From: Ruminococcus sp. zg-924
GTDB taxonomy: Bacteria; Bacillota; Clostridia; Oscillospirales; Acutalibacteraceae
Length of the DNA stretch: 64,000 bases
NCBI RefSeq assembly: GCF_024433635.1
Contig: NZ_WNJZ01000004.1
Coordinates: 1-64,000, forward strand
Reading direction: 5' to 3'
The notes below the pieces were generated by a model that worked only from the letters and a program-made list of their open reading frames with translations, was not told the DNA's origin and ran no database searches. The position numbers and the translations under genes are program-made. How positions within the stretch are numbered: position 1 is the first letter of the stretch; every line of letters starts with the position of its first letter. Positions 1 through 64,000 of this stretch are shown here, one piece after another.

Positions 1-224
1 GCTTCTTGTGTTAATATATTCATGAGAAGTACTTCTTTCTTGGTTAATGTTTTGTAGCTAATCCATTATACCATATTTTGAAGTTACTTCTCTTTTTATT
101 GGTTCATATCATTTTAACACATACATTTCGACAATTTAACAGATAAATTGTGCATAGCCGTTCTTAAGGCGCATTACGCAAAATATTAACAGAAGATTAA
201 TTTTATTCCTGCCCCATCAAACAG

Positions 225-253
225 TTGACTTTTGGCAAAATATTGGTTATGAT
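225..253 (+). promoter_or_regulatory. Sigma-A-type promoter
   Basis: TTGACT (225-230), 17-bp spacer, TATGAT (248-253), upstream of the small membrane peptide gene. The first 220 bases show no gene that I can support. Confidence 0.6.
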
Positions 254-291
254 ATATACATAATAAAACTCTGATACGGAGGTTAAAAGTT

Positions 292-441
292 ATGAAAAAA
301 AGCAAGCTTATAACATTAATTGCAGTTGCAAGCTCCATTTTGGCTATTGCCGCTGCTGCTTTCGCTTTCTTTGTAATAAGAGAAAAGAAAAAGAGAGACG
401 ACGAGGAGCTTGAAAAATATCTTGAAGGCTCAATTCAGTAA
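292..441 (+). CDS. Small single-pass membrane peptide, 49 aa
   Basis: A complete short reading frame with ATG start, GGAGG (278-282) nine bases upstream, a promoter before it and a terminator after it, so it is probably a real gene. The product starts with MKKSKL, has one Ala/Ile/Phe-rich transmembrane segment (about residues 7-29), and ends in a short charged cytoplasmic tail rich in Lys, Arg, Asp and Glu. It has no lipobox or clear signal-peptidase site, so a membrane anchor is more likely than a secreted peptide. I do not recognise the family. Confidence 0.6.
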   Translation: MKKSKLITLIAVASSILAIAAAAFAFFVIREKKKRDDEELEKYLEGSIQ

Positions 442-477
442 GCCGCCGGTATTATTTCAGTAAATTATCAATGTATG

Positions 478-513
478 CCGTTCATACGCTATGCGTGTGG
501 GCGGTTGTTTTTT
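478..513 (+). terminator. Rho-independent terminator
   Basis: A 12-bp stem with several G-U pairs (478-489 with 493-504), a TAT loop and a T-rich tail, after the small membrane peptide gene. Confidence 0.65.
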
Positions 514-593
514 AGAATAAATACAGCAAAATATTGAAATAATCTGTAAGATAATGTACTATTAATTAGTAAGACTATTAAGGATGTGATTAT

Positions 594-2615
594 TTGGATA
601 ATAACGAAATTGAAAAGCTTATTTCAAGCGTATTAGGCGATAATACAGCACCGCCTGACGATGAAATTTCTACGGCAGAAAGCGATATGTCAGAGGTCGA
701 ATTCGGTGAAACGTCGGTCGAAAGCGAATTTGACGCCACTGAGGCAACCGATTACAAAACAGAGCCTACCTACGCTGATGGGCCTGACGAAAGCGAGTTT
801 ACACTAAGCACCGCTGCGGAAATGGCAAAACAATTTTTCAGCTTAATTCCTATTGATTATATATTCGCAGCATTGTGCGCAGGCTTCTGCATCGGCAGCT
901 TTATGATGCTCATCACAACCGATGGCAACTACAAGGAGCTTTCATTTGTATCAGGTATAAATCTCTCCGTTGTGCTCGGTGCAACCGTCACGGTTTTTGT
1001 GCTGCTTGTTTTAATGTCCGCAATTTTAAAAAGCAAACGTGTAATTCCGTGTGTATTGCTTTGTTCAGCAGTGCTGTTTGGCAGTACGCTTGCCTATAAG
1101 GGTTGTAGCATTGGGAGCGAAAATGAAGCTAACATTTATATGAACATAGCCGTTGCCTTTGTAATGTTTTTCATAACAGCATGGCTTTGCAAGGATGACA
1201 AGCTTAATATCACAAGCATACGGCTGCCCAAATTTGCTGTTTGGACAACGGCAGGTGTCGGAATTGCAGTGTTCACCGTAATTGTATCCACTGCTTGTAT
1301 CTCAAGATACAGCGCATATATGTCACACAACTTTGATTTAGGCGTCTTTGCGCAAATGTTTGAAAATATGCGCACCACAGGACTTGCCGACACTACGGTT
1401 GAGAGAAATGTCCTTATGTCGCACTTTGGTGTGCATTTCAGCCCGTTTTACTATCTGCTCCTGCCGTTTTATATGCTCTGCCCAAGGCCGGAAACGCTTC
1501 TTGTGATTCAAGCGGCATTTGTGGCTTTAGGCGTAATTCCCGTTGTTCTTATCTGCAAGCACTTTAAGCTTTCACGCAGTATAACCGTTGTGATAAGCCT
1601 GATGTATTTCTTCTTCCCGTCGCTTGCAAACGGATGTCTTTACGATTTCCACGAAAACAAATTCCTCACTGTGCTTATTCTTTGGGCACTGTATTTTATA
1701 ATAAAGGAAAACCTTATCGGCTCTGCTGTTTTCTGTCTGCTTACCTTAACAGTCAAGGAGGATGCGCCAATATACATAATGGCGATTGCCCTTTTCCTTA
1801 TATTAACACGCAAAAAGTACATATTCGGCGCTTGTATGCTGGTTGGCGCAATTATCTATTTTATGATTGCAAGCTCAATTGTTGCGGCGCTCGGCAGTGG
1901 AATAATGGATGACAGACTCGCAAACTATATGGCTGAGGGCGAGAGTGGGCTAGGCTCAGTTGTTAAAACCTGCCTTTCAAACTTTGGCTATTTCCTTTCG
2001 CAGGTATTCACTCAGGAAAAAATCATCTTTATGGTATGGATGCTCCTGCCGGTTGCCTTTGCCCCGTTTTTGAGTGAAAAGAAGTCTATGCTTGTGCTGT
2101 TTATTCCAATGCTGGTGGTTGACCTTATGCCATCCTGGCCGTATCAGTATGACATTGGCTTCCAATACACCTACGGTGCGGCAGCTCTGATAATATTTAT
2201 GACGATTATAGTTATCGCAAACGCAAAGCGCAGCATACAAAACAAAATACTAATCTTCAGCCTGTCAATGAGTATTGTAATGAGCTTTTCTCTCATCTTT
2301 CCGAGAACCTCGTTTTACCTTGATATTGCAATAAGCAACCACGATATGAACGAGCAGTACACTGCGCTTATAAACACAATTCCAAAGGACGCCGAGGTTA
2401 CCGCAGGCGGATATTACATTCCACATATGTATCAATTCAAGAACTTATATCAATACCCGAATTATTACGATGAAAGCAAAAAGACAGAATATCTGCTTGT
2501 AAACCGTGTAGCGGTTAAAAAGAATTCAAACAAGCTTGCAGATTTTATGGATGATGATTATAAATTTGTTAAAAACGCAGGCGATATGCAGCTTTACAGG
2601 CTGAAAAAACATTAA
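594..2615 (+). CDS. DUF2079 polytopic membrane protein
   Basis: 673 aa, TTG start with AAGG about ten bases upstream. The first 80 residues are acidic, Ser/Thr-rich and probably disordered. About a dozen hydrophobic segments follow. The stretch FDLGVFAQMFENMRTTG near residue 250 and the following SHFGVHFSPFYYLLLPFYM are characteristic of DUF2079, a family with a GT-C glycosyltransferase-like fold whose substrate is unknown. The soluble C-terminal part (from about residue 595) is short. By analogy it may transfer a lipid-linked sugar at the outer membrane face, but this is inference. It is a single gene ending at a shared bidirectional terminator. Confidence 0.75.
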   Translation: MDNNEIEKLISSVLGDNTAPPDDEISTAESDMSEVEFGETSVESEFDATEATDYKTEPTYADGPDESEFTLSTAAEMAKQFFSLIPIDYIFAALCAGFCIGSFMMLITTDGNYKELSFVSGINLSVVLGATVTVFVLLVLMSAILKSKRVIPCVLLCSAVLFGSTLAYKGCSIGSENEANIYMNIAVAFVMFFITAWLCKDDKLNITSIRLPKFAVWTTAGVGIAVFTVIVSTACISRYSAYMSHNFDLGVFAQMFENMRTTGLADTTVERNVLMSHFGVHFSPFYYLLLPFYMLCPRPETLLVIQAAFVALGVIPVVLICKHFKLSRSITVVISLMYFFFPSLANGCLYDFHENKFLTVLILWALYFIIKENLIGSAVFCLLTLTVKEDAPIYIMAIALFLILTRKKYIFGACMLVGAIIYFMIASSIVAALGSGIMDDRLANYMAEGESGLGSVVKTCLSNFGYFLSQVFTQEKIIFMVWMLLPVAFAPFLSEKKSMLVLFIPMLVVDLMPSWPYQYDIGFQYTYGAAALIIFMTIIVIANAKRSIQNKILIFSLSMSIVMSFSLIFPRTSFYLDIAISNHDMNEQYTALINTIPKDAEVTAGGYYIPHMYQFKNLYQYPNYYDESKKTEYLLVNRVAVKKNSNKLADFMDDDYKFVKNAGDMQLYRLKKH

Positions 2616-2637
2616 CCGCACAAATAAATATACAGCC

Positions 2638-2688
2638 AAAAAGGCAGCAGTAAAAATTTAAGCTTTACTGCTGCCCTTTATTTTTGTT
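2638..2688. terminator. Bidirectional terminator between convergent genes
   Basis: A 12-bp perfect stem (2643-2654 with 2664-2675) with A-rich left and T-rich right flanks. It can serve the DUF2079 gene on the plus strand and mrp on the minus strand. Confidence 0.8.
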
Positions 2689-2696
2689 TTAATATA

Positions 2697-3530
2697 TTAT
2701 TTTGTTTTATTTTCAATAGCGTCAGCCGCACTGTCAAGGAAGTCACGGTTGAAAAGCTCTATTGTTCCTGTGTCAGCGCACTTTGCAAGCTGAGGGTCAA
2801 TCGGGAGCTTTGCGATAACGTCAACACCGAACTCCTCTGCAACCTTCTCTATATGGCTTTCGCCGTAAATGCTGTGGCGCTTGCCGCAGTCGGGACATTC
2901 AAAATAGCTCATATTCTCAACTATGCCAAGAATAGGGATATTCATCATCTTTGCCATTTTCACAGCCTTGCCAACTATCATTGAAACAAGCTCCTGCGGT
3001 GAGGTAACAACAACAATGCCGTCAACCGGTATTGATTGGAACACAGTAAGCGGTACATCGCCTGTTCCCGGAGGCATATCAACAAACATATAGTCAATAT
3101 CCTTCCAGATTGTGTCTGTCCAGAACTGCTTTACCGTTCCGCCTATAATAGGTCCTCTCCAAACAACAGGGTCGGACTCATTCGGCAAAAGCAAATTTAC
3201 CGACATAACGTCTATACCTGTTTTAGTCTGCACCGGCAAAAGACCAAAGTCGCTGCCCTTTGCTTTTTCCTTATTTATACCAAAGGCCTTCGGTATTGAC
3301 GGCCCCGTAATATCAGCGTCAAGAACTGCCGTCTTATATCCTCTGCGGTTAAACAGCACAGCAAGAACCGACGTTATCATCGACTTGCCGACTCCACCCT
3401 TTCCGCTTACAACACCGATAACCTTTTTTACGCTTGAAAGGTCATTGAGCTTTTCAATAAAGCTATTCGGGTCTTTTCTTGAAGAGCAGTTTTCTCCGCA
3501 GCTGCTGCAGTCATGTGAACATTCTCCCAT
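2697..3530 (-). CDS. mrp: Mrp/ApbC/NBP35-type Fe-S cluster carrier P-loop ATPase
   Basis: 277 aa. A P-loop ATPase that carries or assembles Fe-S clusters onto client proteins in the cytoplasm. The deviant Walker A GVVSGKGGVGKS lies at about residues 39-50. The Mrp motif MPPGTGD is at about 152, and a CPDC pair near residue 212 is the expected bridging cluster ligand. The N-terminus has a Cys cluster (CSHDCSSCGENC), as in NBP35-type members. The ribosome site is AGAGGAA. It lies 23 bp after the acidic membrane protein gene, so the two are probably cotranscribed. Function is by family. Confidence 0.9.
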   Translation of the reverse strand: MGECSHDCSSCGENCSSRKDPNSFIEKLNDLSSVKKVIGVVSGKGGVGKSMITSVLAVLFNRRGYKTAVLDADITGPSIPKAFGINKEKAKGSDFGLLPVQTKTGIDVMSVNLLLPNESDPVVWRGPIIGGTVKQFWTDTIWKDIDYMFVDMPPGTGDVPLTVFQSIPVDGIVVVTSPQELVSMIVGKAVKMAKMMNIPILGIVENMSYFECPDCGKRHSIYGESHIEKVAEEFGVDVIAKLPIDPQLAKCADTGTIELFNRDFLDSAADAIENKTK

Positions 3531-3553
3531 TTTTATTTCCTCTTTCTGAAAGC

Positions 3554-4222
3554 TTAATTATCAGTTTTTTCATCAAGAATACTCTGAATTGTCTTTGCGG
3601 TATCCTCTGAAATCTCGTCATCTGAAGCATCGGCATTATCCGAGGCAGCCTTCTCTTCCTCAATATTATTATCTGCCGCAGCAGTTGTATTCTCACTTTC
3701 CTCAACTTCAATGTCAAGCGTCTTAATATGTGAATAGTCAACCTCGTCAGACTCGGCTGAATCTTCTTCAGCTTCTTCAGCTTTTTCTGTTTCTTCAGCC
3801 TTTTCCTTCTCCTCAGCCTCATCATTAATTTCATAGCCGCTTAAGAAGCTGTACGGCAAACCGTAGCCGAATGCAACGCCTGCCAAAACAGCCGCAACCG
3901 AATTGCTGTCGCCGAGTTGCTCATGAAGCGGCATAAAGCTAAGCAGGTAAGCCAAAAGAACATATAAAGCCGGAAGGCATATTAATACGAGTGAAGCAAT
4001 GTTAAGCCTTTTAATCTGCTTGCCGTCGCCTACTCTTGTCGCATAGAAAAGAATAAGTCCAAACAGCACAAAAATAAGCAAATAAACTACCTTGCCTAAA
4101 ACATTGTCAGCAAGTGAGCTTCCTGCAAACACCGAGAAGAAGTAGGCGCATACGCCGAAGCCTAACACGAGAAACGCCGAGCAAATTAAATTAAACAGCT
4201 CTCTTTTGGATGGTTTTTTCAT
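3554..4222 (-). CDS. Membrane protein with long acidic tail, unknown function
   Basis: 222 aa. Four hydrophobic segments (about residues 10-30, 40-60, 74-96 and 108-128) form a compact membrane domain. About 90 strongly acidic residues follow (runs of EEKEKAEE and EEAEEDSAE), probably disordered and cytoplasmic. It lies upstream of mrp on the same strand with GGAGG before the ATG. No family is recognised. The tail resembles a low-complexity protein-binding or spacer segment. Confidence 0.65.
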   Translation of the reverse strand: MKKPSKRELFNLICSAFLVLGFGVCAYFFSVFAGSSLADNVLGKVVYLLIFVLFGLILFYATRVGDGKQIKRLNIASLVLICLPALYVLLAYLLSFMPLHEQLGDSNSVAAVLAGVAFGYGLPYSFLSGYEINDEAEEKEKAEETEKAEEAEEDSAESDEVDYSHIKTLDIEVEESENTTAAADNNIEEEKAASDNADASDDEISEDTAKTIQSILDEKTDN

Positions 4223-4243
4223 AATGTAATATCCTCCTGTAAC

Positions 4244-4267
4244 CAGCCGATATGTTTTTATCGGCTG
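4244..4267 (-). other. Hairpin between prmA and the acidic membrane protein gene
   Basis: An 8-bp perfect stem (4244-4251 with 4260-4267) without a clear T-tract. It may be a weak attenuator or the 3' end of the heat-shock operon transcript. Confidence 0.35.
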
Positions 4268-4338
4268 ACTGATTATAATACAACAATTTTAGCAGTAAAA
4301 TGTGTCAAAATTATTACTATTCAGAAAAATAAACCGGA

Positions 4339-5256
4339 TTATTTCGCTTTTGCAACAAAACAGAACCAGCCATTTTCGCTGTACTCATTGATTATCTCAA
4401 ATGAACCGCTTATAGCCTTTTTCACATCGTCTGCCCTGCTGTCTATAATGCCGCTCATTATGTAAACGGCGTCATCACTCATAAATTTTTTTATATCCTC
4501 CGATAACAGGATAATTGCATCAGCCACAATGTTCGCCGCAACAACATCATATTTGCCGCTCACTTTGTCTGTAAGGTTGCCGTGAATAACCTCTATTTTA
4601 TCTTCTACCCCGTTGAGAGCAGCGTTTTCCTTTGCGGTTTTAACAGCCATCTCATCAATATCAACACCAACTGCCATCTTAGCTCCAAGCAGTAACGCCG
4701 CAACCGCTAAAATTCCGCTGCCGCAGCCGACGTCAAGAATTCGGGTGTTTGGCGTTATATACTTTTCAAGAGCTTCAAGGCAGAGCCTTGTTGTTTCGTG
4801 AGTGCCTGTTCCGAACGCAATGCCCGGGTCCAGGTTTAAAACAACCCTGCCGTTTGCGTTGTAGTCATCACGCCAGGTAGGACGGATAAGAATTTTCTCG
4901 CCGACCTCAATCGGGTGGAAATACTGTTTCCAATTGTTCAGCCAGTCCTCTTCCTTACAGCAAACGGTTGTTATACTGTGCTCTATACCCTGTGCGTTGT
5001 AGCGCTCGCTTAAAAACATTATAGCCTCTGTCGGGTTATCCTCCGGAGAAACATATATATGAATAATAGATTTATCCCTGTTCTTTTTTAAAAGCTCCTC
5101 GTCAATGAGGTCGATATTAGCTATTTCAAGCACCTCAGATTCAAGGTTTGAGTAATCCTCAACATATATCCCATACGGTACAGCCATATGTGCAATAGCC
5201 TGCGCCTGTTCGCTGTCCGCAAGGTTAACCTCTATTTTAATTTCTGTCCAGTCCAT
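4339..5256 (-). CDS. prmA: Ribosomal protein L11 methyltransferase
   Basis: 305 aa, the usual length. It transfers methyl groups from S-adenosylmethionine to ribosomal protein L11. The N-terminal third is the substrate-recognition domain. The C-terminal class I methyltransferase domain has motif I LDVGCGSGILAVAA at about residues 173-186 and the acidic motif VGVDIDEMAV. The upstream LDPGIAFGTGTHETT segment is characteristic of PrmA. It lies 17 bp after dnaJ with GGCGGAG as ribosome site, so it is the last gene of the heat-shock operon, a common arrangement in Firmicutes. Confidence 0.95.
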   Translation of the reverse strand: MDWTEIKIEVNLADSEQAQAIAHMAVPYGIYVEDYSNLESEVLEIANIDLIDEELLKKNRDKSIIHIYVSPEDNPTEAIMFLSERYNAQGIEHSITTVCCKEEDWLNNWKQYFHPIEVGEKILIRPTWRDDYNANGRVVLNLDPGIAFGTGTHETTRLCLEALEKYITPNTRILDVGCGSGILAVAALLLGAKMAVGVDIDEMAVKTAKENAALNGVEDKIEVIHGNLTDKVSGKYDVVAANIVADAIILLSEDIKKFMSDDAVYIMSGIIDSRADDVKKAISGSFEIINEYSENGWFCFVAKAK

Positions 5257-5273
5257 ACGCTCCGCCTTTCGGT

Positions 5274-6410
5274 TTACTCAAACATTCCCTTTAGCTTGTC
5301 AAAAAAGCCCTTGCGCTTTTGATAGTTCTTGTCGCCTGTTGTGCCGTCAAACTGCTTTAACAAATCCTTTTGCTTCTGGCTTAAATTCTTCGGCACCTCT
5401 ATAACAACCCTTACGTACTGGTCGCCTCTTGTTTTACCGCCGAGCCGCTGTATGCCCTTGCCCTTAAGCTTGAAAACATCATTTGGCTGTGTACCCTCAT
5501 GTATGCTGTAGCTTACCTTGCCGTCAAGGGTAGGCACAGTTACCTCGCCGCCGAGAGCTGCCTGAGTGAAGGTGATTGGAATTTCGCACCACACATCGTC
5601 GCCTCTGCGTTCAAAGATTGTGTGCGGTCGTACATTAACAAAAACGTGCAAATCACCGTATGGACCGTTATTAACGCCTGCATTGCCGTGACCGCCAACC
5701 TTTAGCACCTGTCCGTCTGCTATTCCGGCAGGAATATCAATTTCAACGCTTCGCTTAGTTCTTACTCTGCCTGTTCCGTTACATTTCGGGCATCTCTTCT
5801 CTATGACCTTGCCCTTGCCTCGGCAGGCGTCACACACTCTTGATGTTTGAATAACGCCGAACGGAGTGCGCTGGTTTATTGTTACCTGACCTGTTCCATG
5901 ACAAGCCGAGCAAGTTTTTGGGCTTGTTCCCTTTGCGGCGCCTGAACCGTTACATTCGGTACAGGTGCTTACATTATAATAGCTTACAGTCTTGCGACAA
6001 CCCTTTGCAGCCTCCTCAAAGCTGACCGCAACAGTCGCCTCAACATCTGTACCTCTCTGCGGTGCGTTCGGGTTAGCCTGACGTCTGCCGCCAAAGCCGC
6101 CAAAGAAGCTGCTGAATATATCGCCGAAGTCAACATCCTGTCCAAACGGACTTCCGCCTGCTGCTCCTGCGCCGTAGCTCGGGTCAACTCCTGCGTGACC
6201 AAACTGGTCATACCTTGCCCTTTTCTCTTTATCAGATAGAACCTCGTAAGCCTCGTTGACCTCCTTAAACTTTGCCTCAGCTTCCTTATCGCCCGGGTTA
6301 AGGTCCGGGTGATACTGCTTTGCAAGCTTTCTGAAAGCCTTCTTTATTTCATCCTCGGAGGCACCCTTTGGTACTCCCATAACCTCGTAATAATCTCTTT
6401 TATCAGCCAA
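5274..6410 (-). CDS. dnaJ: Chaperone DnaJ (Hsp40)
   Basis: 378 aa. Type I J-protein that delivers unfolded clients to DnaK and stimulates its ATPase. The J domain carries the HPD motif ([10 protein letters not shown]) near residue 34. A Gly/Phe-rich linker follows, then four CxxCxGxG zinc-binding repeats ([32 protein letters not shown] at about residues 145-215) and the C-terminal client-binding domain. The start is TTG behind GGAGGCGAG. It is separated from dnaK by 131 bp containing a hairpin that may lower its expression relative to dnaK. Confidence 0.97.
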
Positions 6411-6458
6411 AATCTCGCCTCCAGATTAATTAAACTAATCTCTCTAAACTGCACAAAA

Positions 6459-6476
6459 GCCCCCGTTTGCGGGAGC
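6459..6476 (-). terminator. Weak terminator or attenuator between dnaK and dnaJ
   Basis: A 7-bp GC-rich stem with a CAAA loop, followed on the minus strand by TTTTG. It would allow partial read-through from dnaK into dnaJ. Confidence 0.5.
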
Positions 6477-6541
6477 ATCTGTGCATTCTTGTTCAGACAT
6501 TATTCTAATATATTAACAAACAATATGCAAGTCAATATTTA

Positions 6542-8380
6542 TCAGTCAACATCCTTAAAATCAGCGTCATAAACATTGCCGTCATTGCCTGTCGGAGGAA
6601 CATCTCCACCCTGGTTAGGGTTCGGCTGAGCTGCCTGCTGCTGTGCTGCAGCCTGCTGATAAAGCTTAGAGCCTACTGCCTGAAGCTCCTTCTCAAGAGC
6701 CTCCTTAGCTGTCTTTACAAGATCCATATCGTTCTTTGAGATAGCCTCTTTAACTGCGGCTGACTTTGTGTTGAGGTTTGTTTTGTCCTCTTCGCTAATC
6801 TTGTCGCCGTTTTCGTTGATAAGCTTATCAACCTGATAGCAGAGGTTTTCTGCCTCGTTCTTAGCGTCAACCTCTTCACGGCGCTTTTTATCCTCTGCGG
6901 CAAACTGCTCTGCCTCTTTAACTGCCTTGTCGATATCGTCCTTTGACATATTTGTGCTTGAAGAAATTGTAATCTTCTGCTCTGCGCCTGTGCCAAGATC
7001 CTTAGCAGAAACGTTAACAATACCGTTAGCGTCTATATCAAATGTAACCTCAATCTGCGGAACGCCTCTCATAGCAGGAGCGATTCCTGTAAGAGCAAAC
7101 AGACCGAGCTGCTTGTTATCCCTTGCAAACTCTCTTTCACCCTGAAGAACATTGATTTCAACCTGTGTCTGATTGTCGGCAGCAGTTGAGAAAATCTGAC
7201 TCTTCTTTGTCGGGATAGTTGTGTTTCTGTCAATAATCTTTGTCATTACGCCGCCCATTGTTTCAACACCAAGTGAAAGCGGAGTAACATCAAGAAGAAG
7301 AAGTCCGTCAACTTCACCGCCGAGAACGCCTGCCTGAATGGCTGCGCCGATAGCAACGCACTCATCCGGGTTAATTCCCTTGAACGGCTCCTTGCCGATA
7401 AAGCCCTTAACAGCATCCTGAACAGCCGGAATTCTTGAAGAACCGCCAACCATCAGAACCTTGTCAATCTGACCTATTGAAAGTCCGCTGTCCTGCAAAG
7501 CATTCTTAACAGGAGTCATAGTCTTCTGAACGAGGTCTGCTGTAAGCTCGTTAAACTTAGCTCTTGTAAGGGTAAGGTCAAGATGTTTCGGACCTGTTGC
7601 GTCAGCTGTGATAAACGGAAGGTTGATAGCAGCCTGTGTTACTCCTGAAAGCTCAATCTTAGCCTTTTCAGCCGCTTCCTTAAGTCTTTGCATAGCCATC
7701 TTATCGTTTGTGAGGTCAACGCCTGTTTCAGCCTTAAAGCTCTGAACCATCCAGTCAATAATTCTCTGGTCAAAGTCATCGCCGCCAAGACGGTTGTTAC
7801 CTGCTGTTGCAAGAACCTCCTGCACGCCGTCGCCCATCTCGATAATAGATACATCAAATGTACCGCCGCCAAGGTCATACACCATAACCTTCTGGTCGTT
7901 TTCCTTGTCAACTCCGTATGAAAGAGCAGCAGCTGTCGGCTCGTTGATAATTCTCTTAACATCAAGGCCTGCAATCTTGCCTGCGTCCTTTGTAGCCTGA
8001 CGCTGTGCGTCTGTAAAGTAAGCAGGAACTGTGATAACAGCCTGTGTAACTGTTTCGCCAAGGTAAGCCTCTGCGTCAGCCTTGAGCTTCTGAAGAATCA
8101 TAGCTGAGATTTCCTGCGGAGTGTAGCTTTTGTTGTCAACATTTACCTTATATGCAGTACCCATCTCTCTCTTGATTGAAGAAACGGTTCTGTCCGGATT
8201 TGTGATTGCCTGTCTTTTAGCAACCTGACCTACAAGTCTTTCGCCTGTTTTTGAGAATGCAACTACCGACGGAGTTGTTCTTGCGCCTTCAGCGTTTGCA
8301 ATAACAACCGGCTCGCCGCCTTCAATTACTGCTACACATGAGTTTGTTGTACCTAAGTCTATACCTATTGTCTTTGCCAT
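6542..8380 (-). CDS. dnaK: Chaperone DnaK (Hsp70)
   Basis: 612 aa. ATP-dependent chaperone. The N-terminus [14 protein letters not shown] is the phosphate-1 motif. [13 protein letters not shown] (about residue 170) and the [11 protein letters not shown] segment (about 315) complete the nucleotide site. The linker [18 protein letters not shown] leads into the substrate-binding domain, and the Gln/Pro/Gly-rich tail is usual. As in other Gram-positive DnaKs, the ATPase domain is shorter than in Proteobacteria. It is preceded by GGGAGGAATTT and lies 62 bp after grpE in the HrcA-controlled operon. Confidence 0.98.
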
Positions 8381-8442
8381 AATAAATTCCTCCCAAAATT
8401 GTTATTTCTTTTTTGTTGTTTTTTATATGTGAAATGACCTTA

Positions 8443-9015
8443 TCAGTCACAATTGGCAACCTGCACCATTGCATGTCGTATAATCTTATCGCCTGTTTTA
8501 TAGCCGCTTTGGAAAACCTGAGCAATTACGTTTTCTCCAAGGCTTTCATCGTCAACCTTTGAAACGGCGTTGTGAAGCTGCGGATTGAACTGCTCGCCGA
8601 CCTCGGCGAACTTTTCAACATTAAGCTTTGCAAGTGCGCTTTGCATCTGCGCCGCAACAAGCTCAATTCCCTTTTTGAACTCCTCGGGGGCATTTTCCAC
8701 AGCCTTTACAGCCATTTCAAGGCTGTCTGCAACTGTTAGAATTTCAGCCACAGCTTTTGCTGTTGCGTCCGAATAGATGCCCGCCTTTTCGTTTGTTGTT
8801 CTCTTACGATAATTATCGTATTCGGCGGCAAGCCTTAAGTAACTGTTTTTCTGTGCCTCAAGCTCCTTTTTTGCTTCCTCAAGAGCCTTTTCAGCCTTAT
8901 CAGCCTTTTTATCCTTCTTTTCTTTTTTCTCTTTTTTAGCGTTCTTTTCTTCCTTAGCTTCCTCCTGCGCAGTTTCCTGCTCAGTTGTGGCTTCTTCCTT
9001 TTCAATCTCAGCCAT
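8443..9015 (-). CDS. grpE: Nucleotide exchange factor GrpE
   Basis: 190 aa from the ATG at 9015. A GTG nine bases further upstream overlaps the ribosome site AAAGGTG and is less likely to be the start. The first 60 residues are Glu/Lys-rich (KKEKKEKKDKKADKAEKA) and form a long coiled-coil arm. A region with LRLAAEYDNYRKRT and the C-terminal beta domain (QSGYKTGDKIIRHAMVQVAN) match GrpE, which releases ADP from DnaK. It lies between hrcA and dnaK. Confidence 0.95.
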   Translation of the reverse strand: MAEIEKEEATTEQETAQEEAKEEKNAKKEKKEKKDKKADKAEKALEEAKKELEAQKNSYLRLAAEYDNYRKRTTNEKAGIYSDATAKAVAEILTVADSLEMAVKAVENAPEEFKKGIELVAAQMQSALAKLNVEKFAEVGEQFNPQLHNAVSKVDDESLGENVIAQVFQSGYKTGDKIIRHAMVQVANCD

Positions 9016-9039
9016 TTTTATCACACCTTTGATTTTATA

Positions 9040-10068
9040 TTATGCTTCAAGTAAGCTGTTTATCAGCGTTCCCGCTATGCTCGACACATATTGCAGTCTG
9101 CCAATGTTTTTGCTGTAATCGTTTCGCAGCGGAGCAATAATTCCTATTACGCCGGACGGCTGTGAGGCAACCGTATATCGGTTTGCAAGCACTGCACATT
9201 TATATAGCTCAGGGATTTTTGTTTCCGTTCCAAGCAAAGCGCCGTTGTTCAAATCTGCTCTTAAAAGCAGATGAGCCAATGCTTCGTGCGCTGAAAGCAG
9301 CTTTATTATTCCTCTTAAATCGTCAAGCTGAAAATCGTTGCAAAACAATAAATTTGATTCGCCGTGACTTTTCAAATCCATTGAGTTTATCTCGCTGCAT
9401 TGTTCCATTATGCTTGACAACACGGTTGGCATAAGCATTGCAAGCTCGCCAAAGCCTGCCGCCATACTCTGAACAAACGCCGGTGTTATTTCCTCTGGTG
9501 CAAGACCCGTAAGCTTTTCATTCAGCAGTCTTTCAAAAACCCTTACAAGCTCAGGCGTAAGCATATAATCACAGCGGAACAGTCTGTATTTTATCATTCC
9601 GCTTGACGTAACAAGCACCGTCATAGCCGTTTGCCTGCCTGTTTGGACCAATCTCAGCTTTGCAATTTTAACCGCCTCCGGCGGCGGAGTTGTTGCAACG
9701 CAGGCTAATGATGTAAGCTGTGAAAGCACTTTAGCCGCACTGTCAAGAATATGCTCCGGGTCATCGGCGTGTGCATACATCTGCTTAAACACAAACGCCT
9801 TTTCCTTTAAAGACGGCTCTGTCGGTTGTGCTGCAACGTCAAGGTAGTGTCGGTAGCCCTCCTGTGTGGGAACCCTGCCGGCTGACGTGTGCGGCTGCTG
9901 AAGAAAGCCTGCCTCCGCAAGAGAAGCCATTTCGTTTCGTACAGTTGCCGAAGAAACCTTAAGACCCGTGCGCTCCAAGAGCTGCTTTGAGCCGATAGGC
10001 TCGGCGGTGTGAATATACTGCTCAACCACACAGCAAAGTATTTTACTTTTTCTTGATGCTGCGTCCAA
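9040..10068 (-). CDS. hrcA: Heat-shock repressor HrcA
   Basis: 342 aa. Repressor that binds CIRCE operators. The N-terminal winged helix includes VSSATVRNEMASLAEAGFL (about residues 35-53) and the signature HTSAGRVPTQEGYRHYLD follows. The C-terminal GAF-like domain ends in VSSIAGTLINSLLEA. The start is TTG behind GGAGGTG. It is first in the operon and lies just downstream of a perfect CIRCE element, so it represses itself and the chaperones. Confidence 0.97.
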   Translation of the reverse strand: MDAASRKSKILCCVVEQYIHTAEPIGSKQLLERTGLKVSSATVRNEMASLAEAGFLQQPHTSAGRVPTQEGYRHYLDVAAQPTEPSLKEKAFVFKQMYAHADDPEHILDSAAKVLSQLTSLACVATTPPPEAVKIAKLRLVQTGRQTAMTVLVTSSGMIKYRLFRCDYMLTPELVRVFERLLNEKLTGLAPEEITPAFVQSMAAGFGELAMLMPTVLSSIMEQCSEINSMDLKSHGESNLLFCNDFQLDDLRGIIKLLSAHEALAHLLLRADLNNGALLGTETKIPELYKCAVLANRYTVASQPSGVIGIIAPLRNDYSKNIGRLQYVSSIAGTLINSLLEA

Positions 10069-10092
10069 GCCTATTCACCTCCGTTTTACGAA

Positions 10093-10119
10093 TTAGCACT
10101 CTTAATGGACGAGTGCTAA
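10093..10119 (-). promoter_or_regulatory. CIRCE operator
   Basis: TTAGCACTC, nine bases, GAGTGCTAA: an exact match to the CIRCE consensus bound by HrcA. It lies between the promoter and the hrcA start. Confidence 0.97.
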
Positions 10120-10129
10120 CTTTAGTTAT

Positions 10130-10158
10130 AATTTACCACCGTATAAATAAAATGTCAA
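10130..10158 (-). promoter_or_regulatory. Promoter of the hrcA operon
   Basis: On the minus strand TTGACA, 17-bp spacer, TAAATT. CIRCE lies just downstream, so HrcA binding would block initiation or clearance. Confidence 0.75.
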
Positions 10159-10285
10159 GAGTATTTTTTGTAAACTAATTATTAATAGCACAGTTTTTAC
10201 TCAGGTTTATTTATTATGTTCTGTTTCTCTTGACTAAGCCGTGTAATTTTAATATACTTATTATACTAAGGAAGGTGATTACATT

Positions 10286-10588
10286 ATGTGGATTGCATTT
10301 ATATCGGCTTTTGTTTGCTTTGCAGTGGCGGTTGTTTTGTTTACTCCGCTGTTTCACAGTGTCGCTGTATTCAGACCGGTAGCACTGTTCTTTATATTTG
10401 AGGGTCTTTGGATACTTGCTAACTATATTGTAATCCAAATTTGGCCGGGAAGCGGCACTATGCAATGGATTCATTACATTGGAATAATTGTTTTCGGCGG
10501 TTATCTTCTTTTATGTCTTTTCTTCAGCCGCCCCAAAAAGCAAAAAACGGAAAAAAAGGCAAAAAAACCGAGAACTAAAAAAAGGTGA
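10286..10588 (+). CDS. Small membrane protein with basic tail, unknown
   Basis: 100 aa. Three hydrophobic segments (about residues 3-24, 32-52 and 60-82) are followed by a strongly basic cytoplasmic tail (RPKKQKTEKKAKKPRTKKR). GGAAGGTGATT precedes the ATG. The stop codon overlaps the ribosome site of the next gene, so the pair is translationally coupled. The family is not recognised. Confidence 0.65.
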   Translation: MWIAFISAFVCFAVAVVLFTPLFHSVAVFRPVALFFIFEGLWILANYIVIQIWPGSGTMQWIHYIGIIVFGGYLLLCLFFSRPKKQKTEKKAKKPRTKKR

Positions 10589-10593
10589 GTTAA

Positions 10594-10857
10594 TTGGGAT
10601 TTGTTTATGCTGCGGCAATGTTTCTTGCCGGAATTTTCATAATTTACTTTGCTGTTAAGGAAAACAAGCTTTTCTGCATTGTTGGCGTGTATTTTCTTAT
10701 AATGGGCATATATTGGCTGGTAAATGAGCTTACGCCGAATGTTAATTTGTTTGACGGTGTTTATGGAATAGTATTCCGATGTGTAACTGCTGCGGTAGCA
10801 GTGTTTGCTATTATTCTGTATTTTATTCATCACAGAAACATTACTAAAAATCAGTAA
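10594..10857 (+). CDS. Small membrane protein, unknown
   Basis: 87 aa from a TTG start, with AAAGGTGAG overlapping the stop of the preceding gene. Three hydrophobic segments fill the protein and only a few residues lie outside the membrane. It resembles its neighbour in size and topology, so the two may form a small membrane complex (inference). Confidence 0.6.
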   Translation: MGFVYAAAMFLAGIFIIYFAVKENKLFCIVGVYFLIMGIYWLVNELTPNVNLFDGVYGIVFRCVTAAVAVFAIILYFIHHRNITKNQ

Positions 10858-10890
10858 GCTTATTGTTATAATCAAAACCAACACACAACA

Positions 10891-10938
10891 AAAAAGTGAA
10901 CGAACTGCCGATTAAGCATTTCGTTCACTTTATTTTTT
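10891..10938. terminator. Bidirectional terminator
   Basis: A 12-bp perfect stem (10893-10904 with 10920-10931) between convergent genes, A-rich on the left and T-rich on the right. Confidence 0.8.
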
Positions 10939-10978
10939 AGTTATTATTAAATCAATTTTAGATTCAGAGCATATTAGC

Positions 10979-12595
10979 TTACTTCAAAACCACAAAGCTG
11001 CCCGACGGCATAGTCAGTGTTGTACCATTAAGAGTCGCCTGCGGTGCGTTACCCTCACTGTCACAGTCCTGAGTGCAAAGCTGTGCAGCTATTGAGGAAT
11101 AATTCATCTTATCCTTAGGCACTTCAACGGTTGTTTCTTTGTCGCTTAGGCAATATACAAGCATAAGCTTTTCGCCGTTATACTCGGTGATATAACCGGA
11201 AATGCTGCCCTTTCCCAAATCAATAAGCTCCGTCATAGTTCCCCTTGCGATAGCAGGATAGGTAAGCTTAATGTCGATAATCTTCTTATAGAAGTTAAAG
11301 AGCGAGTTCTTGTCCTTAACCTGCTCCTCAACGCTCTGCTTCGGGCTGTACTCCTCAAAGCTGTTGTCAGCAACACCGGGAGCTTCCTCGCAGCGACCCT
11401 TTGTATCGGTATAGCTCCAAGGCATACTTGAACGGTAGGTTCCGTCATTAGACGACCCGCCTAAGATTCCAACCTCTTCGCCATAGTAAATAAATGGGTT
11501 TCCGGGCATAGTCAAATAGAGCATTGCGCCGGCCTTCTCAGCCTGCAAATCACCAGAAAAAGCTAACGCACTTCTCGGCATATCGTGGTTTGAAAGGAAC
11601 ACAGCGTCAATGGCGTTTTCGTTGTTTTTCTTAATAACGCCGTTCCAACCCTTAACTGTCTTAAGCATACCGGCTACATCCTTGCCGTTAACGGCGGATA
11701 AAACCTGACCGCTGCCCTTGTTTGAGAACGGGAAGTTAAACAAACTGTCGATTCCTGTTTTGTAGCGAGCAGAAATATCGCTTGTGCCGCTCCATTCCTC
11801 GCCCACCATATACACATCTTCCTTAAGCTCTTTGCCGGTTTTATAAAGCCATGTAAGGAATTCATTTCCGTCAGTTGAAGCTGAGTCGAAGTATTTAACA
11901 GCATCAAGCCTGAAGCCGTCGCAGCCTAAATCAAACCAGAATTTCATTATATCTTTAATTTCAGCTCTTACATCCTCATTGCTGAGGTTAAGCTCAGGCA
12001 TCTCCGGTGAAAAGTTAGACTCAACAAGCACGCCGCCGTTTTTACCCATCTGAGAATAAGCTGCATTAGCAGTTTTATTACCCGGTGTAGCTATATCATA
12101 ATACTTAACATAGCCATCCTTATTGCCATCATCAAGCTCCTTAACCGCCTGTTTATACCATTCATTTTCGGTTGAGGTGTGATTGAGAACAAGGTCAATT
12201 ATAACCTTAATTCCCCTCTTATGGCACTCTTCACAAAGCTTCTTAAAGTCCTCGTTTGTACCGTAGTCATCGTCGACCTTTTTGTAGTCATCAACATCAT
12301 AGTGATGATATGAACCCGACTGCATTATTGGCATAAGCCAAATTCCGTCTATTCCTAAGTCATCGCCGCCGGTCGGGTCGCCGTCATTGAGATAATCAAG
12401 CTTTTCAATTACGCCGTTAAGGTCGCCGATTCCGTCGCCGTTGCTGTCATAAAAAGAATAAACAAAAATTTCATAATAGTTTCTGTACTTGTCAGTTGAC
12501 GCCACAGGCTTAGCCTGCTCTTGTGAACAGCCACACAGCATGGCAACGGACAGAGTACAAACAGATAGTGCAAGGCACAGTATTTTTTTCAGCAT
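10979..12595 (-). CDS. Alpha-amylase family (GH13) lipoprotein
   Basis: 538 aa. A lipoprotein signal with lipobox MLCGCS places it on the outer membrane face. The GH13 barrel shows YYEIFVYSFYDSNGDG near the start, DLVLNHTS, the nucleophile motif GCDGFRLDAVKYF, the acid/base GEEW and the transition-state motif FLSNHD. A C-terminal beta domain completes it. It probably hydrolyses alpha-1,4-glucans outside the cell and feeds the ABC transporter encoded upstream in the same operon. The exact product is not readable from sequence. It ends at a terminator shared with the small membrane genes. Confidence 0.92.
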   Translation of the reverse strand: MLKKILCLALSVCTLSVAMLCGCSQEQAKPVASTDKYRNYYEIFVYSFYDSNGDGIGDLNGVIEKLDYLNDGDPTGGDDLGIDGIWLMPIMQSGSYHHYDVDDYKKVDDDYGTNEDFKKLCEECHKRGIKVIIDLVLNHTSTENEWYKQAVKELDDGNKDGYVKYYDIATPGNKTANAAYSQMGKNGGVLVESNFSPEMPELNLSNEDVRAEIKDIMKFWFDLGCDGFRLDAVKYFDSASTDGNEFLTWLYKTGKELKEDVYMVGEEWSGTSDISARYKTGIDSLFNFPFSNKGSGQVLSAVNGKDVAGMLKTVKGWNGVIKKNNENAIDAVFLSNHDMPRSALAFSGDLQAEKAGAMLYLTMPGNPFIYYGEEVGILGGSSNDGTYRSSMPWSYTDTKGRCEEAPGVADNSFEEYSPKQSVEEQVKDKNSLFNFYKKIIDIKLTYPAIARGTMTELIDLGKGSISGYITEYNGEKLMLVYCLSDKETTVEVPKDKMNYSSIAAQLCTQDCDSEGNAPQATLNGTTLTMPSGSFVVLK

Positions 12596-12632
12596 AAAAA
12601 TTCTCCTTAAAATGTCTGCACAAACAGCAAAG

Positions 12633-12651
12633 GCGGCAGGAGTCCTGCCGC
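12633..12651 (-). other. Intra-operon hairpin
   Basis: A 9-bp perfect GC-rich stem with a one-base centre (12633-12641 with 12643-12651) between the second permease gene and the amylase gene. It may stabilise or separate mRNA segments. Confidence 0.45.
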
Positions 12652-12678
12652 TTCGCCGTTATAATAACTGTAATAATT

Positions 12679-13539
12679 TTAACCCTTAACAGCGCCGCCT
12701 GTAACACCCTCAACATAGTATTTCTGCATCTTGAGGAAGAGAGCGGTGATAGGTACAGCAACCAAAACCGAACCTGCGCAGAACTGCAGGAAGTAGGTTT
12801 CGAGGTTGTTTCTGTCAAGCATTTTCCAAAGACCAACCGCAACAGTATACTGATCAACAGAGTCACCGAGGAGAAGTCTTGGGAAAATAAAGTCTGCCCA
12901 CGGACCTGTGAATGATGTAAGTACTGTGTAAACGATAATTGGCTTGGACATAGGAAGAATAATCTTCCAGAAAATCTGATTTCTTGTTGCGCCGTCAATT
13001 GTTGCCGCCTCGTCAAGTGCTCTCGGAACCGTATCAAAGAAGCCCTTTGAAATTGCAAAACCAAGACCTGCACCTGCGGAATATACAACAATAAGACCGA
13101 CAATGTTGTGGGTAAGACCCATAACATCGAGGAGATAATAGATAGCTACCATTGTAAGGAAGCCGGGGAACATTCCAAGAATGAATGCTATGTTAATTAT
13201 CTTCTTACGTGATTTAAAACGCAAACGGCTGAAGGTATAGCTGACCATCAAAACAGAAACTGTTGAGATTATGCATGAGAATATTGCAACAATAAGTGTG
13301 TTGAGGAACCAACGTGGGAAGTTGATACCCGACGGATCAGCCTGAGTAAACAGATTAATATAGTTATCAAGAGTCCATGTCTTAGGAAAAACATAGTTAA
13401 TATAAACCTGCTGCTCTCCTCTGAACGAGGTCATAATCAACCAAGCAAGAGGCAACACCCATATAATAGCCATAACCGAAAGGAAAATGTAAATAAAGGT
13501 GTTGGAGAGGGTTCTTCTTAATTTATAGCTTTTTATCAT
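12679..13539 (-). CDS. ABC sugar transporter permease, MalG type
   Basis: 286 aa. Inner-membrane permease of a carbohydrate uptake-1 transporter. Six hydrophobic segments are present. The ATPase-docking loop EAATIDGATRNQIFWKIILP lies near residue 180, followed by SKPIIVY. Its start overlaps the end of the partner permease gene by four bases, showing tight coupling. With that partner it forms the membrane channel. The energising ATPase is not encoded here and is probably a shared MsmK/MsmX type elsewhere. Confidence 0.93.
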   Translation of the reverse strand: MIKSYKLRRTLSNTFIYIFLSVMAIIWVLPLAWLIMTSFRGEQQVYINYVFPKTWTLDNYINLFTQADPSGINFPRWFLNTLIVAIFSCIISTVSVLMVSYTFSRLRFKSRKKIINIAFILGMFPGFLTMVAIYYLLDVMGLTHNIVGLIVVYSAGAGLGFAISKGFFDTVPRALDEAATIDGATRNQIFWKIILPMSKPIIVYTVLTSFTGPWADFIFPRLLLGDSVDQYTVAVGLWKMLDRNNLETYFLQFCAGSVLVAVPITALFLKMQKYYVEGVTGGAVKG

Positions 13540-15047
13540 GAGAATTCCTCCTCATTCTTAGCTGATTTTGTCATATTAAATGTAATAAGTGACAATGTAG
13601 CGCAGAATATAAATACCAAGATACCAATTGTAGCCGCAAGCGAATAGTCAGCCTTATCAACAGTCAGCTTATACAGCCATGTAACAAGCAAGTCAGTATC
13701 ACCGGCATTATACATTTCCGGGTTATCCGGTCCGCCGGCAGTTAAGAAGTAGATAACGTTAAAGTTGTTAATGTTACCTATGAACTGCTGGATAAGAGCC
13801 GGTGTCATAACGAAGAGCATATATGGCATTGTTATCTTTACAAATGTAACAACAGGGCCTGCGCCGTCAATACGGGCACTTTCATAAAGCTCTTCCGGAA
13901 TATTCATCAAAATACCACTGGCTGAAAGAATGGTGAACGGAACACCTATCCACAGGTTTACAACCAATACCGTTATCTTTGCCAGCCATGGATCCGTAAG
14001 GAATTTTATCTGCGCATCCTGCGCAATCCATCCCAATTCACGAAGAATTACGTTAACTACGCCGCCGTCGCTGAGCATCTGTGACATAAGAAGAAGAGTA
14101 ACGAACTGAGGAACGGCAACCGTCATAACGAACATTGTTCTGAATATTGATCTGCCCTTGATGCCCTTTTTGTTAATCATAAGAGCAAAAATAACGCCGA
14201 CAATGTAACAGGAAACTGTGGCAATAACTGCCCAGCACAGTGTCCAGATGACAAGGTTCTGGAATGTATATGCCTTTTTCGGGTTATCCCAGAAAACGTC
14301 GGCAAAGTTCTGGAAGCCTACCCAATCAAAAAGACCGCCCATCGGGTGATGAGTATCAAAGTTTGTGAAGGCAATCAGAATCATAAAGATCATCGGCATA
14401 ACCGTGAAGGTGCAGATAAGAACTGTAGGAAGAGAAAGAAGTGTAATGTGGTAACGGCCGTCAAGCAGTGAAGAGATATCCTCTTTGATACTGTTGATGT
14501 GCTCGCCGTTTGCACGTCTCTCTTCAAGTGCACGGTTAACCTTAATATTAGTAATATACAGGAACAGGAAAAGTACTGTTACAAACAACGCCATAACGCT
14601 GTAAAGCATAATGAGCATTGAATCGTCTGTAACTGCGTTGTGCTTCTGACCCCAGTCGTCATACCACGCCGGGGAAACAACTTCGCCAAGATATGTTATC
14701 TTTGATATATACTGCCAAGCAAAACCAAACAGATATGCAAAGTACGCAACCTCAACTGCGAGGAAAACCAAGCCTTTGACTATCTGCCCCTTTACCATTA
14801 TACCGAAGCCCATGATAAGATAGGAAATCTTTGTTGACCAGTCACCTTTAACGAAGCTGACGCCATAAAATTTAAACGCCTTGCCAACACCAATAAAAAA
14901 AGCAACAATCTTCAATGCGATAAACTTGAAAAAACGAACTAAATTTTTTGGCAAATTTACGATAAATTCTTTAAGATTATAAAAGAATTTCTGAAACGGA
15001 TTAAGCTGGACGTAATCTATAAAATTCATGGTTTCACTCCTTTTCAT
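13536..15047 (-). CDS. ABC sugar transporter permease, MalF type
   Basis: 503 aa, longer than most Gram-positive MalF-type permeases because of about 190 extra N-terminal residues with several additional membrane segments. The core has the docking loop ESARIDGAGPVVTFVKITMP near residue 395. A periplasm-facing loop precedes it, as in MalF. It lies between the binding protein and MalG-type genes. Substrate is inferred as malto-oligosaccharides from the amylase in the operon. Confidence 0.92.
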   Translation of the reverse strand: MKRSETMNFIDYVQLNPFQKFFYNLKEFIVNLPKNLVRFFKFIALKIVAFFIGVGKAFKFYGVSFVKGDWSTKISYLIMGFGIMVKGQIVKGLVFLAVEVAYFAYLFGFAWQYISKITYLGEVVSPAWYDDWGQKHNAVTDDSMLIMLYSVMALFVTVLFLFLYITNIKVNRALEERRANGEHINSIKEDISSLLDGRYHITLLSLPTVLICTFTVMPMIFMILIAFTNFDTHHPMGGLFDWVGFQNFADVFWDNPKKAYTFQNLVIWTLCWAVIATVSCYIVGVIFALMINKKGIKGRSIFRTMFVMTVAVPQFVTLLLMSQMLSDGGVVNVILRELGWIAQDAQIKFLTDPWLAKITVLVVNLWIGVPFTILSASGILMNIPEELYESARIDGAGPVVTFVKITMPYMLFVMTPALIQQFIGNINNFNVIYFLTAGGPDNPEMYNAGDTDLLVTWLYKLTVDKADYSLAATIGILVFIFCATLSLITFNMTKSAKNEEEFS

Positions 15048-15092
15048 CTGAATTGTAAAAGTCTGCGATAAGCCGCAGTTCTTTTCTTGGGC

Positions 15093-15127
15093 GTGTCAAG
15101 CAGCCCGAAAATCAGACTGCTTGACAC
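15093..15127 (-). other. Intercistronic hairpin after the binding-protein gene
   Basis: An 11-bp perfect stem (15093-15103 with 15117-15127) without a long T-tract. Such structures often protect the abundant binding-protein mRNA and reduce read-through into the permeases. Confidence 0.6.
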
Positions 15128-15158
15128 AATTAAATATTAAATTTGTGCTTCAGATTGA

Positions 15159-16517
15159 TTATTGCATTGTAATATTCTCAACCATGTTGTCATAAGCCTC
15201 TTTCATTGACTTATCATCATGATTCTTGTCCGGGTTAACAACATATGCACCATATGTGCCTGTCGGTGTCCACCAAGCTGTGAGAATGTTAATCTGCGGG
15301 AGTGAATACTTCTGCTGCTCATAGATAGCGTTAAGAGCTACGTTTTCTGTAACGAGTTCAGACTCAGCAAGCTTCTTGTTTGCAGGACCCCAACCGATCT
15401 CCTCGCATCTTTCCTTCTGAGCCTTTTCGCTTGTGAGGTAAAGAGCAAGTGACTGAGATGTGATAGGATACTGTGTCTTAGCGTTAACACCGATGTTCTT
15501 GTAACCAAAGATTGAAGTAAGCTGCTTGTCTTCGCCGTCTACTTTAATTGTAGGAAGCTTAACAACGCCCATGTTCTCACCAAGTGCCTTCTCGATGTCC
15601 TTAATTTTCCAAGAGCCAACTACGCCGGCAATGTGTGTGCCGTTCTTGAAGCCGGATACAAGAGTCTGGTTAACGTTTTCATCCTTGAAGTAGTTGCTTG
15701 TTGAGCAAAGATCTGCAAAAGCCTTAGCAACAGCGTTAATCTTGTCATAATCGTAGTTGAGCTTCATAACTGTCATATCATCAGAAAGGCCAAGTGTACC
15801 GCCACCTGTGAACGGAATTACACAGCCGTAGAATCCGTCGCCAAGGTTGAAGGCAAACTTCTTCTTTTTATCATTACAAACCTTCATGATGCCTTCCATT
15901 GACTTAACATCTTCATCGGTAAGAGCTCTCTTATCATAGAAAAGAGCATAACCGTTGTCGCCTGTTTCCGGATAAGCATACGGGATTTCTGCGTCATCAT
16001 CAGCACCCTTGAAGAGAACTGTTGAATATGCGCCCTCAAGTGTTTCAGCCTTAATAGCGTCTGTGAAAGAAGCTCTTACAGGAAGAACATAGTTGCCCTT
16101 GAAGAGGTCAAGACCTTGGTCAGAAGCAAAGCCGAATACGTCGGCAGCCTTCTTCGGGTCAGTCTTTACGTTTGTAGAAGCGTCTGATTCGCCCTGAGCT
16201 ACACATTCAATTGTAATCTTTTTGCCGAGCTTTTTGAAGTTTTCTGCGAAATCGTCGCACTGCTTCTTAAGGAGTTCAAGTGACTCCTGAGGACCCCAAA
16301 CCTTAAGCTTTACGTCGTCCTCGTCACCCATTGCGAGTTTTGCGTCAGCCATAATATCATCAATTGTTACCTGCTTTGCAGCCGGTGCTCCTGAGCTTGC
16401 CGGAGCTTCTGATCCTGAGCCTGTTGATTCACCGCTACCGCCGCAGCCTGCAAAAGCTGAAACAGCTATCAATGATGCAAGGCTAACACCAAGAATTCTT
16501 TTTGTGTACTTAAACAT
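15159..16517 (-). CDS. Maltodextrin-type extracellular solute-binding lipoprotein
   Basis: 452 aa. Signal peptide with lipobox AFAGCGG, a Ser/Gly-rich linker, then a family 1 solute-binding fold. LKVWGPQESLELLKKQCDDF and AAYFDY-like lobes are typical of MalE/CymE proteins. It captures oligosaccharide outside the membrane and hands it to the two permeases. It is first in the operon, has its own promoter and is followed by an mRNA-stabilising hairpin. Confidence 0.9.
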   Translation of the reverse strand: MFKYTKRILGVSLASLIAVSAFAGCGGSGESTGSGSEAPASSGAPAAKQVTIDDIMADAKLAMGDEDDVKLKVWGPQESLELLKKQCDDFAENFKKLGKKITIECVAQGESDASTNVKTDPKKAADVFGFASDQGLDLFKGNYVLPVRASFTDAIKAETLEGAYSTVLFKGADDDAEIPYAYPETGDNGYALFYDKRALTDEDVKSMEGIMKVCNDKKKKFAFNLGDGFYGCVIPFTGGGTLGLSDDMTVMKLNYDYDKINAVAKAFADLCSTSNYFKDENVNQTLVSGFKNGTHIAGVVGSWKIKDIEKALGENMGVVKLPTIKVDGEDKQLTSIFGYKNIGVNAKTQYPITSQSLALYLTSEKAQKERCEEIGWGPANKKLAESELVTENVALNAIYEQQKYSLPQINILTAWWTPTGTYGAYVVNPDKNHDDKSMKEAYDNMVENITMQ

Positions 16518-16560
16518 CGTGATTCCCTTTCTTTCTTAAAATTAGAAAATAAATATTTTT

Positions 16561-16577
16561 AACACGGTTTCCGTGTT
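16561..16577. promoter_or_regulatory. Palindrome in the leader of the maltodextrin operon
   Basis: A perfect inverted repeat AACACGG-TTT-CCGTGTT about 90 bases downstream of the predicted transcription start and 44 bases before the gene. It could be an operator for a LacI-type regulator acting as a roadblock, or an RNA hairpin. The regulator is not encoded nearby. Confidence 0.5.
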
Positions 16578-16667
16578 ACGTCCTGCAAGATGTAATTTAC
16601 GGGCAAATTGGTTTTTTGTTGAAAATTAACCATAAAAATGCCGCAGATACACCTAATGCTTGTTTAA

Positions 16668-16696
16668 ATAATACCATAGACAGTTTACAATTGCAA
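16668..16696 (-). promoter_or_regulatory. Promoter of the maltodextrin operon
   Basis: On the minus strand TTGCAA, 17-bp spacer, TATTAT. The predicted leader is about 140 bases. Confidence 0.6.
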
Positions 16697-17019
16697 CACT
16701 CTTTATTCATTTTTATCAATGTCTATATATTACACGCAATATTTTGTGCATATTGCACACTGTTTTTTCTTAAATCTGGCAATAAGCTGATTTTCTTTGG
16801 TTTATTTTTGCTATTTCGCCAGCTTCAGCTTAGTAAACATTAACATAAAATTCTTTACAGGTCTGTAATTTTAAATTTTTTACTTTCTAAATGCTTTTGT
16901 ATATATATTTCATTTTGGAATTGTGTTCACTTTTTATTTATTTTTTGTTTACAAATCGAATATTACACCCAAAATTCATATACATATTAATATTATATCC
17001 CGCAAGCATACATATTTTC

Positions 17020-17048
17020 TTGACATACTGCTGAATTTACTCTAAACT
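17020..17048 (+). promoter_or_regulatory. Promoter of murE
   Basis: TTGACA, 17-bp spacer, TAAACT, about 65 bases before the start codon. The stretch from 16700 to 17020 is AT-rich and shows no gene. Confidence 0.7.
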
Positions 17049-17118
17049 ATATTCAAGCATTATTTAACAGAAACAATAACTCAACTATATAAAGCAATAT
17101 TAATTGGAGGCAGTAATA

Positions 17119-18585
17119 ATGAAACTGAGCCGACTTTTAGAAAAATTAACATACAACCTTGTGCAAGGTGACGAAAACACAGATATAACAACGCTTGTTT
17201 ATGATTCAAGAAAAGCTGAAAAGGGCAGTGTTTTTGTTTGTCTTAAGGGTTATAACTCAGACGGTCACGCTTTTGCGCCAAAGGCTATCGAGCAGGGCGC
17301 AGCCGTGCTGATTGTCGAGGACGATATCAAGGCGCCGCAAAACGTTACTATTATAAAGGTAGAGGACACACGCAAAGCGCTTGCCTTTATGAGCGCCGCT
17401 TACTTTGACTATCCCGCTGCTAAGCTCAAGACAATTGCTATAACCGGCACAAAAGGAAAGACAACTACTGTCAGTATGATTCGCTCAATTCTTGAAGCAG
17501 GCGGCATAAAAACCGGCACAATAGGCACAGTCGGCATTGTGATAGGTGATAAAATTTTCAAGACGAACAACACCACGCCTGAATCATTTGAAATCCAGCA
17601 GGCGCTTAATAATATGGTTGACGCAGGCTGCGGTTGTATGGTTATCGAGGCGTCTTCGCTCGGTCTTAAATGGCACAGAACTGATGCAATCGACTTTGAT
17701 TACGGCATTTTCACGAATTTCTCTGACGACCATATCGGCGGAGCTGAGCACAAGGACCTTGAGGAGTATATGTACTGCAAAAGCCTGTTGTTCAAACAAT
17801 GCAAGCTCGGACTTATCAACATAGATGACAAAAGCTACAAGGGCATAATTGATGGTCACACCTGCGACATTGAAACCTACGGATTTAACAACGATAACGC
17901 TGACATATCAGCCTACGGTGATGAGCTAATCTCAAAACCGGGCTATCTCGGCGTTCACTTTAAGACAAAGGGCAAGCTTGAGATTGCCGTAGATGTTCCG
18001 ATTCCCGGCCGTTTTAGCGTTTACAACGGCCTTTCGGCTCTATCAGTATGCCGTCACTTCGGTATTGACAAAGAAACTATGATTAAGGGACTCGACAGGG
18101 CGTATGTTAAGGGTAGAGTTGAGAGCGTACCTGTTCCGGGTAACTATACATTGCTGATAGACTACGCTCACAACGCTGTAAGTATGGAAAATGTACTTAC
18201 AACCCTTAGAGAATACAAGCCTAACAGACTTATAACAATGTTTGGTGCAGGCGGCAACCGCCCTAAGGTTCGCCGTTACGAGATGGGCGAGATAAGCGGC
18301 AAGTTATCGGATTTATCGGTTATCACAACCGACAACCCTCGTTTTGAGGAGCCGATGGACATTATAAATGATATAAAGACCGGAATCGACAAAACGGACG
18401 GAAAGTATATTATCGTACCCGACAGGCGTGACGCAATCCGCTGGTGCATTGAAAACGCACAGGACGGCGATATTATAGTTCTCGCCGGCAAGGGTCATGA
18501 GGACTATCAGGAGATTAAGGGCGTAAAGCATCACCTTGACGAGCGTGAAGTTATCGCTGATATTCTATCTGAAAGCAAAAATTAA
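17119..18585 (+). CDS. murE: UDP-MurNAc-tripeptide synthetase MurE
   Basis: 488 aa from the ATG at 17119, which sits eight bases after GGAGG; an upstream TTG at 17104 overlaps that ribosome site and is rejected. It adds the third residue to the peptidoglycan stem peptide in the cytoplasm. The N-terminal UMP-binding domain, P-loop TGTKGKTTT (about residue 115) and C-terminal ligase domain are present. The motif DNPRFEEP near residue 402 is the form associated with meso-diaminopimelate-adding enzymes rather than lysine ligases. It stands alone with its own promoter and terminator. Confidence 0.94.
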   Translation: MKLSRLLEKLTYNLVQGDENTDITTLVYDSRKAEKGSVFVCLKGYNSDGHAFAPKAIEQGAAVLIVEDDIKAPQNVTIIKVEDTRKALAFMSAAYFDYPAAKLKTIAITGTKGKTTTVSMIRSILEAGGIKTGTIGTVGIVIGDKIFKTNNTTPESFEIQQALNNMVDAGCGCMVIEASSLGLKWHRTDAIDFDYGIFTNFSDDHIGGAEHKDLEEYMYCKSLLFKQCKLGLINIDDKSYKGIIDGHTCDIETYGFNNDNADISAYGDELISKPGYLGVHFKTKGKLEIAVDVPIPGRFSVYNGLSALSVCRHFGIDKETMIKGLDRAYVKGRVESVPVPGNYTLLIDYAHNAVSMENVLTTLREYKPNRLITMFGAGGNRPKVRRYEMGEISGKLSDLSVITTDNPRFEEPMDIINDIKTGIDKTDGKYIIVPDRRDAIRWCIENAQDGDIIVLAGKGHEDYQEIKGVKHHLDEREVIADILSESKN

Positions 18586-18713
18586 TTAATGTGGGATAAA
18601 TCTCAGCGTTAACGAAACCTAACTTTTATCTGCCTGAATAATAAACTATTCATTCACAAAGCAAATACCTTACATCTCAAACCAGACATTGCTTTACCGC
18701 ACACAAATATTGT

Positions 18714-18748
18714 TGCAATGCCGATATATGTCGGCATTGCACTGTTTT
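18714..18748 (+). terminator. Terminator after murE
   Basis: An 11-bp perfect stem (18714-18724 with 18731-18741), followed by a T-containing tail. Confidence 0.55.
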
Positions 18749-18780
18749 CGCCATTTTGCCCACTTAATTTCAAAAAGCTC

Positions 18781-18809
18781 TTGACTATTTTTAATTTATA
18801 TGTTAATAT
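18781..18809 (+). promoter_or_regulatory. Promoter of tRNA-Trp
   Basis: TTGACT, 17-bp spacer, TAATAT, 36 bases before the tRNA. Confidence 0.75.
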
Positions 18810-18845
18810 ATTTCTCGTTGCAGTACACAAATGTACTGTCTATAT

Positions 18846-18921
18846 AGGGGTATAGCTCAGTTGGTAGAGCAGCGGTCTCCAAAACCGCGTGCCGAGGGTT
18901 CAAGTCCTTCTGCCCCTGCCA
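18846..18921 (+). tRNA. tRNA-Trp (anticodon CCA)
   Basis: A full cloverleaf with the 7-bp acceptor stem AGGGGTA/TGCCCCT, GGTTCAAGTCC T-arm, anticodon CCA at 18880-18882 in the loop CTCCAAA, and an encoded 3' CCA. It is the integration target of the mobile element. Its sequence from 18877 is repeated at 33559. Confidence 0.97.
18877..18921 (+). repeat. attL core, 45-bp direct repeat
   Basis: Starts at CTCC of the tRNA-Trp anticodon loop and runs through the CCA end. Identical to 33559-33603. Confidence 0.95.
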
Positions 18922-18935
18922 ATTACAAGTCCTTG

Positions 18936-18966
18936 AAAATGGCTTAGATAAGCCGTTTTTGAGGAT
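18936..18966 (+). terminator. Element-borne terminator after tRNA-Trp
   Basis: A 10-bp stem (18936-18945 with 18950-18959, one G-U) with a T tail. It replaces the chromosomal terminator, now displaced to 33606-33642 beyond attR. Confidence 0.7.
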
Positions 18967-18988
18967 TTTTCTTTTTAGGCTAATAGGC

Positions 18989-19030
18989 TTTCTAACACTA
19001 TACCCCTTGTGTTTCTAACACTTTTCTAAC
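18989..19030 (+). repeat. Integrase arm-type repeats, left end
   Basis: Three copies of TTTCTAAC, at 18989-18996, 19012-19019 and 19023-19030. Similar TCTAACAC and TTCTAAC motifs lie near attR (33408-33423). This fits arm sites bound by the N-terminal domain of a Tn916-type integrase. Confidence 0.55.
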
Positions 19031-19071
19031 GGCGGTGTTTTTCTTTTCGGAAAACTTTTACTAAAAAGTTC

Positions 19072-20256
19072 TTAACCACATTTATCCAAAGCTTCAGCAA
19101 TCGCAATTTTTGAGGTTTTGTCAATGTGAGCATAAAATTTCAATGTTGTTGCAGAACTACTGTGACCTAACCACTCTGCGACTTGAACAACCGTAAACCC
19201 TTTATTCAGAAGATTACTCGCAACGCTGTGTCTTAAATCGTGAAGCCTGATCATTGGTAAATCACTGTCTTTAATAATCTTGTGGAAGGTTCTCGTAAGA
19301 TAATTCGGTGTTATCACGCTACCATTATCAAAGGTGCAGACGTAGTCATTTGCACTATATCCCCTTCCGAGCAAAGCCATGCTTTTCTTTCTCTTTTCCA
19401 GCTGTGCTTCAAGCACCATCCTCGCTAGCTTCGTCATTGGTAAGGTACGATTACTGCTTGCAGTCTTTGTCGAGCTTACGTAATTTCCCCCAACACAATC
19501 CGGCAGATTCTCTAAGTACTTCTTCGTCCCCTGTTGAAGCGTTTCACATATCCATATTGTACCGTTTACAAAATCAACGTGCGACCACTTTAAGCCAAGC
19601 ACCTCACTTCGCCTTAGTCCGTATATACAGCACAATGTTATCGGAAGTTCAATACTCGTCCCCTTAACAATACTACTAAGCTTTATCATCTGCTCTGCGT
19701 TGAGAAAAGACGCATTGAACTGATTTCCCCTTGGTTTTTTGGCCGCACTCGCCGGATTTACAGAAATCAGCCCTTGCTCCACTGCATCAGCCAAAGCTTT
19801 GCTTATATTTTGGTGATGGTGCTTTATCGTTCTCGGTGACAGAGCCTTTTCTCCACTCATTCTACTGTTTGAGGTAGCCTCATACTTATAAAACTCTGTA
19901 AGCTGATAAGGCTTAAGCTCCTGCAAAAGTATACCCTTTCGCTTGAAATACGGGATAATATGATTAACCATATTTCCCCTGTAACCTCGGTATGTATTTG
20001 GTTTGATCTCGTTTTGGATATCCGAAAGCCAATTCTCAAAATACTCTGCAACGGTTATATCGGAATAGTAAGACACATTTTTGCTTTCAAGTTTCTGAAG
20101 CTCATCTCTTAAAAACTTCTCCGCACGTCTTTTATTTCCCTTAACCGGTAGATGAGTAGATATCCATTTCTGCTTTCTTTTTCCTTTTTCGTCTTTCAAA
20201 TTTATCACGGCATAGTATACGCTGTTTTTTTCTTGAACACTGCCTGTAATTGCCAT
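19072..20256 (-). CDS. int: Tyrosine recombinase (Tn916-type integrase)
   Basis: 394 aa. Catalyses site-specific integration and excision at tRNA-Trp. An N-terminal arm-binding domain (NLKDEKGKRKQKWISTHLP) is followed by a SAM-like core-binding domain (from about residue 65) and the catalytic domain. The active-site arginine is in YGLRRSEVLGLKW, the HxxR box is HDLRHSVAS, and the second His and nucleophile Tyr are in WLGHSSSATTLKFYAH. It sits 150 bp from attL and reads toward it, as usual for the cognate integrase. The ribosome site is AAAGGAG. Confidence 0.96.
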   Translation of the reverse strand: MAITGSVQEKNSVYYAVINLKDEKGKRKQKWISTHLPVKGNKRRAEKFLRDELQKLESKNVSYYSDITVAEYFENWLSDIQNEIKPNTYRGYRGNMVNHIIPYFKRKGILLQELKPYQLTEFYKYEATSNSRMSGEKALSPRTIKHHHQNISKALADAVEQGLISVNPASAAKKPRGNQFNASFLNAEQMIKLSSIVKGTSIELPITLCCIYGLRRSEVLGLKWSHVDFVNGTIWICETLQQGTKKYLENLPDCVGGNYVSSTKTASSNRTLPMTKLARMVLEAQLEKRKKSMALLGRGYSANDYVCTFDNGSVITPNYLTRTFHKIIKDSDLPMIRLHDLRHSVASNLLNKGFTVVQVAEWLGHSSSATTLKFYAHIDKTSKIAIAEALDKCG

Positions 20257-20343
20257 TTTTAATCTCCTTTCCTCGGCACTCAGTCAGCTGTTGATCGTAT
20301 TAATTGTAACTCTAAACAGCTGACTGTTCAAGTTTTTTCTATG

Positions 20344-20535
20344 TCAATTTAACTCTTTATCTAAATAATTAATAACGCACTGTTTAGGGATTATATACTT
20401 GCTTCCAACTCTTACCGATTTGATTTTACCTTCCCGTAAAAGCCTGTATACCTTCGTTCTTCCTATATGCAACATATCCCGTATGTTATCAACTGTAACA
20501 CAATCCTCGTAGTCTTTAAACATATCTTTTTTCAT
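20344..20535 (-). CDS. xis: Excisionase-like helix-turn-helix protein
   Basis: 63 aa from the ATG at 20535, which follows GAGGGTG in the end of the upstream gene; the two genes are one base apart. The MerR-like winged fold of the DNA-binding excisionase family is evident in VDNIRDMLHIGRTKVYRLLR and the wing GKIKSVRVGSKYIIPK. It lies directly upstream of the integrase gene, the classical place for a directionality factor that promotes excision. Confidence 0.85.
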   Translation of the reverse strand: MKKDMFKDYEDCVTVDNIRDMLHIGRTKVYRLLREGKIKSVRVGSKYIIPKQCVINYLDKELN

Positions 20536-20536
20536 A

Positions 20537-21865
20537 TTAATCACCCTCTACCCAATCATGCTCATCAAACGTATACGCTTGGAATAAAACACCATTATTA
20601 GTCAGGAATCTACCCTGCGAATCCTTCGGTATTCTTTCAGCGGCATCGGTATTATCTAGAACAATCATTGACAAAATATTATCAGCCCTGCCGCAAACTC
20701 GAAAATCAATATTGTTTTTAATTTGCCCGGAAAGTATTGTTGCGTCAGGCCTCTGTGTTGCAATAATAAGGTGAATACCGAATGCACGTCCTTGCCGTGC
20801 TATAACCGACAGACAGCTTTCTATTTTCACGACCTTCTCTTTTTGTGTTTTATCAAGTCCTGATTTATCAAGCACCTCTGCAATTTCATCACAGCCAACA
20901 ACAATTCGGCAAAGATTATCATCTGTCAACTTGTTATACTCGTCAATATTCGACACTCCCGTTTGAACAAGCAATTTTTTCCGCCTTTTAAGCTCCGACT
21001 TGATTTCCAATAGAGTTTGAAGTAATTCGTCCTCTTTGGTAACAATTACACTCTTCCTGTGCCATATCGTCGGAAAATCAACGCCGCCCTTGAAATCCGC
21101 AATATACACCTTTGCTTCTTTCAAAACACACTGCATTAATAGTAGCTTCAATAGAACGCTTTTACCTGAGCCTGTTGAACCTCCGATAAGTACATGCGGA
21201 ACTTTTGACAAGTCCACTGTTACCGTCTCAACCAAGCTTTCTCCCATATCTAACACGAACCCCTTGCGCTTTCTATTATTTGGAGTGTATGATAAAATAT
21301 CAGGCAAAGAATATTTACCATCAACTGCATAAAGCAGAACTCTACGAGGATTTTCCCCCGCCCTTACACTCTCTATGCGGATATTCAAAGCAGCTTCTAT
21401 CTTTTCTTGCTTGTCCTGCCATTCCGACACAGGGATTCCGTTTGATTCAAATTCAAGAATTATTATTCGTGCCTTTTTTTCTTTGACTCTACGTGAAATA
21501 AGCACAGGAGCTTCTCCTGCGTAGTTTACCAAACCCATACGGTGTAGGTTGTTGCTTATCCCTTTCGCACCTCTTGGCATACCTATCAGCAAAAGAAGTA
21601 CCACAAGAAGGACAGCCGAAACAACAGCAATTATTATTTCGACCATGTTTTTTAATATATTCCCGATTACCGGGAGAGAAGCACTCTCTCCCAGTATCAA
21701 AGTACGGTTAAACCATACGCTTGCTACAACTGCTATGTAAGCGATCAGTATAGCAAACAAACCTTTTCTAAACCACATTTTGCGAAATGAGTTTTCAAGA
21801 AACAGGAATATCACCTTAGTATTCCATCGGTTTCGCAGATAGCTTTTTGAGTTGTTGTCAATCAT
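20537..21865 (-). CDS. FtsK/SpoIIIE-type DNA translocase, TcpA-like coupling protein
   Basis: 442 aa. Two N-terminal membrane segments (about residues 35-55 and 75-97) are followed by an FtsK-like motor domain. Walker A is GGSTGSGKSVLL (about residue 227) and the Walker B region is IVVGCDEIAEVL. RQGRAFGIHLIIATQRPDA is the family signature. In mobile elements such proteins bring DNA to a conjugation channel. Its ATG overlaps the stop of rep (TAATG) and its ribosome site lies within the rep 3' end, so both are made together. It lacks a gamma domain, unlike chromosomal FtsK. Confidence 0.9.
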   Translation of the reverse strand: MIDNNSKSYLRNRWNTKVIFLFLENSFRKMWFRKGLFAILIAYIAVVASVWFNRTLILGESASLPVIGNILKNMVEIIIAVVSAVLLVVLLLLIGMPRGAKGISNNLHRMGLVNYAGEAPVLISRRVKEKKARIIILEFESNGIPVSEWQDKQEKIEAALNIRIESVRAGENPRRVLLYAVDGKYSLPDILSYTPNNRKRKGFVLDMGESLVETVTVDLSKVPHVLIGGSTGSGKSVLLKLLLMQCVLKEAKVYIADFKGGVDFPTIWHRKSVIVTKEDELLQTLLEIKSELKRRKKLLVQTGVSNIDEYNKLTDDNLCRIVVGCDEIAEVLDKSGLDKTQKEKVVKIESCLSVIARQGRAFGIHLIIATQRPDATILSGQIKNNIDFRVCGRADNILSMIVLDNTDAAERIPKDSQGRFLTNNGVLFQAYTFDEHDWVEGD

Positions 21866-22842
21866 TAGAGCTCACCTCCTCCCTTGTCCAGTACAACAAC
21901 AGGGTTAAGTTCCGTAACACTAAATTCGTTAAAATTTGTATAATGCATTACGGTGTTGATTCGTCTGCGTAAAGCTCCCCAAGTTTCACTTTTGTTCTTT
22001 TGCTCGTCCATATACTGCTGTTCGAGGGGTAGATTGCTTGTGATATACACAGTCGTATAGCATGCAAACTTATCCGCATATCTCGCAGGCAGCATCACCG
22101 GGTAAATGTCCAGGTAATTGAGCATAAATTCGATTGGCACTTGACTTGCAAATTCTTCAAAAACGAGCACAGGCTGTCCGCTATATGCATCGAAGTTAGG
22201 CACACCATTTTTGTAAGCGGTAATTCGGCATATTTGACTCGGGTGATGCTTTTCAAATATTCCACGGGTTTTACCTGTGCCTGTCGTGCCCCATATGTAC
22301 GTAACTTTGATGCGTCTCATTTGATCGGAATATTTCTCTCTAAGATACACTTGACGAATCGTCTCAATATTGTTTACCTTAAAGCCGTATTTCGGATATA
22401 GTTTTATAATATCGTACGTTGACATACCGTTCTCGATGTCCGAAATAATATCGGCCATATCCGGGCTTGATTCAGCACAAGGATCAGGAATATTGCCGTA
22501 CTCCTCGAAAGTGTCAATCAAGTTCGTCTCTGCTTTTTGAGTTCCCAACCATTTCCCTTCTTTGCGCAGATAATTTCGGTTATCCAACACACTCCCCTGA
22601 ACCCTATCACAATGAACAGCCGGAAAACGATTTTCAAGTGTTGAAAATCTAATCGGCGAACGGGAATAGATAAACACGTGGGTGTGTTTCGTTCCTGTGG
22701 TCGCGATTTCATCAACCAAGCAGAAATACTCAGGATTTGACAGTTGTACTCGCCTAATAATTTCAGCATGCGAAAGCTTATGAGCCTCAGGGTTGTTTAT
22801 CGTTAACAGCCACTTGCGTGACTGAGAATCTTTTGTATTCAT
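21865..22842 (-). CDS. rep: CRESS-like Rep: HUH endonuclease plus superfamily 3 helicase
   Basis: 325 aa. The N-terminal HUH domain has motif I WLLTINNPE (11-19), motif II HTHVFIY with metal-binding histidines 53 and 55, and motif III NYLRKEG with candidate nicking Tyr91 and Lys94. The C-terminal helicase domain has Walker A GTTGTGKT (185-192), Walker B PVLVFEEF (224-231) and motif C YITSN (about 270). This order matches eukaryotic CRESS-DNA virus Reps and related bacterial plasmid or mobile-element Reps. It would nick and unwind an origin to start rolling-circle replication or transfer. A stem-loop origin candidate lies just upstream. Confidence 0.9.
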   Translation of the reverse strand: MNTKDSQSRKWLLTINNPEAHKLSHAEIIRRVQLSNPEYFCLVDEIATTGTKHTHVFIYSRSPIRFSTLENRFPAVHCDRVQGSVLDNRNYLRKEGKWLGTQKAETNLIDTFEEYGNIPDPCAESSPDMADIISDIENGMSTYDIIKLYPKYGFKVNNIETIRQVYLREKYSDQMRRIKVTYIWGTTGTGKTRGIFEKHHPSQICRITAYKNGVPNFDAYSGQPVLVFEEFASQVPIEFMLNYLDIYPVMLPARYADKFACYTTVYITSNLPLEQQYMDEQKNKSETWGALRRRINTVMHYTNFNEFSVTELNPVVVLDKGGGEL

Positions 22843-22913
22843 AAATATCTCCTCCTTGTTTCAAAACCACTTTTGTCAATTGAATTTATTTATTATCCAA
22901 AATTTAGTCAATC

Positions 22914-22965
22914 GTAGCTTTTTGCTACTGCTACACTGCTACAAAGGGGTAATACTAACCCTTTG
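22914..22965. other. Candidate rolling-circle origin (iterons and stem-loop)
   Basis: Four copies of GCTAC or its complement (22914-22918, 22924-22928, 22930-22934, 22938-22942) precede a 7-bp perfect stem CAAAGGG/CCCTTTG (22942-22948, 22959-22965). The 10-base loop contains TAATACTAA. Three further outer pairs extend the stem past one mismatch. CRESS Reps typically nick a TAATATTAC-like loop beside short iterons, so the layout matches the adjacent Rep. The function is inferred. Confidence 0.6.
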
Positions 22966-22982
22966 CAGCTTGCCTGCGGCTT

Positions 22983-23025
22983 ACAGCCGGCACTTGATGT
23001 GCCGACTGTGCCGCACCACGGCTGT
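22983..23025. repeat. Nested hairpin region upstream of rep
   Basis: CGGCAC-TTGAT-GTGCCG hairpin (22988-23004) lies inside a wider ACAGCCG...CGGCTGT pairing (22983-22989, 23019-23025). It may be part of the origin or the 3' end of the preceding transcript. Confidence 0.5.
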
Positions 23026-23354
23026 TAAGTATCTTTGTCCGCTATGTGAACCGCATTTGCCTTTGCCGAAACTTGGTAACCCGAAGGAGTCCAATAGAGC
23101 GAAAGTTCAAGTCCGTCAAACACGACTACTGGATAGTCGCTACCGTTTAGCTCAATTAGCGGAGTATTTCCAGCAATCTTCACTGCTATCTTCTCTAGCG
23201 CGTGTGCTGGCATGGCGACAATATACTTAAATCCGTCAACCTCGTCGGTACGCTTTCCGCCTGTGTATACAAATGACGGAACTACGTCCACCAGAAAAAG
23301 ATTGCCGCCAACTGTTGCGTATGAATTAATCTTCAAATCCGAAAGCCTGAACAA
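23025..23354 (-). CDS. Small element protein, possibly DUF961 (Tn916 Orf22/23-like)
   Basis: 109 aa from a TTG placed six bases after AGAGGTG; a GTG nine bases upstream is within that ribosome site. Segments such as FKYIVAMPAHALEKIAVKI and YPVVVFDGLELSLYW resemble in spacing the beta-strand-rich DUF961 proteins. Those are encoded upstream of the coupling ATPase and relaxase in Tn916-like elements. The likeness is weak and its role is unknown. Its position before the rep-ftsK-xis-int series suggests it is the first gene of the transfer operon. Confidence 0.6.
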   Translation of the reverse strand: MFRLSDLKINSYATVGGNLFLVDVVPSFVYTGGKRTDEVDGFKYIVAMPAHALEKIAVKIAGNTPLIELNGSDYPVVVFDGLELSLYWTPSGYQVSAKANAVHIADKDT

Positions 23355-23556
23355 ACTTATCACCTCTTTTAAAAAAATCTAGACGGGCGCCCATCCTTGA
23401 CTATAGCATACAACATTTAGATCCAAAAAAAAGGACATTTCGGCATAAGTTTTTTCTCTAAAAATTCGCATAAAATGCCCGTTTCTCGCCTTATTTCAGC
23501 TTTTTTCATGCACATTTGAGGTTTTTACCGACACTATGGAATGTCCCAAACTTCAA

Positions 23557-23886
23557 TTATTTTCCTGAACCTACATATTGAAGGTCCTTAACTTTAAACC
23601 TTTTTGCGTATATATATATCTCTCTATTAAACTCTTCTGCAGTAGATAAATTAAGTTCTAGTATATATTTATATACAACGCTTAGATTGTTATATTTTTC
23701 AGTATAGTTGCATATTGTAACTAACTCGTCAATTTCAATTAAATCAAGCCTGAGTGCAACGCATAAACCCAAAAGGGTCATTAATCGTGGAGTGTAATCT
23801 TTCAATTTCCTATCACAACTCATTATGCGATGAATTGTCTTTTCAGTTGTATTGGCGCTTGCCGAAAGCTTAGTATAGTTAATCAA
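23557..23886 (-). CDS. Helix-turn-helix-like protein
   Basis: 109 aa by its TTG start. The segment TKLSASANTTEKTIHRIM, followed about 15 residues later by LMTLLGLCVALRL, has the shape of an XRE-type helix-turn-helix. The C-terminal half is alpha-helical and rich in Tyr and Leu. No clear ribosome site precedes the TTG, and the frame stays open upstream without a usual start codon. Either it is coupled to the small gene that ends 12 bases before, or its N-terminus has been lost by frameshift. It may regulate the element. Confidence 0.5.
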   Translation of the reverse strand: MINYTKLSASANTTEKTIHRIMSCDRKLKDYTPRLMTLLGLCVALRLDLIEIDELVTICNYTEKYNNLSVVYKYILELNLSTAEEFNREIYIYAKRFKVKDLQYVGSGK

Positions 23887-23897
23887 ACCGCTTGGCT

Positions 23898-24077
23898 TTA
23901 AATAATTCGCTCTTCGAGCGTAAGAGTATATTTTGTCAACAAGCTTTTTCTTGCAATATACAAGACATTAGAATTGTTATCATGCTCATGTATTTTTTCA
24001 TACAAAGCTTCTCTCTGAGTTTCACTCAGTTCAGTAGCACGTTTTAGCTTCTCGTTATTGCTTGCGCCGAGCAGCAA
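23898..24077 (-). CDS. Possible small protein, 59 aa
   Basis: A reading frame with TTG start, AGGGAG nine bases upstream, and a plausible soluble helical product (EKLKRATELSETQREALYEK, then LYIARKSLLTKYTLTLEERII at the end). The stop lies 12 bases before the helix-turn-helix-like gene. The composition looks coding, but I do not recognise it. It could be the N-terminal piece of its neighbour separated by a frameshift. Confidence 0.4.
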   Translation of the reverse strand: MLLGASNNEKLKRATELSETQREALYEKIHEHDNNSNVLYIARKSLLTKYTLTLEERII

Positions 24078-24929
24078 TCCGAATTACTCCCTAATGAGTC
24101 GGAAAGATAAATGAACAAACAAATCTGTCTTTTGAAAAAAACAAGTAACAAAAAATTTAAGGTAATTTTAACAAAAAACATTTTATCACGCTCCTTCCGA
24201 TAATAATTAATAAAAGTAGTAACCAACTCAAAATCAGAGTATAAAAAATTGCAGCTGTTATCGGATTGACCGTTAATAGCTGCACATTAAAATAATACAG
24301 GCGACAGTTTTCACTGCCGCCGTAAATTTTTCTTTTCATTTAACAAATCAGGGCAAGATTTATTCTCGCCTTGCTTTATTGTTATTGCGATAAAAGCAAT
24401 TATATTAACAATTTTGAGTAGAAACCTTACTTTCTGCTCTTTTTAACACCTATAAGTGTTCTATCATCAATAGGGTATAGTACCCCTCAAAAGCTCCTCA
24501 ACGCCCGTAGCGGAGGAGAGCCGAGTTATAGTGCGAACAATATAAGCATAAGCTATAAAAGTTGGACCATAACAAGGAACGCACACCCTATCTCTTTGCC
24601 ATAGGCAACAAGGATGCGGCGGCATACACAAAAGAGTGTAGCAATGAACATCATAAGGCCGTTTCTTTTGACCTTGTTTTTATTTTACCACACACGTTAA
24701 AATTTGTCAACCATTTTGAATTTATTCCGCTCGATATAGTTTAAAACAGAGTTTGTCATTTAATTTATGTTATTTTGAGTTTAATTCAAGGAGAAGATAA
24801 TAATTCATCACAATGATTCTTTCTTTTCATTCGGACAATATCAGTAAGTAATTCAACTTTATCTTAACACAGCAAGCGGCAGCTGAACCCAGCTGCCGCC
24901 CATTTTTTCACTTCACCATTCAAATTAAA
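24078..24929. other. Gene-poor stretch inside the element with RNA-like hairpins
   Basis: I find no convincing gene here. There are hairpins near 24303-24324 (a 9-bp stem with one mismatch, then a T-rich tail) and 24345-24375. An inverted repeat around CTCC/GGAG lies at about 24490-24520. The segment from 24530 to 24690 is less AT-rich than its surroundings and could hold a structured RNA or a decayed gene. Confidence 0.3.
24876..24907. terminator. Strong hairpin after the cohesin-anchor gene
   Basis: A 10-bp perfect GC-rich stem (24876-24885 with 24890-24899). The T-tract lies on the plus-strand side, so it is the better terminator for rightward transcription. For the leftward gene it may act mainly as a 3' stabilising hairpin. 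Confidence 0.55.
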
Positions 24930-25967
24930 TTAGTTATTTCTCTTTCTCTTCTTGAGTGAACCGATAACATACACACTCACTACACTCAACAGCATTACGC
25001 CGAGGATTGTAAATACAATTACATTCTGTCCTGTTTTAACCGTTCCGCTTACTGCCGAAGGAGTTTTGCCATTTGGCAAAGTAGCATTATTGTTATCGGT
25101 TGAAACCTTTGTCGGTCCCTGTGTTGTAGGCTTAGCCGTCGGCTTTGTGTCTTCATCACCTGACGGGTCTGTAGAATCATCTCCTGTTGGCTTTGTAGGC
25201 TCTATAACAGGGATCTCTTTTGTTTCAAGCACTTCACCGCATACAGTACACTCTTTATGCTGACTACCCTTATCTGTTTCTGTCGCAGCCTTATCTTCAA
25301 TCCATTCCGAAGGTGTATGTGCAGTCTTCTTGATAATTACGCTATTGTGGTCGGCAATTTCAAAGGTTCCTGTCGCGTCAGAGAACCATTTTCCGCAACC
25401 ATCACAAACATAGTATTCGATATTGCCTTCCTTTGTACAGGTGGCTTTCTGAGCGTCAACCTTTTTTAAATCGTGATTATCAACCTTGTTCTCTTTAACA
25501 GTTACAATACCGTTGTTAACCGCAAATTCTACATTCTGTTCCTTTTGGTTAACAACTTCGTCCTTGTCGTAGGTTACTGTTATAGGATAATCCCCTGGTG
25601 TTGCATTGTCTTTAATCTTAAACAAAATACCTGCCATTTTTCCGTTAACGGTGACATCATCCAAGCCGTACCACTGTACTCTGATTGGATTACCGTAACG
25701 AGTCGTAATGGCGCCAAATGTGCTGTCATCATCAACGCTCACCAATTCCAAAGCGCTGGAATCATAGGAAATATAAACAGCCCAACCATTGATACCCGGA
25801 TTGTTTGAACATGTCAACGTAATCTTCACATTATCACCGGCATAACCGCTTGCGTTATCAAGTGACATTGTCGACGTATCGGCAGCGCTTATCTGAACAA
25901 CAGCACCGACTAAGATGATAGCAAGCACTACCGTCAGTGAAATAACTTTGATAAATTTTTTCTTCAT
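24930..25967 (-). CDS. Membrane-anchored cohesin-domain surface protein
   Basis: 345 aa. Signal peptide (about 1-29). The cohesin domain (about 33-158) is shown by NNPGINGWAVYISYDSSALEL, a W-containing VQWYGLDD segment, and GDYPITVTYDKDEV. Two short CxxC segments follow (YYVCDGCGKWF, HKECTVCGEVL). Next comes a Pro/Thr/Asp linker (about 258-305), and finally a membrane segment with a KKRKRNN tail. There is no LPXTG motif; the C-terminal helix is the anchor. By domain logic it holds dockerin-bearing partners on the cell surface, the other two secreted proteins of the cluster being obvious candidates. Confidence 0.85.
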   Translation of the reverse strand: MKKKFIKVISLTVVLAIILVGAVVQISAADTSTMSLDNASGYAGDNVKITLTCSNNPGINGWAVYISYDSSALELVSVDDDSTFGAITTRYGNPIRVQWYGLDDVTVNGKMAGILFKIKDNATPGDYPITVTYDKDEVVNQKEQNVEFAVNNGIVTVKENKVDNHDLKKVDAQKATCTKEGNIEYYVCDGCGKWFSDATGTFEIADHNSVIIKKTAHTPSEWIEDKAATETDKGSQHKECTVCGEVLETKEIPVIEPTKPTGDDSTDPSGDEDTKPTAKPTTQGPTKVSTDNNNATLPNGKTPSAVSGTVKTGQNVIVFTILGVMLLSVVSVYVIGSLKKRKRNN

Positions 25968-25994
25968 AAATAACTCCGTCCTTTTCTGTGTTTA

Positions 25995-28154
25995 TTAATA
26001 TATGTTTACATCCCAACCAGCAACATACTGATTAAGACGTATAACATCCCTGAGGTTTACCTTGCCGTCACCATTGACGTCCTTGGCACCTTCATTTACT
26101 TTAACATTCCAGCCTGCGACAAACTGATTTAATCTGATTACATCCCTCAAATTAACTTTCCCATCTTCATTTATGTCACCAGGCGTATGTGCAGCAACCT
26201 TAACTGCGCCGTTCATTACGTCAAAGTGAACATTTTCTTCCTTGTCATTACAAATCTCTTCTTTATCATAGGTTACAGTAATCGGATATGTACCCTCTTT
26301 TGCGTTGGATTTTATTACAAATGTTAATGTAAACAAGTTTCCGTTTGTTTTCACATTTGTAAGATCAAACCATTGTACATGATATGGATTTTTTGTTATT
26401 ATGTTTGATGTTGTGATTTCGCCAAAATCACCTTGTTCGCAGCTCTTTAGCTCAAGCGCATTGGAATCATATCCAACTGAGACTGCCCATCCGTTAATTC
26501 CCGGGTTATTCTTCATTGACACATTCACTGTTACTGTTCCGCCCGGACCTGCTGTTTTGGTGTCAACAACAATTTGAGGGGTTCTTGAAGAAACAACGGT
26601 CACTACACAAGTTGCTGTTTTTCCGTTAGAAGTCCTAGCAGCAATAGTAGATGTGCCAACCTTTTTAGCTGTTACCATACCGTTTGATACAGTGGCAACA
26701 GAAGTATTGCTGCTTTTCCAAGTTACTGTTTTATCAGTTGTATTGCTTGGCTTTACAGTTGCAGACAATAAAACACTTCCACCGACATTCAGGCTGCAAG
26801 ACGTCCTGTTTAAAGTAATACCAGTCGCATTTACAGCCGAGCTCTTTACCGTCACGCTACAGGCTGCTGTCTTTCCGTTAGCAGTTTTCACGGTCACAAT
26901 AGCTTGACCTGCTGCTTTGGCTGTTACTTTGCCCGCACTATCAACTGCGGCAACGCGTGTATTTGAACTGCTCCACCTATAACTTGTCGAAGCATTTTTC
27001 GGGTAAACACTCTTAGTCAATGTATATGTTTCGCCAATAGTTAATGAAAGCTTACTCGGATTTATGCTTACGGATGTAGGCTCTGTTGGAATGGTAATCG
27101 TTGAAGTAGAAAATTTAATACCATTAGCATTTGCAAACTGGTGTGCAAATGATCCACTCTTTCCGTAAATTGTTAAGGTACTCGGACAATTATAAAAGAC
27201 ATATTTATCTGTTAAATCATCATTATTTAATCTTGCATTGCCAATCTGTATGAACGGATCAGGTATAGAAACCATCTTTAATGATGTACAGTTTCGAAAC
27301 GCTCCATAACCGATTATTGTACTTCCGTTTGCAATTGTTACCTTATTCAACAATATGCATCCAGCAAATGCATAGCTTCCCATGCTATCAACACTATTTC
27401 CTATTGCTACTGTTGTCAGCTTGGTACAGTCCGAAAAACTATTTGAGCCAATTTTTGTAACGCTGTTTGGTATAGTTATGCTTGTCATATTCGAGCAATT
27501 TTTAAAAGCACTATCACCTATTGAGGTAAGGCTATTTCCTAATGTTACACTGCTCATATTTTTGCAGTTATAAAATGCATTATTGCCAATACTTCTTACA
27601 CTGTTTGGAATTGCTACTCTTGATAATGAAGTGCATCCGTTGAAGGCATATCCATCTATCTTTGTTACTGTGTTTGGAATGCTTACCGTGATAAGAGAGG
27701 TACAATCCTGAAATGCTCCATAACCGATTATTGTACTTCCGTTTGCAATTGTTACCTTATTCAACAATATGCATCCAGCAAATGCATAGCTTCCCATGCT
27801 ATCAACACTATTTCCTATTGCTACTGTTGTCAGCTTGGTACAGTCCGAAAAACTATTTGAGCTAATTTTTGTAACGCTGTTTGGTAGCGTTATTCCTGTT
27901 ATTTTGCTATTTTGTTTAAAGGCATTAATACCAATAGAAGTAACATTGTATCCGCCTAATTTTGATGGAATATTTAAGATAGTTTCATTACCTGAATAGC
28001 CTGTAATAGTCGCATTTGAATTATTCACAGAATATTTATACCCTTTTGTTGTATATTCTGCTGCACTTGCAGTTACTGGTACAATCGAAAACACGCTAAA
28101 CGCCATAATAATTGCAAGCAACACAGGCATAACTTTTCGAGTTTTTTGAATCAC
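25995..28154 (-). CDS. Secreted BspA-type LRR / Big_2 / cohesin / dockerin protein
   Basis: 719 aa from a GTG behind GGAGG. Signal peptide; about eleven LRR_5 (BspA-like) repeats of 23 residues (about 60-330) with the pattern AFxxCxxLxxVxIxxSV; two Big_2 immunoglobulin-like domains (about 355-525); a cohesin domain (about 530-655); and a C-terminal dockerin with two calcium loops DINEDGKVNLRD and DVNGDGKVNLRD. BspA repeats usually bind host or matrix proteins. With both a cohesin and a dockerin it could bridge between proteins. Its last 190 residues are almost identical to those of the CHAP protein upstream. Confidence 0.88.
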   Translation of the reverse strand: MIQKTRKVMPVLLAIIMAFSVFSIVPVTASAAEYTTKGYKYSVNNSNATITGYSGNETILNIPSKLGGYNVTSIGINAFKQNSKITGITLPNSVTKISSNSFSDCTKLTTVAIGNSVDSMGSYAFAGCILLNKVTIANGSTIIGYGAFQDCTSLITVSIPNTVTKIDGYAFNGCTSLSRVAIPNSVRSIGNNAFYNCKNMSSVTLGNSLTSIGDSAFKNCSNMTSITIPNSVTKIGSNSFSDCTKLTTVAIGNSVDSMGSYAFAGCILLNKVTIANGSTIIGYGAFRNCTSLKMVSIPDPFIQIGNARLNNDDLTDKYVFYNCPSTLTIYGKSGSFAHQFANANGIKFSTSTITIPTEPTSVSINPSKLSLTIGETYTLTKSVYPKNASTSYRWSSSNTRVAAVDSAGKVTAKAAGQAIVTVKTANGKTAACSVTVKSSAVNATGITLNRTSCSLNVGGSVLLSATVKPSNTTDKTVTWKSSNTSVATVSNGMVTAKKVGTSTIAARTSNGKTATCVVTVVSSRTPQIVVDTKTAGPGGTVTVNVSMKNNPGINGWAVSVGYDSNALELKSCEQGDFGEITTSNIITKNPYHVQWFDLTNVKTNGNLFTLTFVIKSNAKEGTYPITVTYDKEEICNDKEENVHFDVMNGAVKVAAHTPGDINEDGKVNLRDVIRLNQFVAGWNVKVNEGAKDVNGDGKVNLRDVIRLNQYVAGWDVNIY
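26008..26579 (-). repeat. 572-bp cohesin-dockerin repeat, copy A
   Basis: Nearly identical to 28355-28926, with about nine mismatches by eye. It encodes the shared C-terminal cohesin plus dockerin module. Confidence 0.95.
27301..27472 (-). repeat. 172-bp LRR DNA repeat, copy 1
   Basis: Matches 27715-27886 with one mismatch, at an offset of 414 bp. This equals six 23-residue LRR units, a recent internal duplication. Confidence 0.9.
27715..27886 (-). repeat. 172-bp LRR DNA repeat, copy 2
   Basis: Second copy of the internal LRR duplication. Confidence 0.9.
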
Positions 28155-28341
28155 ATTTTAACCTCCTTTTCGATCCCTTAGACCATTCAAAATGTCAAAT
28201 TAGTATCTACTCTGTCTTCCTGCTATCTTTATAATAACACAAATCCAAAGTTCTCGGATTTATTTCACCACTTACTTTTTTATCATGCCTCCTTTTTGAT
28301 TTTGATTATTTATATTCATTAGCCAAGGATAATAAAAACCT

Positions 28342-31215
28342 TTAATAGAGAACCACATCCCAACCAGCAACATACTGATTAAGACGTATAACATCCCTGA
28401 GGTTCACCTTGCCGTCACCATTGACGTCCTTGGCACCTTCATTTACTTTAACATTCCAGCCTGCGACAAACTGATTTAATCTGATTACATCCCTCAAATT
28501 AACTTTCCCATCTTCATTTATGTCACCAGGCGTATGTGCAGCAACCTTAACTGCGCCGTTCATTACGTCAAAGTGAACATTTTCTTCCTTGTCATTACAA
28601 ATTTCTTCTTTATCATAGGTTACAGTAATCGGATATGTACCCTCTTTTGCGTTGGATTTTATTACAAATGTTAATGTAAACAAGTTTCCGTTTGTTTTCA
28701 CATTTGTAAGATTAAACCATTGTATGTGATATGGATTATTTGTTATTATGTTTGATGTTGTGATTTCGCCAAAATCACCTTGTTCGCAGCTCTTTAGCTC
28801 AAGCGCATTGGAATCATATCCAACGGAGACTGCCCATCCGTTAATTCCCGGGTTATTCTTCATTGACACATTCACTGTTACTGTTCCACCCGGACCTGCT
28901 GTTTTGGTGTCAACAACAATTTGAGGAGTATCTGGATTTATTGGCTTTAGAGGATCAGTGTAGATATCCTTATAGTTGTATCCGCAAACTGCGCACGTAT
29001 GCAATGTATAACCTTGAGTAGTTGTTGTCGGTGCTATAATTTTTTCAACATATTTATGACCGATTGCTGGAATAGTTTGAGTTTCTTTCTTATCACATGA
29101 AGAACAGGTTCTCGTTTTTGTTCCTACCAAAGTACAGGTTGCTCTTTGGGTTGTGATCCACGCACCGTAACTATGTCCTTTTACCGGAATAGTTTTAGTT
29201 TCATTTTTACCGCAAGCAAAACACATTCTCATTTTGCTTCCGTTCTTTATACAGGTTGCTTCCTTTGTAACTTTCCATTCTCCAAAAACATGTTGCTCTA
29301 TTGCATTTGTGTAATCGTCTTTGTAAGTATCTCCACATATACTGCATTTATGCAACGTATATCCTTTTTCACTGCAAGTAGGACTCACAACTTTCGTAGT
29401 ATAATTATGCGAACATTTTATTGTAACCGACAGCGTTTTTTTCGTCAGAATTGTTTCACCGTTGGTAGTATCCTTCAAGCTAAAGTCTATTGTGTAATCA
29501 CCTGTCCTTTTAGCCGTTATGGTGCAAGGACAAGTATTACCATCCCTAGCACCCCATTTTGTAGTAAATACATCTGTGTTTCTTAAGGCACTGAATGTAT
29601 ACTTGGAGGGAAGAAGCCCCGTTGCTGTTACATTAATTGTCTGTGTCGGATTATTTGCTAAATCAAAGGTTAATGATGATTTACTCAAGCTTAACGAAGC
29701 TGAACCCAGTTTATTAATTTTAAATTTTTGGGCATTTGTCCCATTGTATGTATACAGCCGAATATTAGTGCCTTCCTCAGGCGATGCTCCTTCAACATCA
29801 AGAATCGCTGCATTACAATTTATTGGTCTAAAACAATAATAACCGTTACCTGCACTGTAAATCATCCATTTTTGGGCATCTGTTCCATTCTCTGAATAAA
29901 CTCCTACATTCGTTCCGCTAACATATCCGTTATTATTTACATCTATGCAGTAATTACTGTTCTTCCTTGACTTTATAACATAACTACCATCCGACTGCCT
30001 AACAAAACAGAAAATCTGGTTGTCAGAATTTGTATTTTTACTCATATAAACATTTGTGTAATCGCTCAAAGATGCATGCGTTAAAACATTATTATCCGAC
30101 ACCGCACTACCAATCTGAGCATAAAAATCACTGCCTAAATTAGATTGGGTCCCCCAATTAAGTTTCTTAATGACGAAAGAAAGACAGCCATTATCCGTTG
30201 CACCTCTAAAGGTTCCTCCACTGTTTGAAACCTCAGCATAAACTTTCCATGTACCATACACACCTCTGCAAGCAAATCTGAAATAGTTTTTATCCCCAAG
30301 ATCGGGATCAGCTGTCCTTCCGTCAGGTGCAACAAAGTGTAGTTTATAATTCGAGATATTTGAGTCATAAGGAGTAATAGTTACTGTTTGTATTTCAGAT
30401 TCATAAAATCCTGTCGAAGAAATGCTTATAGTATATCCAGTAGGAGCAGGATTGTTATTAACCCTCGTTAAATACTCCATACTGCAATAACCGCTGTAAC
30501 CATTCCATTCCACATGAGCCCAATTGCCATCTGCCTTACTAACATATACAATTGTACCTTTTGGTATTGAGGCTATAACTGACCCTCCACCATGCGAATT
30601 TCTCATATTTAACGGCTGACTCCTTGTGGTAACCGTGTAATCTCCAGCATAACTTTCAGAACAATTACATCCACCTCCTCGATAATTTGGTCTTACAATA
30701 TAAGCAATTGTTTGAGTTTGTGTTGGATGCTTTCTAACACTCCTAGCATATAAACTACCTCCGCTACCAGAATTTCCTCCATAGGTACTAACATTGCCAT
30801 TAGAAGCTGCATACACTATCTCAACATGATCTGCTCCGTTATTGCCATAAAAAACAATATCACCTGGTTGAGCTGTACTTTTGCTGACATAATAACCTCC
30901 AGAGTTGATAATATTATATCTTAATGTTGGACAGTATCCTGATGCCGGAATGGCATCAGATTGATTTGCCAATATCGCACAATCACTAACAAAATCAGCA
31001 CACCACTGTTCTGTGTAACCTAATTGAGAACCAGTTTTACCCAACTGTGCTCTTGCAACATTTACTACATCTTCTGCACCATTACCCGTAATACTATAAC
31101 TTTTATTGAAGTTATATGTTCTGCTCTGAGTTGCCCCCACATTAACTGTACCTAAAATTGTAAAACAGGAAATCACCACAAGAAAACTTAGTACAACACT
31201 AATAATCCTTTTCAT
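28342..31215 (-). CDS. Secreted CHAP amidase / SH3 / beta-trefoil / cohesin / dockerin protein
   Basis: 957 aa. Signal peptide (about 1-28). The CHAP domain (about 50-178) has the catalytic Cys in YTEQWCADFVSD and His in GADHVEIVY. A bacterial SH3 domain (about 190-255) follows, a linking beta region, and a ricin-type beta-trefoil (about 365-510) with repeated QKW/QKF motifs. Then come a Cys-rich series of CxxC units (about 605-765), a cohesin (about 775-900) and a dockerin. CHAP domains are cysteine amidases or endopeptidases of peptidoglycan, so this is a cell-wall-acting enzyme built to join a cohesin-dockerin assembly. A 29-bp inverted repeat lies 86 bp upstream of its start. Confidence 0.88.
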   Translation of the reverse strand: MKRIISVVLSFLVVISCFTILGTVNVGATQSRTYNFNKSYSITGNGAEDVVNVARAQLGKTGSQLGYTEQWCADFVSDCAILANQSDAIPASGYCPTLRYNIINSGGYYVSKSTAQPGDIVFYGNNGADHVEIVYAASNGNVSTYGGNSGSGGSLYARSVRKHPTQTQTIAYIVRPNYRGGGCNCSESYAGDYTVTTRSQPLNMRNSHGGGSVIASIPKGTIVYVSKADGNWAHVEWNGYSGYCSMEYLTRVNNNPAPTGYTISISSTGFYESEIQTVTITPYDSNISNYKLHFVAPDGRTADPDLGDKNYFRFACRGVYGTWKVYAEVSNSGGTFRGATDNGCLSFVIKKLNWGTQSNLGSDFYAQIGSAVSDNNVLTHASLSDYTNVYMSKNTNSDNQIFCFVRQSDGSYVIKSRKNSNYCIDVNNNGYVSGTNVGVYSENGTDAQKWMIYSAGNGYYCFRPINCNAAILDVEGASPEEGTNIRLYTYNGTNAQKFKINKLGSASLSLSKSSLTFDLANNPTQTINVTATGLLPSKYTFSALRNTDVFTTKWGARDGNTCPCTITAKRTGDYTIDFSLKDTTNGETILTKKTLSVTIKCSHNYTTKVVSPTCSEKGYTLHKCSICGDTYKDDYTNAIEQHVFGEWKVTKEATCIKNGSKMRMCFACGKNETKTIPVKGHSYGAWITTQRATCTLVGTKTRTCSSCDKKETQTIPAIGHKYVEKIIAPTTTTQGYTLHTCAVCGYNYKDIYTDPLKPINPDTPQIVVDTKTAGPGGTVTVNVSMKNNPGINGWAVSVGYDSNALELKSCEQGDFGEITTSNIITNNPYHIQWFNLTNVKTNGNLFTLTFVIKSNAKEGTYPITVTYDKEEICNDKEENVHFDVMNGAVKVAAHTPGDINEDGKVNLRDVIRLNQFVAGWNVKVNEGAKDVNGDGKVNLRDVIRLNQYVAGWDVVLY
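28355..28926 (-). repeat. 572-bp cohesin-dockerin repeat, copy B
   Basis: Pair of 26008-26579, in direct orientation at an offset of 2347 bp. Recombination between the copies would delete the LRR portion. Confidence 0.95.
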
Positions 31216-31300
31216 AACATATCCTCTCTTTCAATTAATATTGTTGCATATTTTTATTTTTGCCACAAAGAATAATACTATTAGGGGTTTGCTCGGTTCA

Positions 31301-31329
31301 TATCGCAAAGTATCTCACTTTGCGATAAA
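31301..31329 (+). repeat. 29-bp inverted repeat IR1 with recombinase core-site architecture
   Basis: Ten-base arms TATCGCAAAG and CTTTGCGATA flank a 7-base asymmetric centre TATCTCA. Exact reverse complement of 32675-32703. It lies between the CHAP gene and the second recombinase. Confidence 0.95.
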
Positions 31330-31369
31330 ATACAGATAACATAAGTAAAAAGGCCATTTCTCGAATACA

Positions 31370-31391
31370 TTGACTATAATCTTGACGGCGA
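31370..31391 (+). repeat. Direct repeat DR1 at the recombinase 3' end
   Basis: TTGACTATAATCTTGACGG and following bases match 32514-32535 with two mismatches in 22. It may be an arm-type or regulatory site for the enclosed recombinase. Confidence 0.7.
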
Positions 31392-32495
31392 TTATTCTGA
31401 TAAAAAATTCAATTTATCCATGCTTTTTCTTTTTAAGTCCATTGATGAGTGCACATAACGCTCTAAAGTGATTTTTACATTTGAGTGACCTAAAATCTCA
31501 CTAAGACTTTTTATTTCAAACCCATTTTCGACGCATCTGGTTGCGAAAGTATGTCTTAAAACATGAAATTTAACATTTCTTATATTACATATTTTTAGTA
31601 CATTTTTGAAATAGTACTGCATATTTCTTGGTTCTATATACTGTTTTGACGAACCGGTAAGTATATAGCAATCTGAGTTTTGTTTTAACTTCAGCAAAGT
31701 ATCAATAATTGTTTCCGGGATTGGTATCCTACGCAAAGAATCTTCGCTTTTGGGCGAAGTAATAATGACCCTTGTTTTACGGGAAGTTTGTTCGCCCATA
31801 TTATCCTGTATTCTTAGCATAGTTTTGTTTATGCTCAAAAGCCTTTCTCTTATATCTATATCCGACCATTTTAAAGCACACAATTCACCTATTCTGATTC
31901 CTGTATAGAGACTAAGCAAAATCCCAAAATTTTTATTGTCCATATTCTTGATCAAATACGTACAGAGTTTCTGTTGTTCAAAAATAGTAAGCGTTTCAAT
32001 TTCACACTTTTTGCATTTGATAGAAACAAAACTCAAATCACAGTTGTGTCCTATACCTTTGCAGTTAGCATACTTTAATATATTTTTTATTATCGCTAAT
32101 ATATCGCTTACAGTCTTACTTGCAAGGCCTTCCCTTATCAATGAATTCATATATGACTGAACAACATCCGCCGTTATATCTGATATTTCGTATTTACCTA
32201 ATATCGGAATGATACGGTTATTAATAACCGATTTATAATGCGATAATGTAGATTCCTTAGTGCTCAGCTTTTTGTTTTCAAGCCAATCAAATACTATTTG
32301 CTCAAAAACAGCTGAGTGAATTTTATCAATTGGTTCATTGGGATTGATTTGCTTAAGTTTATTTCTTACCTCGGTATAACTTTTACCATATAAATAACCG
32401 TATATAGCCCTATGATTTAAACCACGCTCCTTTATATACCTTCCTTCCCATCTTCCGTCTTTACGTTTATAAATATTTTCACCTTTTCTGGGCAT
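31392..32495 (-). CDS. Second tyrosine recombinase, candidate invertase
   Basis: 367 aa. The N-terminus (GENIYKRKDGRWEGRYIK) is the AP2-like arm-binding form. A core-binding domain follows (about 60-150), and a catalytic domain with the Arg box YTGIRIGELCALKW, the HxxR box FHVLRHTFATR and the Tyr region ILGHSNVKITLERYVHS. All catalytic residues are present. Four cysteines between residues 147 and 170 (NCKGIGHNC, KCKKCE) are unusual and could bind metal. The gene lies between perfect inverted repeats and between imperfect direct repeats, so a role in local DNA inversion is plausible. It might instead be a second integrase. Confidence 0.9.
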   Translation of the reverse strand: MPRKGENIYKRKDGRWEGRYIKERGLNHRAIYGYLYGKSYTEVRNKLKQINPNEPIDKIHSAVFEQIVFDWLENKKLSTKESTLSHYKSVINNRIIPILGKYEISDITADVVQSYMNSLIREGLASKTVSDILAIIKNILKYANCKGIGHNCDLSFVSIKCKKCEIETLTIFEQQKLCTYLIKNMDNKNFGILLSLYTGIRIGELCALKWSDIDIRERLLSINKTMLRIQDNMGEQTSRKTRVIITSPKSEDSLRRIPIPETIIDTLLKLKQNSDCYILTGSSKQYIEPRNMQYYFKNVLKICNIRNVKFHVLRHTFATRCVENGFEIKSLSEILGHSNVKITLERYVHSSMDLKRKSMDKLNFLSE

Positions 32496-32513
32496 ATTTA
32501 TCTACTCCTTTCT

Positions 32514-32535
32514 TTGACTATAATTTTGACGGAGA
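32514..32535 (+). repeat. Direct repeat DR2 before the recombinase start
   Basis: TTGACTATAATTTTGACGG and following bases, pair of 31370-31391, in the leader of the second recombinase. Confidence 0.7.
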
Positions 32536-32674
32536 ATTATCATAAAAGTAATTCTTTCAAACTAAAAAAAGACATAATTCACCTTTTCATGAAAAAAATA
32601 CAGAATAATCGTAATTTATATTGACTTTTTTGCGATTAAGTATTAATATTCTAAGTGTAATATATATTAACATA

Positions 32675-32703
32675 TTTATCGCAAAGTGAGATACTTTGCG
32701 ATA
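32675..32703 (-). repeat. 29-bp inverted repeat IR2
   Basis: Exact reverse complement of IR1, including the asymmetric centre (TGAGATA on the plus strand). The two sites enclose 31301-32703. The rest of 32496-32958 is AT-rich with no gene. Confidence 0.95.
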
Positions 32704-32902
32704 ATTTTATTTAACGCCAATTATCATTTTGCTTTATTGTTTATTTTTTTGATAACCGCAATTTCAGTTTTACATACTTTCTTTATCTACCCCCAACATT
32801 TTATAATTACTTCCCTAAAACATATTAACAATGCAAGTTCAACTGTTTATAACAGACATTATATCTATTTAAAGTAGGCGTATCAATACAATTTAATATT
32901 TA

Positions 32903-32932
32903 TTGTAGCTATATCCGAACTCTGTGTATAGT
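32903..32932 (+). promoter_or_regulatory. Promoter of the Cro/CI-type regulator
   Basis: TTGTAG, 18-bp spacer, TATAGT, 26 bases before the start codon. Confidence 0.5.
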
Positions 32933-32958
32933 AGAATTATATACAGGTGGTGACTAAC

Positions 32959-33267
32959 ATGGAAAAGAAAGAATTTATTAAGCGCTTAGTTGAGCTTCGT
33001 GTTAACAAGGGTGTTTCGGCAAGAGATATGAGTTTAACTTTAGGACAAAGTCCAAGCTATATTAATAATATTGAAAACGGAATCAACCTACCCTCGATGA
33101 CAGTATTCTTTTATATCTGTGATTATTTCAAAATCACCCCAAAGGAGTTTTTTGACACCACCTCTCCAAATCCTGTAAAAGAAAGAGAGCTTTTAGATGC
33201 AGCTAAATGTCTTGACGGTGAGCAGCTTGAGCACTTGATTGCAATTGCGAAAGGACTAAAAAAATAA
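32959..33267 (+). CDS. Cro/CI-type (XRE) transcriptional regulator
   Basis: 102 aa from the ATG at 32959; AGGTGG eight bases before it is the ribosome site, so upstream GTG codons are not used. The helix-turn-helix is VSARDMSLTLGQSPSYINNIENG (about residues 17-39), followed by LPSMTVFFYICDYFKITPKEFF, typical of single-domain XRE proteins. The C-terminal part (ELLDAAKCLDGEQLEHLIAI) may mediate dimerisation. It is the only rightward gene of the element and may control integration, transfer or the surface cluster. Confidence 0.85.
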   Translation: MEKKEFIKRLVELRVNKGVSARDMSLTLGQSPSYINNIENGINLPSMTVFFYICDYFKITPKEFFDTTSPNPVKERELLDAAKCLDGEQLEHLIAIAKGLKK

Positions 33268-33407
33268 CATCCCGTCAAAGGATGTATCACTAACATATAA
33301 ATGCAAATCCGCATCAGGGCATTGTATTTACAACCTACTCCATTTATGAGTTACTAATAAATAAAAACATGTATTTTATGATCAACCAGCCGACTGTACG
33401 CCTTACA

Positions 33408-33423
33408 TCTAACACATTCTAAC
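33408..33423 (+). repeat. Integrase arm-type repeats, right end
   Basis: TCTAACAC and TTCTAAC, the same motif as at 18989-19030, about 140 bp inside attR. Nothing else is seen between 33268 and 33559. Confidence 0.45.
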
Positions 33424-33558
33424 AATTATCTTCAAAAAAATTTTCAAAATCGAAAAACTGTCGTAAAACCACCAATTATTCAGCTTTTATTTATAGCAAA
33501 AGAACCAAATATAATCATAAAACACGTGGCAACACTACCTGAAAATCGTCCATATTCG

Positions 33559-33603
33559 CTCCAAAACCGCGTGCCGAGGGTTCAAGTCCTTCTGCCCCTG
33601 CCA
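33559..33603 (+). repeat. attR core, 45-bp direct repeat
   Basis: Identical to the 3' part of tRNA-Trp (18877-18921). The sequence before it does not continue the tRNA, so it is not a second functional tRNA gene. Confidence 0.95.
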
Positions 33604-33605
33604 CT

Positions 33606-33643
33606 AAAAAACGGCTTAAACACTGCGTTTAAGCCGTTTTTTC
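33606..33643 (+). terminator. Original terminator of tRNA-Trp, displaced by the element
   Basis: A 15-16 bp perfect stem (33606-33621 with 33627-33642) ending in T6. It follows attR just as a terminator follows the intact tRNA. Confidence 0.8.
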
Positions 33644-33876
33644 ATATAAATAAACAGTCGGGGTGTGGTCAAAAGCACCACTTTTGATGCTCAAATTGTG
33701 TTCCAAACCTCTCATACAGTTTCAAAAATTCCAACAATTCCGTCTGTTACATCATCAAAATAGCATCAATATATTTATCATGTCCATAGTTTGTGGTATG
33801 ATATATACAATCAAGTTCCTATAATTTGTCAGATTAACTTTACGGGATAACAAAATAAAAATCAGGGGGCATACAG

Positions 33877-34497
33877 ATGAAAATAATGTCAACGGATTAT
33901 GCTGAAAATTATGCTAGACAAATGTTAAATCGAATATTAGAATTTGACTTATTTACTCTTTTACATAAAGATAAACCAGATTTGCAAGATTTTGATCACC
34001 AAATTGGAATTGAAGTAACGCAAGATGTTTATGAAAGAGAAATGCAATGTCTGCGATTTTGGGTGAAATATGAAAAAATGCCTTATGACAAAATCCCCAA
34101 AAAAGAAATCGAACTATATTACAAAAATCTTGGTACTCTAGAAATTTCTGATAACCATATAATCCATGGTACATTAGGTGAAACGAAAGAAAATAATCCT
34201 ACTCATTTGATTGATACAATCAATAGTAAATTAAAAAAATTAAATTCTGGACATTATACAATATTTGAAAATAATATGTTGTATGTTTTTGTTGAAACGG
34301 TTAGTTTGTTTGATTCGTATATAATATCGCTAATTAAAGAAGTAAATGCCACAAATTATCCGTTAAAATATACTCGAATAATTTTAGATGGTTGGTTTGA
34401 ATTATGTGATTGTGATATTGTGAATCAATCATATTGCAGACATAATATAACATCGGAATTGAGGCAAGAAATACGTCGAAGTATTTCAACTGAATAA
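33877..34497 (+). CDS. Unknown AT-rich protein, possibly nuclease-like
   Basis: 206 aa with AGGGGG before the ATG. It is soluble, with no signal or membrane segment. The segment KPDLQDFDHQIGIEVTQ (about residues 27-43) has the spacing of a PD-(D/E)XK nuclease core (PD then GIEV), but the last catalytic residue is not clear. The gene is markedly more AT-rich than the housekeeping genes around it, which suggests acquisition. It lies just outside attR and is followed by about 250 bases without a gene apart from the next promoter. Confidence 0.6.
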   Translation: MKIMSTDYAENYARQMLNRILEFDLFTLLHKDKPDLQDFDHQIGIEVTQDVYEREMQCLRFWVKYEKMPYDKIPKKEIELYYKNLGTLEISDNHIIHGTLGETKENNPTHLIDTINSKLKKLNSGHYTIFENNMLYVFVETVSLFDSYIISLIKEVNATNYPLKYTRIILDGWFELCDCDIVNQSYCRHNITSELRQEIRRSISTE

Positions 34498-34685
34498 TAA
34501 TTTTTACATCTAAAACCCATCCGTTATTCCATTTAGTTTGGTTATATCTCTTTCTACATAATAGGTTTCAAAAATTACCGATGTGGTATACCCCAGCAAA
34601 TCGGCAAATTTTCAGATAGATAGTATTACAAAGCGAGGATGATTTTTAACTCTAGCTTTTCTTTGTTTACAGCGACGCAAATTTG

Positions 34686-34714
34686 TTGACAGCAAGTGAT
34701 ACTTGAATTACAAT
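34686..34714 (+). promoter_or_regulatory. Promoter of the deacetylase gene
   Basis: TTGACA, 17-bp spacer, TACAAT. It is part of a segment of about 60 bp that is repeated before the HIT gene. Confidence 0.8.
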
Positions 34715-34751
34715 TAAGATAGATTCAAAATGAAATTTGGCGGGTAATGTT

Positions 34752-35567
34752 ATGATAAAAAAGTTATATCCGAACGGAAGACCAAAGGCATTTAATGTAT
34801 CTTATGATGATGGAGTTTTACAGGATATTCGTTTTGTGGGATTGCTGAATAAATACAATCTAAAAGGAACTTTTAATCTAAATTCTCACTTAATGAAAAC
34901 AGAGTTTGAATGGAAACACGAAAGTGGATTAGTAATAAAACGACTTTCAGAGAATATTGCGTCCGATCTGTATAGCGGTCACGAAATTGCAAGCCACACA
35001 CTCACTCATCCTTATATGGACAGCTTGACAGAAAATGAGATTATCCACGAATTGCAAACCGACAAAGACAATCTTGAAATGCTTTTTGAATCAGAAGTAA
35101 AAGGTTTTGCTGTTCCTTTTGATTTTTATAGCGAATTGATGGAAGAGTGTGTCAAAAAATGTGGATTTGAATATGCAAGAATTTCAGAGGAATCCCTATC
35201 ATATACACCATCAACCGATTTTTACAAATTAGAAGTCGGTATATTTCACCTTGACACGAATTTGGATTCATATATTGATAACTTTTTATCAACAAACGAA
35301 GAACTTGCATTCTGTCAAATCGCAGGTCATTCCTATGACTTGGATACTGAAAATATGTGGGATAAAATTGAGGCTATTTTCAAAAAGTTAAGTGCAGATA
35401 ATAATATTCTGCCAATGACAACAATTCAATTTGTTGAATATATTAAGGCAATGAATCTTGCAGAAATAACAGAAAACTATATCAAAAACAACAGCAATAT
35501 TAGTTTGTGGTTTAGTGTCAATGACAGAATTTGTGAGATTAAGCCAAATGAAGTGTATTATGTCTGA
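34752..35567 (+). CDS. Polysaccharide deacetylase (NodB-like) family protein
   Basis: 271 aa from the ATG at 34752; a TTG at 34737 is possible but lacks spacing to a ribosome site. Carbohydrate esterase 4 motifs are present: motif 1 SYDDG (usually TFDDG) near residue 21 and the metal-binding motif SHTLTHP near residue 83. QIAGHSYDLD is the C-terminal motif. There is no signal peptide, unlike typical peptidoglycan deacetylases, so it may act on a soluble cytoplasmic substrate. Its promoter region is duplicated upstream of the HIT gene. Confidence 0.85.
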   Translation: MIKKLYPNGRPKAFNVSYDDGVLQDIRFVGLLNKYNLKGTFNLNSHLMKTEFEWKHESGLVIKRLSENIASDLYSGHEIASHTLTHPYMDSLTENEIIHELQTDKDNLEMLFESEVKGFAVPFDFYSELMEECVKKCGFEYARISEESLSYTPSTDFYKLEVGIFHLDTNLDSYIDNFLSTNEELAFCQIAGHSYDLDTENMWDKIEAIFKKLSADNNILPMTTIQFVEYIKAMNLAEITENYIKNNSNISLWFSVNDRICEIKPNEVYYV

Positions 35568-35663
35568 AATTAAAACTCCAGATACATATTGAAATTTATA
35601 AATCAACAAAGAATAAGTAAAGTTTGTATGTGTATATTATGTACACAGATTGGGTAATAAGAT

Positions 35664-36431
35664 ATGACAAACAAAGAAATATTACAAATAGCATTACAGC
35701 AGTCTGCATATGACTGCAACTGCGCCGCAGAGGATTTTCTATCTGACAAAAACATTGTTACTATATCGAAAAAGAATGAGCTTGCAAGAAAATATATTCC
35801 TCTTCCGCTTGAATGTGACCTCGTTTCATATGGAAACAATATTGTTGCACAGACAAGTCAGAGGCTTAAGGATACGGTTACTGAATATATCAACCGATTT
35901 CCTGCCTTTCGTTGTTTTGAAACGCCTAATATAAACATTCTCAATGATATGCTTGCTTCATACAATCTTAAGGTCTGCTTTATGGCGGAATATTTTCTGC
36001 CTGATGTAACTAAGCTCAAGCGGCTGGAATGTAATTATGAATTGAGGGTTCTGAAAAAATCAGATTTTGAAAATTTATATTGTGATAAATGGAGCAATGC
36101 TATTTGTGAAGGAAACAAGGACAGAGATATACTTGCAGTTGGCGCATATGATAACGGCAAGCTGATTGGTCTTGCAGGCTGTTCGGCAGACTGCGAAACT
36201 ATGTATCAGATAGGTGTTGATGTTTTGCCCGAATACAGAAGACAGGGTGTGGCATCTGCTTTGACTAGCAATCTTGCTGTGGAAATACTTGCCCTTGGCA
36301 AAGTGCCGTTTTACTGCGCCGCATGGTCAAATGTTAAATCTGTACGCAATGCAATAAAATGCGGTTTTTATCCTGCATGGGTTGAGCTAACTGCGAGAGA
36401 TGTTAACTTTATAAATAAAATTATCTCTTGA
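35664..36431 (+). CDS. GNAT-family N-acetyltransferase
   Basis: 255 aa. The C-terminal half is a GNAT fold: GLAGCSADCETMYQIGVDVLP is the central strand region and PEYRRQGVASALTSNLAVEI is the acetyl-CoA-binding motif A (R/Q-x-x-G-x-A). WSNVKSVRNAIKCGFYP is motif B. The N-terminal 130 residues form a separate domain typical of the GNAT_like group. The acceptor is unknown. The ribosome site is weak. It lies 96 bp after the deacetylase gene. Confidence 0.82.
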   Translation: MTNKEILQIALQQSAYDCNCAAEDFLSDKNIVTISKKNELARKYIPLPLECDLVSYGNNIVAQTSQRLKDTVTEYINRFPAFRCFETPNINILNDMLASYNLKVCFMAEYFLPDVTKLKRLECNYELRVLKKSDFENLYCDKWSNAICEGNKDRDILAVGAYDNGKLIGLAGCSADCETMYQIGVDVLPEYRRQGVASALTSNLAVEILALGKVPFYCAAWSNVKSVRNAIKCGFYPAWVELTARDVNFINKIIS

Positions 36432-36544
36432 TAATTTCGTACATAAAAGGTTGGATATAGGCATAAAATCTTCAGATATAATATACTAGAGAAGTTAGAA
36501 TGTTTTTTCATTCTCGATTCTTTGTTTACAGCGAAGCAAATTTG

Positions 36545-36573
36545 TTGACAGCAATTAATACTTGAATTACAAT
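36545..36573 (+). promoter_or_regulatory. Promoter of the HIT gene
   Basis: TTGACA, 17-bp spacer, TACAAT, in the second copy of the repeated promoter segment. Confidence 0.75.
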
Positions 36574-36663
36574 TAAGATATCTTGAAATAACATTATGGG
36601 GACTTACAAACGAAGCTGATAAAATCTGACAAAAAGTATTACAATTCATTTTTGGAGGCTATT

Positions 36664-37128
36664 ATGTGCTTTATATGCGATAGAATAGAAATGATTAAAA
36701 ATAACGAAAACCCTTATTTCGTTAAAGAATTGGAAACAGGCTATGTTGTTATCGGGGATAACCAGCATTTTAAGGGCTACACTTTATTTTTATGCAAACA
36801 ACATAAAATAGAGCTTTTTCATCTTGAGCGCAATTTTAAAATGAAATTTCTTGAGGAAATGTCTTTAATGGCTGAGGCTGTATCAAACGCTTTTAATGCA
36901 GAAAAAATTAACTATGAACTTCTTGGCAACGGTGAAACTCATCTTCATTGGCACTTGTTCCCACGCATAACCGGTGATATTGAAAATTACGGCAACAACG
37001 GAAAAGGACCCGTGTGGTGGTATCCAATGGAGAAAATGTATGATGACTCAAACAGGCCAACAGAAGCAGAACTATGTGAACTTAAGGAAAAATTGTTGTG
37101 TGAGCTAAACAAATTAACCTCTCGGTAA
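36664..37128 (+). CDS. HIT-family nucleotide hydrolase/transferase
   Basis: 154 aa from the ATG at 36664, five bases after GGAGG. The histidine triad is HLHWHLFPR (near residue 97), the catalytic motif of HIT nucleotidyl hydrolases. The N-terminal CFICDRI holds a CxxC pair, possibly a zinc site, as in several HIT proteins. It probably hydrolyses a dinucleotide or nucleoside phosphoramidate. The exact substrate cannot be read. Confidence 0.87.
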   Translation: MCFICDRIEMIKNNENPYFVKELETGYVVIGDNQHFKGYTLFLCKQHKIELFHLERNFKMKFLEEMSLMAEAVSNAFNAEKINYELLGNGETHLHWHLFPRITGDIENYGNNGKGPVWWYPMEKMYDDSNRPTEAELCELKEKLLCELNKLTSR

Positions 37129-37135
37129 TCTTTTT

Positions 37136-37166
37136 CCCCTGAGCATTGTTCTCAGGGGATTTTTAC
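37136..37166 (+). terminator. Terminator after the HIT gene
   Basis: An 8-bp stem CCCCTGAG/CTCAGGGG (37136-37143, 37151-37158) followed by a T-tract. Confidence 0.8.
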
Positions 37167-37196
37167 GTTGCTTACCCACTTTTTTGCCGAAAACTA

Positions 37197-37225
37197 TTGA
37201 CCGAACACTGAAAAAACAGTATAAT
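37197..37225 (+). promoter_or_regulatory. Promoter of tRNA-Thr
   Basis: TTGACC, 17-bp spacer, TATAAT. Confidence 0.85.
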
Positions 37226-37287
37226 AATATTCAGATGTGCTAAAGCTCAGGATTATTGCTTTGTTTTTGCACAACATTTCAACCCTC

Positions 37288-37363
37288 GCTGGTATAGCTC
37301 AGTAGGCAGAGCGCATCCTTGGTAAGGATGAGGTCAGCAGTTCGAATCTGCTTATCAGCTCCA
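37288..37363 (+). tRNA. tRNA-Thr (anticodon GGT)
   Basis: Full cloverleaf: acceptor GCTGGTA/TATCAGC with one G-U, anticodon stem CATCC/GGATG around TTGGTAA, T-arm loop TTCGAAT, encoded CCA. A terminator follows (ACCGCC...GGCGGT with T6). Confidence 0.95.
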
Positions 37364-37402
37364 AAAACCGCCTTGTATATAACATGGCGGTTTTTTGTTT
37401 TT
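37364..37402 (+). terminator. Terminator after tRNA-Thr
   Basis: AAAACCGCC and GGCGGTTTT arms around a short loop, then T-rich sequence. Confidence 0.75.
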
Positions 37403-37454
37403 CTGTACCTTTTCGGTACCTTTATTTATACAGCTTATACAGCAATAAAAATTC

Positions 37455-37488
37455 AGCCGCTCTGTACCGAAAATACACAGCGGCTTTT
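37455..37488. terminator. Terminator hairpin near the thiamine operon end
   Basis: A 7-bp stem AGCCGCT/AGCGGCT with T-rich or A-rich flanks on both sides. It probably ends the leftward thi operon. Confidence 0.55.
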
Positions 37489-37490
37489 AT

Positions 37491-37531
37491 GATATGCACC
37501 TCCAAAATTGTCTAACTTCTGGGTGCATATC
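37491..37531. repeat. Inverted repeat resembling fused insertion-sequence ends
   Basis: GATATGCACC and GGTGCATATC enclose a 21-base loop. The minus strand reads GCACCCAGAAGTTAGACA, similar to termini of IS3-family elements. It may be a remnant or simply a hairpin in the thi operon 3' region. Confidence 0.35.
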
Positions 37532-37549
37532 ATTACTACTTTGCTTATT

Positions 37550-38179
37550 TTATTTATTTAATTTCAAAAACGCCGCCTTTAGCTGTTTTGCGGCTTCATA
37601 CGGATTTTCAGCCTTCATTATTGCGCTGACTGCGCAAATTCCGTTAACAGGGATTCCCTTGATTATATCAAGATTATCCTTGTTGAGTCCGCCTATGGCG
37701 TTTACTTTAATGCTTACAGCGCTGCATATATCACGCAGGATTTCCGGCTTTGTCAGGACTGTAATAACCTTTGTTGTGGTAGGGTACATAGCGCCAACTC
37801 CAAGGTAATCTGCACCCTGCTCCTGAGCCTGCAGCGCCTGCTCAACTGTCTTAGCGGTTGCGCCGACTATCTTCTCTCTGCCCATAATTTTTCTTGCGGC
37901 ATATACCGGCAGATCGCTCTGACCAACGTGTACTCCCGCCGCATTAGCGGCAAGGGCAATATCCGCCCTATCGTCAATTATCAGAGGAACATTGTATTTG
38001 TCTGTGACAGCCTTTGTTTTAATTGCAAGGTCTAAATACTCCCTGCCGGTGCGGTTTTTTTCACGAAGCTGAACTATCGTCGCTCCACCTGCACAGGCTT
38101 TGTCAACAACCTCTAAAAAAGCAGATTCCTCCCAATTTGTGCTGTCAGTAACAAAATACAGCGTTGTATCAAGCTTCAT
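37550..38179 (-). CDS. thiE: Thiamine-phosphate synthase ThiE
   Basis: 209 aa. Joins hydroxymethylpyrimidine diphosphate with thiazole phosphate to make thiamine phosphate. The small TIM barrel shows TIVQLREKNRTGREYLD, IIDDRADIALAANAAGVHVG, GADYLGVGAMYPTTTK and the phosphate-binding VNAIGGLNKDN. It lies 10 bp after thiM with AGGGTGAG before the ATG, so it is last in the riboswitch-controlled operon. Confidence 0.96.
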   Translation of the reverse strand: MKLDTTLYFVTDSTNWEESAFLEVVDKACAGGATIVQLREKNRTGREYLDLAIKTKAVTDKYNVPLIIDDRADIALAANAAGVHVGQSDLPVYAARKIMGREKIVGATAKTVEQALQAQEQGADYLGVGAMYPTTTKVITVLTKPEILRDICSAVSIKVNAIGGLNKDNLDIIKGIPVNGICAVSAIMKAENPYEAAKQLKAAFLKLNK

Positions 38180-38189
38180 ACTCTCACCC

Positions 38190-38993
38190 TCATATTATTT
38201 CTATTTTTAGTCTGTCGGCAACGGTTTCATTGTCAGTGGCATAAATACTGTCCATAAGCATTATTCTGAACGAGCCTGTGCCTTTAGCAAATTGCGAAAG
38301 CTCACCGCATATGCCGAAAAATCCGCATCCAAGCACTGCCGAGTCAAACGCATCTGCGCACGACAAAAAAGCCGCAGTAACAGCCCCAAGCATACATCCT
38401 GTTCCTGTAAGCTGGCTCATCATCTCACAACCGTTTGATATAAGTGCAGATTTTTTACCGTCTGTTACTATATCTGTCTTGCCGCTTGACAACACAACAC
38501 AGCTGCTTTTAATCGCCAAGGCTTTTGCAGCCTCAAGAACGCTGTTTACGTCTTTTTCATTTGAGTCTATGCCCTTTGCTGCAAATTTCTCTCCTGCAAG
38601 CGCTTTAATTTCAGCCGCATTTCCCTTTATTATTTCCGGCTTGTATTGGTTTATAAAACCCTTACAGAAGTCTTTTCTAAGCCTACTGCAAGTCACGCCG
38701 ACAGCGTCTATTATAATAGGAACATTGTTTTTGTTTGCCGAGCGTGCCGCCGCCGTTATTCCCTCAAGGCGTACATCTGTTATGTTTCCAAGGTTTACGC
38801 ACAAAGCGGCTGCACCAGCCGTTATATCAGCCGTTTCAAGCGGATGCTCAGCCATAATAGGCTTTGCCCCAAGTGCTAAAACGGCATTTGCACAATCGTT
38901 AATTGATATAGGGTTAGTAATGCAGTGAATAAGCGGTGCGTTTTCTTTGACTTTGTATCTTATTTTTAAAAGCTCTGAAATATATTTCTCCAC
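38190..38993 (-). CDS. thiM: Hydroxyethylthiazole kinase ThiM
   Basis: 267 aa from the GTG at 38993, eight bases after AAAAGGGG; an upstream TTG (39023) has no ribosome site. Phosphorylates salvaged hydroxyethylthiazole. Ribokinase-like motifs include LIHCITNPISINDCANAVLA, AEHPLETADI, IIDAVGV and the catalytic GTGCMLGAVTAAFL near the C-terminus. With ThiE and the ThiW transporter it forms a salvage route rather than de novo synthesis. Confidence 0.95.
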   Translation of the reverse strand: MEKYISELLKIRYKVKENAPLIHCITNPISINDCANAVLALGAKPIMAEHPLETADITAGAAALCVNLGNITDVRLEGITAAARSANKNNVPIIIDAVGVTCSRLRKDFCKGFINQYKPEIIKGNAAEIKALAGEKFAAKGIDSNEKDVNSVLEAAKALAIKSSCVVLSSGKTDIVTDGKKSALISNGCEMMSQLTGTGCMLGAVTAAFLSCADAFDSAVLGCGFFGICGELSQFAKGTGSFRIMLMDSIYATDNETVADRLKIEII

Positions 38994-39091
38994 AATATCA
39001 ACCCCTTTTATTGCCTGAAGCAAAGTGAAATCTGCTTTACGTCAGGTGAATTATTTGGCTTTGCAAATATGAATTTTCCCCTTTGGGTAAG

Positions 39092-39838
39092 TTAATGGTG
39101 GCCCTTAGCAAGCTTTTTGCGATTAACAATCAGATATGCTGCGGCCGATATTACGAACAAAGCAAGGGCAATATATGGAATATATGTCACAAAGCCATCG
39201 TGAATATCCAAAAGTGTGTTGAAAAGCACTGTCAACGCAAGCCAAACAATAATGCCGATAAACGCAATTCCAAAGCTGTCGCTGATTACGTTTTCCTTGC
39301 AGTCATATGCCTTACATCCAAGCATTCTCTGATATTTTGTGAGCAATCCTGTTTTTGCAAGCTTCTTAAGGAACAAGAAAGCAACACTTCCGCCGATAAG
39401 CGTTCCGCTGATGAAAGACGGAACATAGAAAACCCAAGTTAAATCTGTTTTGCCCCACCAAAGAGTCATAACCGGATATGACGCAATAGCGCCGATAATT
39501 CCTGTTCCTATAATCTCGCCGATTACAGCAAAAATCAATCTGCCCTTTGACGCACGGTAAAAAAGCCCCGACAAAACCGCACCGAACACAGCGCCTGTCA
39601 GCGCAAGCGGAGGAATACCCATTATGCTCATTCTTATAATACCGATAAGCGTTGCACACAAAAGGCTGTACCACGGACCCAAAAATACCGACACAACGAT
39701 ATTTATAAAATGAGCCATCGGACACATTCCCTCAACACGGAGAATCGGCGAGATGATTACGCCGAGCGCAACCATCATTGCGAGCACTACCATTTTCAGC
39801 AGCACCGTACTGTTTTTGCTTTTTGCATTTCCTGACAT
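39092..39838 (-). CDS. thiW: ThiW-type ECF transporter S component
   Basis: 248 aa. The substrate-binding membrane subunit of an energy-coupling-factor transporter, predicted for the thiazole precursor of thiamine. Its six-helix core (residues about 12-170) has the ThiW pattern ISPILRVEGMCPMAHFINIV and GIIRMSIMGIPPLALTGA. An extra C-terminal pair of membrane segments (about 200-240) is longer than usual and ends in KKLAKGHH. It is first in the thi operon behind the TPP riboswitch. The ATPase and T subunits are not here. Confidence 0.9.
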   Translation of the reverse strand: MSGNAKSKNSTVLLKMVVLAMMVALGVIISPILRVEGMCPMAHFINIVVSVFLGPWYSLLCATLIGIIRMSIMGIPPLALTGAVFGAVLSGLFYRASKGRLIFAVIGEIIGTGIIGAIASYPVMTLWWGKTDLTWVFYVPSFISGTLIGGSVAFLFLKKLAKTGLLTKYQRMLGCKAYDCKENVISDSFGIAFIGIIVWLALTVLFNTLLDIHDGFVTYIPYIALALFVISAAAYLIVNRKKLAKGHH

Positions 39839-39867
39839 TTTTATCTACCTCTTTCCAAATAGTATTT

Positions 39868-39925
39868 GCGAAATTCGTTTGAAAAGGGCATAAAAAATGC
39901 CAAATAGCCCAAAACGAATTTTCGC
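39868..39925 (-). other. Long imperfect hairpin in the thiW leader
   Basis: GCGAAATTCGTTT (39868-39880) pairs with AAACGAATTTTCGC (39912-39925). Inner GGGC/GCCC and GGCAT/ATGCC pairings lie within. It lies between riboswitch and thiW and may be part of the expression platform or a terminator. Confidence 0.45.
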
Positions 39926-40116
39926 CTTGTCGGTCGGCGCTCAAAAGCTCCCTCTCACCCCGAAACACGGGTTCCCATCGCTATTCGGCAAAGTCACCGA
40001 AAATATCCATCCGGCAAGGCACAAGACGCTCCTCTCTGCCCCTATAATCCGGATAAGCAAAAACAAAAATCGGAATACGCCCCAATAAGAATGCATTCCG
40101 ATAATAAATCAATCTG

Positions 40117-40213
40117 CAAACTCCCTGCGGCGGCATTACCCGAATCAGGTTCGCTAAAAAGCTAAGGGTCGAAGCCAAACTTCCTCTCAGCGGTTTACCG
40201 CTCCCCTGTTTGT
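40117..40213 (-). promoter_or_regulatory. TPP riboswitch (THI element)
   Basis: On the minus strand the conserved pieces occur in order: CAGGGGAGCGG, CTGAGAGG, a CGACCCTTAG arm, GAACCTGAT, CGGGTAATGCCG and CGCAGGGAG. It senses thiamine diphosphate and would repress thiW-thiM-thiE when the vitamin is plentiful. The leader between aptamer and thiW is about 280 bases. Confidence 0.97.
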
Positions 40214-40222
40214 TTTAATTAC

Positions 40223-40250
40223 ATTATATATCTTTTTTTAATTTTGTCAA
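40223..40250 (-). promoter_or_regulatory. Promoter of the thiamine operon
   Basis: On the minus strand TTGACA, 16-bp spacer, TATAAT, ten bases before the riboswitch. Confidence 0.85.
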
Positions 40251-40297
40251 TGGAAAACATATCTTGTCCTATCAGCCGTATAAATTTACATTTTCTA

Positions 40298-40326
40298 TTG
40301 TAATTCCTTGTGCTTTCAGTTATAAT
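40298..40326 (+). promoter_or_regulatory. Promoter of the small lipoprotein gene
   Basis: TTGTAA, 17-bp spacer, TATAAT. Confidence 0.7.
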
Positions 40327-40371
40327 ATACGGGTATGATTATGATTTTTCACTTTTGAAAGGATAAAGAAT

Positions 40372-40872
40372 ATGAAAAGATTAAAAAAGGCTGTTGCTCT
40401 TATTTTAGCTGTATTTATAATTGCTTCGTTTGCAGGCTGTGCGTCTGCCCCACAAAGTCAAAGCGAAACTGTAAAGATTTCTGAATTTACCGAAAAAGGC
40501 ATAAAGACGCTTTGCACAAATCTTAACAAGGAAAAGCTTGTACCTAATGAAGCAACCGATATGCAAAATGAGGTTATCGGAGCTATTGCAGGCTACCGCT
40601 TTACCGTTACGCTTGACGGCGGCAACGCTCTTGTTGAGTTTTATGAGTTTGATAAAAACAAGCTTAACGATTCGGCAAAAAAGGTTATTTCAGAGGTAAA
40701 AGAGGACGGAACATTTAATATGCTTGATATAGACGAAGTTAAGGCGGAGCTGTCCGACAATGAAAAATATCTTATGATTTACAACGATGCAAAGAGCGAG
40801 GGTGACAATGCTGATGCTGCACACAAGGAACGCCGAGATAAGATTACAAAAATCTTTGACAAGGCTGAATAA
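40372..40872 (+). CDS. Small lipoprotein, unknown function
   Basis: 166 aa. Basic N-terminus (KRLKKA), hydrophobic segment and lipobox SFAGCAS at about residues 20-26 mark it as a lipoprotein. The mature part is short, charged and alpha/beta in pattern (GYRFTVTLDGGNALVEFYEF). No known domain is visible. AAAGGA precedes the ATG. It is monocistronic, between the thi operon and the tRNA pair. Confidence 0.7.
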   Translation: MKRLKKAVALILAVFIIASFAGCASAPQSQSETVKISEFTEKGIKTLCTNLNKEKLVPNEATDMQNEVIGAIAGYRFTVTLDGGNALVEFYEFDKNKLNDSAKKVISEVKEDGTFNMLDIDEVKAELSDNEKYLMIYNDAKSEGDNADAAHKERRDKITKIFDKAE

Positions 40873-40906
40873 GCCGCAAAATTTTTCAAAAAATATTAAA
40901 AAGCAC

Positions 40907-40935
40907 TTGACAAAATTACATTGATATAATATAAT
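40907..40935 (+). promoter_or_regulatory. Promoter of the tRNA-Met/tRNA-Glu pair
   Basis: TTGACA, 17-bp spacer, TATAAT: near-ideal consensus. Confidence 0.9.
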
Positions 40936-40968
40936 AATGCTTGTTCGCACTGCGAAAAAGCAAAATAT

Positions 40969-41045
40969 GGCGGAATAGCTCAGCTGGCTAGAGCATTCGG
41001 TTCATACCCGAAGTGTCGTAGGTTCAAGTCCTATTTCCGCTACCA
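40969..41045 (+). tRNA. tRNA-Met (anticodon CAT), elongator type
   Basis: Cloverleaf with acceptor GGCGGAA/TTCCGCT, anticodon stem TTCGG/CCGAA around TTCATAC, and encoded CCA. The three G-C pairs that mark initiator tRNA are absent from the anticodon stem. tRNA-Ile(CAT) is possible but the sequence resembles elongator Met. Confidence 0.9.
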
Positions 41046-41048
41046 TAT

Positions 41049-41123
41049 GGCCCGGTGGTCAAGCGGTTAAGACACCGCCCTTTCACGGCGGTAACACGAG
41101 TTCGATTCTCGTCCGGGTCACCA
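41049..41123 (+). tRNA. tRNA-Glu (anticodon TTC)
   Basis: Acceptor GGCCCGG/CCGGGTC with one G-U, anticodon stem CCGCC/GGCGG around CTTTCAC, encoded CCA. Three bases after tRNA-Met, so one transcript. Confidence 0.93.
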
Positions 41124-41155
41124 AAAACCGATGCTTAGGCATCGGTTTTTTTAAT
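41124..41155 (+). terminator. Terminator after the tRNA pair
   Basis: ACCGATGC/GCATCGGT stem with a T7 tail. Confidence 0.85.
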
Positions 41156-41321
41156 GAATAACGCACAGATTTATTTCTTTTTTTATTACACTGTACAGGC
41201 TAACCTATGTGTTCGCCTGTTTTTATTTTTATAAATTATTTTTTGTTTGGGACATTTTGACCCTTTAAAAGATATTACTTATGAAAGGTCTTTCACAACC
41301 CTCGAAAAGGACGGTGAGTAT

Positions 41322-41807
41322 ATGACGGACGAGGAATTTACAAGCATCTCACTTAGATATTCCGACAGCATTTTCAGAATTGCTTTTAATTACTGTAAAA
41401 ACAGAGCAGACTCAGATGATATTGTTCAGAATGTGTTGATAAAATTTTATAAATGCAGCAAGAAATTTGACAGCGAAGAACACATTCGCAACTGGCTTAT
41501 CAGGGTTGCTATAAATGAAAGCAAAAAGCTTTTGATTTCACCCTTTAAAAAGCGTACTGTGCCGATTGATGAAATTAGCGACAAGCCGGCTTTTGACAAT
41601 CAAGAGAAAAGCGATTTATTCGATGCGGTGATGAAGCTTCCTAAAAAGTACAGAATAGTTGTATATATGTACTACTATGAGGATTATGACGTGTCGGAAA
41701 TTTCAAAAATGTTGGGTGTTAATTCCTCGACAATACGCACACAACTTTCACGAGCGAGAAGCAGCCTTAAGGAACAATTACAGGAGGTTTGGGCAGATGA
41801 GCAATAA
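41322..41807 (+). CDS. ECF-type RNA polymerase sigma factor
   Basis: 161 aa from the ATG at 41322, seven bases after GGTGAG; an in-frame TTG at 41247 lacks a ribosome site. Region 2 (about 5-70) includes RADSDDIVQNVLIKFYK, the core-binding and -10 recognition part. Region 4 (about 105-155) has the helix-turn-helix YDVSEISKMLGVNSSTIRTQL. Its 3' end overlaps the next gene by 11 bases, the usual sigma/anti-sigma arrangement. Confidence 0.9.
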   Translation: MTDEEFTSISLRYSDSIFRIAFNYCKNRADSDDIVQNVLIKFYKCSKKFDSEEHIRNWLIRVAINESKKLLISPFKKRTVPIDEISDKPAFDNQEKSDLFDAVMKLPKKYRIVVYMYYYEDYDVSEISKMLGVNSSTIRTQLSRARSSLKEQLQEVWADEQ

Positions 41808-42246
41808 AGAGTTATTCAGACAAACTTTCTCGGAGCTTCATGCCTCCGAGGATAAGGTAATGGAGGTTATAAATATGAAATGTAATAGAAAAACTAAACA
41901 TTTTCATTCTAAAAGGCTAATTGCTGTCGCCGCTTGTGTTGGCACAATACTGATTGCCGGCGTTGTTGCCAACGCTGCAACTGACGGCGCAATTGTTGAC
42001 AGCTTTATCACAGTAATCACTCAAAACGGCGAGGAAAAAGAGATACCGGCAGAAGTCAGCTATGACAATGATGGAAGAAAAACCCAGACTATTGAATATG
42101 GCAATAAAGTAGTCACAGTTGAAGAGCTTGAATCAGGAGGTAGTGGCTATACTTTCACGCAAAAAGATCCGGATAAAACGCATGATAGTATAACAATAGT
42201 GCACAGATTCGAGAACGGAGGAGCGATGTATATTTCCGGAAGTTAA
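41797..42246 (+). CDS. Membrane protein paired with the sigma factor, likely anti-sigma
   Basis: 149 aa from an ATG within the end of the sigma gene; GGAGG lies nine bases upstream. A short cytoplasmic N-terminus (about 1-37, FRQTFSELHASEDKVMEVI) is followed by one membrane segment (about 38-60) and an outer part of about 90 residues with no recognised domain. It lacks the HxxxCxxC zinc motif of ZAS anti-sigmas. Anti-sigma function is inferred from overlap and topology. Confidence 0.65.
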   Translation: MSNKELFRQTFSELHASEDKVMEVINMKCNRKTKHFHSKRLIAVAACVGTILIAGVVANAATDGAIVDSFITVITQNGEEKEIPAEVSYDNDGRKTQTIEYGNKVVTVEELESGGSGYTFTQKDPDKTHDSITIVHRFENGGAMYISGS

Positions 42247-42274
42247 TCTGCATTATATTTAACAGTTAATGAAA

Positions 42275-42308
42275 GAACGAGGTTGGTTACCGGACCTTGT
42301 TCTTTTTC
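42275..42308 (+). terminator. Terminator after the sigma operon
   Basis: A 9-bp stem (42275-42283 with 42294-42302, one G-U) followed by T5. Confidence 0.75.
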
Positions 42309-42363
42309 ATGTATTGCATAAATTCTGTTATTATAATATACTGTATAGACGGAGGGTAAACTT

Positions 42364-42954
42364 ATGAGCTTTTACATTCAATACGGCGATATAATAATAA
42401 AAGAATACAACCGAACAGATTTGGATTCTGTTCACAGTATGCTGAGCCAGCCGAACGTTTATTACACCACCTGCGCTATTCCGTATAATTGCAGCAGAGC
42501 TTTTGCATCAATGTGGATTGATTGTATACGCCGCTCAGCAAAGAGAAAAACAGACTTTGAATACGGTATTTTCAGTGCAAGAAACGGAGAGTACATAGGT
42601 AACATAGGACTTATAGGAATAGATTACATAAACAAATGTGCAGACATAACCTATATCATTCACCCACGCTTTCAAAACCGTGGCTATGCCTGCCTTGCTT
42701 CAAAACTGATAATAGCCTACGGCTTTGAATTTTTGAATCTGCAAAGAATTCAGGGCAAATGTATGGATTTCAACATTGCATCAAAAACCGTAATGCTAAA
42801 ATGCGGCTTTACTTACGAGGGTCTGGGCAGACAAGAAATGCTCAAGGATAACAAATTTGTAAATCTTGAGCATTATTCGTTATTAAAAAGCGAATATGAG
42901 GCGTTAAAAAATAAAATTTTTATTCCTTTGAAGCAAAATTCAAATTTCAGCTGA
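42364..42954 (+). CDS. GNAT acetyltransferase, RimJ/RimL type
   Basis: 196 aa. GNAT fold with EYIGNIGLIGIDYINKCADI as the central strands and YIIHPRFQNRGYACLASKL as the acetyl-CoA loop (R/Q-x-x-G-x-A variant NRGYAC). NIASKTVMLKCGFTYEG is the C-terminal motif. This is the pattern of RimJ/RimL N-terminal acetyltransferases that act on ribosomal or other proteins and on some antibiotics. GGAGG precedes the ATG. The acceptor is unknown. Confidence 0.85.
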   Translation: MSFYIQYGDIIIKEYNRTDLDSVHSMLSQPNVYYTTCAIPYNCSRAFASMWIDCIRRSAKRKTDFEYGIFSARNGEYIGNIGLIGIDYINKCADITYIIHPRFQNRGYACLASKLIIAYGFEFLNLQRIQGKCMDFNIASKTVMLKCGFTYEGLGRQEMLKDNKFVNLEHYSLLKSEYEALKNKIFIPLKQNSNFS

Positions 42955-43302
42955 TTTTTCCTTAAAATCAATAAAAACATAGTAAAATAACGAGTTATCA
43001 ACATCAAAATGTTGATAATGTTATTAATTTTTGCAACTTATTCGATATATTATTATTTTTGTCCGTATCTATAAAAAATCAATGTTAATAACACAACATT
43101 TTGTGGTTTTAAAATGTTTTTTCTTTTACGGAAATGTTGATAAAACTTGTCTTTTTTACGTCAGTTTTCGTGTTTTCCGAACATTTTTTGTTCGATTTTT
43201 CTGATTTTGACATAGTTTTTGTGTTTTTAACATTATTGTTAATTTGAAGCTTAAAACGCTGTTAACAACCCATATTATTATCTTTAGAAATTATGTTTTT
43301 AC
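42955..43302. other. AT-rich intergenic region with TTATCAACA motifs
   Basis: About 350 bases without a gene. It holds three DnaA-box-like TTATCAACA motifs: 42995-43003, and inverted copies at 43010-43018 and 43135-43143. The first two form a perfect palindrome. The plus strand is T-rich. Confidence 0.5.
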
Positions 43303-43342
43303 TCAAAAAAAGGCTTGCACAATTGTGCAAGCCTTTTTTTAT
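43303..43342 (-). terminator. Terminator of guaB
   Basis: A long symmetric stem AAAAGGCTTGCACA/TGTGCAAGCCTTTT, with T-tracts on both strands. Confidence 0.9.
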
Positions 43343-43368
43343 TACAAGCTTTCAAATAAGCTTTTATC

Positions 43369-44868
<1,500 letters not shown>

Positions 44869-44929
44869 TCACTTGTTGATATATGAATATTTAAATTCGA
44901 TTTTATCAGTAATTTGACCGTTTGTCAAC

Positions 44930-46216
44930 TTATTTTTTTGGAGTGATAACCTCTGCCCCACCCATATAAGGACGAAGTGCCTCGGGAATTCTGATAGAGC
45001 CGTCCTCATTGAGGTTATTTTCTAAGAATGCAATTAACATTCTCGGTGGTGCAACCACCGTATTGTTGAGAGTGTGTGCAAAATACTTGCCGTTTTCACC
45101 GTTTACTCTTATCTTAAGTCTGCGAGCCTGAGCGTCGCCAAGGTTTGAACAACTGCCTACTTCAAAATATTTTTTCTGTCTTGGCGACCAAGCCTCAACG
45201 TCAATTGACTTAACCTTTAAGTCTGCCAAGTCACCGCTACAACATTCAAGTGTTCTTACAGGAACATCAAGAGAACGGAACAACTCAACAGTGTAGCTCC
45301 AAAGCTTGTCAAACCAAGCCATACTGTCCTCCGGCTTGCATACAACTATCATTTCTTGCTTTTCAAATTGGTGTATTCTGTAAACTCCACGTTCCTCAAT
45401 GCCGTGAGCGCCTTTTTCCTTTCTAAAGCACGGAGAGTAGCTTGTGAGAGTATAAGGCAAATCCTCTTCTTTATTTATCGTGTCAATGAACTTACCAATC
45501 ATTGAATGCTCGCTTGTGCCGATAAGATAAAGGTCCTCTCCCTCAATCTTATACATCATAGCATCCATCTCGTCAAAGCTCATAACGCCTGTTACAACAT
45601 TGCTTCTAATCATAAACGGCGGAACACAGTATGTGAAGCCCTTGTTAATCATAAAATCTCTTGCGTAGGAAATTACAGCTGAGTGAATTCTTGCAACATC
45701 GCCCATTAAATAATAAAAGCCGTTTCCTGCAACCTTTCTTGCGCTGTCAAGGTCAATGCCGTTGAGCTTTTCCATAATATCTGTGTGATACGGAACCTCA
45801 AAGTCCGGCACAAACGGCTCGCCATAGCGTGTTATTTCAACATTTTCACTGTCGTCCTTACCTATTGGTACAGACGGGTCAATGATATTAGGAATAACCA
45901 TCATTCTCTTGGTTATCTCCTCAGAAAGTTTCTTTTCCTGCTCTTCAAGTTGAGCAAGACGCTCGCCCTGCTCCTTAACAAGCTGCTTTGTCTGCTGAGC
46001 CTCTTCCTTTTTACCCTGAGCCATCAATGCGCCTATCTGCTTTGAAATTTTGTTACGGTTTGCCCTTAAGGAGTCAGCCTCCTGCTTTGTCTTTCTTGAC
46101 TGAATATCAAGCTCGATTACCTCATCAACAAGCACAAGCTTTCTTTCCTGAAACTTTTTTTTGATGTTTTCCTTAACAATCTCAGAATTTTCTCTTAAAA
46201 ATTTGATGTCTAACAT
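44930..46216 (-). CDS. serS: Seryl-tRNA synthetase
   Basis: 428 aa, standard length. Charges tRNA-Ser and tRNA-Sec. The N-terminal coiled-coil arm (about 25-105, SLRANRNKISKQIGALMAQG) binds the tRNA. The class II core has motif 2 PCFRKEKGAHGIEERGVYRI, HQFEKQEM and motif 3 NTVVAPPRMLIAFLENN. It lies 9 bp after parB, so it is cotranscribed with parA-parB. I see no T-box in the 9-bp gap. Confidence 0.97.
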   Translation of the reverse strand: MLDIKFLRENSEIVKENIKKKFQERKLVLVDEVIELDIQSRKTKQEADSLRANRNKISKQIGALMAQGKKEEAQQTKQLVKEQGERLAQLEEQEKKLSEEITKRMMVIPNIIDPSVPIGKDDSENVEITRYGEPFVPDFEVPYHTDIMEKLNGIDLDSARKVAGNGFYYLMGDVARIHSAVISYARDFMINKGFTYCVPPFMIRSNVVTGVMSFDEMDAMMYKIEGEDLYLIGTSEHSMIGKFIDTINKEEDLPYTLTSYSPCFRKEKGAHGIEERGVYRIHQFEKQEMIVVCKPEDSMAWFDKLWSYTVELFRSLDVPVRTLECCSGDLADLKVKSIDVEAWSPRQKKYFEVGSCSNLGDAQARRLKIRVNGENGKYFAHTLNNTVVAPPRMLIAFLENNLNEDGSIRIPEALRPYMGGAEVITPKK

Positions 46217-46225
46217 TTTTCTTCC

Positions 46226-47092
46226 TCACTTTTCCTCTTGTCCCAATAGTTTTGCTATATATGTCAGGTCGTCCTTGCCGTAGAATTCTATTTCAAGTAC
46301 TCCCTTTTTTTCTGTGCCGTTTACCTTTATCTTCCTGCCAAGATGTTCCTTAAGCGCAAGCTCAACCTCACCGTAATATGACAGTTTTTTCTCATATATT
46401 TTCTTTACGTCTGCGTTTTCAAGAGCCTTGTTGCTTTTTTTTGCAAGCCGTTCAAGCTCTCTTACAGAAATATCTTCGGTTGACGCAAGCCTGGCAGCCT
46501 TTTCCATCTCATCAGGATTTTTAAAGGCTAAAAGCGTTCTGCCGTGTCCTGCGCTGAGCTTGCCGTCGGAGATGAGCTGCAATATATCATCGGGCAGAGC
46601 CAAAAGCCTTAGGGCGTTTGCAATAGCCGGACGTGATTTTCCGACAACCCTTGAAACCTCCTCCTGCTTAAGTCCGTAGGAGTCCATAAGCTGTTTGTAG
46701 CCTTTTGCCTCTTCAACCGGCGTTAAATCCTCTCTTTGAAGATTTTCTATAAGCGCAAGCTGCATTGTTTCGCTGTCAGACAAATCCCTTATAACAACGG
46801 GAACCTCTGTTAGTCCTGCCATCCTCGCTGCTCTGTATCTGCGCTCGCCGGCTACAATCTGATAGCCGCCGTCTAAGAACGGACGAACCAAAAGCGGCTG
46901 AAGAATTCCGTGCTGAGATATTGAATCTGCAAGCTCGACAAGACTTTTTTCGTCAAATTCCCGGCGTGGTTGCTCTCTGTTCGGCTGAAGTTCAGAAATT
47001 TTAAGTGTAACTGTTGAACGGCTGTCCTCACTTTCGTTCTCCATAAATATTGCACTTAACCCTTTTCCTAAACCGCCTTTTTTTACTGCCAT
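46226..47092 (-). CDS. parB: Chromosome partitioning protein ParB (Spo0J)
   Basis: 288 aa. CTP-dependent DNA clamp that loads at parS. The N-terminal ParB domain has the CTP-binding motif VAGERRYRAARMAG. The helix-turn-helix follows (LKQEEVSRVVGKSRPAIANALRLL), with a C-terminal dimerisation domain. KGGLGKGLSAIF at the N-terminus is the ParA-stimulating stretch. It lies 12 bp after parA. Confidence 0.95.
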   Translation of the reverse strand: MAVKKGGLGKGLSAIFMENESEDSRSTVTLKISELQPNREQPRREFDEKSLVELADSISQHGILQPLLVRPFLDGGYQIVAGERRYRAARMAGLTEVPVVIRDLSDSETMQLALIENLQREDLTPVEEAKGYKQLMDSYGLKQEEVSRVVGKSRPAIANALRLLALPDDILQLISDGKLSAGHGRTLLAFKNPDEMEKAARLASTEDISVRELERLAKKSNKALENADVKKIYEKKLSYYGEVELALKEHLGRKIKVNGTEKKGVLEIEFYGKDDLTYIAKLLGQEEK

Positions 47093-47104
47093 ATATCCCC
47101 CTCC

Positions 47105-47866
47105 TTAATTTTTATTTATTATTTCCTCTGCAAGCGCCATATAAGCCTGGCTGCCCTTACAGCTTTTGTCGTAGTACATAACAGGCTGACCAAAGCTTGG
47201 AGCCTCAGAGAGCCTTACTCCTCTTGCAACAACTGTTGAAAATACCTTTCTTGGAAAGTAAGTTTTAACCTCTTCAACAACCTGCTGAGTTAAATTAAGC
47301 CTTCCGTCATACATTGTCAGCAACACACCCTCCATTTCAAGGCGTTCATTATACTGACGCTTTACTCTCCTAACTGTGTTCATAAGCTGTGAAAGTCCCT
47401 CAAGCGCATAATACTCACACTGAATAGGAACAAGAAGCCTGTCTGCAAGACATAGTGCGTTTGTTGTAATAAGACCAAGTGACGGAGGACAGTCAATTAT
47501 TATGTAATCATAATTGCTTCTTATAGGGTTCACCGCATTCTTAAGAATTGCCTCACGGTGCTTTTTGTCTATAATTTCAATCTCGCTTGCCGCCAAATCA
47601 AGGCTTGACGGGAGCAAATCAAGACATTTGAAATCTGTGTGAATAACAACCTCGTCTGCCTTTATTCCATCAACAAGAATATTGTAGGTTGATTTTTCAA
47701 CCGTTCTCCTGTCAATTCCAACGCCGCTTGTTGCGTTGCCCTGAGGGTCAACATCAATTAATAATGTCTTTTTTCCGTTTATACCAAGTGCTGCCGACAA
47801 ATTAACGGCAGTGGTTGTTTTTCCTACGCCGCCCTTTTGATTGGCAACAGCTATTATCTTTGCCAC
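47105..47866 (-). CDS. parA: Chromosome partitioning ATPase ParA (Soj)
   Basis: 253 aa from a GTG behind GGAGG. Deviant Walker A motif NQKGGVGKTTTAVNL at residues 8-22, with the signature lysine, Walker A' DVDPQGNATSGVG and Walker B DYIIIDCPPSLGLIT. It binds DNA non-specifically as an ATP dimer and acts with ParB in origin segregation and regulation of DnaA. A parS site lies 130 bp upstream. Confidence 0.96.
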   Translation of the reverse strand: MAKIIAVANQKGGVGKTTTAVNLSAALGINGKKTLLIDVDPQGNATSGVGIDRRTVEKSTYNILVDGIKADEVVIHTDFKCLDLLPSSLDLAASEIEIIDKKHREAILKNAVNPIRSNYDYIIIDCPPSLGLITTNALCLADRLLVPIQCEYYALEGLSQLMNTVRRVKRQYNERLEMEGVLLTMYDGRLNLTQQVVEEVKTYFPRKVFSTVVARGVRLSEAPSFGQPVMYYDKSCKGSQAYMALAEEIINKN

Positions 47867-47995
47867 GGAGCTTTCCTCCTTTTTTGCCTGAAACTATACC
47901 GCTGTAATTTGCGGCTCTTTAACAAGTATTATAGCACTTTTACGGTAGTTTTTAAAGGCTTTTTTATAATAATAGCATTATTTTTCACATTTTAT

Positions 47996-48011
47996 TGTTT
48001 CACGTGAAACA
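47996..48011. promoter_or_regulatory. parS site 1
   Basis: TGTTTCACGTGAAACA, exact match to the 16-bp parS consensus. It lies upstream of parA. Confidence 0.97.
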
Positions 48012-48016
48012 ACGCA

Positions 48017-48048
48017 AAAAGTCTCGGTTAAATAACCGAGACTTTTCG
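48017..48048 (-). terminator. Terminator after the noc-like gene
   Basis: A stem of 13 bp or more (AAAGTCTCGGTT/AACCGAGACTTT) with T-rich flanks. Confidence 0.8.
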
Positions 48049-48104
48049 CATAAGGGGTTCAGATAAGGAAATGGGTATGAATAAATTAGTCGTACTCTTG
48101 TTAA

Positions 48105-48926
48105 TCAGGCAGATACTCTGCCATTTAGCGGTAATGCGGACGCTTTAACTATTTTTACAGTATATTCTATGTAATCGTCATTTTCTTTTTTTGATAGTGC
48201 CGCATTAACTCCACTTTGCTTCATTGTCTGAAGTGCTTTATTTATGGTATTCATAAAGATGCGAACATCCTTAATAACAATTTTAGGTCTGGTGTGAGGT
48301 TCATCATGTGATGCCAGAACATTTTCAATCATTTGTTCAGTTTGTGCAACCGTCATACTGTATTTTGCCGCCCTGTTAATGCATTCTACTCTTTGCTTAC
48401 CCTCAAGCTTTAAAAACAGTCTTGCGTGACGTTCTGTAAGTCCGAGTGAGAGTATTAAGCTCTGCTCATCTTCCTCTAAGCGCAATAATCTGAGCTTGTT
48501 TGCTATTGTACTTTGCTTTTTTCCAAGATGACGTGCAACCTGTTCCTGAGTCATTCTACAATCAAGAAGCAGCCTTCGTATTGCTTTAGCTTGTTCAAAC
48601 ATATTCAAATCACAGCGCTCTAAGTTCTCTATTAAAGAAAGAACAGCACTTTCTCGCTGAGTGCAGCTGATAACAACTGCCGGAATTCTTGTCAGTCCTG
48701 CCATAACGCAGGCACGCAACCTCCGTTCGCCTACTATTAGCTCATAACTGTCTTGTGTGGCTCTGCGAACTACTATTGGCTGTATAAGCCCGTTTTGCTC
48801 TATACTCTCAGCAAGCTTCATAAGTTCTTCTCGATTAAAATCTGAACGTGGCTGAAAGCGATTCTGATTAATTTGTGATATTGACAGATTTGTTAGTTTG
48901 TTTTCATTCTTTGATTGAAAAATCAA
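48105..48926 (-). CDS. noc: ParB-family nucleoid occlusion-like protein (Noc)
   Basis: 273 aa from a TTG six bases after GGAGGTG; the ATG at 48941 lies in that ribosome site. A ParB paralogue with the CTP-binding motif IVGERRLRACVMAG, the helix-turn-helix MTQEQVARHLGKKQSTIANK, and RLLRLEEDEQS. In Firmicutes the second ParB-like gene next to rsmG is usually Noc, which coordinates division with the nucleoid. I do not see the membrane-binding amphipathic N-terminus clearly, so it could be another ParB. Confidence 0.82.
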   Translation of the reverse strand: MIFQSKNENKLTNLSISQINQNRFQPRSDFNREELMKLAESIEQNGLIQPIVVRRATQDSYELIVGERRLRACVMAGLTRIPAVVISCTQRESAVLSLIENLERCDLNMFEQAKAIRRLLLDCRMTQEQVARHLGKKQSTIANKLRLLRLEEDEQSLILSLGLTERHARLFLKLEGKQRVECINRAAKYSMTVAQTEQMIENVLASHDEPHTRPKIVIKDVRIFMNTINKALQTMKQSGVNAALSKKENDDYIEYTVKIVKASALPLNGRVSA

Positions 48927-49103
48927 CTGCTGCACCTCCATAAGTTTTTTTGCTTGTCCTTACAGCTAATATAATATCATCAGTTATGCCAATAATCTGT
49001 CATATTATAGAAGTGAATTAAAAAATTAATTTAGATTATTTTGCCGCTTTTTGGGGCACTCAAGGATATTGAAGAATAATTATTGATTTTTTGTGAAAAA
49101 ATA

Positions 49104-49123
49104 GCCGCAGTTTTTACTGCGAC
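49104..49123 (-). terminator. Terminator after rsmG
   Basis: An 8-bp stem with one G-U (49104-49111 with 49116-49123), followed on the minus strand by T6. Confidence 0.7.
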
Positions 49124-49146
49124 TAAAATAATTATTCTGTCTTAAT

Positions 49147-49860
49147 TTAAAGTGGCTGCTTGGCAATCTTTGAGCCGTGCCGTGGGTATGCTTTTGGAGT
49201 GTAATTTTTCTTTTGTATTACTATTATACTTCTCTCACTGTCATCAGGCAAAACTATATCAACCGTCTTATCTAGAACAGCACCCAAAACTTTAACAGCG
49301 TTTTGGCTTAAATTTAATTCCTCCTTTGCCTTTAAACCCTTCATTGCTACAAATATACCGTTCTTTTTGACAAACGGTAAGCAATACTCGCACAATACAG
49401 GCAGAGCAGCAACTGCTCTTGAAACTGATATATCAAATTTTTCACGGTATTCTTCCTTTTTTGCGGCATCTTCGGCACGCATATGGACAAGCTTAGCATC
49501 TATATCAAGGCTTGAACAAACCTCGTTTAAGAAGATAAGCCTTTTATTTAAGCTGTCAAGAAGAGTAAAATGCAGGTCAGGTCTTAATATAGCCATTGGT
49601 ATTGACGGAAAGCCTGCGCCTGTACCGACGTCAATTACTCTTGAATTCTTTGGTATATTTAGGTACCAAACCGGAGTAAGACTATCATAAAAATGCTTTA
49701 TGGCTATACCTTTACTGTCCGTTATTGCAGTAAGGTTCATCTTCTTGTTCCATTCAAGCAGCATTGAGGCATAGGCATCAAGCTTTTCAATTTGCTCTTG
49801 ATTTATATGAAAACCTTTTTTTTCGGCAAAATTCGCAGTAAGCTGTGCAGTAGTCATCAT
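49147..49860 (-). CDS. rsmG: 16S rRNA (guanine527-N7)-methyltransferase
   Basis: 237 aa. Methylates G527 in the 530 loop of 16S rRNA using S-adenosylmethionine. NLTAITDSKGIAIKHFYDSL and the motif I VIDVGTGAGFPSIPMAI (about residues 73-89) are diagnostic, followed by DSLNKRLIFLNEV. It lies one base after mnmG, the standard GidB-GidA order. Confidence 0.96.
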   Translation of the reverse strand: MMTTAQLTANFAEKKGFHINQEQIEKLDAYASMLLEWNKKMNLTAITDSKGIAIKHFYDSLTPVWYLNIPKNSRVIDVGTGAGFPSIPMAILRPDLHFTLLDSLNKRLIFLNEVCSSLDIDAKLVHMRAEDAAKKEEYREKFDISVSRAVAALPVLCEYCLPFVKKNGIFVAMKGLKAKEELNLSQNAVKVLGAVLDKTVDIVLPDDSERSIIVIQKKNYTPKAYPRHGSKIAKQPL

Positions 49861-49861
49861 A

Positions 49862-51739
49862 TCAACCCTTATTTTTTAGTTGTGAAAGCCAAATTACCAA
49901 AACAGAAATATCAGCAGGACTTACACCACTTATTCTTGACGCTTGCCCTATATTGTGCGGCTTTATCTTGTTTAGCTTTTCCTGTGCTTCAAGTCGCAGT
50001 CCTGAAATTGTACTGTAATCTGTATTTTTAGGGAGCGATTTGCTTTCAAGGCGTCGCATCTGCTCAATCTGAGCCTCCTGCCTCTTTATATATCCTTCGT
50101 ACTTAACCTCTATTTCAACTTGCTCAAATATATTTGGGTCTAAGTTTGGTCTTGTAATATCTATGCTTTTTAGGCTTTCATAATCAAGCTGTGGTCTTTT
50201 TATAAGATCTATAAGGCGAATTCCGGTTGTAACCTCAGATGTTTCACGTGAAACAAGTATCTTATTAAGCTCCTCACTTGGCGCAATTACAGTCTTTTTA
50301 AGACGCTTATACTCTGCTTTCTTCTGTTGTTGTTTTACATTAAAGCTTTCCCATCGGCTGTCGCTGATTAAGCCTATCTTTCTGCCTAATGGAGTAAGCC
50401 TTGTATCAGCGTTGTCCTGTCTTAGTATAAGTCTGTATTCACTCCTTGACGTCATCATTCTGTACGGGTCGGCAACTCCTTTTGTTACCAAATCATCAAT
50501 CAGAGTTCCAATATATGAGCTTGCTCTGTCGAGAACAAAAGGTTCTTTTCCTTTAACCCTTAAAGCAGCGTTAATTCCTGCTATTAGTCCCTGTGCAGCA
50601 GCCTCCTCATAACCTGAGCTGCCGTTAAACTGTCCTGCTCCGTAAAGTCCGGGATAATCTGTAAATTCAAGTGTAGCGTCAAGCTGAAGCGGGTCTATAC
50701 AGTCATATTCAATTGCATAGGCACTTCTCATTATAAGAGCATTTTCCAAACCTTTAATAGTATGATAGAATTCAAGTTGAACCTCCTCAGGTAAAGATGA
50801 GGACATTCCCTGAATATACATTTCCTCTGTATCAATGCCGCAAGGCTCTATAAAAAGCTGATGACGAGGCTTATCGGCAAAACGCATTATCTTATCTTCA
50901 ATGCTTGGACAGTAACGGGGACCTATACCCTCAATTTTTCCTGCATACAGTGGTGAACGGTGGATATTCTTTAGAATAACATCCTTTGTCTGCTCGTTAG
51001 TATAGCTGATATGGCAGACAACTTTATTCTCTCCGAGTGACTTGGTATCGTATGAGAAAGGCACAGGCGGCTCGTCGCCAGGCTGAACATCAAGCTCTGA
51101 AAAGTCAATTGAGCTTTTTAAAACTCTTGCAGGGGTACCTGTTTTAAAACGCCTTGTTTCAATGCCAAGCTCTCTTATTGACTCTCCCAAGAATGAAGCG
51201 GGGAAAATACCGTCGGGTCCGCTTTCATAAGATACCTCGCCAACATATATCTTGCCGCCGAGGAATGTGCCTGTTGCAATTATAACGGTTTTACAGGTAA
51301 AAACTGCGTTCATTCTTGTTTCAACAAGCCAATCTCCGCTTTCTGACTGATTTATTGAAATAATTTCAGCCTGTCTTAAATCAAGATTTTCCTGCATTTC
51401 AAGCTTATGTTTCATTGTTGACGCATATTTTCGTCTGTCAATCTGCGCTCTTAATGAATGAACGGCGGGTCCTTTCCCTCTGTTTAACATTCTCATCTGT
51501 AAAAAGCACTCATCAGCAGTTTTTCCCATCTCACCGCCAAGAGCGTCAATTTCTCTTACTAAATGCCCCTTAGCAGTTCCTCCTATTGACGGATTACATG
51601 GACAGTTACCGACTGCGTCCATATTTATTGTAAAAACGGCAGTTTTACAGCCAAGCCGAGCAGATGCAAGACCAGCCTCAATTCCTGCGTGACCTGCACC
51701 AATTACTGCAACATCATATTTTCCGGCATTATATCCCAT
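49862..51739 (-). CDS. mnmG: tRNA uridine-34 carboxymethylaminomethyl enzyme MnmG
   Basis: 625 aa. FAD-dependent partner of MnmE that modifies the wobble uridine. The FAD-binding motif VIGAGHAGIEAGLASARLG is near the start. CNPSIGGTAKGHLVREIDAL, GTFLGGKI and the C-terminal SGVSPADISVL are typical. A perfect parS site is embedded in the coding region at 50240-50255. It is 15 bp after mnmE. Confidence 0.97.
   Translation of the reverse strand: MGYNAGKYDVAVIGAGHAGIEAGLASARLGCKTAVFTINMDAVGNCPCNPSIGGTAKGHLVREIDALGGEMGKTADECFLQMRMLNRGKGPAVHSLRAQIDRRKYASTMKHKLEMQENLDLRQAEIISINQSESGDWLVETRMNAVFTCKTVIIATGTFLGGKIYVGEVSYESGPDGIFPASFLGESIRELGIETRRFKTGTPARVLKSSIDFSELDVQPGDEPPVPFSYDTKSLGENKVVCHISYTNEQTKDVILKNIHRSPLYAGKIEGIGPRYCPSIEDKIMRFADKPRHQLFIEPCGIDTEEMYIQGMSSSLPEEVQLEFYHTIKGLENALIMRSAYAIEYDCIDPLQLDATLEFTDYPGLYGAGQFNGSSGYEEAAAQGLIAGINAALRVKGKEPFVLDRASSYIGTLIDDLVTKGVADPYRMMTSRSEYRLILRQDNADTRLTPLGRKIGLISDSRWESFNVKQQQKKAEYKRLKKTVIAPSEELNKILVSRETSEVTTGIRLIDLIKRPQLDYESLKSIDITRPNLDPNIFEQVEIEVKYEGYIKRQEAQIEQMRRLESKSLPKNTDYSTISGLRLEAQEKLNKIKPHNIGQASRISGVSPADISVLVIWLSQLKNKG
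50240..50255. promoter_or_regulatory. parS site 2, inside mnmG
   Basis: TGTTTCACGTGAAACA within codons near residue 495 of MnmG. Exact consensus. It encodes VSRET in the frame, a common intragenic parS position. Confidence 0.95.
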
Positions 51740-51754
51740 AACTATTCCTCACAA

Positions 51755-53122
51755 TCATTTACCAACACAGAAATTTTCAAAAACAGCGTCAACAACGCTC
51801 TCAGCCGCTTTCTTGCCTGTTATTTCAAGCAGGCTGTCTATTGCATCATTAAGCGCAACAGATACTGCATCAAGTCCAAAGCCTGTATTTAATGCGTCTA
51901 TACATTCCTGCAATGCAGAAACACTGTCCTTAACCTTAAAAAGCTGTCTTTCGTTCGCTAAAATAGGGTCAGACGGGTTAAAATTTTCTGTGCCGCATAA
52001 CTTTTCCACATTTTCAGTCAATAATGTTAATCCTATGCCCTCTTTTGCAGAAATTTCTACTATATTCGGCACATATTTCTTAATTTTATCAACGTCAAGG
52101 CTGTTTCCAAGGTCACTTTTATTAATAACAGCTATTGCAGGCAAATATTTTATTTTTTCAAGTAATTTAATATCATCAGTTTCAAGCGGAATTGAGCCGT
52201 CAAACACAGCTATGACAAGACCACATCTCTCAAGCCTCTCTCTTGTTTTCTCAACGCCGATTTTCTCAACGGCATTGTCGGTTTCTCTTAGTCCGGCAGT
52301 ATCGGAAAGTCTTAATATAACATTGCCGAGCGTAACTGTTTCCTCAATTATATCTCTTGTTGTTCCGGGAATATCGGTAACAATAGACCTTTCACAGCCC
52401 GAAAGCAAATTCATAAGCGTGCTTTTACCAACATTCGGCTTGCCTACAATCACAGTATTTATTCCCTGAGTTACCGCCTTACCGGAATCATAACTCTTAA
52501 TTAATCCGTTAAGCTCTGTCAAAGCATTGTTAAAACTTTCTATAAGTACACTTTCCTCAACCTCGGGAACGTCCTCTTCCGGAAAGTCAACCCAAGCTGA
52601 GATATGCGCTGCTGTGTCAATAAGAGAAGAGGCTATTTTATCAAGCTTTGCCCGTAAGTTGCCTTCTTTACAACACAGCGCTGCTCTTGCGGCAGCTTGT
52701 CCCTTTGCTGAAATTATGCCCATAACAGCTTCGGACTCTGTAAGGTCTATTTTTCCATTTAAAAAAGCTCTCTTTGTAAACTCTCCCGGTTCTGCCGGAA
52801 CAGCTCCGCTGTTTAGTACGGCACGAAGAACTATTTTTGTTATATAAATTCCACCGTGACACGAAAGCTCAACTACATTTTCACCGGTGTAGCTGTGTGG
52901 CGCACGAAAAACAAGCGCAACTGCCTCATCAAGCTTTTCATCATCGTCATAAATATATCCGAAGCCTGCTTTATAACCATCATATTCAGAAAGCGGCTTC
53001 TTATTTATTCCCTTAAAGACTCTGTCGGCAATTGATATTGCGTCATCGCCGCTGATTCTTATTACGCCTATTCCTCCCGCACCCTGTGCTGTTGAGATTG
53101 CGGCAATAGTTTTGTTTAACAT
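51755..53122 (-). CDS. mnmE: tRNA modification GTPase MnmE
   Basis: 455 aa. Works with MnmG. The N-terminal tetrahydrofolate-binding domain (about 1-118) begins TIAAISTAQGAGGIGVIRIS. The helical domain encloses a G domain with GKPNVGKSTLMN, DIPGTTRDI and NKSD. The C-terminus FCVGK carries the conserved Cys. AGAGG precedes the ATG. It is first in mnmE-mnmG-rsmG, 105 bp after jag with a terminator between. Confidence 0.97.
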   Translation of the reverse strand: MLNKTIAAISTAQGAGGIGVIRISGDDAISIADRVFKGINKKPLSEYDGYKAGFGYIYDDDEKLDEAVALVFRAPHSYTGENVVELSCHGGIYITKIVLRAVLNSGAVPAEPGEFTKRAFLNGKIDLTESEAVMGIISAKGQAAARAALCCKEGNLRAKLDKIASSLIDTAAHISAWVDFPEEDVPEVEESVLIESFNNALTELNGLIKSYDSGKAVTQGINTVIVGKPNVGKSTLMNLLSGCERSIVTDIPGTTRDIIEETVTLGNVILRLSDTAGLRETDNAVEKIGVEKTRERLERCGLVIAVFDGSIPLETDDIKLLEKIKYLPAIAVINKSDLGNSLDVDKIKKYVPNIVEISAKEGIGLTLLTENVEKLCGTENFNPSDPILANERQLFKVKDSVSALQECIDALNTGFGLDAVSVALNDAIDSLLEITGKKAAESVVDAVFENFCVGK

Positions 53123-53189
53123 TTTTGACCTCTCTGCGGAACGTTAAAAACCGTTCCTTACAATATAAAAGTATCTATACATAAACAAA

Positions 53190-53216
53190 GCAGGGCTTGC
53201 ACTCGGCAACCCCTGC
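53190..53216 (-). terminator. Terminator after jag
   Basis: A 10-bp stem with one C-C mismatch (GCAGGG...CCCTGC and TTGC/GCAA inside), then a T-containing tail on the minus strand. Confidence 0.65.
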
Positions 53217-53227
53217 AAAAATTCAAA

Positions 53228-54088
53228 TTATTCTTCCTCTGCGCCGGTCTTTTTAGGAACAGATATTCTTCCGTAGAGTGAGAATCCACCGCCCTCATTT
53301 ATTGGATCTCTCTTTACAACGCTTTCTTCATTAGTGGCAGGTGTTGAGCTGTTGCCCTTATTATAACCGCCTTTTTTGTTATATCCTCTCTTATCGTAGC
53401 CACCCTTTTTATTGTAGCCTTTTTTATTGTAGTTGTTATTATACTGTTTTTTAGGAGGATTTTTCGGGTCCGGTCCTATTACAACGTGACGGTTAATGCT
53501 TTCACCCTCACTCCATGAGATTGCTCCATTAACATTTTGCACAGCTGTGTGGATAATTCTTCTCTCATACGGATTCATCGGTTCAAGAGAAACATTTCTG
53601 CCGGATTTTATAGCCTTGAATGCAAGCTTTCTGCCGAGAACCTGAAGTGTTTTTTCTCTTTTTTCTCTGTAATTTCCTGTGTTAATTGTAATTCTAAAGT
53701 AACAGTTATCAACGTGATTTGCAACAAGTCCTGCAAGATACTGAATAGCGTCCAAGGTTTCCCCTCTTCTGCCGATTACTGCACCAACCTCTTCGCCCTC
53801 AAGATTAATTTCAGCACCGTTTTCAACTTCATTTACTGTAACGGTGATTGAGTCAAAGCCCATCTCACGTAAAATATTTTCAACATACTCAACTGCCTTA
53901 TCTGTAGGAGAAACCTTAACAAAAGCTCTTACTTTTGCAGGACTTCCTCCAAAAAGACCAAATTTCTTTTTAACCGGCCTTTCAATAATTTCAAAATCTG
54001 CCTCGTGAGTTTCAACACCAAGCTGTTCACAGGCGTTTATCAGAGCCTCTTCCTCTGTTTCTCCAACGCCAATTGCCTCTCTTATCAC
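53228..54088 (-). CDS. khpB: RNA-binding protein Jag (KhpB)
   Basis: 286 aa from a GTG behind GGAGGTG. The Jag_N domain (about 3-50, IGVGETEEEALINACEQLG) is followed by a KH domain with VIGRRGETLDAIQYL and an R3H domain (about 160-208). A tail of repeated GYNKKGGYDKRG units (about 222-250) is low-complexity and basic, longer than in many homologues. It binds RNA and in relatives affects division and membrane-protein expression. It follows yidC by 30 bp. Confidence 0.92.
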   Translation of the reverse strand: MIREAIGVGETEEEALINACEQLGVETHEADFEIIERPVKKKFGLFGGSPAKVRAFVKVSPTDKAVEYVENILREMGFDSITVTVNEVENGAEINLEGEEVGAVIGRRGETLDAIQYLAGLVANHVDNCYFRITINTGNYREKREKTLQVLGRKLAFKAIKSGRNVSLEPMNPYERRIIHTAVQNVNGAISWSEGESINRHVVIGPDPKNPPKKQYNNNYNKKGYNKKGGYDKRGYNKKGGYNKGNSSTPATNEESVVKRDPINEGGGFSLYGRISVPKKTGAEEE

Positions 54089-54118
54089 GAGCTACACCTC
54101 CGTTTTTAGTAACTTATA

Positions 54119-55150
54119 TTATTTTTTCTTTCCGCTTTTCTTTTTTGCGGAGTTTTTACCATTATTTGTATTGTTATTTAATTCCGAATTATTTCTTATT
54201 CTCGGATTATATTCATATTTAACCTTTGCTTCGTTAACATCAAGCAAAGCAACTCTCTGTGCCTCTGCCTTTGCCGTCATTATGTTTACATTGTAAAACT
54301 TTTGAAGAATCAACGACTGAACAAGACCTAAAAGTGTTGATATTATCCAATAGAAACCAACTGCCGCAGGAACGGTGTATGAGATATATACGCTGATAAG
54401 CGGCATAAATAGAAACATAACCATCATACAGCCGGGCTGCTTCGTACCCGTATTCTTGCTTTGAATTCTCATTGTAATAAGCTGAGCCGCAAGCGATGAA
54501 ATAAGACAGAATACAGGGATTAATATAAGAGGATTGGTAAACGGGTTAAATCCTCCTATGTTTGGTCTGCCGAGCAAATCAAGTCCAAAAAGATTACAGC
54601 TTGCGCCAAATTCCTTAATCTGCGAAATTTGGTCAGCACTAAAGAACCCGTTAAGATAAGTAACGCCTTCGTTTGACTGAGCAAGCTTTAAAATATCAAT
54701 TTGTCCATAAAAATTATTAAAGCTGTTTCCTATACCTGGCAGGGTGTTTAAGTAGGAAACGCAATTATTTACACTTTCAGCTGCAAAATGAAGGGTATTT
54801 GTAAGGGGATTGATAACAGAATAATAAATACCAAAAAGCAAAATCATAGGAAGAGCCATTGTTGTAAGACAACCGCTTGTCGGGCTAACACCTTCCCTTT
54901 GCTGAAGCTTCTGCAACTCTTCATTAAGCTTTACCCTGTCATTTCCGTATTTTTCCTGAAGTTCACGCTGTTTTGCAGCCATTCTGGCGTTTTTTGCCAT
55001 ATTTTTCTGCTGTTTTATTGATGTTGGAAATAAAACAGCTTTGATTATAATTGTAAACAATACAATCGCCCAAGCGTAGTTTTTTACAATCATAAAGCAA
55101 AAATATAGTACATAACCAAGCAGGCTTCCTATAAAATTAAATATATCCAT
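54119..55150 (-). CDS. yidC: Membrane protein insertase YidC
   Basis: 343 aa. Inserts membrane proteins with or after Sec. Membrane segments lie at about residues 20-40, 95-115, 205-225, 240-262 and 265-285. The cytosolic hairpin QKNMAKNARMAAKQRELQEKYG between the first two is diagnostic. The C-terminus is basic and rich in Asn and Lys. Unlike many Firmicutes YidC, it has no lipobox. It overlaps the usual neighbours in order rnpA-yidD-yidC-jag. Confidence 0.95.
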   Translation of the reverse strand: MDIFNFIGSLLGYVLYFCFMIVKNYAWAIVLFTIIIKAVLFPTSIKQQKNMAKNARMAAKQRELQEKYGNDRVKLNEELQKLQQREGVSPTSGCLTTMALPMILLFGIYYSVINPLTNTLHFAAESVNNCVSYLNTLPGIGNSFNNFYGQIDILKLAQSNEGVTYLNGFFSADQISQIKEFGASCNLFGLDLLGRPNIGGFNPFTNPLILIPVFCLISSLAAQLITMRIQSKNTGTKQPGCMMVMFLFMPLISVYISYTVPAAVGFYWIISTLLGLVQSLILQKFYNVNIMTAKAEAQRVALLDVNEAKVKYEYNPRIRNNSELNNNTNNGKNSAKKKSGKKK

Positions 55151-55170
55151 AGCTTTGCCACGACCTCCCG

Positions 55171-55404
55171 TTATTTTTGACCTTTGACTTTTTTCTCCGG
55201 TACAGGGTCATAACCGCCTTTGCAAAAGGGATTACAGCGCAAAATACGCCAAATGGCCATTAAGGTTCCCTTAAAAGCACCATATGTTGAAATTGCCTCA
55301 ACAGCATATTGAGAGCAGGTCGGAGTAAAACGACAACAGGGCTTTTTTAATGGTGAAATATTCTTTTGATAAAATTTGATAAGCCAAATAAGCGGACGCT
55401 TCAT
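55171..55404 (-). CDS. yidD: Membrane protein insertion efficiency factor YidD
   Basis: 77 aa. The YidD pattern [31 protein letters not shown] and [13 protein letters not shown] is complete, with its conserved cysteines. An amphipathic N-terminus attaches it to the membrane. Its start touches the stop of rnpA (shared base 55404). Confidence 0.96.
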
Positions 55405-55736
55405 TAAAAAACACCCGCCTGTTTCAGCTGTTTGAGCATACAGACAACAATATCAGTGCTTTTTTGTGCAGAGGTTTTGCCCCTTGCTACAAAAATAAAA
55501 TCATACCCCATCGGAATTTGCTCCGAAATTTCAGCAAAAGCTGCTCTTATAATTCGCCTTGATCTGTTGCGCTGCACTGCGTTACCTGTTTTTTTACTTG
55601 TAGTAATTCCATATCTTACATTTCTACTTCTGTTCTTAAAAACATAAGTAACCAAAACAGGAGAAACAAAGGATTTTCCTTTTTTATAAATCCTTTGAAA
55701 ATCCCTGTTTTCTTTAATTTTGACAATTTCAGTCAT
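55404..55736 (-). CDS. rnpA: Ribonuclease P protein component
   Basis: 110 aa from the ATG at 55736 with GGCGGA upstream; an upstream TTG is less likely. Binds the catalytic RNA and 5' leader of precursor tRNAs. [20 protein letters not shown] and the RNR motif [15 protein letters not shown] are diagnostic. It lies 108 bp after rpmH with a hairpin between. Confidence 0.96.
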
Positions 55737-55818
55737 AATAATTCCGCCCAAGTAAAACAGTAAAAACTTTAGACACTAATCTAAAAAATGTAAGATTCAA
55801 AAGAAAGTAAGCAAAAAA

Positions 55819-55840
55819 AAGACCACATTAAGTGGTCTCA
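55819..55840 (-). terminator. Hairpin with T-tract after rpmH
   Basis: On the minus strand GAGACCAC-TTAAT-GTGGTC followed by T8. It probably attenuates transcription between rpmH and rnpA. Confidence 0.75.
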
Positions 55841-55843
55841 ATT

Positions 55844-55978
55844 TTAGTAAGACAACTTCTTTCTTCCCTTTGCTCTTCTGCGAGCCAAAACCTTGCGGCC
55901 GTTAGCGTCAGCCATTCTTTTTCTGAAGCCGTGCTCCTTTTTTCTGTGGCGCTTTTTAGGCTGATATGTTCTCAGCAT
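55844..55978 (-). CDS. rpmH: 50S ribosomal protein L34
   Basis: 44 aa. The product begins [20 protein letters not shown] and ends KGRKKLSY, the universal L34 sequence pattern, very basic. AGGAGG lies upstream of the ATG. It is the first gene of rpmH-rnpA-yidD-yidC-jag. Confidence 0.98.
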
Positions 55979-56018
55979 AGAAAAACCCTCCTTTCGGGCA
56001 TTAACCTTGCAATACAGC

Positions 56019-56047
56019 ATTATAACTTAAATGCCAAAAATCGTCAA
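56019..56047 (-). promoter_or_regulatory. Promoter of rpmH
   Basis: On the minus strand TTGACG, 17-bp spacer, TATAAT. Confidence 0.85.
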
Positions 56048-56252
56048 CACCTATTTTTTCACTTTTTTACACATTATAATTATATATTCAATACACAAAT
56101 TTTGCAAGAAGTTTTTTTTACTATATCTTGTATTCACTGTTTATTAAGACACAATTATGTATATCTAATAAAATAAAAATAGATAAAATTTTTATAAAAA
56201 ACACCCTCAATATTTAAAATAATGAAAATCTCTCGCTGAAAAATAAAAATCG

Positions 56253-56281
56253 TTGCCTAAAAGCAAAAAATATGTTAAAAT
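56253..56281 (+). promoter_or_regulatory. Promoter of dnaA
   Basis: TTGCCT, 17-bp spacer, TAAAAT, about 130 bases before dnaA. The rpmH-dnaA interval is very AT-rich and shows no consensus TTATCCACA boxes. Confidence 0.55.
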
Positions 56282-56413
56282 AAATCAGATAACCAAAATG
56301 GGGATAAGAGTGTAAAATAAGGACATTTAATTGTTTTTTATCAATTACAACAAGATTAATATAGAAAATGTATTGTATAAGCAAAGGCTATTATTAAAAA
56401 AGGGGAGAGAATC

Positions 56414-57745
56414 GTGAACGAAGTAAATGAATTCAAAGAAACGTGGGAAGTAATTTGCGATTACTGCAAAAATGAGATTGTTGATGTAGCCTACAAAACT
56501 TGGATAAGCCGAATTGAGCCGATAAGCCTTGATTTTGAAAACGGAGTTGCCACAATAATGGCACCTAACGATTTTCACAGGCAGACCCTCAATAAATTTT
56601 ACATCAACCTTTTGTCAAAAGCATTTCAAGAGGTTTTTGCAGCCAACATCAGAATCAACATCACCATTCCGGAGGATTATGAAAAAAATGAAGAAAAGGG
56701 TGACGGTGATAATGATCACGAAAACGGCGACTATGAATACACCTTTGACACCTTTATTGTAGGCAGCTCAAATAACTTTGCTCATGCCGCAGCTCAGGCT
56801 GTCGCCGCAAATCCGGCTAATGCATACAACCCGCTTTTTATCTACGGTAATTCCGGACTCGGTAAAACCCACCTTCTTAAGGCAATAGGTAACGAAATTA
56901 AGAATAAAAACAGTAATGCAAATATTCTTTATGTAAGAGGCGACGAATTTGCAAACGAGATTATTGAGGCTATCAGAATTTCAAAAACAAAGGAGTTCCG
57001 TGAAAAATACCGATTTGCCGATGTATTTTTAGTGGATGACGTACAGTTCATTGGCGGTAAAGACGCAACTCAAGAGGAGTTTTTCCATACCTTTAACAGC
57101 CTTTATGAAGCCAAAAGCCAGATTGTTCTTACATCTGACCGTCCGCCTAAAGAAATTAAAACTCTTGAAGACAGAATCAGAAGCCGTTTTGAATCCGGAC
57201 TTATTGCCGATATTCAGCCGCCTGATTTTGAAATAAGGGTTGCAATCATAAAAAGAAAGGCAGAGCTTTTGGGCATTGTCATTCCTGACGAGATTTGCAA
57301 CTATATTGCTCAGAAGCTTAAAACAAATATCCGTCAGCTTGAGGGTGTTGTTAAGAAGCTTAAGGCTAAAAATATGCTCAGCGGTGAAAAAATTAATATG
57401 TCATCAGCTCAGGACACAATATCAGAGATTCTTAACAGTGATGTTCCGCCTCAGATTACTGTTGACAACATTATTGAAGAGGTTGCAAGAACCTACGGAG
57501 TCAACCCTGAGGATGTGCGTTCCCTAAAAAGCCGCAAGGCGTCGCTTTCTAATGCAAGGCATATTGCTATCTATATAACAAGAACACTTACTAACCTTGT
57601 TGTAAAACAAATAGGTGATGAGTTCGGCGGCAGACATTATTCAACCGTTTTGCACTCAATAAATCACGTTGAAGAGCTTATGAAGCGTGACTCAAAGGTA
57701 AAAGAAACTGTTGAGGACATTATAAAAAACATACGTGACAGGTAA
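56414..57745 (+). CDS. dnaA: Chromosomal replication initiator DnaA
   Basis: 443 aa from a GTG behind GGGGAGAG. Domain I (about 1-85) begins ETWEVICDYCKNEIVD. A short acidic domain II follows, then the AAA+ domain with Walker A GNSGLGKTHLL (about 152-162), Walker B FLVDDVQFIGG and sensor motifs. Domain IV has the DNA-binding signature GGRHYSTVLHSINHVE. It opens the replication origin, which lies in the following intergenic region. Confidence 0.98.
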   Translation: MNEVNEFKETWEVICDYCKNEIVDVAYKTWISRIEPISLDFENGVATIMAPNDFHRQTLNKFYINLLSKAFQEVFAANIRINITIPEDYEKNEEKGDGDNDHENGDYEYTFDTFIVGSSNNFAHAAAQAVAANPANAYNPLFIYGNSGLGKTHLLKAIGNEIKNKNSNANILYVRGDEFANEIIEAIRISKTKEFREKYRFADVFLVDDVQFIGGKDATQEEFFHTFNSLYEAKSQIVLTSDRPPKEIKTLEDRIRSRFESGLIADIQPPDFEIRVAIIKRKAELLGIVIPDEICNYIAQKLKTNIRQLEGVVKKLKAKNMLSGEKINMSSAQDTISEILNSDVPPQITVDNIIEEVARTYGVNPEDVRSLKSRKASLSNARHIAIYITRTLTNLVVKQIGDEFGGRHYSTVLHSINHVEELMKRDSKVKETVEDIIKNIRDR

Positions 57746-57754
57746 ATTTTTATA

Positions 57755-58000
57755 TCAACATATTAACATTTAAATGTTAATAATGTGGATTTATATTAAC
57801 ATATTAATACACATTAACTTAACATTTATAAACATATTATAAATCGCTTTTTTTTCGACAAATTTTAATTAACAAATTCCGAACAGACTTTTAACATTGG
57901 CTGTCGGCAAAATTTACCTATTTAATCGAGAAAATAGAGGTTTTAAACATTTTAACACTCCCTACTACTACTACTATCTTTTAATTATTCTATTGTAATG
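57755..58000 (+). other. oriC: Predicted replication origin (oriC) between dnaA and dnaN
   Basis: AT-rich, with a cluster of DnaA-box-like words near 57757-57835: ATATCAACA, ATATTAACA (twice), inverted TGTTAATAA, and inverted TGTGGATTT. Downstream, TTTTAACAC and CTCC lead directly into five tandem CTA trinucleotides (57962-57976) and an AT stretch. Box, GC-rich spacer and DnaA-trio is the order of the basal unwinding system described for Bacillus. Confidence 0.75.
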
Positions 58001-58041
58001 TGTTGTGTTTTAAACGCACACTCACGGAAAGGACAACACAA

Positions 58042-59148
58042 ATGAAGCTTATTTGCAAACAAGACAGCCTTTCGTCAGCTGTAACAAATGTTCAAAGGGC
58101 TGTATCGTCAAAAACAACTCTTCCGGCTCTTGAAGGAATTTTACTCAGAGCAGAAAACGGAAAAATAAAGTTATGCGGTTATGACCTTGAAATAGGAATT
58201 ACCACATCAATTGAGGCAAGCATTTCCGAGGAAGGTGCAATTGTTGTAAATGCAAAGCTTTTCGGCGATATTGTCCGCCGATTGCCGCATGACGATATAA
58301 GCATTGAAACAGACGATAAATATATAACCTATATTTCAAGCGGAGAGGTAAAATATCAGATTGTAGGAATGTATCCGGGTGAATTTCCTGATTTACCGAG
58401 CTTTGATGAGATTGATAATATTAATATTCAAAGCTCACTGCTTAAAAATATGATAAAGCAGACAATTTTTGCAACCTCTGACGACATAACAAAAATGATT
58501 TACACAGGCGCTCTTTTTGAATTTGAAAACAATGTTTTTAATATCGTTGCTATCGACGGAATTAAAATGGCAATCAGAAAGGAATCTATTGATTACGATA
58601 AAAGCAGCAGATTTATCGTACCGAAAAAGGCTTTGAACGAGATTTTGAAGCTCGGCTCAGACGATGAAGACGATAATATCAGAATAATTACCGGTCAAAG
58701 ACACGCAATTTTCAAGGTTAAAAATTATTCTATTTTTACTCGTCTTATTGAGGGAACGTTTCTTGATTACAAGCGTACCATACCGAGTAACATAAATACT
58801 GAGGCTTGCGTTGTTGCAAGAGATTTTATAAGCAGTGTTGAAAGAATGTCTCTTTTAACATCTGAAAAAATTCAAAGTCCCATAAGACTTCACTTTGGGC
58901 AGGAAGAAATTAATCTTTCGTGTTCAACAACAATAGGTAAGGCTACTGATATAATAAAAACTCCGGTTAAGGGAGCAGAGCTTGAAATAGGCTTTGGCAA
59001 CAAGCACCTTTTGGAGGCGCTGAGAAATACTGATACTGATATTATAAAAATTGAGCTGTCAAGCAGCTCAACGGCTATGAAGATTTCACCAACTGAGGGC
59101 GATTCATTCCTATTTTTGGTCGTTCCAATGCTTTTGCAGAGAGGCTGA
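58042..59148 (+). CDS. dnaN: DNA polymerase III beta subunit (sliding clamp)
   Basis: 368 aa from the ATG at 58042 with AAAGGA upstream; an in-frame ATG at 58000 has no ribosome site and overlaps the origin. Three clamp domains of about 120 residues each, beginning MKLICKQDSLSSAVTNVQRA and ending LVVPMLLQRG, the C-terminus that closes the clamp. It tethers polymerase to DNA. Confidence 0.97.
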   Translation: MKLICKQDSLSSAVTNVQRAVSSKTTLPALEGILLRAENGKIKLCGYDLEIGITTSIEASISEEGAIVVNAKLFGDIVRRLPHDDISIETDDKYITYISSGEVKYQIVGMYPGEFPDLPSFDEIDNINIQSSLLKNMIKQTIFATSDDITKMIYTGALFEFENNVFNIVAIDGIKMAIRKESIDYDKSSRFIVPKKALNEILKLGSDDEDDNIRIITGQRHAIFKVKNYSIFTRLIEGTFLDYKRTIPSNINTEACVVARDFISSVERMSLLTSEKIQSPIRLHFGQEEINLSCSTTIGKATDIIKTPVKGAELEIGFGNKHLLEALRNTDTDIIKIELSSSSTAMKISPTEGDSFLFLVVPMLLQRG

Positions 59149-59154
59149 TAATTT

Positions 59155-59373
59155 ATGAGCATTGAAAAAATTTATATTGACGACGAATATATTAAGCTTG
59201 ACAGCCTTTTAAAATTCGGCGGAATTGCCGAAACAGGCGGACAGGCTAAGCTTTTGGTGCAAGACGGACTTGTTAAATTAAATGGTGAGGTCTGCACACA
59301 AAGGGGAAAAAAGATTAAAGACGGCGACAATGTTCAATTTGAAGATAAAATTTTAGAGGTGCTTAAAAAGTGA
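59155..59373 (+). CDS. S4-domain RNA-binding protein (YaaA/RlbA type)
   Basis: 72 aa. One S4 domain: LDSLLKFGGIAETGGQAKLL then VKLNGEVCTQRGKKIKDGD. It always lies between dnaN and recF in Firmicutes and has been linked to ribosome assembly. It overlaps recF by four bases. Confidence 0.92.
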   Translation: MSIEKIYIDDEYIKLDSLLKFGGIAETGGQAKLLVQDGLVKLNGEVCTQRGKKIKDGDNVQFEDKILEVLKK

Positions 59374-60476
59374 TATTAAAGGAGCTTAGCTTTAAGAATT
59401 TCAGAAATCTTAAGGATGGCTCTATCACTGTATCTCAGGCTGTAAACATAGTTTACGGCAAAAACGGTCAGGGTAAAACAAATTTGCTTGAGGGTATATG
59501 GTTGCTCGGCGGTTTGCGCTCTTTTCGATGTGCAAAGGATAGGGAGCTTATCAAGGAAGGGTGCAGTAATGCCGAAATTGAAGCTTGCTTTTTTTCACAG
59601 GATAGGGAGCAAACGGCAAAATTGAGTATTCTGGCTAACAAAAGAGAGGCTGTTATAAACGGCGTAAAGAAAAAATCGGCGTCAAGCCTGATAGGCGTTT
59701 GTTCATCGGTTGTATTTTCACCTGAGCATCTGACAATGATAAAAAATGGGCCGGGGGAAAGGCGAAGATTTATTGACAGTGCCATTTGCCGGTTTAAGCC
59801 GAAATATGCCAATATTTATGCACGCTACAACAAGATTTTAACTCAGCGAAATGCTCTTTTAAAGGCAATAACTCAAAACGGCGGAGAAAATATGCTTGAG
59901 CCTTGGGATGTAAGCCTTGCCTCATGGGGTGCGGCTCTTGTTTTTGAAAGGCTTTCATATATCAGACTGTTAAGGGAATATTCAAGGGAAATATACTGTG
60001 GTATTTCCGGCGGTCTTGAGAAGCTTACTATGAATTATCAAAGCTCATTTGGAGCTTTGGAAAACGACAGTATGAGCGAAATAGAGCAGAAGCTTTTGTC
60101 AAGACTTAAGGATAACAGAAAAGAGGATATAAACTACCGTGTTACATCCTCGGGTCCCCACAGGGATGATATTGAAATAATGATAAATGGTAAAAGTGCA
60201 AGAATTTATGGTTCTCAAGGTCAGCAGAGAAGCGCAGTTATTGCCATGAAACTCAGCGAGGCTGACATTTTACAGCAGGAAAAGGACGAAAAACCTGTTA
60301 TAATACTTGATGACGTTTTAAGTGAGCTTGATGTTGAAAGACAAAAGTTCCTGCTTAACAAAACGAGAGACAGACAGGTGTTTATAAGCTGCTGTGACAA
60401 ATCAGCTGTTGAATACCTTGATTGCGGAAGAATATTCTATGTAAACAGCGGGCAGATTGAAGCCGAGGAAAAATAA
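59370..60476 (+). CDS. recF: DNA repair ATPase RecF
   Basis: 368 aa from a GTG. SMC-like ATPase acting with RecO and RecR at gaps and forks. Walker A YGKNGQGKTNLLEG (about residues 29-42), signature GSQGQQRSAVIAMKLSEAD and Walker B PVIILDDVLSELD. Start overlaps the S4 gene and stop overlaps the next start, so the replication cluster is tightly coupled. Confidence 0.96.
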   Translation: MILKELSFKNFRNLKDGSITVSQAVNIVYGKNGQGKTNLLEGIWLLGGLRSFRCAKDRELIKEGCSNAEIEACFFSQDREQTAKLSILANKREAVINGVKKKSASSLIGVCSSVVFSPEHLTMIKNGPGERRRFIDSAICRFKPKYANIYARYNKILTQRNALLKAITQNGGENMLEPWDVSLASWGAALVFERLSYIRLLREYSREIYCGISGGLEKLTMNYQSSFGALENDSMSEIEQKLLSRLKDNRKEDINYRVTSSGPHRDDIEIMINGKSARIYGSQGQQRSAVIAMKLSEADILQQEKDEKPVIILDDVLSELDVERQKFLLNKTRDRQVFISCCDKSAVEYLDCGRIFYVNSGQIEAEEK

Positions 60477-60736
60477 TGTATTTGTATATTGGGAATGATA
60501 TAGTAATAAATTCAAAAGACGTTGTCGGTATATTTGATACGGACAACACCACTATTTCAAAGAATACAAGAAAATTTCTGAATTTAAGCGAAAAAAACGG
60601 GCAGATAATTAATGTTTCGTATGAGCTGCCAAAGTCCTTTATAGTTTGCAGAGAAAAAAAGAGTAAGAAAAAAAAGGTATATTTATGTCAGCTTTCCCCG
60701 TCAACTCTGCAAAAAAGAAAGGGAATAGGATATTGA
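60476..60736 (+). CDS. remB: RemB/DUF370-like small regulatory protein
   Basis: 86 aa. MYLYIGNDIVINSKDVVGIFD at the start and QLSPSTLQKRKG at the end match the RemB (YaaB) pattern in the recF-gyrB interval of Firmicutes. RemA relatives activate matrix genes in Bacillus; the role of RemB here is unknown. A Lys-rich stretch (CREKKSKKKKVYL) is inserted before the C-terminal motif. Confidence 0.85.
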   Translation: MYLYIGNDIVINSKDVVGIFDTDNTTISKNTRKFLNLSEKNGQIINVSYELPKSFIVCREKKSKKKKVYLCQLSPSTLQKRKGIGY

Positions 60737-60768
60737 ATTTAGCTTTTGAATATGAAAGGAGAAATAAA

Positions 60769-61287
60769 ATGGATAATTTGAAATGTCCGTACTGCGGAAA
60801 GAAGATTTCATATTTATCTGCAATCAGAGAAAGAGCCAACGGCGAGCATGCCTGCGACAAATGCAGGAGAAATTCTACAATTTATTTTGTAAAAAGTCTG
60901 AAGGTATTTATAGTTGTTATATGTCTTGTTGCATTAGCAATGCTGTCGGTATTTCTGTTTACACCGCTCAAGGGCAATTTTTTCTGTATTTTTCTTATGT
61001 TCATTCCTTTTTTACTGTTTTATTTTTGTATTCCGCTGTTTATTCGTTTTGTTCCTATTAAGCTAAAAAAAATTCAGACAAAAAAGACTGATAACAGTGA
61101 AATATCTCTGTCCGACCCTGTGAGTGCAAGCGGAACAACAAAGGTTATGAAAACTGTGGGCAATGAAAGAATAGTTGACCCAAAGGGCAGTGCGGATTAT
61201 ACAAGAATGATACCAAAGATTAGGGAAAGAAAAAGAAGGGGCAAGTACGGCTCAAATGACAATTTTCTTGATATTTCAAAGCTATAA
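60769..61287 (+). CDS. Zinc-ribbon membrane protein, unknown
   Basis: 172 aa from the ATG at 60769 behind AAAGGAG. A four-cysteine zinc ribbon at the N-terminus (CPYCGKK...CDKCRRN) is followed by two adjacent membrane segments (about 44-64 and 68-90) and a basic cytoplasmic tail. It is paralogous in layout to the next gene. Family not recognised. Confidence 0.75.
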   Translation: MDNLKCPYCGKKISYLSAIRERANGEHACDKCRRNSTIYFVKSLKVFIVVICLVALAMLSVFLFTPLKGNFFCIFLMFIPFLLFYFCIPLFIRFVPIKLKKIQTKKTDNSEISLSDPVSASGTTKVMKTVGNERIVDPKGSADYTRMIPKIRERKRRGKYGSNDNFLDISKL

Positions 61288-61299
61288 GGAAGTGGCAGA

Positions 61300-61692
61300 T
61301 TGCTGAAATTACCTGTTTGTCCTTATTGCAGAGCAATTTACAGATATAAGGATGTAAAAAATGTAACGCATAATAAAAACTGTGAATGTCACAATTGTAA
61401 GAGAAAATTCACAGTTTCATACATAAGAGGCAGAGTTATTATTCTTGCAGTAACAGCGGTGTTTTTGATTGCGCTTAATCTGCTTATGCTGAATTTTTTA
61501 AGCGGAATTACAATTTTAGGCTGTCTTATTTTAGCCGTTTTATTTATAAGCCTTGCTGTTATACTTTTTCCGTTCACAGTGAGATTTAATAAAGTAGACG
61601 GCGAGGAGAATAAAATAACGCTTGATGACAGCAAAAAGAAAAAAAGGTCGCAAAAAAACAGAAGCCGAAAAAGCAATATGTCGGATAAATAA
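61300..61692 (+). CDS. Second zinc-ribbon membrane protein, unknown
   Basis: 130 aa from a TTG with AAGGAAG upstream. The same plan as its neighbour: CPYCRA...CECHNCKRKF zinc ribbon, two membrane segments (about 47-68 and 72-93), then a very basic tail (KKKKRSQKNRSRK). The two genes are 12 bp apart and probably a duplicated pair. Confidence 0.75.
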   Translation: MLKLPVCPYCRAIYRYKDVKNVTHNKNCECHNCKRKFTVSYIRGRVIILAVTAVFLIALNLLMLNFLSGITILGCLILAVLFISLAVILFPFTVRFNKVDGEENKITLDDSKKKKRSQKNRSRKSNMSDK

Positions 61693-61701
61693 AGTATTTG
61701 A

Positions 61702-63702
<2,001 letters not shown>

Positions 63703-63722
63703 TAAAAAGGAGGCAGAGGAAA

Positions 63723-64000
63723 ATGAGTGACAGCTCGGTTGAGGATATTTTGAATGAATTAAATGAGATTAAGAGCAAAACAGTATCGGCAGAATCCTCT
63801 GCTGACAGGATTTCAACAGACGATTACAGCAATTTTTTCGGTGAGGACGAAAGCTTTGACAGTGTTGACGAGCTGAGAAACAGAATTAAGGACGAAAAAA
63901 GGGAAAAGCTTGAAGAAAAAGATGACGACAACAGACGGGTTTATTTAAGTACCGATTTTATCCTTGAGGAGAATGAGGTTATTGAAACTCTAAAAAGAGC
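63723..64000 (+). CDS. Partial unknown protein cut by the window end
   Basis: Starts ATG after GGAGGCAGAGG, 20 bp after gyrB, and stays open to the window end (92 codons). The visible part is acidic and helical (SVEDILNELNEIKSKT, then ELRNRIKDEKREKLEEKDDD) with no membrane segment. It occupies the usual position of gyrA, but is not gyrA at its N-terminus. Not recognised. Confidence 0.65.
   Translation, partial: MSDSSVEDILNELNEIKSKTVSAESSADRISTDDYSNFFGEDESFDSVDELRNRIKDEKREKLEEKDDDNRRVYLSTDFILEENEVIETLKR

Follow-up and report, generated by a model that had tools for sequence, protein, structure and literature searches.

A probable promoter-inversion switch enclosing its own tyrosine recombinase beside a cohesin/dockerin surface operon in Ruminococcus sp. 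zg-924

Results

The window referred to below is the whole 64,000-nucleotide stretch of DNA that was analysed. Within it, positions 18877-33603 are occupied by a 14.7-kb element integrated in tRNA-Trp, which holds both a small recombinase cassette and the operon beside it (Table 1). An empty form of the integration site is seen in genome G002, where the tRNA-Trp flank runs straight into sequence that matches the window to the right of attR, and related integrases were found at the same tRNA in G004 and G005. Between 24930 and 31215 two proteins that each carry both cohesin and dockerin domains are encoded beside a membrane-anchored cohesin protein, a set from which a cell-surface chain could be built. 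Searched at E 1e-30 against the five remaining genomes of the genus, the CHAP protein had no match.

Table 1. Positions of the cassette, its neighbours and the surrounding mobile element in the window
Feature	Coordinates	Strand	Remarks
attL, 3' part of tRNA-Trp	18877..18921	+	
Integrase of the 14.7-kb element	19072..20256	-	distinct from the putative switch recombinase
FtsK/TcpA-like ATPase	20537..21865	-	
Rep-like protein	21865..22842	-	
Likely target gene 3, cohesin protein, 345 aa	24930..25967	-	C-terminal membrane segment read from sequence
Likely target gene 2, BspA-like LRR, Big_2, cohesin, dockerin protein, 719 aa	25995..28154	-	domain search
Likely target gene 1, CHAP, SH3, ricin-lectin, cohesin, dockerin surface protein, 957 aa	28342..31215	-	domain search
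IR1, putative left core (crossover) site	31301..31329	+	11-bp arms flank ATCTC; central 7 bp TATCTCA; TATCGCAAAGTATCTCACTTTGCGATAAA
Arm-type direct repeat CCGTCAAGATTATAGTCA	31371..31388	-	just past recombinase stop
Tyrosine recombinase, 367 aa, Tn1549/Tn916-type	31392..32495	-	arm-binding (inferred), core-binding and catalytic domains; Pfam and model
Arm-type direct repeat CCGTCAAAATTATAGTCA	32515..32532	-	just 5' of recombinase start
Candidate outward promoter, TTGACT-17-TAATAT	32621..32649	+	25 bp inside IR2
IR2, putative right core site	32675..32703	-	IR1 in inverted copy
IR2 hairpin followed by TTTTATTTAA, terminator-like	32676..32714	+	faces the parked candidate promoter; -15.1 kcal/mol, z -5.8
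XRE-type HTH regulator	32947..33267	+	other side; downstream of the candidate promoter in the present orientation
attR, 45-bp direct repeat of tRNA-Trp 3' part	33559..33603	+	

The cassette is bounded by two inverted sites. As an earlier note on this DNA had reported, these are exact reverse complements: all 29 of 29 positions pair, with 1345 bp between the two copies. We searched the genome (2.2 Mb) allowing up to 3 mismatches and recovered the pattern exactly twice, while the chance expectation for it within the window is 0. A multi-site shufflon in the window was rejected, since the genome has just two copies of the site. Each site has a 5-bp asymmetric spacer, ATCTC, set between inverted arms of 11 bp; the 10-bp arms and 7-base asymmetric centre described earlier amount to the same structure once the symmetric T and A are counted with the centre. 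The overlap at IR1 and IR2 is an exact match. The distance from IR1 to the CHAP start codon at 31215 is 86 bp, as previously given.

The sole evident gene between the sites is the recombinase open reading frame, which looks intact. Pfam analysis identified integrase catalytic and SAM-like domains, and in an alignment with 28 relatives the residues R201, K249, H311, R314, H337 and Y347, which make up the R-K-H-R-H-Y catalytic set of Tn1549/Tn916-type recombinases, were invariant; an N-terminal GENIYKRKDGRWEGRY motif was mostly invariant too. The closest solved sequences and folds are Tn1549 integrases, with 6emz the best fold match (TM 0.63-0.72). In an AlphaFold model (mean pLDDT 89) a three-stranded sheet and a helix make up the N-terminal part, alongside a helical core-binding domain and a catalytic domain. 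This is the three-domain layout of arm-binding, core-binding and catalytic parts, from which we infer an arm-binding role for the N-terminal domain. The sites are inverted around the gene, not direct-repeat att sites around an excisable element as for an ICE or IME integrase, and the enzyme is a tyrosine recombinase, not a serine recombinase of the Hin family.

Relatives of the recombinase (38-60% identity) were drawn from genome contigs, from whole genomes of the same family and from viral contigs. In 88 loci (84 without duplicates) the recombinase gene lies between inverted sites, which in the relatives are of the type TTTCG[TC]A[GA]AGT-N5-ACT... and stand ∼200 bp upstream and ∼75 bp downstream of the gene. 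The best 24-bp agreement of the two ends was mostly 20-24 within an element, as opposed to mostly 16-18 when ends from mismatched loci were compared; the control of six other integrases of the window's genome gave best 24-bp matches of 16-17. Of the 97 family members placed on a tree, 82 had detected sites, and the rest were scattered over it. Spacers vary from element to element, while the central 7 bp had 0 mismatches between the two ends across 73 elements, a count with some bias because the ends were picked by best match, although this bias alone would not keep mismatches out of the centre, and the outer and inner arms do differ. A within-element spacer count is biased by the choice of best-matching ends; the positional count given here for the central 7 bp is fairer and retains part of the bias. 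Recombination between matched overlaps predicts such identity. Many relatives have sites that are not perfect palindromes, yet their overlaps match and one end remains identical to the other.

Direct repeats of the form CCGTCA-N6-xxGTCA lie just before the start of the recombinase and close to its stop. CCGTCA flanks the gene on both sides in 62/84 elements and in 0/1680 shuffles. These repeats resemble arm-type sites and are probably bound by the N-terminal domain. The nearest relative, L127 in genome G003 (60% identity), is without the N-terminal domain and shows no evident CCGTCA repeats; this one case is consistent with such binding.

A promoter-like sequence directed outward through the upstream site, with at least 10/12 matches to TTGACA-TATAAT, was found in 67/83 elements (∼8/83 for shuffles), and in 28 of those 67 the match was 12/12. 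Inward promoters were found in 16/83, slightly above shuffles. The candidate promoter of the window matches at 9/12, which is no better than shuffles, and fits the class by its position alone. When the segment 31330-32674 was inverted in silico the candidate came to stand 139 bp before the CHAP gene, on the CHAP strand; the present orientation has no promoter match of the candidate's score that near the CHAP gene. The putative invertible unit probably carries a promoter.

The neighbours of the relatives are diverse. Their likely targets are mostly long genes or operons of surface, capsule, T7SS-like or signalling types. In a subset (L003, L007, L022, L024, L026, L027, L033, L043 and L098) a small XRE-like gene starts 4-36 bp outside the site at the 3' end of the recombinase, and is possibly the first gene switched on. 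DUF3990 genes adjoin the element in L060 and L063. The loci L007-L012 represent a near-identical cassette common to several genera, with an Erm(B)-like methylase gene ∼450 bp past one site and an XRE gene past the other; the flanks are shared among these loci, indicating that the cassette moves inside a larger element.

We also examined how the elements are oriented relative to their surroundings. Long genes reading outward occupy the recombinase-3' side in 52 elements and the promoter (5') side in 16. Terminator-like hairpins within 160 bp outside the sites are found on the promoter side in 37/80 and on the other side in 9/80. Target and terminator were on opposite sides in 35/36 classifiable elements (p ∼1.6e-5), and in a minority of copies the two have exchanged sides jointly. 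This opposition indicates that the outside context has a polarity and that the element occurs both ways within it. Colinear homologous operons adjoin opposite sides of the element in L018 as against L036 and L029, all of one genus, and a TasA/camelysin-like operon does so in L048 as against L138, L143 and L151; these pairs are between species, so that separate insertion in opposite directions is possible, and the loci are related and not independent samples; both points limit all of the orientation counts given here. Contig ends gather near the sites: among upstream ends within 4 kb, 12/21 fall no more than 755 bp from the start codon, a pile-up that is expected where an assembler meets mixed orientations. 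No flipped copy of the window locus was found in its genus in collections with one genome per species. A second genus contained two cassette copies in the same orientation, and scans of IMG/VR returned few relatives and no orientation pair.

Discussion

We interpret the cassette as an inverton that encloses its own recombinase and would act as a promoter-inversion switch for the surface operon, and we assign this reading a probability of about 0.83. It draws on features present in the DNA itself: the sites, the repeats, the intact recombinase, the conserved architecture and the homologous operons found in both orientations across species. The crossover sites, the 1.4-kb inversion and the altered CHAP transcription proposed by the earlier note likewise gain support at the sequence level from the conserved architecture, the invariant 7-bp overlap, the outward promoter and those same operons. 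The core-binding and catalytic domains of the recombinase would engage the core sites, and its N-terminal domain probably contacts the CCGTCA direct repeats. Strand exchange in the 7-bp overlap, if catalysed as predicted, would reverse the 1.35-kb segment and with it a promoter that is directed outward just inside the recombinase-5' site. In the present orientation this putative promoter faces the XRE gene through the hairpin and T-run. The cassette is most likely OFF for the CHAP operon at present, because the candidate promoter now meets the IR2 hairpin and TTTTATTTAA. After inversion the promoter, if active, would read through IR1 into the CHAP/LRR/cohesin genes, giving the ON state. The unit affected is likely the three-gene cohesin/dockerin surface operon as a whole.

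Of the other explanations, the one that fares best, though we think it improbable, accepts that the cassette inverts and holds that it does so to control the recombinase or the XRE regulator and not the surface operon. The candidate outward promoter does now face the XRE gene at 32947, and XRE genes adjoin the element in some relatives too; a hairpin with a T-run nevertheless lies between promoter and XRE gene in the window, the XRE gene has a nearby promoter-like match of its own that is slightly better, and the likely target in relatives is, as described above, usually a long gene or operon of another kind.

It is very unlikely that the gene is a degenerate ICE/IME integrase whose palindromes are leftover attachment sites, or operators or terminators, at which no recombination occurs. 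Such a role for the palindromes would not predict ends and overlaps that stay identical in the many relatives with imperfect palindromes, and gene and catalytic residues alike are intact and conserved. The surrounding element, moreover, supplies an integrase and tRNA-Trp att sites of its own. These points weigh against this explanation even though the enzyme folds like an ICE integrase and the IR2 site of the window, with its T-run, scores as a terminator.

Least probable of all is a small transposable element, with a single tyrosine recombinase and inverted terminal sites, that is mobile and serves as no regulatory switch: in its favour are the near-identical copies in different genera (L007-L012) and the diversity of neighbours among relatives, but recombination between inverted sites by this class of enzyme yields inversion and not excision, the cassette is single-copy in the genome with no target duplication around its sites, likely target genes begin near the sites and read away from them with the terminator on the opposite side, the outward promoter is conserved, and the widespread copies share flanking DNA and so travel in larger elements.

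The promoter-inversion switch that we favour can be compared with several known systems. In flagellar phase variation the H segment has an outward promoter inside it, and inversion connects this promoter to, or disconnects it from, an operon outside. The Salmonella Hin gene lies inside the invertible H segment (PMC2784873). A recombinase gene and, on the reading proposed here, an outward promoter within one invertible segment would be common to both; Hin is a serine recombinase, whereas the window cassette has a tyrosine recombinase with presumed arm-type sites. By analogy, the Hin segment would be the closest design functionally, with a different class of enzyme, and the cassette is best read as its tyrosine-recombinase counterpart, with a terminator outside it in the putative OFF state.

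The C. difficile CwpV switch is of 195 bp and has neither promoter nor recombinase inside (PMC2784873, PMC5903667); an intrinsic terminator is thought to act in its OFF state (PMC2784873), and RecV, which is encoded elsewhere, works on several switches (PMC2784873, PMC5903667). It resembles our proposal in that inversion controls a surface protein of Clostridia with a terminator in the OFF state, and is unlike the window cassette in lacking an enclosed promoter or recombinase. In the hCom2 community, group-139 invertons of Clostridia were linked to invertase group 35, a tyrosine-type recombinase/integrase, and their orientation shifted over time in reads; the two examples with coordinates are ∼250 bp, with the invertase nearby (PMC11892184). 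The likeness is one of Clostridia and of a tyrosine-type recombinase/integrase adjoining inverted repeats, while the examples are short with the invertase outside and the sites of the window are 1.35 kb apart with the recombinase enclosed. The group-35 invertases are possibly related to the window recombinase. A fimbrial inverton of Providencia stuartii, an 844-bp putative invertible segment, encloses a recombinase ORF (PMC5903667) as the window cassette does; its context is gammaproteobacterial and fimbrial, and its 14-bp repeats are imperfect. The Tn1549/Tn916 integrases are nearest in solved fold and catalytic residues; they excise and insert a transposon, whereas the window sites are inverted around the gene alone.

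Common inverton scans generally limit the spacing of repeats and so would miss cassettes whose sites are ∼1.4 kb apart. We suggest, at roughly even odds, that the elements collected here form a widespread and so far unnamed Clostridia class of self-enclosed tyrosine-recombinase promoter switches that short-inverted-repeat scans have missed for this reason. Its fixed parts would be core sites, arm repeats, a Tn1549-type recombinase, an outward promoter and an outside terminator, set before unrelated operons for surface proteins, capsule, EssC/T7SS-like systems, TasA-like proteins and BTAD regulators. No paper describing a Clostridia class of tyrosine invertons that enclose their recombinase turned up in a literature search that covered few subscription papers.

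Should the switch behave as we propose, a single portable ON/OFF module equipped with its own recombinase would be common to many Clostridia, and the constancy of its parts would allow phase-variable genes to be predicted from a single assembly. As a compact inversion system it is suited to tests in a laboratory host. In the window, a cohesin/dockerin surface operon carried on a mobile element would be phase-variable.
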